From a virus: DNA of 31,894 nt. This document shows, piece after piece, positions 1-31,894 of this stretch (position 1 is the first letter of the stretch; the number at the start of each line of letters is the position of its first letter). Made by a program: the position numbers and the translations under genes. The stretch covers positions 1 through 31,894 of IMG/VR virus record IMGVR_UViG_3300020467_000025. One strand, given 5' to 3'. Below the pieces are notes generated by a model. It did not search any database. It was not told the origin of the DNA and saw nothing but the letters and a program-made list of their open reading frames with translations.

Positions 1-2654
1 ACCTGTGTAGATGGGAATGCAGTTGAGTAGTTACCTGGACCAAATCCAAGATACTCAAACGTGTGACCTGATGCTCTAAGAATAGAGTATCTTCGTAACT
101 CACATAGTAGAGGTTGAACTGAGTTGTCAGCATTTAATTTCAATGCTATCTTTCTTTCCTCAGCATCACCTAATCTAGCAGTAACACTAATACCATTCAA
201 TACGTTAGATGTAGTGTTATAACCTAAGTTATTCTCTGACTCCAATAGGAAGAACTGTGATGTCTCCTTAGTAAGAGATCTCTGCTTATCCTCATTAGGA
301 GTAGGAGATGCACCGTCAGTAGTACTAACAACACCAAGCACTTCATTACTTGCTATTGAAACTGCTGCTGCTGGGTCTGCTACTGGGTTATCTCTGTCAA
401 ATGCAGGGTATAAGTCTACAACTGCCTGAGAGAATGCGAAGTCATTAAAGTTAGACGTTGATGGTGATACTGAAGCATTCAATAATGTCATATAGTATAC
501 TCCATCAGTCACACCCTTAACGAATGTTTGATATGTCTCTACAGCGTATATGTAATAAGCTTTGGCAAATGCGGGACTATTAGTTTCGCTAGATCGTGGT
601 TGGATAACAAAACCTGTAATAGGTGCTCTGGGTACAGGGAAGGCATCCTTGTCCAATACATAGCGGTACCTGTAAATCCTATCAACCAAGTTTCTAGCAT
701 CGGGTACCCTCCTTATGAATGTAGTAGGTGTGAATCCTAAGTTCTGGTAGATACTGTTTGCTTGTAGTGTTGTGTATATGGTATTAGCGGATCCATCTAC
801 CTGTAGATACCACTGACTGTTAACACTATCCCACTGAATTGGTGAATCATCATCACCTGCCTTAGTACCTGTTACTGTAGGTCCTGAAGGACTAATATCA
901 GCATAGTGTGTAGTAGGTTCTGAAGCACCACTGGCAATTAAGAGCACATATAGGCGATCTGGGGTGTTAACGTCATCACGTCTAGCACCAATGGTATAGC
1001 CTTGGACTTTTGCTGGTGGTTTGCCAGTTTCTACTGTATAACCATATAAGAATAATTTTGTCGGGTCTGCAACACTCTTAGTTTTATTAATATCAATAGT
1101 AACCCAGTTGATTGAAATCTCTGATACATCACTGAGTGACTTTGGTGGGATTACATGTGTAATTTGCCCTGCTTTATCTTTCGTAAATGCTGCTGCCTTA
1201 AATCCTTTAGATCGGAGAGAAGTGTTACCAAAGTTTGAGTTTGAGTTGGTAATTGAGAGATCTCCTCCTGAGTCAGAGAAGAAATGGTCTCCAAATCCGA
1301 CTGCGAAAACGGATACGACTTGGATGAACGCATCGTTACTTGCGTAGATGTGCCTGTGCCTCCAACCCTTTCGGTATTGGGCAAGTCCATTAATGTGAGC
1401 ACCAGAGCCCGAAGCCTGGGGTTCATATGCTCCAGTAGTTTGGTTGTATAAGACGAATGCTCTATCATCTTTCTGAAGGGATATGCCAGTAAACTGGGCA
1501 ACAACCATTGACTTGAAACCTGTTGCTTCGGCACCATCAGCATGCATGCCATTGATACCCCAAACTGATCTCAACGAACAGTTAAAGACATAAGGTGAAG
1601 CAGAGTCAACTGTATCAATCTCGACCTTGACTAGTACGTTGTTACCGAGTGCGTTACCTGATGGCTCGGAAGACATCTGGTAAGTAAATTGGTTACCTTG
1701 TGCTGACGTTACAAGGAAACTACCATTATATAATAGTGCGTCTTGGTCAGTAGGACCAGTAACACCAGATATGTTAACAGCAACACCAACTGAGAATCCA
1801 TGATTCTTAGGGTTACCTAACTCATCCACTGTAAATGCTGTTGCAGTTTGACCGTTTCTGATAATCTGTGAGACAGCGAATTCATCAGAAATTGGACCAA
1901 CAATTCTGTTTTCCTCAACCCTTAACTGCATTTGGTCTTGAGAAACTATACCAGAGGTATCAGGGATAACTGCGTAACCTTTTGATATCTTCTGATAATA
2001 TAATTCTAGATCTTCTACGTTAGCAAACTCAAAACAGGTGAGTTTATGATGTGAGAAGTTAGGTGCAATCTGTGCTAAGTCATCACGATAGTATACACCA
2101 GTGTTGTCACCATCAAAGAATGACATCTGCCAGAAATAGCATCCACCAGTTAGTTTGAATATACCAGCAGGGACAGGTTCGTTAGCAGCAGTTATTCCCA
2201 GTGATCCTTGTACTGTAGGATAAGGAACATACTTAGGAACAATTTTCGTTCTTCGTAGGTCAGATCCGACGACAGACACACCCCTTGGTGCGATAATGCC
2301 ACCACGAGTCGAATTGAATTTATAAAGTTCGTTGGAAGCGGATGTGAGGTCAAAGTTAGTATTCTCATTAAATGGTTGGATCTGGTTATAGTCTGCTATA
2401 CCAGGTCTGTTGTCAACAACATACTCTGAAGGATATAGGTATATACTGAATGCGTCGAATTCGTCGTTTGAAAGACCAACTCTGTATGAAAATCTTGCTA
2501 CTTCAAGGAAAGCACGTTGTAACGTCTTAAAGGGACGCAATGCTGAGTTACCTCGGTTATCATAAGCATCCGATGCATCAAAGTCGTCGGGGTTGACGTA
2601 TATAATACGACCAGTCCTCGACGTTATGATATTTTTAAGACGTGTTAGTGCCAT
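1..2654 (-). CDS. Large virion structural / tail-spike-like protein, C-terminus cut by window edge
   Basis: An open frame of 884 codons starts at the ATG at 2654 and has no stop before the left edge, so the C-terminus is missing. Near residues 15-50 it reads IIYVNPDDFDASDAYDNRG, then ALRPFKTLQRAF; a dated or numbered opening followed by PFKTLQxA is typical of the first turn of phage pectate-lyase-like beta-helix proteins. The rest is Thr/Ser/Asn/Gly-rich with alternating beta character and no enzyme motif that I recognise. It follows two other structural genes at 4879 and 6224 and has an AATAAATA late-type element 22 nt upstream of the ATG. Large proteins of this type are reported as virion components in T4-like cyanophages (family knowledge); the fiber or spike role is my inference. 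Confidence 0.8.
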   Translation of the reverse strand, partial: MALTRLKNIITSRTGRIIYVNPDDFDASDAYDNRGNSALRPFKTLQRAFLEVARFSYRVGLSNDEFDAFSIYLYPSEYVVDNRPGIADYNQIQPFNENTNFDLTSASNELYKFNSTRGGIIAPRGVSVVGSDLRRTKIVPKYVPYPTVQGSLGITAANEPVPAGIFKLTGGCYFWQMSFFDGDNTGVYYRDDLAQIAPNFSHHKLTCFEFANVEDLELYYQKISKGYAVIPDTSGIVSQDQMQLRVEENRIVGPISDEFAVSQIIRNGQTATAFTVDELGNPKNHGFSVGVAVNISGVTGPTDQDALLYNGSFLVTSAQGNQFTYQMSSEPSGNALGNNVLVKVEIDTVDSASPYVFNCSLRSVWGINGMHADGAEATGFKSMVVAQFTGISLQKDDRAFVLYNQTTGAYEPQASGSGAHINGLAQYRKGWRHRHIYASNDAFIQVVSVFAVGFGDHFFSDSGGDLSITNSNSNFGNTSLRSKGFKAAAFTKDKAGQITHVIPPKSLSDVSEISINWVTIDINKTKSVADPTKLFLYGYTVETGKPPAKVQGYTIGARRDDVNTPDRLYVLLIASGASEPTTHYADISPSGPTVTGTKAGDDDSPIQWDSVNSQWYLQVDGSANTIYTTLQANSIYQNLGFTPTTFIRRVPDARNLVDRIYRYRYVLDKDAFPVPRAPITGFVIQPRSSETNSPAFAKAYYIYAVETYQTFVKGVTDGVYYMTLLNASVSPSTSNFNDFAFSQAVVDLYPAFDRDNPVADPAAAVSIASNEVLGVVSTTDGASPTPNEDKQRSLTKETSQFFLLESENNLGYNTTSNVLNGISVTARLGDAEERKIALKLNADNSVQPLLCELRRYSILRASGHTFEYLGFGPGNYSTAFPSTQ

Positions 2655-2675
2655 CTAATGAAACCCTTATTCAGT

Positions 2676-2683
2676 TATTTATT
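2676..2683 (-). promoter_or_regulatory. Late promoter octamer AATAAATA
   Basis: The minus strand reads AATAAATA, one base from the T4 gp55 late consensus TATAAATA. It lies in the 35-nt gap before the ATG at 2654. The distance to the ATG is short (about 22 nt), so the leader would be about 10-15 nt. Confidence 0.5.
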
Positions 2684-2689
2684 TGTGGT

Positions 2690-4879
2690 CTAACCACCTG
2701 ATTGTATCTTGGTCATGTTGACTACTGTATAGTCATCACTTGTTGTTTCAAATCCATTAAGGACGTAACTAATATCACCTGCTGAAGAATAAACAAGTAG
2801 ATTCTGACCAGGACCCACTATGATTGAACTATTCTTATCTGTAATGTTGGCAGCAACTGCCTTACCATAGAAGAAGTAATCTTCTGTTGAATAAACTTCT
2901 GTCTGATCTGTGTGAATTGCTGTGCTGATTGTATTAACATCAAATGTCAATGCAGCACCACCACCTCCTCCTAACTGGGAGTCATTAACTGTAAGAGTAT
3001 CGGATCCAGCATGACCATATCCACCATTTAATAGTGTGATAGTCGCTGCACCTGATCCATCTACCACAATAGTGACCTTGGTAGTTGCTATATCTCCAGA
3101 TCCACCTGTTGAATTAGGTGAAATGTTTGTGTATGTACCAGCACTACGAGATGCGTCAGCACCACCAATATTATTAATGGTGAGTGCCTTACCAGTCCTT
3201 GCTGTTGTAAGGTGACGTACTCCATTATTTAATGTAGGTGTATCATAGAATGCATCATTAGCAGCAAATGCTTCTGATCCTTCTCCAATAGTTACCTTCA
3301 AATGACATGATGCTGGATACCAATCTTGGACATATCCAAAAGGTCCAACTGTAATACCACTCTGCTGAATAGTCTGAGTAGTAGCAGATATAGTAAATGT
3401 ATCCGCAGCAGCAAGTACTTCACCCTTCACGTCATAGATGTATATCTCATTATATGATGGGTTGTCGTTAACATTTGCAACGAAACCAATACCAGTTGTA
3501 GATCCAGCAGGGGATCCATCTGCGTATACGTTTAAGTTTGCCTGTGTATCAGCAGTAATATCAATACTTGTGTATGCTCCACTTGAACCAGCAGTACCTA
3601 CCTTGCTGACTCCAGCAGTATATTCAGTACCTGATCCATTTGTACCTTCAGGATCATCTCCAGAGAATTTCAATGGATAGTTAGTACAAGTAGAATCTTC
3701 TAGGTTATACTTGTATGTCCTATTCAAGTCATATGTGTTAATAGTCTGAATGATATGATCTGTTGCTCCAACACTAGTAGTTGATAAAACATACTTTGTA
3801 TCGATAGTTGCACCCTGTGCAGTGTTAAAGTTTAAAGCAACAGTGGCATTAGATTGAGATCCAGTTACAGTCTCACCCTCACTAAAATAGTTTAAGAGAT
3901 AAATTCCGTTATCTGTTAGAAGAGTTACGTTAACACCATCGTTGTGATCAACGTCAGTTGTACCATAACGTCCTCTTACAACACTAAGGTCGTTACCATT
4001 AACTTCACTGATCTGCATCAATTCGTTATCAACGATGACGATAGATCCAGAAGTAAATCCAGTAGAGTTAGCAACAGTTAATACATTATCACCAGCAACA
4101 TAAGTTGCACCCTCAGCGATAGTTGATACAGTAGCAGAAGCAGACCAAGCATTAATCTGACTACCAGCAGGAATGGCAGCAGCAGTAGATCCTAGTTGTC
4201 CTCTTGATAACTGTAAAACATTAGTCGTTGTATTAATACCAGAAGAGTTGATACTCATTACTTCACCATCTTGCAATGTTGCAAGGTTTGTACCAACACC
4301 TGTAAGATACATACCATCTGCAAGACCTGTTGTCCTTGAGATGTTTACTGTAGTACCACCAGCAGCAATTTCTGCGTATTCTGTCCATACAGCGATGGTA
4401 GCATTCATTCCCCTGAATGTTGCTGTGAAACCTGAAGTTGCTCCAGTTAGTGTCTCACCACCTATTAATGTACCAGCAAGGTTGTCTCCATCAATTGCAG
4501 TACCACTGATAGGTAATACTTTTACAAAGTAATCTACGTCATTAGTAGGTTTAAATACATCTAATATGGTAGCAGTAGCACCATTAGTAGTTGTAAATGT
4601 AGTACCTGGGATTGCTGCTGAGTCTTGGAATCCAGGTTCCACGTTAATCTTGTATGCTGATATGGGGTTACCCTTAGCAAACTTATATGCGGATGTATTT
4701 AATCCATCCAAATGTAGCACTTGTTCGTAGTCACGAAGTGCTGCTCTATATGAAACACCACTACCTGATTGGTTGCAAACATTTAATACTGTGCTTGCAC
4801 TCTTATCAATGGGTGTCCTATACAGAACCGTATTTGTAGTTGCACCAGGCTTGCTGGCGGCTAATCTTCCTGCTGTCAT
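2690..4879 (-). CDS. Virion structural protein with repeated beta modules
   Basis: A 729-aa protein rich in Thr, Gly, Ser, Asn and Ala, with no cleavable signal and no enzyme motif. Two related modules sit in tandem at about residues 170-315: each has a G-x-N-V/I-L or T-V-N-I strand, then a 'T-G-F/L...G-x-x-V/L' turn, then 'ELMQI' or 'EVMSI', then 'L-x-R-G-x-x-G-T/S-T'. This ELMxI...RGxxGTT arrangement recurs in phage particle proteins that build beta-rich shafts or fibers. Gly-rich blocks such as GGGGGAAL follow nearer the C-terminus. The ATG is one base beyond the stop of the 447-aa gene upstream (stop at 4881), which suggests cotranscription from the TATAAATA at 6253. A structural role follows from composition and position; the exact particle location is unknown. 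Confidence 0.8.
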   Translation of the reverse strand: MTAGRLAASKPGATTNTVLYRTPIDKSASTVLNVCNQSGSGVSYRAALRDYEQVLHLDGLNTSAYKFAKGNPISAYKINVEPGFQDSAAIPGTTFTTTNGATATILDVFKPTNDVDYFVKVLPISGTAIDGDNLAGTLIGGETLTGATSGFTATFRGMNATIAVWTEYAEIAAGGTTVNISRTTGLADGMYLTGVGTNLATLQDGEVMSINSSGINTTTNVLQLSRGQLGSTAAAIPAGSQINAWSASATVSTIAEGATYVAGDNVLTVANSTGFTSGSIVIVDNELMQISEVNGNDLSVVRGRYGTTDVDHNDGVNVTLLTDNGIYLLNYFSEGETVTGSQSNATVALNFNTAQGATIDTKYVLSTTSVGATDHIIQTINTYDLNRTYKYNLEDSTCTNYPLKFSGDDPEGTNGSGTEYTAGVSKVGTAGSSGAYTSIDITADTQANLNVYADGSPAGSTTGIGFVANVNDNPSYNEIYIYDVKGEVLAAADTFTISATTQTIQQSGITVGPFGYVQDWYPASCHLKVTIGEGSEAFAANDAFYDTPTLNNGVRHLTTARTGKALTINNIGGADASRSAGTYTNISPNSTGGSGDIATTKVTIVVDGSGAATITLLNGGYGHAGSDTLTVNDSQLGGGGGAALTFDVNTISTAIHTDQTEVYSTEDYFFYGKAVAANITDKNSSIIVGPGQNLLVYSSAGDISYVLNGFETTSDDYTVVNMTKIQSGG

Positions 4880-4880
4880 C

Positions 4881-6224
4881 TTACCATCCAGACATAAAGT
4901 GTGATTGTATTCTTAGTTGTCCTCCAAGGACAGGGGCTGCGAGTGCTCCACCGAATGTAATAGCAACTTCACTAATGTTGTTAGTAGAAAGTAATGTTGC
5001 ATCGGCATTTGGGAATTGAATAGTAACAGCATTATCGATGTTACTAGTGTCAATCGAGACTATTCCGTTAAGATCGTCTGGATTATTTATCTTCATCAAT
5101 TCCAACGTTTTATTAGTCAGAGTCTGAGTCTTCTTCTCTGAAACTAACATGTTGGGATCAGATCCATTATTTAACGGAGCTGTTACCTCGTTATCTGGGA
5201 AACTAAAGACGTATGTCTGGTTATCCTCTATATTAGATAGATCGAATTGGATCTTTCTACCTTCTCCATCTGTAACGTCAGTGTCACAGAATACTGCACC
5301 TTTAAAGACTTTATTAGATACAGTCTGAGCTGATGCCTCACCAACTACCTTAATGTTAAGATCGGGCCAAATAACAGTACGATCCTGAGATAATTGTGAA
5401 GAATCAAATATTACATACTTGGTAGGGTTATTCTCATCATTTGAAGGTGTGTTTGAGAATGTTGGGTTAACCAAGTTTTTATTGAAGACATTCTGCTCAG
5501 TAATGTCATCAAGTAGCGTAGATTGTGTATTAGCAGCACCAAAGTCAGGTAGTTTGTATGTGTGAGAACCTGGTGATTCCCATGCATCAGTCTCAAACTT
5601 AGCAATCTTTGATGTATCTGTAGATCCAGTAATCTGTAACTCACTGTCCTTAATAAGGATAGTCTTGTTAGTTAGAGTCTGGAATGTGTCATTAGCAACA
5701 ATAGTAGTACTTGTGTTAGTACCTACATTAGGTAAGTCAAAACGACGTGTACCTGACTGCGTAGATATAGTATCTACGTTGAAATGTGCTCTCTTAGCAG
5801 GGTTTTGGTCACCTGAAAGATAGAACTGTGCGTCAGTTTGAATTAAATCACCGTTAACAGTAAGATATCCACTACCTTGTGGAGTGAATTCTATACTAGA
5901 AACTGCCGATGCAGTATCAATCGCTCTAATAATTAGAGTGCTTGATCCATCGGTATTTGCTCTTCTACTATTATAGAGTGATGCACTACCAAAAGTAATA
6001 CCTATTTCATCTACTGCTGACTGGTATATACCGCTATCACGGTCTAAGTCAAAAGCTAGTCCTGGCTGGGTCGCTGTTCCTGCACTAAGACCACGAAACA
6101 GTTGGTTTATCTTTGCCTTCCTGTTTGGGATTAGTGGGTCGGAAATAACGATAGGCAGAATAGCTTCACCAGTTACCAATCCATCTGCAATAGTTTCTAA
6201 CTGGGATATTCGTTTAGTTGCCAC
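4881..6224 (-). CDS. Tail-fiber-like structural protein with LTNKT repeats
   Basis: A 447-aa protein beginning MATKRISQLETIADGL. The N-terminal K-I-S-Q-L-x-x-L/I opening and the later repeats are common in phage fiber proteins. From about residue 140 on I see repeated units built from QTLTNKT (or variants QNVFNKN, QTVSNKV), a stretch ending in F-D-x-S or F-E-T, then T-Y/V-x-F/W-P-D/N. Four N-K cores and five F/I-D...P-D/N cores are visible, giving units of about 60-70 residues. Such modules are typical of elongated beta-rich fibers. The gene is first in its operon, 28 nt downstream of a perfect TATAAATA, and is followed directly by two further structural genes. The receptor or attachment point is not predictable from sequence. 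Confidence 0.8.
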   Translation of the reverse strand: MATKRISQLETIADGLVTGEAILPIVISDPLIPNRKAKINQLFRGLSAGTATQPGLAFDLDRDSGIYQSAVDEIGITFGSASLYNSRRANTDGSSTLIIRAIDTASAVSSIEFTPQGSGYLTVNGDLIQTDAQFYLSGDQNPAKRAHFNVDTISTQSGTRRFDLPNVGTNTSTTIVANDTFQTLTNKTILIKDSELQITGSTDTSKIAKFETDAWESPGSHTYKLPDFGAANTQSTLLDDITEQNVFNKNLVNPTFSNTPSNDENNPTKYVIFDSSQLSQDRTVIWPDLNIKVVGEASAQTVSNKVFKGAVFCDTDVTDGEGRKIQFDLSNIEDNQTYVFSFPDNEVTAPLNNGSDPNMLVSEKKTQTLTNKTLELMKINNPDDLNGIVSIDTSNIDNAVTIQFPNADATLLSTNNISEVAITFGGALAAPVLGGQLRIQSHFMSGW

Positions 6225-6252
6225 GAAATTTCAACACAATTTGCTACAGTTT

Positions 6253-6260
6253 TATTTATA
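6253..6260 (-). promoter_or_regulatory. Perfect T4-type late promoter TATAAATA
   Basis: The minus strand carries TATAAATA exactly, 28 nt before the ATG at 6224. It would drive the three large structural genes to the left. It faces away from a second TATAAATA on the plus strand at 6348, so the two form a divergent promoter pair. Confidence 0.75.
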
Positions 6261-6347
6261 CGACTTACGGGCTACCGTTTTCACTAGGTATAACCTCGTA
6301 GGCATTTATATTTGTTAAGTAAATAATGGTATTTGTTGATACCAACA

Positions 6348-6355
6348 TATAAATA
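6348..6355 (+). promoter_or_regulatory. Perfect T4-type late promoter TATAAATA (plus strand)
   Basis: The plus strand reads ACATATAAATAGTGG. This exact octamer lies 68 nt before a small plus-strand gene at 6424 and about 300 nt before a terminator, so it defines a short monocistronic unit in the gap between two minus-strand operons. Confidence 0.7.
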
Positions 6356-6423
6356 GTGGTAGAATTAGGATAAACAAGATGAATTGAAACCTCTTTTGTT
6401 ATTTTCCCCTATTCGATTGTCCT

Positions 6424-6585
6424 ATGCATAACCTTAGACCGCAAAATCAATTAGCTGAGTGGAAGCACTCTTCAGACCGTTGCTTAAACACATCACAAGA
6501 TGAATTAATCGATGATTACTTCTCTTGTCTTATTGAGAGTGACACATATGAGCAAGAACGACTCTGTAGAGATTTGCTCTGTTAA
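6424..6585 (+). CDS. Small conserved-type cyanophage protein, 53 aa
   Basis: ATG at 6424, TAA at 6583-6585. The protein starts MHNLRPQNQLAEWKHSSDRC, continues with an acidic middle (SQDELIDDYFSCLIESD) and ends YEQERLCRDLLC. It has four cysteines (residue 20, one mid-protein, two near the C-terminus) and looks like a small helical soluble protein. It is one of only three plus-strand genes here, sits alone between a TATAAATA at 6348 and a terminator at 6643-6666, and the reading frame is well used end to end. I recall similar short proteins beginning with 'LRPQNQL' in marine T4-like phages, but no function is known to me. There is no clear Shine-Dalgarno sequence before the ATG. Confidence 0.7.
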   Translation: MHNLRPQNQLAEWKHSSDRCLNTSQDELIDDYFSCLIESDTYEQERLCRDLLC

Positions 6586-6642
6586 CTCTGGAGTGTTTTC
6601 ATCTTTTTCAATCTGCAATAGCGGCTATCGTTATGCGTAGAC

Positions 6643-6666
6643 AAAAACCCCCGAAAGGGGGTTTTT
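6643..6666. terminator. Bidirectional rho-independent terminator
   Basis: The sequence is five A, CCCCC, G-AAA, GGGGG, five T: a 10-bp symmetrical stem with a tetraloop. Each strand ends in a T tract, so it can stop the plus-strand unit from 6424 and the minus-strand late operon coming from the right. It touches the stop codon of the 58-aa gene at 6665. Confidence 0.85.
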
Positions 6667-6841
6667 ATTGTTCATCTTTAGGTGGAAAACATGCTGGATC
6701 AGTATGTGCTATCACAACCCTGACTATTTCTAATTGCTCAGATCTATTAGGATTATTTCTTGCAGAGTCTATAAGTTCAGCAGCATGCTCACAATCAAGT
6801 GGTGCACCGATGGCTATTAAACTAAGAAGAATGTGGTACAT
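6665..6841 (-). CDS. Small protein with hydrophobic N-terminus, 58 aa
   Basis: Starts MYHILLSLIAIGAPLDCEHA and ends ACFPPKDEQ. The first 12 residues are hydrophobic, and 'CEHAAELIDSAR' follows, which could be a short export signal or a membrane-associated segment. Its ATG shares the sequence TAATG with the stop of the 91-aa gene upstream, so it is translationally coupled. It is the last gene of the gp4-to-talC late operon, and its stop codon lies in the terminator stem. The frame has no internal stop and the composition is like that of neighbours. Two cysteines (residues 17 and 51) could form a disulfide if exported. Function unknown. Confidence 0.7.
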   Translation of the reverse strand: MYHILLSLIAIGAPLDCEHAAELIDSARNNPNRSEQLEIVRVVIAHTDPACFPPKDEQ

Positions 6842-7116
6842 TATATTACCATATCACTTTCATTATAGTCAGGACCAGTACCTGGTCTTGGTATAAGTGG
6901 TAAATAAAATCCACGTGGTTTCTTAGGTTCTTGTAATATTTCTACAGTTTCGTCAAGTAGTCTGTTAAATGATTCGGCCATACGACGAAATCCTTCACCA
7001 ACGTAAATTTGACCTGCAAAAACTGAGACAGTGCATGCACCCCAAAAGATGTAGTACCATCTACTCTTCACTTGGGCTCTGAGTTTCTCCCTCTTCAGTT
7101 TTGACTTTAGTGCCAT
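6841..7116 (-). CDS. Small single-pass membrane protein, 91 aa
   Basis: The N-terminus is strongly basic (MALKSKLKREKLRAQVKSR), followed by one hydrophobic helix at about residues 20-38 (WYYIFWGACTVSVFAGQIYV) and then a soluble tail that is Pro-rich near the end (KPRGFYLPLIPRPGTGP). By the positive-inside rule, the N-terminus should be cytoplasmic. It overlaps the small 48-aa frame upstream by 56 nt and the 58-aa gene downstream by one nucleotide. Its place in the operon right after talC suggests late expression. I do not recognise a named family. Confidence 0.75.
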   Translation of the reverse strand: MALKSKLKREKLRAQVKSRWYYIFWGACTVSVFAGQIYVGEGFRRMAESFNRLLDETVEILQEPKKPRGFYLPLIPRPGTGPDYNESDMVI

Positions 7117-7207
7117 CTTTATTCATATTATTTACTATTCTATCATAATCCTCAGCACTGTCAACTATGGACCTTTTTAACTCTTCTAGTGACCATTCAG
7201 ATTGCAT
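7061..7207 (-). CDS. Candidate 48-aa acidic protein overlapping two genes
   Basis: The ATG at 7207 lies inside the last codons of talC (11-nt overlap), and the TAG is at 7061-7063, so the frame overlaps the start of the 91-aa gene by 56 nt. The product begins MQSEWSLEELKRSIVDSAED and ends with a charged tail (EEGETQSPSEE). It fills the 80-nt gap between talC and the 91-aa gene, which would otherwise be empty in a very tightly packed operon. The N-terminal part reads like an amphipathic helix. The long overlap with another gene lowers confidence. Confidence 0.5.
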   Translation of the reverse strand: MQSEWSLEELKRSIVDSAEDYDRIVNNMNKDGTKVKTEEGETQSPSEE

Positions 7208-7898
7208 CTAAATCTTTACCAGGTTTCCTATTATTTATCTCTGGTATGGGAAATGCTTTAGATCTCGAAATAGTTGCTTGATAATCAGCATCGAATATTT
7301 CTAGTCCTTTATCAGTAAGAATGTGGTTATACATTCCTTCAAATATCTTAGGTGGCATGGTAACTATATGTGCACCATTCCAGAATGATCTTGATACTTT
7401 ATATACGTCACGAATAGATGCTGCAAGTATCTGAGTCTTAACTCCTTGCACTCTATATACTTCGCTTATTGATCTGACAACCTCCAACCCAGCAACGCTA
7501 TTATCGTCCAACCTCCCAATAAAAGGACTGACGTACGTAGCACCTGCCTTTGAAGCAAGGATAGCCTGAGCTGCATTAAAAATAAGCGTAACATTTACTT
7601 TAACTCCATCATCTGATAATACTTTACATGCTTTCAGTCCTTCTGGGGTGCATGGCACCTTAACTGTACACACGTAGGGGAATTCCTTAGAGAGTCTTCT
7701 ACCCTCTCCTATCATATCCTCCACTACTTCCATACTAATGTCAGGTATACCTGCCATTGCTAACTCACGATAGACATCCTCTGGATCTCTACCACTCTTA
7801 CGAATAAGAGATGGGTTAGTTGTAACTCCATCAATCAAACCAGTCTCAAAATGTTTGAGAATAGTTGGGACATCAGCAGTATCTAAAAAAATCTTCAC
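7197..7898 (-). CDS. talC: Transaldolase-like protein TalC
   Basis: A 233-aa protein of the TalC / fructose-6-phosphate aldolase type, shorter than classical transaldolase (over 300 aa). Class I aldolase features are visible: the N-terminal MKIFLDTAD, the substrate loop DGVTTNPSLI (residues 23-32), and the Schiff-base lysine K80 in CTVKVPCT, corresponding to the FSA lysine. Later blocks are KVNVTLIFNAAQA, ATYVSPFIGRLDD and ILAASIRDV. Transaldolase moves a dihydroxyacetone unit in the non-oxidative pentose phosphate pathway. Cyanophage talC is thought to push carbon toward NADPH and ribose during infection, together with CP12, which is also encoded here (about 5 kb upstream in the same direction). 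It overlaps the 87-aa gene by ATGA. It lies at the end of the gp5 operon, so late expression is inferred. Confidence 0.95.
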   Translation of the reverse strand: MKIFLDTADVPTILKHFETGLIDGVTTNPSLIRKSGRDPEDVYRELAMAGIPDISMEVVEDMIGEGRRLSKEFPYVCTVKVPCTPEGLKACKVLSDDGVKVNVTLIFNAAQAILASKAGATYVSPFIGRLDDNSVAGLEVVRSISEVYRVQGVKTQILAASIRDVYKVSRSFWNGAHIVTMPPKIFEGMYNHILTDKGLEIFDADYQATISRSKAFPIPEINNRKPGKDLDAI

Positions 7899-8158
7899 TC
7901 GGGAACCTCTTCATAATTTTCAATAAAATCTTCTACTGTAAACAGTAGTGGATGACATAATTCAGATATAAGATACTGAGAGTACCTATACATGTCCTCC
8001 ATTGTGTAACTTTGATTACTAGCAGCTTCCTGCTGTATCTCTTCGATTGCCATTGGTGCTGGCAATTCATCAAAGGTGAAAGGGATACCTTGAACATACC
8101 ACATGTCAACTACTTTGTCATTCAAATAACAGTAATTCCTAGTAATACGTCCTTTCAT
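7895..8158 (-). CDS. Hypothetical protein, 87 aa
   Basis: Starts MKGRITRNYCYLNDKVVDMW and ends ENYEEVPE. The protein is acidic, with aromatic residues spread along it, and has no membrane segment or known motif. The ATG is coupled (TAATG) to the stop of the 85-aa gene, and its stop overlaps the talC ATG by four bases. It belongs to a run of three small genes between gp5 and talC. Possible roles are a baseplate or tail assembly accessory or a late host-modifying factor; the sequence does not decide. Confidence 0.7.
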   Translation of the reverse strand: MKGRITRNYCYLNDKVVDMWYVQGIPFTFDELPAPMAIEEIQQEAASNQSYTMEDMYRYSQYLISELCHPLLFTVEDFIENYEEVPE

Positions 8159-8415
8159 TACAGACCCTGTGTCATTTCCCTCAATGCTCCGTCCACAAAT
8201 GCTCGTGTTCCCACTGGATCAGGGACAAACTCATCAGGGTTTGGTATATTTAGCTCTGGTTTCTCTGGGTCTTGAGCAACAGATGCTACAGGTGATATAA
8301 TACAGACGATACCATTGACTGTAGTTACCTTTAATGTATTTCCTTTCTCCACTAATCTAAGTGAGAAGGGTACATTCTCTTGAAATTCTTCTTGTGTTAA
8401 ATTTATGATGTTCAT
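8158..8415 (-). CDS. Hypothetical protein, 85 aa
   Basis: Starts MNIINLTQEEFQENV. It contains a beta-like segment (GNTLKVTTVNGIVCIISPV) and a Pro-rich acidic linker (EKPELNIPNPDEFVPDPVG), then a helical end. It overlaps the 67-aa gene upstream by ATGA and is coupled to the 87-aa gene downstream. I do not recognise a family. The composition fits a small soluble phage protein made late with gp5. Confidence 0.7.
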   Translation of the reverse strand: MNIINLTQEEFQENVPFSLRLVEKGNTLKVTTVNGIVCIISPVASVAQDPEKPELNIPNPDEFVPDPVGTRAFVDGALREMTQGL

Positions 8416-8615
8416 AGGTATGTGATCTGCTCTTCGGGTACCATCTCTCGGAAGTGCTTCAAGGTCTCAGTGAAACCATCCACTCCGTCTGGACTGAATT
8501 CCCATGTTACGATCTCATCATAACCTTCATTATCCATAATTTTAACTTCTCGTTTTGCAACGTTCACCCAGATATGCTCTAGATAAGTTTCGTTGTCACC
8601 TGTGATTTTTGCCAT
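8412..8615 (-). CDS. Conserved-type small cyanophage protein, 67 aa
   Basis: Starts MAKITGDNETYLEHIWVNVA. The chain alternates charged and hydrophobic residues (KREVKIMDNEGYDEIVTWEF) in a pattern that suggests a small antiparallel beta sheet followed by a helix (DGFTETLKHFREMV). It comes 29 nt after gp5 and overlaps the next gene by ATGA. The sequence looks like a short cyanophage protein family I have seen in this location, but no role is known to me. Confidence 0.7.
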   Translation of the reverse strand: MAKITGDNETYLEHIWVNVAKREVKIMDNEGYDEIVTWEFSPDGVDGFTETLKHFREMVPEEQITYL

Positions 8616-8644
8616 AGTAAGGGTCTACTTGGATTCAGTATACA

Positions 8645-11353
8645 CTAGTTTAGCAGAACTGGCAAGCCAAAGACCTGACAAGGTCCAGCTGCACAACCGA
8701 CTGCCATGTAACCATTGTTGACGACGTATGCTCCTAGACCATTGTTACACTGGTTAATAATAGCACCCTGTGGGACAAACTCTGCAATGACACCAGTAGG
8801 TGCTGAGATAAACGTCGCATGGAATGCATTGGTACTACCAGCAAGAATGTCTGCCATACTACTAGGCATTTGCTGACCCACTGAGATCCTAACCTGTGTT
8901 GGTGGTGCAACACCTGGGAATGGTAAGTCTGTAGTAATATCAACGATACAACCCTTAACCATAGAGAATTGTCCAGTCAAGGAAGTTGCAGTCATATTGA
9001 ATAGTGCAATAAACTCAAATCTACCTGAGTTTAAGAATGATGATATCCAGTTGGCCTGTTGTATAATTTCACCGTCCGCAACCGATTCAATAGTATTACC
9101 TTCTATCTTGACGTTTTGTGAGTTAATCATCAACGATTCAATAGCAGCATAACTTGTCTTCGCTGCTTGTACCTTCAACTCACCACTAACTGCGATGTCT
9201 CTGTCACCCTCAAATCTTTCAGAAGATTTCTGCTCAGTTGAATCTTGTAGACCTCCTGATAACTGAGGTCCAAACTGTGTCCTACCCATATGGTCAGCAC
9301 CAGGATCGAATGGTATCTCCTCTACTGGATAGAAACCACCTAGATTCTCTTTCTTTAGTACCCTATCCCTTGATTTCTGACCATACATTGCTATGTCTTG
9401 TGCCTGTGATACCACATCAGCAGATACTGTACCTTGAGTAACATTAGTATCAACTGCTGCCATAGCAGCACCAGTACCAGTAAGATCTGGTGAACTAGAG
9501 GATCCTTCTGCCTCTGACTGTGGACCTTGAGAGTAGTGACCATTCCATGATCCTGCTACCTCTTGGTGCATGTTACCCATGACCTTAACATAGAAGTCAC
9601 CCTCTACTGTTAAACAATAGTTACCTTTAATATTCTCGCACTTATCCTTAGCAATGATCTTAGTCTCATTGTTAGGTACATTCCAGTGAACATTACCAAA
9701 CTTATCTTCAAAACTACTAACACCACCAGGTCCAGTTACTACTCTCTTCTCTTTCTTAGGAGTAGCATCATCTATAATTCTAGTACCACTAAGGTGACTG
9801 GTAACCTGCATCAGATATGGATTAGTATCCTTAAACATCTGATCAATATAACTACCCATCTCACCTGATGAGGTAGGAGTAGCAGACATATTTAATGACG
9901 TTAAATCTGCCCCTGATTCCTTATTAATAAGGTCATCTACATTTGCATAGGGAGTACCTTTAATAGCATCTTCTATGTTGTCACACTCGGTGGATCCTAT
10001 CAGTGGGAACCACCCTTTGGACTTCGGCCTCTTTATCTTCCTGTTACAACTCTTTTTAAATAGTGCTCCTAGTATTGCCATAAGGATTTGAAGGAGACTA
10101 CCCCAGTCTAGTGAGGTGAAATCAAATTCAAATATACTCTGCACGGTCTCACCCAGTGCCATTGCCTTACCTAGCATTCCTTTGGCAGTGCTGATAGCAG
10201 AGATAACATCACCAGCAACGTCCTTAACACGATTCATTGCTCCAGTGATACCCTCAAGTATACGGTTGCTTACTCCTTTAACAGCAGAGTCAATCTTCTG
10301 ACCTAATTTAGACGTAGCTATCTTATCTATTGCAAGGCTCGCCATTTGGTTAGCGAAGTTCGCCGTATCACTCAGTGCTCCCTTCACCAGTCCTAACCAC
10401 ATTGGTGTCTTAGCACAGAATAGTGCAAAGATCTGATCCAAGAATGACATTAGTAGGTTAACAACTATCAGTGGTACGAATGAAGATATAATCTTCACTA
10501 ACATTCCTACAACCTCAGCAATTAACTTTGCCATCACCTCTTTCAAAGGTGCAAGAATACCTGCTATACCACCAGAGAGGAAGTTCATTGTCTTCCCTAG
10601 GTGCTCTCTAATCTTATCTCCTGCAATAGTCTTACCACTAATTAAGGATATCAATCCATTCTCAGCTCTACCTAATGCTGCTGACATATTACCTAATTCA
10701 GTCAGCATTCTCTTTAAATCTTTCTCAAATCCACCACCAGCAGGTCCAGCAACACCATCACCAATACCCATCATCTCAGTAGGCGGTTTAATACTATTTG
10801 TTACAGAGTTACCAGGTGTAACTGCCTCTGCCATATTAATACCACCACCTCTTGCTTCCTCTTGTGCTCCTTCTAAAGATGCAGGTGTATTCTCATTCTT
10901 AGGGAATGAGTTACCAGACATTGCATTAACATTAGTAAGGTCAGTCTGTTGTGGTGTATCAGTCTGTAATTCTACAGCAGCAGTAGCATCAGCAATAGTT
11001 GTGGCACCATCAGATTTTTCTTGTGCAAATCCTCTGAATGCACCCATAACAACTGGTAGTTGTGCTTCTTCACCATCAAGGAAGAAACCTAATACCCATG
11101 CTCCTGGTTGTAATTCTGTTGTGGTACCTGCCGCCTTGGTTTGTGGTTGGTCAGTTGGTAGTAATACTGTTGCCCAAGGTAATATCTCTGGTGGGACTTC
11201 TTTTAAATATGCCTGTCCTTCTCTGTTACCAGTATACCAACCAAGGATACGCACCTTAATACGACCCAGCTCAGCAGGATCTCGAATCTCTTCGACTTCT
11301 CCTACCCACCAAGTAAATGTATCTCTTCCAAGATAGTCGGTACGTACGCCCAT
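8645..11353 (-). CDS. gp5: Baseplate hub protein gp5 (OB-fold hub, no lysozyme domain seen)
   Basis: A 902-aa protein. Residues 13-110 match the N-terminal OB domain of T4 gp5: TWWVGEVEEIRDPAELGRIKVRILGWY, then EILPWATVLLPTDQP, then GAWVLGFFLDGEEAQLPVVMGAFRG. A Thr/Ala/Glu/Gln-rich linker follows (about 110-200), then a long hydrophobic helical region (about 240-320), a second helical region, a beta-rich part (about 520-610; DKFGNVHWNVPNN, GDFYVKVMGN) and a C-terminal beta-rich domain ending PCQVFGLPVLLN. In T4, gp5 with gp27 forms the central hub and spike tip. The T4 lysozyme core is not visible, and the hydrophobic middle is unusual. A GATAAATA late element lies just upstream. It begins a run ending in talC. 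Confidence 0.85.
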   Translation of the reverse strand: MGVRTDYLGRDTFTWWVGEVEEIRDPAELGRIKVRILGWYTGNREGQAYLKEVPPEILPWATVLLPTDQPQTKAAGTTTELQPGAWVLGFFLDGEEAQLPVVMGAFRGFAQEKSDGATTIADATAAVELQTDTPQQTDLTNVNAMSGNSFPKNENTPASLEGAQEEARGGGINMAEAVTPGNSVTNSIKPPTEMMGIGDGVAGPAGGGFEKDLKRMLTELGNMSAALGRAENGLISLISGKTIAGDKIREHLGKTMNFLSGGIAGILAPLKEVMAKLIAEVVGMLVKIISSFVPLIVVNLLMSFLDQIFALFCAKTPMWLGLVKGALSDTANFANQMASLAIDKIATSKLGQKIDSAVKGVSNRILEGITGAMNRVKDVAGDVISAISTAKGMLGKAMALGETVQSIFEFDFTSLDWGSLLQILMAILGALFKKSCNRKIKRPKSKGWFPLIGSTECDNIEDAIKGTPYANVDDLINKESGADLTSLNMSATPTSSGEMGSYIDQMFKDTNPYLMQVTSHLSGTRIIDDATPKKEKRVVTGPGGVSSFEDKFGNVHWNVPNNETKIIAKDKCENIKGNYCLTVEGDFYVKVMGNMHQEVAGSWNGHYSQGPQSEAEGSSSSPDLTGTGAAMAAVDTNVTQGTVSADVVSQAQDIAMYGQKSRDRVLKKENLGGFYPVEEIPFDPGADHMGRTQFGPQLSGGLQDSTEQKSSERFEGDRDIAVSGELKVQAAKTSYAAIESLMINSQNVKIEGNTIESVADGEIIQQANWISSFLNSGRFEFIALFNMTATSLTGQFSMVKGCIVDITTDLPFPGVAPPTQVRISVGQQMPSSMADILAGSTNAFHATFISAPTGVIAEFVPQGAIINQCNNGLGAYVVNNGYMAVGCAAGPCQVFGLPVLLN

Positions 11354-11372
11354 AGTATATTAATTGTTTCTT

Positions 11373-11828
11373 TTATTTATCAAGTCTTTCAAAGAGAAAT
11401 TCACCTTCTTCAGGTGGCTTGCCCCATCGAAAGTCTCCAGTCTTTAGATCATAACCAGTATCTATAGCACGATACCTGAGTCCATCGAATCTTATTCTTG
11501 AGTCCATCCTTGTATCACCTTGGATGCATTCTCCATCAGTATTACCATTCCACCAAACTCCATCCCAGTTCCAAATGAAAGGACAACTAGGAGTATTGGT
11601 GATAAGATTAGTAGTTTTAGTATAGACGATGTTTTCATCCATCTTTGCCCACTGATATTCAATATGATTATATGGATCATCTTCTCCCTTATACTTATAC
11701 CATGACTTAACATGTAATCTACCGTATTCAGGTTCAGTTATTCTTATATCTATCTGAGGCCACTGTGAGGGATTAGAGAATGCCTGATTTCTATTCCTAT
11801 AGTGACCTACTACTTCATTAAATAGCAT
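11373..11828 (-). CDS. cpeT: CpeT/CpcT-like phycobiliprotein lyase family protein
   Basis: A 151-aa protein that fits the CpeT/CpcT pattern along its length. The N-terminus has YRNRNQAFSNPSQW (family: SNxxQAxxNPxxY), a middle PYNHIEY, then SCPFIWNWDG, a G-N-T-D-G-E-C block and the C-terminal signature Y-R-A-I-D-T-G-Y-D-L-K-T-G, followed by WG and EGEFLFER. CpeT/CpcT proteins attach or chaperone phycobilins on phycobiliproteins. Cyanophage cpeT copies are known, and their exact activity is not settled. This copy is somewhat short (cyanobacterial forms are about 190-200 aa). It overlaps the upstream 2OG oxygenase by 11 nt and is followed by gp5. Its position downstream of the CATAAATA at 12730 implies late transcription. 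Confidence 0.82.
   Translation of the reverse strand: MLFNEVVGHYRNRNQAFSNPSQWPQIDIRITEPEYGRLHVKSWYKYKGEDDPYNHIEYQWAKMDENIVYTKTTNLITNTPSCPFIWNWDGVWWNGNTDGECIQGDTRMDSRIRFDGLRYRAIDTGYDLKTGDFRWGKPPEEGEFLFERLDK
11374..11381 (-). promoter_or_regulatory. Late promoter octamer GATAAATA before gp5
   Basis: The minus strand reads GATAAATA 20 nt before the gp5 ATG, overlapping the stop codon of the cpeT-like gene. It matches seven of eight positions of the T4 late consensus. It would allow gp5 and the following genes to be transcribed independently of the long upstream operon. Confidence 0.55.
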
Positions 11829-12489
11829 TCGTATTCACTGGATCAATATTTTTCCAAGTATATGGATCTATAATAGCAAATTCATTATTATGTTTACTAT
11901 TAGATGATGTAACTATTATATCATATGATATAGAATATCGGGGAGTTATACCATGATACCTTTCTACCTCATGCTCTATGTGAGATGGGAATATGAATAG
12001 TCTACCCTCCTCAGGTACGTATAGTGTGTCACTATAAGTAAGGTCATTTAATTCTTCTGGATGCACAGGCATATGCCTAGGATTAGGTGAATGGAATTTA
12101 AGTTTACCTCCATTCAAAGGATTAGATGACTGAGGATAATATACTACAGATAATACTGAGTTTGGATGTGTATGTCTGAATATATCTCCTCCCTGTTTTA
12201 TAATCACAGGCCATGCCTTAGATGCGTAGATTGAAATCTTATCTACATCAACATTAAAAGCACTAAGAAATTTCTTACAATGAAAAGAGACCTCAGTGTT
12301 TAACCAATGAAATCTCGAATCATTGAACAGTTGATAATTCTGATGAATGTCACCAGAATATCTACCGTCCTTTATGTCTGTTTCATGATGTATACTATCA
12401 AAATACTCGATCATTCGATCTTTAGTATGTTGAGTAGGTTTTAAGTCTTCATGATATATTGCGGTTGGAAACCAAAGATCAATCGTCAT
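11818..12489 (-). CDS. Putative 2OG-Fe(II) oxygenase, 223 aa
   Basis: The N-terminus LWFPTAIYHEDL and the core arrangement resemble the phage 2-oxoglutarate/Fe(II) oxygenase group related to TIGR02466. Probable iron ligands are in RHTHPNSVLSVVYYP (H106/H108) and in IFPSHIEHEV (H170/H173), with a 2OG-binding arginine in TPRYSISYD (R184). The double-stranded beta-helix strand pattern GGKLKFHSP and EGRLFIFPS is present between them. Such enzymes hydroxylate proteins or small molecules; the substrate is unknown. It overlaps cp12 upstream by 11 nt and cpeT downstream by 11 nt, so the three look like one translational cassette between two hub genes. It is one of three members of this superfamily in the window. 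Confidence 0.82.
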   Translation of the reverse strand: MTIDLWFPTAIYHEDLKPTQHTKDRMIEYFDSIHHETDIKDGRYSGDIHQNYQLFNDSRFHWLNTEVSFHCKKFLSAFNVDVDKISIYASKAWPVIIKQGGDIFRHTHPNSVLSVVYYPQSSNPLNGGKLKFHSPNPRHMPVHPEELNDLTYSDTLYVPEEGRLFIFPSHIEHEVERYHGITPRYSISYDIIVTSSNSKHNNEFAIIDPYTWKNIDPVNTNAI

Positions 12490-12706
12490 AAACTAAGCAT
12501 TCGGGTTCATCTGGATGCTGATCACAAAATAGTTCCAGTGCATTTGGATCATGGTGATCACCAGCATCTATCTCTGCTTTATGGTGGTCAGCATAATCTA
12601 TAAGGTCGTGCAACTCTTCTTTAAAGTGACGACGAGCAGCAGGATTAGTTAGAGGATCATCAAGAATCTCTTTATCATGCTGTATGTGTTGCTCTATAGT
12701 TGTCAT
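12479..12706 (-). CDS. cp12: CP12-like Calvin-cycle inhibitor
   Basis: A 75-aa acidic, His-rich protein. The C-terminus ALELFCDQHPDEPECLVYDD carries the CP12 signature: two cysteines (C61, C70) with eight residues between them, then x-V-Y-D-D. In cyanobacteria this disulfide hairpin binds GAPDH, and the full protein also recruits PRK, shutting down the Calvin cycle. The N-terminal half (residues 12-43) keeps a helical shape and a KEEL core, but the N-terminal cysteine pair and the AWDxVEEL tryptophan-aspartate are replaced (NPAARRHFKEEL). Phage CP12 with talC is thought to divert carbon from fixation into the pentose phosphate pathway. It is the first gene after a CATAAATA late octamer and overlaps the oxygenase downstream. 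Confidence 0.87.
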   Translation of the reverse strand: MTTIEQHIQHDKEILDDPLTNPAARRHFKEELHDLIDYADHHKAEIDAGDHHDPNALELFCDQHPDEPECLVYDD

Positions 12707-12729
12707 AGTTCCTATTGAGAGTGTGTAGT

Positions 12730-12737
12730 TATTTATG
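12730..12737 (-). promoter_or_regulatory. Late promoter octamer CATAAATA before cp12
   Basis: The minus strand reads CATAAATA, seven of eight of the T4 late consensus, 24 nt before the cp12 ATG and overlapping the stop of the hub gene. It places cp12, the oxygenase and cpeT under late control even without readthrough from the structural genes. Confidence 0.55.
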
Positions 12738-14277
12738 TTATATTCTTCGGTATCGAGTCTCTAATTAGGTATAATTTGGTAGTCATGCCTACTCTTTGGT
12801 AGATATGTGTTAGTCCCGCAATAATAAACTTACCACTGAACTTCCTATCCATTAAAACTGTGTCACCTTCCTGTGTAGAAGAAGGGATCTTTATATCAAT
12901 TACATTACCTGCTGTTAATGCTGTATTACCAGCGACAGTTATATTCAACTTGATTGCCTTGAATAAATTATACCTTGCTGCTGCATATTGTGCAACTGCC
13001 ATGACATCAACATTAGAGTTTGTTCCGTTATTCACATTTCCAGTACTAGTTTGATGAGTTGCACCAGGTAATGCTCTTATCTTCATCCTAGTAGGTTGTG
13101 CCTTCTCTATATCAAAGAATGCTGGCATAACAAATGGTGGTTGTGATTGTCTACCTTTACCATCTATACCATCTACCACCTTATCTGCCTTACCAAATAC
13201 CATATTAAATGTGAGTACCTTAAGATCACTGATGGTACCACTAGGTACATGTGAAAGTCCAGTCCCTGAAACCACACCACCTTCACTGGTGACAGCATCC
13301 ACTGACTCTTCTGCATCTGCTTCATCCTTAGCACCAGAGACAGGTGTATAACTATCCTTCTGTACTCCCATTGATATACCTATAGCAGATGTCTTATAAG
13401 TACCCATCCTCATGTTAGATAAATGATTTGCTTTATCAGGATATGTTACTGACTCAATAGCATACCTTTGATCTGCTCCTTCCTGAGCACCCTGAACATA
13501 AGTGTATGTGTAGACACCATTCCTAGTTGCCTCACCCTTAGCAATACTATCAATAGATCTAAAATTAAATCCATTTCTATTTGACCAGAATAGGAATCCA
13601 GACTGTTTATTACTACCACTACTACCAGTAAGTCTAGTTACCTTATCAGATAAGAAGTGAATAGCATCACTGGGTTTCCAACTACATGCTATGAATGTAT
13701 ATTTGGAATGACTCTCAAAATTAAACTTGTTTGCCTTCTTAGTTCCAGCAGTATCAAGATAATTATCACAAATATACTTTGGTACATTGTCAGCATCAAT
13801 AGACTTCTCTCCAGGTCCAAATGCTTTAAAGATCTTATTACCCTCATCCTTATACATCTCTGGAGATACACAATGTAAGACATATAACTGTCCTCTCTCA
13901 GTCTTAGATACACTACCAATCTTATATACTGTTAACTCAGTATCTAAGTAATCCTTTCTAAGAGAAGTACCAGTTAGTATCTTAATAGTAACTTTCTCAC
14001 CACCCTGTAAATTCTTATTCCAGTCAATAGCATCTAATATACTGATATCACATCTCAAGAAAGAAGACTCAATAGATTCATGGTATTGAAATTCCAATAC
14101 CATCTCAGTCATATCATATACTGTGCTACCATCTGCTGTCTCTAGTTGTAACTTCTGAATCTCAAAGTCTCTAGCATTATCTTTATCGAACGTGCCTGAT
14201 CCATCACCCTCTGTTATACCATAGGTGATAGACTCCCATGTCTGAGCAATATTATTAACTATTTCTACTACTGACAT
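12733..14277 (-). CDS. Baseplate hub protein, gp27-like
   Basis: A 514-aa protein beginning MSVVEIVNNIAQTWESITYG. An early tube-like domain reads MTEMVLEFQYHESIESSFLRCDISILDAIDW, then GGEKVTIKILTG and the strand ELTVYKIGSVSKTERGQLYVLHCVSPEMYKDE. A helical/beta part follows with SWKPSDAIHFLSDKVTR and GFLFWSNRNGFNFRSIDS, a combination typical of gp27 and gpD-like hub proteins (domain joining, then 'FW.NR.GF.FRSID'). The C-terminus has a beta segment ALTAGNVIDIKIP and the late strand GKFIIAGLTHIYQR. T4 gp27 trimers join gp5 to the tail tube. The start directly abuts the stop of the tape-measure-like gene (TAAATG). The position matches the T4 hub cluster. Assignment to gp27 is by fold pattern, not by strict identity. 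Confidence 0.75.
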   Translation of the reverse strand: MSVVEIVNNIAQTWESITYGITEGDGSGTFDKDNARDFEIQKLQLETADGSTVYDMTEMVLEFQYHESIESSFLRCDISILDAIDWNKNLQGGEKVTIKILTGTSLRKDYLDTELTVYKIGSVSKTERGQLYVLHCVSPEMYKDEGNKIFKAFGPGEKSIDADNVPKYICDNYLDTAGTKKANKFNFESHSKYTFIACSWKPSDAIHFLSDKVTRLTGSSGSNKQSGFLFWSNRNGFNFRSIDSIAKGEATRNGVYTYTYVQGAQEGADQRYAIESVTYPDKANHLSNMRMGTYKTSAIGISMGVQKDSYTPVSGAKDEADAEESVDAVTSEGGVVSGTGLSHVPSGTISDLKVLTFNMVFGKADKVVDGIDGKGRQSQPPFVMPAFFDIEKAQPTRMKIRALPGATHQTSTGNVNNGTNSNVDVMAVAQYAAARYNLFKAIKLNITVAGNTALTAGNVIDIKIPSSTQEGDTVLMDRKFSGKFIIAGLTHIYQRVGMTTKLYLIRDSIPKNIT

Positions 14278-16590
14278 TTACATAAACTCCACAGGATCTG
14301 TCATAAACTCATTGATAATACCAAACTTAGGATAGATATACTTATCAGCATCATGGTGCTCCTTACCAGGAACAATGATAGGGTTATCACTTGAAGCATC
14401 AATACTACTTCCTACTTCTGCTGTCTCTCCATTTATAACAACAGTAGAAGAACTATCTTGAAGAGCATTCTTCAACTTCTCATATCTTACTTGCTGCTCT
14501 TTCTGTTTTGAATCTTCTAACTTCTGACCTATATTATCCTTTAATCTTCTAGCACCATCAAGCATGCTACCACGTTGATCAAAGTCAGTCAGACCCATAG
14601 TCATATGATCAGCAGCACCTGCTAACCATCTCCATATACCTTGTGGTTTAGTATCATCCTTTGATTCTCCACCTTTCTCATAAGAGTGTAGATGTTTTAC
14701 TTTATACTCACCACCAGCAGCAAATGGAGTACTGTAACCTGCTCTCTTTGCTTGCTTTAATCGTCTAGATGTTAGACCCTTATCACTCCTAGTAGCAGGA
14801 GTATCAAATGGAACAATATATTGTCCACCAGATGCCTTCTTATTTCCTACCCACTCAAGACCATGACCTATAAATGCTGGTGTAATACCATTTAATGTTA
14901 CTGGATACCCTGACTGAGGACCATTGATCCAACCACCTTTAGCTTTCTTAGGTAATTCTCCACCAGCTGCCTTTGGGGGATTCTCCGAGGGCTGCTCCAT
15001 CTGCATCTGTCTGAATTTCTCCCGACTTTCTATTACTGCTTCTTTCCAACCTTCATCACCTTTCTTAAGTGTTTTGCCATCTTTTGTAACCCTAACATCA
15101 TCATAAGTACCAGCTTCAAACGGATCAGTAGTAGAATAGTGGGTAGTTTTAGTACCATCCTCTTTCTTATCCCCATTTCCCGTACCAGGATCCTCCCCTT
15201 TCTCACCACCTGTAAAGAGTTTAAGGACTGCGGTTAATGCTTTCATCCCTAAGAATAGAGGCCAGAATAGTACCTTAAATCCAATACCTAAAATCTTAGT
15301 GATGATAGGCATATGAGGTTCTACTGCATCAAGAATTCCACTTAGGAATTTTCCAAGAGTACTAAAGAATTCCTCCAATGGTTCCTTTATCTCTTTAATA
15401 ACACCATTAAATGTATCACCAATCATCTTAAAGAAATCACCTATAGGTTTAACAATAGGTTCTATAAGACCACCAATCGCCTTACCTACCTTACCACCTG
15501 CCAAACCACCAACAAGACCACCAATAGCAGCACCTCCAGGTCCACCAAGCATTCCACCAACTTTAGCACCAAGTGCCTGACCACCAGCAGCACCTACACC
15601 AGCACCTGCTGCTTCAGCATTACTACCACCTTCACCTTTTACTGCTGTAAATGCCAAGGCACCAGCACCTAATCCAGTAGCAATCTTACCTACTTTACTA
15701 CCAAACCAGTTGCCTTTACCACCTTTTAATTTCTTAAGTTTAAAGTCTCTAAACTTTTGGTCTTTACTTTGGAATCCAAATAGTCTCCTCAGACCTCCTA
15801 CTATACCTCCTATTACCTTCTTAGCACCATCAAGCATCAGCTTAGGATTCTTCAAGAATAGCATGGTACCAAATATAGGTACCGCACCAAGAACAAACTT
15901 GATTGCACCAAAGAATCCTTTCAAACTAATAGGATTCTCCAAGAAAGAGACAAGTCCATCAAGTGCCATTCCACCTAGGAATGAATACACATTGAATACA
16001 AACTTACCTATACCACCCAGTATCATCCCTAATTTTGCTACTGTCTTAGGATTCTTTGCTATCCATTCAAATATCTTGAACTTAACCAAGGCAAGATATA
16101 CACCAAAGAATTGAAAAAGAGCACCAAAGATACCACCAGCTGCTTTCTTAGTTGCACCAATAACACCCTCACCAAATCCTGCTTTCTTACCCTTCTTCTT
16201 CTCTGCCTTATCTTCCTTACTATTCCTTAGTTGAAACAGTCTTCTCTTCTTTGTCTGTTTATCTTTAAATGCTTTTCTCTTCCTGTCTTTCCTATCAGTA
16301 AGAGCTTCTTGTTTAGCTATCTTATCAGCACTCTTAACCTGAGTCCTAATATTATCTCTCCAACTGGTGAGAGAATTCTGTGTATTAGCAGCAATACTAT
16401 TAAGAGTAGATCCTAATGAGTTAAGACCAGATACAATCGATTGTAGTCCTCTACCTATACTCTTCTCAACCTTTGGTAATCTTGCTGCAGCAGTTATAGG
16501 TGTATACTTTGACTGAACACCAGTGACCCCTTTATAAGAGATCATCTTATACATCGATGCCTTTTTAACTTTTGCAGATACTTTTGCCAT
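14278..16590 (-). CDS. Tape-measure-like tail protein B, 770 aa
   Basis: A basic N-terminus (residues 1-140, with a run of Lys/Arg at 100-137) is followed by hydrophobic helices at about 150-265 and a Gly/Ala-rich segment at 322-378 (AEAAGAGVGAAGGQALG). Next come helices with repeated KPIG-like breaks, a hydrophilic region after about 470, and a Gly-rich C-terminal part with AKGGWINGPQSGYPV, FIGHGLEWVG and GGQYIVPFDTP. The GGWINGPQSGYPV...FIGHGxEWV block is seen in phage tape-measure-type proteins. Length and composition fit a coiled or helical tail-length protein; at about 0.15 nm per residue it would span roughly 115 nm. It is paralogous to the 774-aa gene just upstream. It sits after the tail chaperone-like genes, as expected for a tape measure. 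Which of the two is the true ruler is unclear. Confidence 0.7.
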   Translation of the reverse strand: MAKVSAKVKKASMYKMISYKGVTGVQSKYTPITAAARLPKVEKSIGRGLQSIVSGLNSLGSTLNSIAANTQNSLTSWRDNIRTQVKSADKIAKQEALTDRKDRKRKAFKDKQTKKRRLFQLRNSKEDKAEKKKGKKAGFGEGVIGATKKAAGGIFGALFQFFGVYLALVKFKIFEWIAKNPKTVAKLGMILGGIGKFVFNVYSFLGGMALDGLVSFLENPISLKGFFGAIKFVLGAVPIFGTMLFLKNPKLMLDGAKKVIGGIVGGLRRLFGFQSKDQKFRDFKLKKLKGGKGNWFGSKVGKIATGLGAGALAFTAVKGEGGSNAEAAGAGVGAAGGQALGAKVGGMLGGPGGAAIGGLVGGLAGGKVGKAIGGLIEPIVKPIGDFFKMIGDTFNGVIKEIKEPLEEFFSTLGKFLSGILDAVEPHMPIITKILGIGFKVLFWPLFLGMKALTAVLKLFTGGEKGEDPGTGNGDKKEDGTKTTHYSTTDPFEAGTYDDVRVTKDGKTLKKGDEGWKEAVIESREKFRQMQMEQPSENPPKAAGGELPKKAKGGWINGPQSGYPVTLNGITPAFIGHGLEWVGNKKASGGQYIVPFDTPATRSDKGLTSRRLKQAKRAGYSTPFAAGGEYKVKHLHSYEKGGESKDDTKPQGIWRWLAGAADHMTMGLTDFDQRGSMLDGARRLKDNIGQKLEDSKQKEQQVRYEKLKNALQDSSSTVVINGETAEVGSSIDASSDNPIIVPGKEHHDADKYIYPKFGIINEFMTDPVEFM

Positions 16591-16593
16591 CTA

Positions 16594-18918
16594 TTAACAA
16601 ACAAACATTGGACTTGGGACTTTAGTAACCCTTCTAGATCTAGTACCAGTTTTGATAGTATTTATCGTTGGTACCGTCACCCTCTGTACAACTGTCCTAG
16701 GTGGTAATATTACATCCTGAACTGATGCATCCTTTTTCTTCTTCCATTCAAGAGCATCATGTCGTGCTTGCTGTTGAAGTACCTGCTGCTCTATCTGTGA
16801 CCTTATATCCATATCTGAATATGCAGGTGTTTCTTGAGTTGGTGTAGGTGTTATCTCTTCCTTCTTATTACCTCCAAAGAGTCCCTTTACACCACCCCAT
16901 AATCCCTTAGCAACATTACCTATACCACCAATTATTTTCTTACCAGTACCTATTACTCCCTTAGCTGCCATACTTGCCAACTTCAATGGAAGTTGTTGTA
17001 TATTCTGCAAAGCATTATTACCCCTACCATCGAAGTCAAATATACCTCCTGTTAGAGTGTCAGCAACACCACCTAATACACCTTTCCAACCACGTTTTTC
17101 TCCTTTCTCACCAGTTTCACCAGGTTCCTGTCCATCTTTTTGTGCTTTATGCAAACCTAGACGAATTTGCTCTGCATCAAATTCTGGATATGTATTACCT
17201 TCTAGTATTGTTGATCTAGTTTTTTTGTATTTCGGCAGTGCATTCATATCCTGCCATTCTATAGACCTTAATACACCCTCAACATGAACCTCATCCGTTA
17301 CTTCCCACTTCTCTTTCTTCTTAAATAAACCACCAAGGAAATATTGAGGAAGTTTCAAAGGTCCACCCTTTGCCATCTCCTCCAGTTTTACATCCTTTCC
17401 AGGATCCTTACCCCTTATAATTTTCCATGCGAATCCTATGGGATTCGTCATAAACGCAAATATATTCTTAGCAGCACTTATAATAAACTTGATTGTACCT
17501 GCCAGTACTTTAATGACACCACCTAATAACCAACCGATAGGTTTCATTATCCACCCTATAATGTCAAACATTACCTTACCAATTTGACCTATGAAATCAA
17601 ATAAGGTACCAAGAAACTCTGTTACACCTGTTTCACTAGCAATACCCTGAACTAATCCCCACATCATTTCAAAATACTGCTTAATAGGTTTAAATAGTGG
17701 TTTGATTACTGGTAAGAATGTCTTACCTACCCACTCACCTAAGAAACCACCTAATGCATTACCAACTATAGGTCCAAATGGTCCTAAGAATGGTGTTAAC
17801 ATTGCAGCACCTATCATTCCACCTGCTGCCTGTCCAACACCTGCACCGACTGCTTCAGTCTTATCCTCACCCATTGCAATACCAGACATCATACGAGTAA
17901 GACCACCTGCTATTGCAAGTCCCTTCTGCATGCCAGGTTTCCCCATCTTTCTACCAAAGTTCTTACCAGACTGTAATCTGGTAGGATTCTTCATCCTCGC
18001 ATTAAACTTATTACCAATCTTTCTTGCTTGATCGTTTCGACCCTGTAATCTTAACTTCTTCTGCTGTCTCTCGACAGACTTCTTCTGTGCTTTATATTCT
18101 TTTTCAGTGTATATCTTACCTGTCTCTGAATCCTTATAACCAAACTTACGCCATTGCTCTTGTTTCTTCCATTCCACCTCCTTCACAGAAGTATCTCGGA
18201 AGAGATTCTTTACCTTCTTACCATCACTGAATAGTTTTAATGGATTTAATAGATATCGAAGTGTAGCAAAACCTGCAATTAACTGTAGGAATCCTGTAAG
18301 TGGTGCTAATGCCTTAGCAATACCTGTCTTATTACCAGCACCAAAGAGATCAGTAATACCTCTAGCAATATTAAAGACACCAAACCCCAATATAGCGAAT
18401 CCAAACTTACCTATAGCAGTAAGTAACTTGAACACCTTCGCAGCTCTCTTTGCTTTCTCTGGCTTAGCTAACCACGAAAATAATGACATCTTAATAAAGA
18501 CATCAAATATAGGTGTCAAGAACCCAGATAAAACCTCAAGAAAGCTCAGAGCTGCTTTCTTTGCCTTCTTCTGTATTGGACTTTCTTCTTTTCCTTTAGT
18601 ACCTTTCGTCTCTGCTTTATTTTCTTTCTTATTCCTCTGCTCAAACTTGAACATGCCCAAGAAACCTTTTCTCCATTTCTGGAACACATTCAGATCTTCT
18701 TTCTCTTCCTTTTGATCTTCATCTACCTCTTTAAAAGATTTGGTACGTAACCAATCTCTTTCAAATGTAATAAGTTTCTCTGTCTCTACCTGATTATGAC
18801 TAATACTAGTTACTGTCTTACCTGTACGATTGATACCCTTCCGAATCTGATTGAAAGTTCCAGAATAAGCACCATCATCCTTGATGGGTTTAATTTTGAC
18901 GTAACTCTTAATTGCCAT
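16594..18918 (-). CDS. Tape-measure-like tail protein A, 774 aa
   Basis: Same architecture as the next gene: charged N-terminus to about residue 122, hydrophobic helices at about 124-240 (FSWLAKPEKAKRAAKVFKLL), a Lys/Gln-rich stretch at 250-330, and a Gly/Ala-rich membrane-like segment at 353-395 (TEAVGAGVGQAAGGMIGAAM). A block VGKTFLPVIKPLFKPIKQYF follows, then more hydrophobic helices up to about 510 and a hydrophilic C-terminus with GVADTLTGGIFDFDGRG. It lacks the GGWINGPQSGYPV block of the 770-aa paralogue. The ATG overlaps the stop of the frameshift ORF (TAATG). The role is tail length determination or hub/tube scaffolding by position and composition; T4 gp29 fills this place in the T4 order 26-51-27-28-29. 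Confidence 0.7.
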   Translation of the reverse strand: MAIKSYVKIKPIKDDGAYSGTFNQIRKGINRTGKTVTSISHNQVETEKLITFERDWLRTKSFKEVDEDQKEEKEDLNVFQKWRKGFLGMFKFEQRNKKENKAETKGTKGKEESPIQKKAKKAALSFLEVLSGFLTPIFDVFIKMSLFSWLAKPEKAKRAAKVFKLLTAIGKFGFAILGFGVFNIARGITDLFGAGNKTGIAKALAPLTGFLQLIAGFATLRYLLNPLKLFSDGKKVKNLFRDTSVKEVEWKKQEQWRKFGYKDSETGKIYTEKEYKAQKKSVERQQKKLRLQGRNDQARKIGNKFNARMKNPTRLQSGKNFGRKMGKPGMQKGLAIAGGLTRMMSGIAMGEDKTEAVGAGVGQAAGGMIGAAMLTPFLGPFGPIVGNALGGFLGEWVGKTFLPVIKPLFKPIKQYFEMMWGLVQGIASETGVTEFLGTLFDFIGQIGKVMFDIIGWIMKPIGWLLGGVIKVLAGTIKFIISAAKNIFAFMTNPIGFAWKIIRGKDPGKDVKLEEMAKGGPLKLPQYFLGGLFKKKEKWEVTDEVHVEGVLRSIEWQDMNALPKYKKTRSTILEGNTYPEFDAEQIRLGLHKAQKDGQEPGETGEKGEKRGWKGVLGGVADTLTGGIFDFDGRGNNALQNIQQLPLKLASMAAKGVIGTGKKIIGGIGNVAKGLWGGVKGLFGGNKKEEITPTPTQETPAYSDMDIRSQIEQQVLQQQARHDALEWKKKKDASVQDVILPPRTVVQRVTVPTINTIKTGTRSRRVTKVPSPMFVC

Positions 18919-19103
18919 TAGAGAGACATTTTATTTTCGTCTTGTTTTTGCCTTCTTTCTTCCTCTTGAATATGAGCGATAAGAAGGTTCACGTATACAT
19001 CACGTTCCCACGGTATCATATTTTCCAACTCAGTCAGAGAGTATTTGTGATGTTGCATTAATGCGAAGTTAGTCTTGTAGTAATTCTCAAGACTGTCATG
19101 CAT
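18918..19103 (-). CDS. Small tail chaperone ORF, probable frameshift extension of gp26
   Basis: The 61-codon frame begins MHDSLENYYKTNFALMQHHK and contains YSLTELENMIPWERDVYVNLL, then a charged tail. It lies six bases after the gp26 stop, in the -1 frame relative to gp26. Downstream reading after a slip at the T-run before the gp26 stop would give ...FF-RVAL-MHDSL..., so a 298-residue fusion is possible (233 + 4 + 61). This G/GT arrangement just before tape-measure genes is the classic tail assembly chaperone layout in long-tailed phages; in T4 the gene in this place is 51. Separate translation from the ATG at 19103 is also possible, but no good Shine-Dalgarno sequence precedes it. Confidence 0.72.
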   Translation of the reverse strand: MHDSLENYYKTNFALMQHHKYSLTELENMIPWERDVYVNLLIAHIQEEERRQKQDENKMSL

Positions 19104-19121
19104 TAACGCTACTCGAAAAAA
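19055..19121 (-). promoter_or_regulatory. Programmed -1 ribosomal frameshift site
   Basis: On the minus strand, gp26 codons AGT TTT TTC GAG TAG contain the heptamer T-TTT-TTC (19121-19115) in the canonical X-XXY-YYZ phase, one sense codon before the stop. After a 5-nt spacer, GCGTTAATGC (19109-19100) can pair with GCATTAATGC (19064-19055) over 10 bp with one G-U. The 35-nt loop holds a second perfect 7-bp stem, AGTCTTG (19094-19088) with CAAGACT (19077-19071), around a 10-nt loop. A -1 slip leads directly into the 61-aa ORF. Frames and positions were checked base by base. Confidence 0.78.
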
Positions 19122-19813
19122 CTTGCTAGTCCCTCAAGCACTAATTCACTCTCGACCTTTGTATTTGGGTTTGTTACCTTTAATTTATAAGATAGTTTAG
19201 GCATAGTCTCAAAGAATTGCTGAATCTTACCAAACTGGTCTGCATTCAAATCTTCCAAGAATTCTAATGCTTCCTTCTTAGTGAAAGAATCATAAACCTC
19301 TTCTTTATCATATACTTGACCAATACATCCTGCAGCTAATTCAAATACATCCTCTATATCAGGGTTATCTGATAGGTTTTGTTGAATAAAGACATCCAAT
19401 GAAGGATACTTCATCTTCACACCTACATTCCCATCTAAATCAATCTCAGCATTGTGATCATCAGGGATCTCAACGTTGACTTCTGCAAGAGGGATACTGA
19501 CATCCACTTGGGTTTTCTCATCATCTGGACATGTGACTTTAAATTCACTTGTCTCACCAACAGCAACAGATCTAATCTTAAGGAAGATATATTCAATCTC
19601 AAAAGTAGAGAGTGACTCAACCTTAGTCTTTAGGTTAGTGCAGTTTTTAATAATAGTCTTCACTGCTTTGACCATCTGCTTGTTGTCTTGCGACTCCATA
19701 GCGAGATAGAGTAGTTTCTCTTCCTTAACTAGGAATGGTCTATATGATATTTTAGTGCCTGTTACAGGCAGGGTCGCTTCATACTCAGGTATGGCTAACT
19801 TAGGTAATGGCAT
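19109..19813 (-). CDS. gp26: Baseplate hub / tail chaperone protein gp26
   Basis: A 234-aa protein matching the T4 gp26 baseplate family (Pfam T4_baseplate type). The N-terminal LPKLAIPEYEATLPVTGTKI is followed by YRPFLVKEEKLLYLAMES, IIKNCTNL, FEIEYIFLKIRSVAVGE and a cysteine-containing strand VTCPDDEKTQVDV. The C-terminal half is helical (DVFIQQNLSD, EALEFLEDLN, IQQFFETMP) and ends LVLEGLASFFE. The family acts in hub and tail assembly; in the tail-chaperone view it would be the G-like partner for the tape measure. It is preceded by the tube-fold protein gene (26-nt gap) and followed by the frameshift ORF. The run of six T at codons 231-233 forms the slippery site. Confidence 0.85.
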   Translation of the reverse strand: MPLPKLAIPEYEATLPVTGTKISYRPFLVKEEKLLYLAMESQDNKQMVKAVKTIIKNCTNLKTKVESLSTFEIEYIFLKIRSVAVGETSEFKVTCPDDEKTQVDVSIPLAEVNVEIPDDHNAEIDLDGNVGVKMKYPSLDVFIQQNLSDNPDIEDVFELAAGCIGQVYDKEEVYDSFTKKEALEFLEDLNADQFGKIQQFFETMPKLSYKLKVTNPNTKVESELVLEGLASFFE

Positions 19814-19838
19814 AACGATTGCATTATTATAATTCTAT

Positions 19839-20597
19839 TTAGACACCAAATCCAGCTGCTGCATTCTGTTCGTCTGCAACGCCAGTAGTACCTAATCCTG
19901 ATGAGGTGTTTATGTATCTATCTGGTGTATTAATTCCCAGTCCTTCTGTTCCTACTCCATCAAATCTATATCTCTCGTGCTTAAACTTAACGCTAAACTT
20001 AACTAAATTGGTAGGACCATTACTATATGATGCTCCACCCATGTCATAGGGCCATGCTCCAAAGAATTGCCAAACTGCCATAGATGCATTAAGTCTTGTC
20101 CTATATGTTGCATTTGCCTCTGTAAGACCTTCCCAACTAATAGGGGATCCAACTTCCCACTTTGTTATTATTAGGTTACAAATATACTCCTCATATATCC
20201 CTGATCTATTCTCCATGTCTGGTGCTGCCCAGTTCATCCAATGCTCAAAGAATTGACGATGGTATTGATACTTGTCTGTTATAAAGGTAATATCCAGATC
20301 ACCATGTTGCTGAGTCCTAGCATGTGAATATGCTGCACCTTGCCATGCTGCTGCTACCTTTTGATCTTGTATCCTCTTACCAGGTATAGTAACTTGATCT
20401 GCCATGTAATTCATGGAATCAAATGCATGTCTCTGGTCTTGCATTATAAATTGAGTGTTTTCCTTCAAACATGTAGGAAGAAATAACCTAACTCCGTACA
20501 GGTTAGATCTAGAGGGTTCAAGTTTACCAGTCTGGACTTGAGCCCTCCATTTTTCAAAGCTATTCGGGTTACTAAAGGTTTCTAGTTCTTGACTCAT
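19839..20597 (-). CDS. Tail-tube-fold baseplate protein (gp54/gp19-like)
   Basis: A 252-aa protein with SRSNLYGVRLFLP near residue 30, QVTIPGKRIQDQ near 70, then DLDITFITDKYQYHRQFFEHWMNW and the late strand VKFSVKFKHERYRF. The arrangement NLYxVRL, xxIPG, hydrophobic strand plus FFExW helix, and a closing KFxHxRY strand is typical of T4 gp19-type tube proteins and the tube initiator gp54. Its place between head/neck and hub genes favours a tube-initiator role over the main tube protein, which is usually near the sheath gene gp18. It overlaps the 159-aa gene upstream by ATGA. A C-terminal tail of about 30 residues is Gly/Thr/Ala-rich. Confidence 0.65.
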   Translation of the reverse strand: MSQELETFSNPNSFEKWRAQVQTGKLEPSRSNLYGVRLFLPTCLKENTQFIMQDQRHAFDSMNYMADQVTIPGKRIQDQKVAAAWQGAAYSHARTQQHGDLDITFITDKYQYHRQFFEHWMNWAAPDMENRSGIYEEYICNLIITKWEVGSPISWEGLTEANATYRTRLNASMAVWQFFGAWPYDMGGASYSNGPTNLVKFSVKFKHERYRFDGVGTEGLGINTPDRYINTSSGLGTTGVADEQNAAAGFGV

Positions 20598-21073
20598 TTT
20601 AATCTACTCCAGATTATGCTACTTGGCACTTCCATAGTTCTTCCAAGTCCTTTGGGTCTAATAACAAATTGCTCCACTGGGAGAGGTGTCATCTCTCGCA
20701 ACTCTTCTTGAGGTACATTATATGCTGATGTGACACTATTCATAAAGTATTTATGATGGCAACGCATAGGATATGAAATACTACCAGCAGCCCAGGTATT
20801 TGCCATACTTTTCCTACTATTAGGTCTCAAATAGTGCATATTACCGCCAGAGAACTGCCTATTCCCATAATCTACATCTGTGATTAGTACCATAGGGAAG
20901 GTATCCCAAAATTTAAGATCTGGTGTCTGGGCTGAATAATTGAAGAATATGATATCACCCACAATAAATCCACCTTGATATGACTCCAGTCCATACTGTA
21001 GTTGCTCTCTATACCATTGTTTAGACTGTGACTTACCACCTGCTAAGTCTTTTACGTCTGTGAAGATACTCAT
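20594..21073 (-). CDS. Conserved structural-type protein, 159 aa
   Basis: Starts MSIFTDVKDLAGGKSQSKQW. The middle VGDIIFFNYSAQTPDLKFWDTFPMVLIT and GGNMHYLRPNSRKSM follow a pattern (short beta strands, 'D-x-F-P-M/L-V', then 'N-x-H-Y-L') that I associate with conserved phage structural proteins in tail or hub clusters. No enzyme motif is visible. It lies between gp4 and the tube-fold gene with ATGA overlaps on both sides, so it is probably cotranslated with them and may act in tail or neck assembly. I cannot tie it to a specific T4 gene with confidence. Confidence 0.68.
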   Translation of the reverse strand: MSIFTDVKDLAGGKSQSKQWYREQLQYGLESYQGGFIVGDIIFFNYSAQTPDLKFWDTFPMVLITDVDYGNRQFSGGNMHYLRPNSRKSMANTWAAGSISYPMRCHHKYFMNSVTSAYNVPQEELREMTPLPVEQFVIRPKGLGRTMEVPSSIIWSRLK

Positions 21074-21504
21074 ACATTTAAGTGTTTTTCGGTCAGTATA
21101 ATAAATTGCATATTCTTATGAGCACAATACTGTCTTGCTGCTCTCCACTTAGCACTATTTACATTCCAAGTCTTAACTTCTGTTATAAAAGTCCGTGCCT
21201 TCTGCGATTTACGCTTAGGGGGTTTAGTTTGTGCATCTGGTTTAATTTCGATGATCGATTTGGCGATTCTTCCATCCTTGGTCCTCGCTCTGACATAGAA
21301 ATCAGGATAATAACGATGAACCCTATTATCCAAGGGAGACCTATAAGGAATAATAATCTCTTCACTACCCCACTCCAATACGTTGGTATTGCGGTCACAC
21401 CACATCATAAACTTCTTTTCCCACAAACTTCTATAAATAACATTAGTGTGATCACCTTTGTACTTATGTTTATTTGATGGTCTAAAATTTCCTTTGTATG
21501 CCAT
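21070..21504 (-). CDS. gp4: Head completion protein gp4
   Basis: A 144-aa protein (T4 gp4 is 150 aa). The start at 21504 gives MAYKGNFRPSNKHKYKGD, which aligns with the T4 N-terminus MAYSGKW...KYRGD. Then come YRSLWEKKFMMWCDRN, VLEWGSEEIIIPYRSP and the core YYPDFYV...SIIEIKPDAQTKPP, which has the P-D...E-x-K arrangement of a TnsA-like nuclease fold, and KTWNVNSAKWRAARQYC, ILTE near the end. gp4 closes the filled head and prepares it for tail joining. An in-frame ATG 14 codons upstream exists, but family length and alignment favour this start. The start codon overlaps that of gp48 on the opposite strand. Confidence 0.9.
   Translation of the reverse strand: MAYKGNFRPSNKHKYKGDHTNVIYRSLWEKKFMMWCDRNTNVLEWGSEEIIIPYRSPLDNRVHRYYPDFYVRARTKDGRIAKSIIEIKPDAQTKPPKRKSQKARTFITEVKTWNVNSAKWRAARQYCAHKNMQFIILTEKHLNV
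21432..21439 (+). promoter_or_regulatory. Perfect T4-type late promoter TATAAATA (plus strand, inside gp4)
   Basis: The plus strand reads CTATAAATAACATTAG, the exact consensus, 63 nt before the gp48 ATG. It lies inside the gp4 coding region read on the other strand. It explains how the plus-strand gp48-gp53 pair can be expressed inside a minus-strand structural operon. Confidence 0.7.
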
Positions 21505-22531
21505 GTCAACTTTAGTATTTCCAAAAGCTAAACCCCTAGGTGTCAATTCAGCAAATAGTAGAGAAACAATTACAGATGGTGCGGCTTTTCCGACTGAAGT
21601 AATCGATTATCTAAAATTTGATGTATATCACCATAAAGAAGAAACGCTGTTAGATACGATATATCTCTATTTACCCAAGTCGCTAAGTGAAAGTCATTCA
21701 CAAGGGTGGGGTAAGGTAGAACTTGGAAAATTTGGAAATGCATTAATGGATATGGCAGGTGAGGTAGTTGGTGCTGATGGCGGTATTAACACTGATTCGA
21801 TTGCTGATGATATTCAGGATGCAGCAGAAGCAGCACTACCACAATTAGGTTATACAGCAGCAAGTAAGGTAATTAATGCTGCTATTGCTACTGCTGGTGG
21901 TGATGCAAGTCTTAATAAGAATCAATTAAGCTCAATAGTTAATAAAACGATATTCAACCCATATGCAGAAGCAACATACGAAGGTCAGGGTAACTTCAGG
22001 GGACATTCTTGGACTTGGGAAATGGTACCAAAGAGCACTGATGATGCTTTAACCATATATGACATTATTCGTAAATTTAGAGGATATTCACTACCTGGTA
22101 AAGATGGAGATAACTGGTTAACATTACCAGAATACTTCCGTCTTACTACTGTAAGATATGTTGATAAAGGTGGCGGTAACGAATCAATCGCTAACCCTGA
22201 GCAGGGAGATTCAAAAGGTATCTTAAGTCAAGTAATGCAATTCCCAACCAAAATGGTTTGCACTGGTGTTTCTGTCAATATGCCAGATTTCACCTCTTTG
22301 AGATCTGCAATGAGCAACCAAAGATTCTTTGATTTTGGTGCTTTAAAGTATTCATTAAAATTAGACTTCAAAGAGACTGAATTCCTTACAAAGGAAACAT
22401 ACGGTTTCGATGCCAAAGAAGCATATACACAAAGGGAGAATGAATTTCTTTCAACTCTTTCTACAGATGAATTGAATCAAAGAGATCTTCTAAATTATGG
22501 TAATTCATTCAATTCAAATTCGACTGCATAA
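21503..22531 (+). CDS. gp48: Baseplate tail-tube cap protein gp48
   Basis: A 342-aa protein (T4 gp48 is 364 aa). The N-terminus MSTLVFPKAKPLGVN is followed by VIDYLKFDVYHHKEE and TIYLYLPKSLSESHSQGW, an Ala/Asp-rich middle, and a conserved core NPYAEATYEGQGNFRGHSWTWEMVPKS with YDIIRKFRG. A C-terminal strand block GVSVNMPDFTSLR and LKYSLKLDFKETEF follows. The core matches the gp48/gp54 type of baseplate cap that nucleates tube growth. The ATG chosen is 21503; a TTG 15 codons upstream is in frame but the consensus family start fits the ATG. No Shine-Dalgarno sequence is obvious. It overlaps gp53 by one base (TAATG). Confidence 0.82.
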   Translation: MSTLVFPKAKPLGVNSANSRETITDGAAFPTEVIDYLKFDVYHHKEETLLDTIYLYLPKSLSESHSQGWGKVELGKFGNALMDMAGEVVGADGGINTDSIADDIQDAAEAALPQLGYTAASKVINAAIATAGGDASLNKNQLSSIVNKTIFNPYAEATYEGQGNFRGHSWTWEMVPKSTDDALTIYDIIRKFRGYSLPGKDGDNWLTLPEYFRLTTVRYVDKGGGNESIANPEQGDSKGILSQVMQFPTKMVCTGVSVNMPDFTSLRSAMSNQRFFDFGALKYSLKLDFKETEFLTKETYGFDAKEAYTQRENEFLSTLSTDELNQRDLLNYGNSFNSNSTA

Positions 22532-23397
22532 TGGCATATTTTACTTACTTACCTGACGTAATGGTCAGGACATCTAGTTATCGTCAGAATAATGTAGATC
22601 CTTATAAACTTGCTAAAAACCTCTTTAGAAGGATTAAAATACGTGAAAAACTGGAAGATGTCATATTGGGATTTGACCAATATACCATTAGCATCAATGA
22701 AAGACCTGATCAAGTTGCTTATAAGAAATATGGCAATATGCAATTTGATTGGATTGTTTTGCTATGCAATAACATAACTAACGTATATGATGAATGGCCC
22801 ATGGCAGAAGATGAGTTAGAAAGGTATATTGACAACACATATGAAGAGGATGCTGATTCAATTCATCATTGGGTAACTCAAAGAATCACAGATACAAGAG
22901 GACGTATTCTTGTTAAAGAAGATCGTGTTGTGGGTGAAGATTACACATATACCAGACCTGACGGTACACTGATACCAAAGGAAGAGACAGTTAGACCCAT
23001 TTCTGTCTATGACCACGAAACTATGAAAAATGACTATAAACGCAATATTTACCTTTTGAAGAAAGAATTCATAAATGGGTTTATTGAAGAATTTAGCACT
23101 TTATGCGGATATCTTCCAAATAGCGAAACTGACGATACAACAGGAGCTAAGAAATCACTCAATACTACCCAAGAGCAGTTTCAGACCGTTAAACCGACTT
23201 ATAGCACAAATATCGGTGAAACGAGTTCTATCGAATTTGCTTCAGAGGCAGATTACTCATCTAGAGAGTTTGACACCTCTGCTGCTAGTATTGAAGCAGG
23301 AGATGTATTATCAGATGGCAGTACAGTAGTAACATCAAATACTACAGCAGGTGTGAGTGATGATGGATCTACAACTAATCAATACGGAAGTTCTTAA
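22531..23397 (+). CDS. gp53: Baseplate wedge protein gp53
   Basis: A 288-aa protein. The diagnostic block is DQVAYKKYGNMQFDWIVLLCNNITNVYDEWPM, matching T4 gp53 (NAIYGNPQLYWVLLMCNDNYDPYYGW). The N-terminus MAYFTYLPDVMVRTSSY and the wedge part ending FINGFIEEFSTLCGYLP account for about 200 residues, the usual length. The last ~85 residues are a Ser/Thr/Ala/Asp-rich extension (SAASIEAGDVLSDGSTVV, TSNTTAGVSDDGSTT) not present in T4, probably disordered. gp53 joins wedges into the hexagonal baseplate. It is coupled to gp48 by TAATG and followed after 23 nt by a terminator hairpin. Confidence 0.9.
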   Translation: MAYFTYLPDVMVRTSSYRQNNVDPYKLAKNLFRRIKIREKLEDVILGFDQYTISINERPDQVAYKKYGNMQFDWIVLLCNNITNVYDEWPMAEDELERYIDNTYEEDADSIHHWVTQRITDTRGRILVKEDRVVGEDYTYTRPDGTLIPKEETVRPISVYDHETMKNDYKRNIYLLKKEFINGFIEEFSTLCGYLPNSETDDTTGAKKSLNTTQEQFQTVKPTYSTNIGETSSIEFASEADYSSREFDTSAASIEAGDVLSDGSTVVTSNTTAGVSDDGSTTNQYGSS

Positions 23398-23420
23398 AAA
23401 ACCTACAGAGCAAAAAAATA

Positions 23421-23443
23421 CCCCCGATTTTTTCGGGGGTTTT
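23421..23443. terminator. Bidirectional rho-independent terminator after gp53
   Basis: CCCCCGA (23421-23427), a T-rich loop and TCGGGGG (23433-23439) are followed by TTTT on the plus strand and, read in the other direction, by a T-rich run from the A7 just before it. It separates gp53 from the convergent minus-strand cluster that ends at 23474. Confidence 0.85.
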
Positions 23444-23473
23444 GCTTGTTCAAAAAGTCGAATAATATACGAG

Positions 23474-23803
23474 TTAGCGTCTACAACGCTCCCACTCAAT
23501 CACATCACGTCGCTCATAATATCCTGGTACCCATGTGTTGCCATGACCTAGGTAATGACCTGGTACCCAGTATTTCTTTGTGATTGTAACTTCACATCTC
23601 CTACGGTATGGTCCGTAATGAGGATGGCGGTGTCCATGACGATGATCGTACTTCCAGTCATGCCAGTGTCCACCTCCATGATCATGTCCATGATGATAAG
23701 ATTCTACAAACGGCTCCCAGAATTCCTTCCAAGTTAATGCTTCTGCACGGACTGGTGTAGCAACACCAATCAGTAGAAGTGGGAGCAGTAGTAGTTTCTT
23801 CAT
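23474..23803 (-). CDS. Secreted histidine-rich protein with W-V-P-G-[HY]-Y repeats
   Basis: A 109-aa protein with a clear signal peptide (MKK, then Leu-rich core, cleavage after VRA at residue 20). Residues 37-62 hold 11 histidines (HHGHDHGGGHWHDW...HRHGHRHPH), a likely metal-binding stretch. Then come Tyr/Arg-rich PHYGPYRRRC and two copies of W-V-P-G-[HY]-Y (WVPGHY at about 79-84, WVPGYY at about 91-96), as in the WXXGXW repeat type of exported bacterial proteins. Cysteines at 70 and 107 may pair. It lies after gp32 (the ATG overlaps its stop, TAATG) and before the terminator. Function is unknown; metal binding or envelope modification are inferences. Confidence 0.85.
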   Translation of the reverse strand: MKKLLLLPLLLIGVATPVRAEALTWKEFWEPFVESYHHGHDHGGGHWHDWKYDHRHGHRHPHYGPYRRRCEVTITKKYWVPGHYLGHGNTWVPGYYERRDVIEWERCRR

Positions 23804-24720
23804 TAGTCTTCGTTAGCAAGGGCAGCGAAGTAGGATAAATCAGGTGAATCACCTGCCTCTTCAACTTCCTTTATCTTAGCACCAAAACCTGACTTTGTGG
23901 GTGCAGGAGGGTCCGCTTTGACAACTGGACTAGTAAGAGGAGCTAGTTCTTCGTCCTCTTCATTAGTTTGTACTACAGGTCTTGTTGACTTGTTAAGCAC
24001 AATATTCAAACGTGATGATAAATCCTCATAGGACTTGAAATTCTTAAGGTCAGTAAACTCTTTAAGAGAGTACTGTGACTTCCACACTTTCTCAAGTGCA
24101 TCATCTTCCAATCCACCTAACACTGAGGGTGAGTCAAACTCACTCTTATCATAGTTCCAGTATCCACCAATGGTCTGAATCTTGATCTTGAAGTTAGCAC
24201 CCTTCCATAGGTCGAAAGGATTGATTGGAGTTTCATCTTCAAACTGCGGTTGCATCGCTGATGCAATCTTGTCATGAATTTTCTTACCATACTTATATAA
24301 GAATACTTTACCTTCATTTTCTGGATGAAGTTGATCCTTTACAACATAGATGTTACTGTAATAAGAAAGCTTACGCTTTTGCTTACGTGCAGTATCTTTA
24401 TCTGCGTCTAGTCCACTATTCCATAGTGTCCTATTTAATTCACCTACAGGATCCTTTTGGTTAAGTGTGGTAAGAGAATTCTCTATGTACCAACCACCTG
24501 GTCCTTGAAATGCATGACTCCATACCTGTGCCCAAGGGAGATCTTCTCCATCTGGCTCTGGTAGGAAACGGATAACAGCATAACCGTTACCACTTTTATC
24601 TACCTCTGGTTTCCAGAGTCTTTCGTCTGGACCCCTTCCTTGAGGCTTGGAAAGGTTTTCTATCTGTTGTGTAAGCTTGGCAAATTTACCTGACTTACTC
24701 TTTAGACTTGCAAATGACAT
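23803..24720 (-). CDS. gp32: Single-stranded DNA-binding protein gp32
   Basis: A 305-aa protein aligning with T4 gp32 over its core: GNGYAVIRFLPEP, PWAQVWSHAF, GGWYIENSL, KLSYYSNIYVVKD, PENEGKVFLYKYGKKIHDKI, LWKGANFKIKIQTIGGYWNYDKSEF and LKNFKSYEDLSSRLN. The N-terminus has the basic SLKSKSGKFAKL. The C-terminus is acidic and ends with a conserved-type tip DSPDLSYFAALANED, used for partner proteins. At the T4 zinc site the histidine is kept (H69), but the three cysteines are replaced by S82, V92 and L95. The protein coats ssDNA in replication and recombination. It follows the DUF1825-like gene by a 56-nt leader with a hairpin, and SD CGGAGAC precedes the ATG. Confidence 0.93.
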   Translation of the reverse strand: MSFASLKSKSGKFAKLTQQIENLSKPQGRGPDERLWKPEVDKSGNGYAVIRFLPEPDGEDLPWAQVWSHAFQGPGGWYIENSLTTLNQKDPVGELNRTLWNSGLDADKDTARKQKRKLSYYSNIYVVKDQLHPENEGKVFLYKYGKKIHDKIASAMQPQFEDETPINPFDLWKGANFKIKIQTIGGYWNYDKSEFDSPSVLGGLEDDALEKVWKSQYSLKEFTDLKNFKSYEDLSSRLNIVLNKSTRPVVQTNEEDEELAPLTSPVVKADPPAPTKSGFGAKIKEVEEAGDSPDLSYFAALANED

Positions 24721-24752
24721 TCGTATTTGTCTCCGAATTTGTATTGTGATAT

Positions 24753-24793
24753 TGCTACTGGATTATAGTAGCATAGTTATTTAGGCTTGTCAA
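24753..24793 (-). promoter_or_regulatory. gp32 leader: hairpin and candidate promoter
   Basis: On the minus strand TGCTACT (24773-24767 read downward... 24759-24753 on the other arm AGTAGCA) forms a 7-bp hairpin with a 7-nt loop, ahead of an AU-rich leader and the Shine-Dalgarno sequence. A TTGACA (24793-24788) and a TATAAT (24767-24762, inside the hairpin) are present but spaced by 20 nt, longer than usual. In T4 the gp32 leader carries an autoregulatory structure; by analogy this hairpin plus AU-rich stretch may be an operator. Only the sequence elements are observed. Confidence 0.4.
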
Positions 24794-25142
24794 CACCCTC
24801 ATCTTTAAGATCTTTTCTCCACTGACGTAGTTTTGTTTCCATCTGATCTAGTACCATATTGAGGTTAAGACCACCACTATACTCGGTGGACATCATCTCA
24901 ATTCTATTCTTTATTTCTTTTGCTGAGTCATCATCCTGTAACTCATTAGCTGCTAATTGTAACCGTGCATAGAATACTTTTTGCTTCGCTACTAACTCTA
25001 ATGTCTTCTCGATGTGCTCAAGTCTCTCATGTGGATTGAATTCCTTTAAACCAGAAGACATCTTCAAGAGTTCAGTATAACACTCTTGTATTGACTCTAG
25101 TTCCTCTTGCACTACTTCTGATTGAAAGAAATTGTCATTCAT
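24777..25142 (-). CDS. DUF1825-like protein, 121 aa
   Basis: Starts MNDNFFQSEVVQEELESIQECYTELL, close to the cyanobacterial DUF1825 opening FFxSEIVQEE...Y..L. The rest is all helical, with heptad-like charge (HERLEHIEKTLELVAKQKVFYARLQLA) and a C-terminal DQMETKLRQWRKDL helix. DUF1825 is mainly a cyanobacterial family, so this may be host-derived. It lies between gp33 and gp32 (ATGA overlap with gp33), a place where T4 keeps replication and transcription factors. Function unknown; a helical adaptor is an inference. Confidence 0.72.
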   Translation of the reverse strand: MNDNFFQSEVVQEELESIQECYTELLKMSSGLKEFNPHERLEHIEKTLELVAKQKVFYARLQLAANELQDDDSAKEIKNRIEMMSTEYSGGLNLNMVLDQMETKLRQWRKDLKDEGVDKPK

Positions 25143-25384
25143 AGGTTTAAAATGCCTTTACTTGTCCTTTTAATGTAGTTTAATTGTTGTGCGTCCCATT
25201 TGATCTTGTCTTTTAATGGTTTAGAGATCAGTTTACCTACTGTCTCCACCTCAATCTCAAACTCTTCACATACTGAGGCTACACCCTCGATATAATTTAT
25301 AAGACCATTACTGTCCTTTACCCTGTCCTCAACGAGCGAGGTGAATTTACCTTGTGTCATAAATTTCTCTTCAATTTCTTTCAT
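25139..25384 (-). CDS. gp33: Late transcription coactivator gp33
   Basis: An 81-aa protein: EKFMTQGKFTSLVEDRVKD, then GLINYIEGVASVCEEFEIEVETVGKLISKPLKDKIKWDAQQLNYIKR. This matches the phage late-transcription coactivator pattern (small, helical, 'YIEAI...CEE..IE.E.VGKLIS..LKDKI..EAQ.LN'). In T4, gp33 links RNA polymerase, the gp55 late sigma factor and the gp45 clamp. It would serve the TATAAATA promoters found in this window. It overlaps genes on both sides by ATGA, and sits next to gp32 as in T4. Confidence 0.8.
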   Translation of the reverse strand: MKEIEEKFMTQGKFTSLVEDRVKDSNGLINYIEGVASVCEEFEIEVETVGKLISKPLKDKIKWDAQQLNYIKRTSKGILNL

Positions 25385-26010
25385 TGTATAACCTGAATGT
25401 TAAGGTGGGATACACCACTTGAGTTGATGATCCCTGTCGGGAACCAATTTGCTGCTACTGTTATTCTATCACAAGTACCATTGTTAGGGGTAGCTCTGTG
25501 TCTAATAGTAGGTGGAAAAACCATATACCTACCAGGTACAGTTGGTTCTTCATGAGTTAGATTAAATTTATCATCCCAGTCCTTAGAATTAAAGGGCCAG
25601 ATGTTACTCTTATCATAATATGGGTTAGGATAATACCACTTAGTAGTACCACTATTACCCGATACAAAGTAATTACTACTCATGAAACAGTTGGAATGAG
25701 TATGGTCGTAAAACCAATCACCTTTTTTATTTAGATTTGCCCATGCAGCATTACATACCAATTTATTCGGTATACCCATCTCATCACACACTTCGGCCAT
25801 GCAGTCTTGCATCCAGTCGAAAAGATAGGCGAGGTCTGGGTTCTTATAGAGGTCACTACCTCCTTGACCATCAAGACTAACACCTTCCCAAATTAGATTG
25901 GTGTCATTCTCTCTCCAAGGTAGGAGTGTAAGTATCTTAGCAATCTCCTCAATCTTGTCTGGATTAATATCAAACTTAAAGAAAGGGATACCTAATACTT
26001 CCTGCTTCAT
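25381..26010 (-). CDS. Putative 2OG-Fe(II) oxygenase, 209 aa
   Basis: Starts MKQEVLGIPFFKFDINPDKI. Conserved features of the superfamily: WANLNKKGDWFYDHTHSNCFMSSNYFVSG with ligands H103/H105, then PGRYMVFPPTIRHRATPN with H171, and CDRITVAANW with R182, which would hold 2-oxoglutarate. The N-terminal part (WRENDTNLIWEGVSLDGQGGSDL) matches the start of the same family in phages. It differs clearly from the 223-aa oxygenase at 12 kb. It overlaps the exonuclease gene and gp33 by ATGA, so it belongs to the replication/transcription cluster. Substrate unknown; nucleic acid or protein hydroxylation are open choices. Confidence 0.82.
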   Translation of the reverse strand: MKQEVLGIPFFKFDINPDKIEEIAKILTLLPWRENDTNLIWEGVSLDGQGGSDLYKNPDLAYLFDWMQDCMAEVCDEMGIPNKLVCNAAWANLNKKGDWFYDHTHSNCFMSSNYFVSGNSGTTKWYYPNPYYDKSNIWPFNSKDWDDKFNLTHEEPTVPGRYMVFPPTIRHRATPNNGTCDRITVAANWFPTGIINSSGVSHLNIQVIQ

Positions 26011-26675
26011 GCTACAGTTTTCTCATTGTGATAGTCTCTTATCCAATCAATAAGAGTGTCTATGTATGGTATTTTATCATACTTTTCTACCACTTGCATG
26101 CTTCCGTCTTCTGCTACTGATATTGTAACAAGTTTGTCAACCTCTACACCAGTCTGCTCGTAATACATGTAAGCATACGCTGCTTCTTGGACAAAGAACT
26201 TATCAAGGTGCTCTTCCTTTTTAAGATTCTTTGTGGTCTTGAAATCTATTATAGCAAGCTCCCTATCAAACTCAGCAATAGCATCAACACGACCAGCCAG
26301 AAATAAATTACGAGAAAAAAGAGGGGCTTCAATAGCATGAATATTATTAATCCTATCAAGAGTCTCACGAGCAGACCTAAAAAGGTATGTGGGAAGACCC
26401 TCGCTCTTCTTATCTTCTTCCAATTCATTTTTAAGATACTTCTCCACTAAGTTATGGTACTGTGTGCCTCGCCATGCAGATGATCGTCTGATCTTTTCTG
26501 CTTCAGCAAATCCAATACGCTTCTGCCATGCTAGTATACCATGCTTCGATTGGTTTCCACACACTGTGGTGACACTAGGACACCATCTGTCATCTATCTT
26601 ATAGAATCTTCCAGAGTCAAGAGTCCTACTCTCAACCTCCTCAAGAGGTTTAGCAGGACCAACATAATTAAACAT
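26007..26675 (-). CDS. PD-(D/E)XK family exonuclease
   Basis: A 222-aa protein with the RecB/Cas4-like nuclease pattern: a histidine in WRGTQYHNLVEKYL (H74), a D in FLAGRVDAIAEF (D131), then IIDFKTTK (D144, K146) and the late helix QEAAYAYMYYEQ. Four to five catalytic positions of the fold are thus present. The N-terminal region has RWCPSVTTV. Proteins of this kind occur in many T4-like cyanophages and are usually called exonucleases; likely work is DNA end processing in recombination or host DNA breakdown. It overlaps phoH (stop and start share one base) and the oxygenase. Confidence 0.85.
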   Translation of the reverse strand: MFNYVGPAKPLEEVESRTLDSGRFYKIDDRWCPSVTTVCGNQSKHGILAWQKRIGFAEAEKIRRSSAWRGTQYHNLVEKYLKNELEEDKKSEGLPTYLFRSARETLDRINNIHAIEAPLFSRNLFLAGRVDAIAEFDRELAIIDFKTTKNLKKEEHLDKFFVQEAAYAYMYYEQTGVEVDKLVTISVAEDGSMQVVEKYDKIPYIDTLIDWIRDYHNEKTVA

Positions 26676-27433
26676 TAATCAAATCCCATTTCATGTTTGC
26701 AGATGAGGTAGTCTCGTATGAAACCAGACCTCACGATATCATTGATACCGAACTCAGTGCAAGTGAATGACTCCATTGCCTGAGTGATCTTCATAAAGTC
26801 TAGCACACCAGTCCTCTCATGTGACTTAACGAGGTCAGACTGTGTGTAATCTCCAGAAAATATGATTCTACTATCCTGACCAACACGAGTGACAATACTG
26901 TCTAACTCATGGAAGTTTAGGTTAGAGAACTCATCTACTATTATAATGGCTCTGTCAAGTGTTATGCCACGCAAGAAAGAAGTAGACCAAAAATCTATTG
27001 ATCCTTGGTTTCTTAGGTTTTCATATAATACTTTGAATGCTCCCTCATCAGGCATGTTAAACATATATCGTACCATATGTTTGTAAGGGATCTGATAGAG
27101 ACAAGACTTGTCTTCCTCATCACCTGGTAGGAATCCGATCTCTCTTGTAGGGACAAGAGACCTGACAATATATACTCTATCATAAGGAGAAGATGGTTCC
27201 AATACTGCCTGTAATGCTAGGTAGAGACTGATAAATGTCTTACCTGTACCTGCTGACCCATGTAGTACTAGATTCTGGCCACTCTTGAACGCAGCGAAGA
27301 CATCTTCTTGACTGGGTGTCAAAGGTTCGATGACCCTGAGATGCTCAAGGTTGATGGGTGGTTTTCTCTTCATTGCTCTTGACACAGTACCGTTTCCGTT
27401 ACCGTTACCATTCTTCCTTTTCTTTACTGCCAT
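26675..27433 (-). CDS. phoH: PhoH-family ATPase
   Basis: A 252-aa protein with a Walker A motif GSAGTGKT (residues 59-66) and Walker B RAIIIVDEF (161-169, DE at 167-168). PhoH blocks PLTPSQEDVFAAF before the P-loop, DRVYIVRSLVPTREIGFLPG after it and RIIFSGDYTQSD later are all visible. PhoH is common in marine phages; it belongs to the P-loop helicase-like ATPases and may act on RNA or in phosphate-related stress; its phage role is unresolved. The N-terminus has a basic leader with an Asn-Gly run (NGNGNGNG) coded by a short DNA repeat. It follows the 76-aa gene with a two-base gap. Confidence 0.93.
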   Translation of the reverse strand: MAVKKRKNGNGNGNGTVSRAMKRKPPINLEHLRVIEPLTPSQEDVFAAFKSGQNLVLHGSAGTGKTFISLYLALQAVLEPSSPYDRVYIVRSLVPTREIGFLPGDEEDKSCLYQIPYKHMVRYMFNMPDEGAFKVLYENLRNQGSIDFWSTSFLRGITLDRAIIIVDEFSNLNFHELDSIVTRVGQDSRIIFSGDYTQSDLVKSHERTGVLDFMKITQAMESFTCTEFGINDIVRSGFIRDYLICKHEMGFD

Positions 27434-27435
27434 AG

Positions 27436-27666
27436 TTAAGTAAACCTCGAAAGGTTAGCACGTGGGTGTTTCTCTTGGACTTTACTCATTACTTCTTTAA
27501 ATCCATCCGATTGCTTCGGATCTCCGTATGTTATTCCACCAGTCCCTTCAGACCAGTCTTTATCCCATTCGGGATTGTCCTTCCTCCACTGATCGTAAGA
27601 GGACATAGACATAGAGAGTTCTTTTTTCTCTCCTGTATCTTTATTTATGACAGGGTATGTTGGCAT
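27436..27666 (-). CDS. Small conserved-type protein, 76 aa
   Basis: I take the ATG at 27666, which overlaps the thyX stop (TAATG) and gives MPTYPVINKDTGEKKELSMS; an in-frame ATG six codons upstream is less likely. SSYDQWRKDNPEWDKDWSEG follows, and a Lys-rich C-terminus (SKVQEKHPRANLSRFT). The opening MPTYP.IN..TGE...SM with DQWKKDNP.W is a pattern I recall from short phage proteins found near thyX/phoH-type genes. It may be a small adaptor protein; the function is unknown. Confidence 0.75.
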   Translation of the reverse strand: MPTYPVINKDTGEKKELSMSMSSYDQWRKDNPEWDKDWSEGTGGITYGDPKQSDGFKEVMSKVQEKHPRANLSRFT

Positions 27667-28373
27667 TAGTCTATTCGTAAACAAGGTTGTAAGTCATCCC
27701 ACCCATCGTAGCGACAGTCACAGTCGTCTTCTACTTGGGGACACCAGTCCAATGCCTTAGCAATGGTTGGGAAGTTGCAGATGAAGTGGTCACGACATAG
27801 GTTTGCTATGTCCATGTGTTCCTTCTGTGTACCGTTAGCAGTACGTAACTGTATGTAGTGCATCCATGACCTAGCACTGCCAGTCATGTAGATCCTAGTT
27901 GGTGTTGCTAGGGGGAGAACAAACCTCGCACACTCCTTCGCAATGCCCTTAGATAGAAGGTCATTGTATAAGTCCATCCCTTCTTTGAAATATTGCGAAA
28001 TTCGGCCTTGTAAGTACGCCTTCTCGGTTTCTGCGATGTCATCTATACTATTCTGTCTATTCTTATCATCCTGTCTTCTAAGGTCAGGTACCTCTGGTTG
28101 ATCAAGTAGATTAGTGTCAGCATATCTCTGACTAAACTCTTGGAATGTAAATGATCTATGCCTTAGTATCTGTGCTGCAATACCACGTGTCGTATTAATC
28201 TCCAACGTCATGTGTGCTTGCTCAAAGATAGACCAGTGTCCATGCTTGATACAATACGCTAGTAGTTTATCTACCTTTGGATTGTCTTGATTATTTGGAT
28301 TGGATACTCTTGCAACATATCCAATAGTTTTTTCTGCGTCAGGTGTGACGCTCACTAAACATACTTTAGTCAT
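27666..28373 (-). CDS. thyX: Flavin-dependent thymidylate synthase ThyX
   Basis: A 235-aa protein with the ThyX signature RHRSFTFQEFS (residues 71-81), fitting RHRx7S, followed by QRYAD. The N-terminal region VSVTPDAEKTIGYVARVS, the helix LLAYCIKHGHWSIFEQAHMTLEI and the C-terminal SARSWMHYIQLRTANGTQKE are also typical. It makes dTMP from dUMP using FAD, NADPH and methylene-tetrahydrofolate, so it supports phage DNA synthesis. The ATG overlaps the small membrane protein upstream by eight bases, and the stop overlaps the next gene. Together with pyrE it forms a nucleotide supply pair. Confidence 0.95.
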   Translation of the reverse strand: MTKVCLVSVTPDAEKTIGYVARVSNPNNQDNPKVDKLLAYCIKHGHWSIFEQAHMTLEINTTRGIAAQILRHRSFTFQEFSQRYADTNLLDQPEVPDLRRQDDKNRQNSIDDIAETEKAYLQGRISQYFKEGMDLYNDLLSKGIAKECARFVLPLATPTRIYMTGSARSWMHYIQLRTANGTQKEHMDIANLCRDHFICNFPTIAKALDWCPQVEDDCDCRYDGWDDLQPCLRID

Positions 28374-28533
28374 TCCAATGCCTGATTACTCCGCTAATAA
28401 TAAAACAATTAGTAATGAGATAAGTGAGAAAGATGCCAGATCGTACAAGCAATACAAGATTATCATACCGCTTCGTCGATTCATCAGAGAACGAACCCAA
28501 CGCATACTTCCATACCCTCCACCATCTAGTCAT
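28366..28533 (-). CDS. Small single-pass membrane protein, 55 aa
   Basis: The ATG at 28533 lies eight bases inside the end of the 81-aa gene, and the TAA overlaps the thyX start (ATGACTAA). The product begins MTRWWRVWKYALGSFSDEST and has one hydrophobic helix at about residues 27-50 (LVLLVRSGIFLTYLITNCFI). The aromatic N-terminus RWWRVWKYALGSFSDE and the TNCFI in the helix recur in tiny cyanophage proteins as I recall. The exact fit into the 150-nt gap between two genes, with overlaps at both ends, is strong support that it is real. Function unknown. Confidence 0.8.
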   Translation of the reverse strand: MTRWWRVWKYALGSFSDESTKRYDNLVLLVRSGIFLTYLITNCFIISGVIRHWND

Positions 28534-28771
28534 ACTTCCTCAATAATATTCTTGAGACTATATAGAGTCCCATTGCTGACCAGTAACCTAGGGTTGCTAG
28601 TCCAAATATACCTGGAATACATGCATTCCATACTAACATAAGAACCAAAGGTGATAGAGTTAGGTTAGCGATTGCTTGCACAGCTTGCTTACCAAGCTCC
28701 TGATTCTTCTCTTCTTCTGTCATTTCCTCGACAGGTTTGTTTGCCTTCCGAGGGTCAAAATATACTGTCAT
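28526..28771 (-). CDS. Small membrane protein with two helices, 81 aa
   Basis: Starts MTVYFDPRKANKPVEEM. An acidic N-terminal half (EEEKNQELGKQ) is followed by two hydrophobic segments at about residues 38-58 and 60-77 (SPLVLMLVWNACIPGIFG, YWSAMGLYIVSRIL) and a short basic end RKYD. The topology would be a hairpin in the inner or thylakoid membrane. It overlaps pyrE by ATGA and the 55-aa membrane protein by eight bases, so the two small membrane proteins are cotranslated. No family name is known to me. Confidence 0.78.
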   Translation of the reverse strand: MTVYFDPRKANKPVEEMTEEEKNQELGKQAVQAIANLTLSPLVLMLVWNACIPGIFGLATLGYWSAMGLYIVSRILLRKYD

Positions 28772-29316
28772 TCTATAATGTCCTCCAACTTAAATATTGA
28801 TACAAATTCTAGATCATTATCCTTCCATGTCTTATGATCTTCCATCCTATCAACGATAGCAACGACACGGTTAACAATATAACCTGCCTTGCGTAGCACT
28901 CTGACTGCCTGCATTGCACTACTACCTGTGGTAGTGACATCTTCTAGGACTGTTACAACTGATCCTTCGGGTGGTTTATTACCCTCAATGTATTCTTTTG
29001 TACCATATCCCTTGGCATTCTTTCTAACAATTAAAGCATCGATGTGCTTGTTACCTGTGTAGTATGCCTTCTGTGCTACACCACAGACTAATGGGTCTGC
29101 TCCTAGTGTCAGTCCACCCACTGCTACTGCATCAGGATCAATCAAGTCGATCATTAGATGTGATAGAAGTGCGTTACCTTCACACGATAGAGTCACAGGC
29201 TTACAGTTGACGTAATGGTGTGACTTCTGTCCAGATGATAGAAAATATTCCCCATATCTATATGCTCTCTCCTTCAGTAGATGAAGTAGAGTTGATCTAT
29301 GCTTATCTTCTGTCAT
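28768..29316 (-). CDS. pyrE: Orotate phosphoribosyltransferase PyrE
   Basis: A 182-aa protein; bacterial PyrE is about 210 aa. The PRPP-binding motif VTVLEDVTTTGSS is at residues 121-133, with the flanking GYGTKEYIEG loop (about 103-112) and the N-terminal YRYGEYFLSSGQKSHHYVNCK that contacts orotate. LTLGADPLVCGVA is the conserved strand-helix before the flexible loop. It converts orotate and PRPP into OMP in pyrimidine synthesis. pyrE is a known auxiliary gene in marine cyanophages. It overlaps the neighbours by ATGA at both ends. With thyX close by, it suggests extra supply of pyrimidine nucleotides. Confidence 0.93.
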   Translation of the reverse strand: MTEDKHRSTLLHLLKERAYRYGEYFLSSGQKSHHYVNCKPVTLSCEGNALLSHLMIDLIDPDAVAVGGLTLGADPLVCGVAQKAYYTGNKHIDALIVRKNAKGYGTKEYIEGNKPPEGSVVTVLEDVTTTGSSAMQAVRVLRKAGYIVNRVVAIVDRMEDHKTWKDNDLEFVSIFKLEDIIE

Positions 29317-29627
29317 TTCTTTTTCTTTTTTGGTTTAGGAAGTGTAGTCAAAGGATTATTATACATGCCTGGTTGTCTGGTGCCCTTGGTATAGGACATC
29401 TTCTGCATGCAGTCACCAAACATATCATAGTAGGTGTCAAAGATTCCAACAGATTCACCCATTACTATGTCAAACCATGTATCATCCTTCACCTTTAATT
29501 CTAGCAGATATGCATTAGTTGGCAACGTCTTATCGTTAGCTGCATCAGGTGTGCATCCAGTCTTAATGATGGAGCAACCCTGTCCTGCTTCATTAATCTG
29601 AAGGATCTGCTCTTCAGTTAACTTCAT
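29313..29627 (-). CDS. Hypothetical protein, 104 aa, with a poly-lysine tail
   Basis: Starts MKLTEEQILQINEAGQGC and has four cysteines spread through the chain. DTWFDIVMGESVGIFDTYYDMFGDCMQKM in the middle looks like a helical domain, and the C-terminus PKPKKKKK is very basic, which suggests nucleic acid or RNA contact. It overlaps the DUF6433-like gene upstream and pyrE downstream by ATGA. I do not recognise a family. Confidence 0.72.
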   Translation of the reverse strand: MKLTEEQILQINEAGQGCSIIKTGCTPDAANDKTLPTNAYLLELKVKDDTWFDIVMGESVGIFDTYYDMFGDCMQKMSYTKGTRQPGMYNNPLTTLPKPKKKKK

Positions 29628-30064
29628 CTACCTCTGCCACCCCATTCTATAGAAGGGAATGCTTCTTGCACTGTTGCTTTAGTGATTCTATATCTCTTAT
29701 GCAACGACTTGTTAATTGCTTTTACTACTACCTCTGCTTCACTCTCATGAAGTCCTTCTAGTAGTTGTATAAACATACTCTCTATCTTCATAGGTTTCAG
29801 TGCATCATCACCACCCTTAAAGAATCGATAGAGTTTCTTAGACTCCTTCTCTAATAGTGTATGCTCTGTGCCTTTTGGTGCCTCATTCTTGCGGTAAGGT
29901 ACGTCCTCACCTAATGGGACACGTGCTTCTAAACTCTCGTCGAAGTTCATAATGAAGACAGATCGTAGTCCAGGAGTATTGTTATCCTGTAGGATCTTTA
30001 TCTTCTGTGCTTTCGTCTTGGCATTGTGAGCCTTCTGAAGCACCTCAGAAATCATAAGTCTCAT
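29624..30064 (-). CDS. Conserved cyanophage-type protein (DUF6433-like), 146 aa
   Basis: Starts MRLMISEVLQKAHNAKTKAQKIKILQDNNTP. The opening helix with KxxKxxxLxxN and the region SVFIMNFDESLEARVPLGEDVPYRKNEAPKG with the later FFKGGDDALKPMKIESMFIQLLEGLHESEAE are very regular in T4-like cyanophages; I think it matches DUF6433, but I cannot verify the number. Met4 is an alternative start. The protein is soluble and mostly helical. It lies two bases after the 80-aa membrane protein gene and overlaps the next gene by ATGA. Function unknown. Confidence 0.75.
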   Translation of the reverse strand: MRLMISEVLQKAHNAKTKAQKIKILQDNNTPGLRSVFIMNFDESLEARVPLGEDVPYRKNEAPKGTEHTLLEKESKKLYRFFKGGDDALKPMKIESMFIQLLEGLHESEAEVVVKAINKSLHKRYRITKATVQEAFPSIEWGGRGR

Positions 30065-30066
30065 AG

Positions 30067-30309
30067 TTACTCAGTCTCGTCATCATACATTGTATCATCT
30101 TCGTCATGAATACGCAAGTATAGTAACTCACTAGGGTCAACAGGTCCATCATCGGTCTGCATCTCAGGATGCATAACGATTGCGGCATACTCTGCGTCCT
30201 CTCTCCATGTATCAAAGACATCCTTTAGGTTCCATGATAGCACAAAACCTAATAAAAAACTACCTATTGTTAGGAAGAAAGCAATGTACATGAATGACAT
30301 GTCGGACAT
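30067..30309 (-). CDS. Small single-pass membrane protein, 80 aa
   Basis: Starts MSDMSFMYIAFFLTIGSFLL, with one helix at about residues 6-26, then a soluble, strongly acidic tail (QTDDGPVDPSELLYLRIHDEDDTMYDDETE). The Shine-Dalgarno sequence GGGAGA stands about eight bases before the ATG and supports the start. A 25-nt gap separates it from the AT-hook-like gene upstream, a longer gap than most here. It may recruit a cytoplasmic partner to a membrane, but this is an inference. Confidence 0.78.
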   Translation of the reverse strand: MSDMSFMYIAFFLTIGSFLLGFVLSWNLKDVFDTWREDAEYAAIVMHPEMQTDDGPVDPSELLYLRIHDEDDTMYDDETE

Positions 30310-30334
30310 AAGATTTCTCCCTTACTAATTTTTT

Positions 30335-30691
30335 TTATTTAGCAGATTTCTTAGGTCTGCCTGGTCTACGGTGTTCATAATATTCTTTAGCATCATTTAT
30401 AACCGTCTCGAAATATTTCCTGATCTTCCTTGCCTGTGGTTTAGGTACGTTACCATATGCCTCAGACATATACTTATCACGAGCAATGTATTGAGATAAC
30501 TCATCCACTACTTGTGTCAACTCAACCATAGAGGATGAGTCTATTAATTCTTTTGTTTGTTTGCGTGTCCACTTGTTGCCAGTTAGATACGACTTCATAT
30601 TAAAGAGGAACCTACCATTGAGCATCGCTTCATCGATTGCTCGATCAATAATAGTATAAAGCTCTTCGGAGTTGGGGTCCATGTATGTCAT
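30335..30691 (-). CDS. Helical protein with C-terminal AT-hook-like motif, 118 aa
   Basis: Starts MTYMDPNSEELYTIIDRAID. The body is all helical (SYLTGNKWTRKQTKELID, VVDELSQYIARDKYMSEAYG), and the C-terminus reads EHRRPGRPKKSAK, where the GRP core flanked by Arg/Lys is the AT-hook pattern for minor-groove binding. Such a small basic-tailed protein may bind AT-rich phage or host DNA. It overlaps the glutaredoxin by ATGA. Cyanophage relatives are known to me only as hypothetical proteins. Confidence 0.75.
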   Translation of the reverse strand: MTYMDPNSEELYTIIDRAIDEAMLNGRFLFNMKSYLTGNKWTRKQTKELIDSSSMVELTQVVDELSQYIARDKYMSEAYGNVPKPQARKIRKYFETVINDAKEYYEHRRPGRPKKSAK

Positions 30692-30939
30692 AGATAAGTG
30701 TTTTCTCGGAGGTATTTAACAGTTTCCGTGCATCCACCCATTTTATATCCAGCAATGATAACTTGAGGAAAGGTAGCACGTTGTCCAAATTCTGTTTTGA
30801 ACTGCTCTCTAGTAAAGTTAACATCTAATTTGTATTCTGCAAAGGACCAACCCTTACTTTTGTAAAGTTCCTTAATCTTTGTGCAAAATCCACATCCTTC
30901 TCGTGTATAAATTGCGGTGTTACCTGGTTGTTTGGCCAT
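30688..30939 (-). CDS. Glutaredoxin
   Basis: An 83-aa protein with active site CGFC (residues 16-19) after AIYTREG, the cis-proline block TFPQV (56-60) and GGCTETVKYL (68-77), which together define a monomeric glutaredoxin. The length is usual for phage glutaredoxins (T4 nrdC is about the same). It likely supplies electrons to ribonucleotide reductase or reduces host or phage disulfides. It is the first gene after the terminator of the porin-like gene, with no obvious SD before the ATG; a TATAAT lies only a few bases before the start. It overlaps the AT-hook-like gene by ATGA. Confidence 0.9.
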   Translation of the reverse strand: MAKQPGNTAIYTREGCGFCTKIKELYKSKGWSFAEYKLDVNFTREQFKTEFGQRATFPQVIIAGYKMGGCTETVKYLRENTYL

Positions 30940-30956
30940 ATTATTATAAGTGGGAA

Positions 30957-30983
30957 AGAAAAAAGGGTCACTCTGTGACCCTT
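30957..30983 (-). terminator. Rho-independent terminator after the porin-like gene
   Basis: On the minus strand AAGGGTCAC-AGA-GTGACCCTT forms a stem of 8-9 bp with a three-base loop, followed by TTTTTTC. It stops transcription from 31483 and separates it from the glutaredoxin cluster. Confidence 0.85.
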
Positions 30984-31005
30984 GTTATTTAGTATGAAGT
31001 TTAAC

Positions 31006-31362
31006 TTAGAAAGTAAACTTAACTCCTGCTTTAGCACCCCAGTCGATGTCATCTTCGTTAGTTGTACCAGAGATTTCTCCGTAGAACTTATCGTAAGATC
31101 CACCAAGGTAACCTACTAATTCAACGTCACCGAAGTCATCACTTGACTCACTGTGAGTTACTGTAGGACCACCAGAAACATACCAACCAAGACCACTAGG
31201 TGTTTCGCCTTCGTATCCGATTACTGTTTCAATTGTACCAGATGTGTATGCTCCGTCTGGATATGAACCTGAAGCTTCTACATTCACATATGGACCAGCA
31301 AAAGCGGCTCCAGAGAGTAGTAGAGGTGATGCAGCAAGAGCTGCGATTGTTGATTTAATCAT
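31006..31362 (-). CDS. Small exported beta-barrel-like (porin-like) protein, 118 aa
   Basis: The ATG at 31362 gives MIKSTIAALAASPLLLSGAAFA, a textbook signal peptide with cleavage after AFA (residue 22). The mature part GPYVNVEASGSYPDG, TIETVIGYEGETPSGLGWYVSGG, VELVGYLGGSYDKFYGEISG and WGAKAGVKFTF alternates polar and hydrophobic residues, as in transmembrane beta strands, and ends in F, the usual outer-membrane signal. It is much too short for a full porin (about 96 mature residues, about six strands), so it may be oligomeric or a minor envelope protein. A perfect TATAAATA 121 nt upstream and a terminator 23 nt downstream make it a single-gene unit. Similar proteins occur in marine cyanophages; the role is unclear. 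Confidence 0.82.
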   Translation of the reverse strand: MIKSTIAALAASPLLLSGAAFAGPYVNVEASGSYPDGAYTSGTIETVIGYEGETPSGLGWYVSGGPTVTHSESSDDFGDVELVGYLGGSYDKFYGEISGTTNEDDIDWGAKAGVKFTF

Positions 31363-31395
31363 TTTTGATTTTAGTTTCTCGCATGGGCATAGAAA

Positions 31396-31453
31396 AACCC
31401 TGCGGATGATAGACTTCCCCGACATGGGAGTCTTTAAATTCCAACACAGGGTT
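31396..31453 (-). other. Structured 5' leader of the porin-like gene
   Basis: Between the promoter at 31483 and the ATG at 31362 the minus-strand RNA can form a perfect 7-bp outer stem, AACCCTG (31453-31447) with CAGGGTT (31402-31396). Inside it an imperfect hairpin joins AGACTCCC (31433-31426) with GGGGAAGTCT (31420-31411). The outer stem is followed by TTTTTC, so it could also act as an attenuator. No protein match is claimed here. Confidence 0.4.
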
Positions 31454-31482
31454 ACGATAATTTCGAGTCCTTTGTTAAGAAG

Positions 31483-31490
31483 TATTTATA
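31483..31490 (-). promoter_or_regulatory. Perfect T4-type late promoter TATAAATA
   Basis: The minus strand reads TATAAATA exactly, 121 nt before the ATG at 31362. It lies in the 175-nt gap between the cut 2OG oxygenase gene and the porin-like gene, and gives a leader of about 110 nt. Confidence 0.7.
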
Positions 31491-31537
31491 ATAGTATACA
31501 TTAGGGTTATCCGTCAACCCCCCTTGTGACAGTTGTG

Positions 31538-31894
31538 TCACTGATACATGTAGGATGAATCACCTACATCTACATAACCTTTTGGTAACACATTAAATGC
31601 TAGTGAGTATCTCTCATACTGAGAGTAATTCTTTAACACTCGATGTCTTACATTGCTAGGGAACAATAATATAGTACCCTTTTCAGGTACTATAACCTCA
31701 TCCGTAGCATTATAATCATTGTCCTGTGAAGGACTCACGTAGACCCCTTGTGGAGGGTTTACAAACTGGATTGGAGAAGTATCTTTATCATACTCATCAA
31801 AATATACTACAGCAGAAAACCAAGAGTTGCAATGTGCATGCTCATCTGCTGACCCACCACTAAGTGTAGCAGTAAACCAAGAGGTAGTGATCTG
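31538..31894 (-). CDS. Putative 2OG-Fe(II) oxygenase, N-terminus cut by window edge
   Basis: The frame is open from the right edge of the window to a TGA at 31538-31540 (118 codons visible). The visible part reads ITTSWFTATLSGGSADEHAH, then CNSWFSAVVYFDEYD, with H-A-H as the first ligand group, later EVIVPEKGTILLFPSNVRHRVL with the distal histidine, then YERYSLAFNV with the 2OG arginine. This is the C-terminal half of the same superfamily as the genes at 12.4 and 26.0 kb. The substrate is unknown. The 5' end and start codon lie outside the window, so length and operon partners cannot be stated. Confidence 0.8.
   Translation of the reverse strand, partial: QITTSWFTATLSGGSADEHAHCNSWFSAVVYFDEYDKDTSPIQFVNPPQGVYVSPSQDNDYNATDEVIVPEKGTILLFPSNVRHRVLKNYSQYERYSLAFNVLPKGYVDVGDSSYMYQ

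Follow-up and report, generated by a model that had tools for sequence, protein, structure and literature searches.

Tail Assembly Chaperones of Lambda and T4-Like Phages

In phage lambda ribosomes shift to the -1 frame shortly before the short tail assembly chaperone gene ends, which fuses a downstream domain to gpG and gives gpGT, with the tape-measure gene adjoining, and this G/GT frameshifting is widely conserved 'except T4' (Atkins et al., 2016). For T4-like phages, tail assembly chaperone (TAC) genes were identified by Vladimirov, Gautam and Davidson (2022, Virology 566:9-15). Later papers relate from that study that TAC-N genes of T4-like phages are known to contain poly-T slippery sequences (Adele paper, PMC12846349, citing Vladimirov 2022) and that in certain T4-like phages a short gene is accompanied by a long, fused one (PRFect, PMC10274946). 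In T4 itself gp51 is essential for assembly but is not part of the finished particle, and gp26 and gp51 are both listed as hub assembly chaperones (PMC3004832). Cyanophage gp51 was described as about 200 N-terminal residues short (Sullivan et al., 2010).

The arrangement analysed here has already been published for T4-like phages and has also been described in most other long-tailed phages. In the outline that the later papers give of the system of Vladimirov and colleagues, the phage under study is one more instance of a TAC-N/TAC-NC pair with a poly-T site. Our contribution consists of selection statistics for the codons and for the -1 frame, a control site, lineage-specific stems, start-codon losses and a fold match.

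Layout of the gp26 Locus

The window, i.e., the whole stretch of DNA that was analysed, is a virus contig of 31,894 bases from a T4-like marine phage whose nearest named isolate by gp26 is cyanophage P-TIM40 (67% identical). The site and all window genes described below lie on the minus strand. gp26 (19109..19813, -) encodes 234 amino acids, matches Pfam PF12322 T4_baseplate (2e-69) and PHROG 150 (9.5e-77) and would be the unshifted short tail assembly chaperone, TAC-N. The 3' end of the gene reads GCA AGT TTT TTC GAG TAG. As the original prediction had stated, the heptamer T TTT TTC, which can be read directly at 19121..19115, fits the X XXY YYZ phase exactly, and a single sense codon (GAG) separates it from the stop codon TAG (19109..19111, -), for which relatives have TAG, TAA or TGA at the equivalent place. 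The slippery site of lambda is G GGA AAG, whereas the window phage has T TTT TTC and a contractile T4-type tail.

In the -1 frame the sequence continues as FF-RVAL-MHD and so on. This frame had been predicted to be open through RVAL into a 61-amino acid ORF (19103..18918, -) and to run on into the tape-measure-like genes. The first part is correct, but there is no run-on because the TAA at 18920..18918 ends the frame. The small gp51-like ORF matches PHROG 634 ('baseplate hub assembly catalyst') and in addition the C-terminal part of PHROG 150. Together with RVAL it forms the putative TAC-C extension (18918..19115, -; PHROG 634, 5e-30; PHROG 150, C-terminus), which is homologous to the C-terminus of T4 gp51. 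A -1 shift would bypass the gp26 stop and join 233 residues to 65, giving the predicted TAC-NC of 298 amino acids, which has its N-terminal part in common with the 234-amino acid product.

The gene order tail tube, chaperone, tape measure is present, where the tape-measure label is based on weak matches only. The tail-tube-like gene upstream of gp26 (20597..19839, -) matches PHROG 45. The next gene downstream (16594..18918, -; 774 amino acids) starts with an ATG (18918..18916) that overlaps the TAA of the -1 ORF. It is tape-measure-like by weak matches to PHROG 973 (6.5e-7) and PHROG 794 (1.6e-6; tail length tape measure), it also matches phage tail families labelled 'endolysin', and it would be the expected client of the chaperone. 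The adjacent genes of 774 and 770 amino acids (14278..18918, -) belong to the same families with endolysin and tape measure labels and resemble a duplicated tape-measure-type pair.

Conservation of the Heptamer and the -1 Frame

Conservation of the heptamer and of the frame relation in relatives had been set beforehand as a test. A scan of viral contigs yielded 80 relatives, which together with the window give 81 loci. Their gp26 proteins are 53-87%, mostly 53-56%, identical to that of the window, and at 70% identity they divide into 18 groups, so the set does not represent one clone. TTTTTTC is identical in 81/81 loci, and in all 81 the -1 frame passes the stop codon. Of 63 conserved gp26 columns, only those of the heptamer's two Phe codons lack any synonymous change, and their synonymous entropy of zero is the lowest value, whereas elsewhere in gp26 TTC makes up 28% of the Phe codons (256/910). 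Immediately before these two codons every locus has a T, which closes the codon AGT, TCT, AAT or GCT.

Selection can also be seen in the protein sequence past the site. The residue following the two Phe is variable in frame 0 (A/G/E/V/S), whereas frame -1 has Arg (CGN) in 80/81 loci, which shows that the -1 frame is under selection ahead of any possible start codon. Five residues past this Arg a His is kept in the -1 frame in 78/81 loci.

The heptamer was also found in 9/9 further cyanophage isolates. The same layout is present in KVP40-like vibriophages, Citrobacter phage Ci1, Stenotrophomonas phage YB07, Ochrobactrum phage ORM_20 and Caulobacter phage Cr30, the last with T TTT TTT; the KVP40-type and Cr30-type scans comprise two relatives each.

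T4 gp26 and gp51 as Short and Long Form

The study of Vladimirov and colleagues reportedly names T4 genes 26 and 51 and reports that frameshifting is kept in several T4-like groups. T4 differs from the window phage in having two neighbouring, divergently oriented genes and no frameshift. Both T4 products match PF12322 and PHROG 150, and only gp51 matches PHROG 634, at its C-terminus; it thus resembles the predicted long form in consisting of a gp26-like part and the same C-terminal domain. A profile alignment of the gp26 and gp51 families gave 97.3% probability (E 2e-11), and by these sequence comparisons T4 gp26 and gp51 are paralogs. Since the domain that would be reached by slipping in the window phage is in frame only in T4 gp51, T4 gp26 corresponds to the short form and gp51 to an already fused long form. 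The original prediction had set the locus against separate genes 26 and 51 in T4. The two genes are indeed separate, but the counterpart of gp51 is the whole fusion and not the small ORF alone. The residues missing from cyanophage gp51 are supplied by gp26.

The same pair was found in ten T4-type loci, one of which (L104) has a broken gp51 reading frame. In L104 the gp51-like gene (about 3296-3360) is split over two frames, possibly by a sequencing error.

The AF2 model of the window gp26 has a pLDDT of 85. Its N-terminal domain (about residues 1-85 or 1-87) resembles the HK97 tail assembly chaperone gp13 (2ob9; Z 7.7, 84 residues, rmsd 4.1) and B. subtilis YqbN (3klu; Z 7.3), which rank first and second with the next match at Z 3.6. 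gp26 differs from these proteins in about 145 further residues, and sequence identity is 8%. As the Z-scores are middling, the match supports a TAC fold without being decisive. Foldseek alone gave E 0.9 for the gp26 model, and the gp26 profile had no significant match among the sequences of solved structures. The model of a T4-type gp51 gave no chaperone match, which is not counted against the chaperone reading.

Alternative Explanations for the gp26-gp51 Junction

One alternative reading of the junction is that of two separate proteins, in which translation of gp26 ends at TAG and resumes 5 nt further on, at the ATG at 19103, giving a free 61-amino acid gp51. It agrees with the ATG just past the stop in the window and in many relatives and with the records, in which gp26 and gp51 are entered as two distinct genes. 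However, in many relatives the -1 ORF lacks an ATG ahead of codon 17-18: the first one is found at codon 17 or later in 11/81 loci, where the conserved FALM(Q) region lies, and equally late in 6/9 of the further cyanophage isolates, five of which have no annotated gp51. Moreover, the codons between heptamer and ATG are conserved as a -1 protein, R-[VIL]-[ASG]-[ML], in T4 the domain occurs solely in a fusion with a gp26-like part, and re-initiation leaves the invariant heptamer unexplained. We regard two separate proteins as very improbable, although in the window, where the small ORF does have an ATG, some separate 61-amino acid product might be made. Still less credit can be given to slippage of the RNA polymerase at the T6 run, by which a mixed mRNA pool with some gp26 mRNA in frame with the extension would arise. 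Every locus does contain six consecutive T, but strong transcriptional slippage usually requires runs longer than six T, and in the 81 loci the run is exactly six, never longer, and preceded by G, C or A; Caulobacter phage Cr30 has seven. In addition, the phase is always X XXY YYZ with C as Z.

The heptamer could also simply result from the conserved Phe-Phe with which gp26 ends, without any role in decoding. Gly-Leu-x-x-Phe-Phe is a conserved ending of TAC-N, also in T4 gp26 (GLKEFFELL). Yet T4, which needs no shift, has TTC TTT at this position and thus no slippery site, and the codons in other invariant Phe columns vary. The window itself provides a negative control: the gp33-like gene has TTTAAAC in phase, one codon ahead of its stop, and of 80 relatives with 89-100% amino acid identity only 35 retain it. 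This reading is about as remote as transcriptional slippage.

A -1 frameshift at T TTT TTC very probably takes place, as judged from the comparison of the loci. The 298-residue fusion and the G/GT-like layout that had been predicted are both supported by the conservation, the start-codon losses, the selection on the -1 frame and T4 gp51 as a natural in-frame fusion. A joined gp26-gp51 product is annotated in none of the phage records examined. Where the joined frameshift product belongs, cyanophage records either omit 'gp51' or list it as a truncated gene or a protein of its own.

RNA Structure Downstream of the Heptamer

Two nested stems had been predicted downstream of the heptamer, and both can form in the window. 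The outer stem GCGTTAATGC/GCATTAATGC has 10 bp (19109-19100 with 19064-19055; 19055..19109, -) and starts 5 nt past the heptamer. Inside its loop lies the 7-bp inner stem AGTCTTG/CAAGACT (19094-19088 with 19077-19071; 19071..19094, -). The 82-nt fold of the window has -23.1 kcal/mol with z = -5.3, and 0/200 shuffled sequences were as stable. Across the loci the 75 nt past the heptamer have a mean z of -1.9 with 40% below -2, vs 4-11% at four control positions.

Compensating changes in the stems, which the original prediction had named as support, were found mainly in the inner one. In the 17 nearest loci this stem is paired in 88% of cells with changes on both sides at 5/7 pairs, whereas the outer stem is paired in 76.5%, has a double change at one pair and is limited to near relatives. 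The stable fold is absent in two loci with 79% and 75% identity (L005 and L006), RNAalifold on the 17 closest loci gave a nearly empty consensus with no common structure, and a search of Rfam gave no match. Because of the nearly empty consensus the idea of a single conserved RNA element was dropped in favour of lineage-specific stems. A second group of loci has a different hairpin, GTATGGCACA...TGTGTCATAC, directly past the stop.

Judged by covariation of the inner stem, the stems are real in the window and its nearest relatives, to which the outer stem is confined. They may act as lineage-specific stimulators of the shift. More tentatively, T4-like lineages may have independently added differing stimulatory structures to one fixed heptamer, i.e., a nested double stem in the clade of the window and a post-stop hairpin in the GTATGGCACA...TGTGTCATAC clade. 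This would have kept the ratio of short to long chaperone under lineage-specific tuning, e.g., to tail length, before T4 swapped the site for a gene duplication. We consider this scenario possible but rather doubtful.

Proposed Mechanism

Most ribosomes would end at the TAG and release the 234-amino acid short form, which would resemble lambda gpG. A minority would move back by one nucleotide while both tRNAs sit on T TTT TTC, and in the lineage of the window the hairpin 5 nt downstream may help. The slipped ribosomes would bypass the stop and produce the 298-amino acid long form with the C-terminal 'gp51' domain, comparable to gpGT, in low amounts as had been predicted. By analogy to lambda, many copies of the short form would cover the tape measure protein, a few copies of the long form would bring in the tail-tube subunit, and neither form would stay in the virion. 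T4 would have met the same need without slippage, by a short gene 26 and a paralogous gene 51 as long in-frame fusion. T4 has long been cited as the exception to the G/GT rule; its relatives appear to follow the rule, and T4 has two genes instead of slippage.

Other In-Phase Heptamers and Divergent Loci

The TTTAAAC that precedes the stop of the gp33-like gene (25142..25384, -), where the next gene lies in the -1 frame with an ATGA overlap, was also considered as a second frameshift site. With its conservation in 35/80 relatives it was ruled out, and the motif probably occurs there by chance. Another gene of the window (29313..29627, -) has an in-phase AAAAAAG three codons ahead of its stop, in a poly-Lys tail (PKPKKKKK).

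In Ackermannviridae (L088, L108-L125) the -1 TAC-C extension is conserved, and gp26 ends with (A/G) ATT TTC AT[TC] taa, which holds no X XXY YYZ heptamer. In Synechococcus phage S-SCSM1 (L095, 3708-3760) the -1 frame is closed by an insertion past the heptamer, estimated by eye at about 11 nt, which moves the gp51 part to the +1 frame beside an ATG. This may reflect a sequence error or a fusion that was lost or changed in that lineage.
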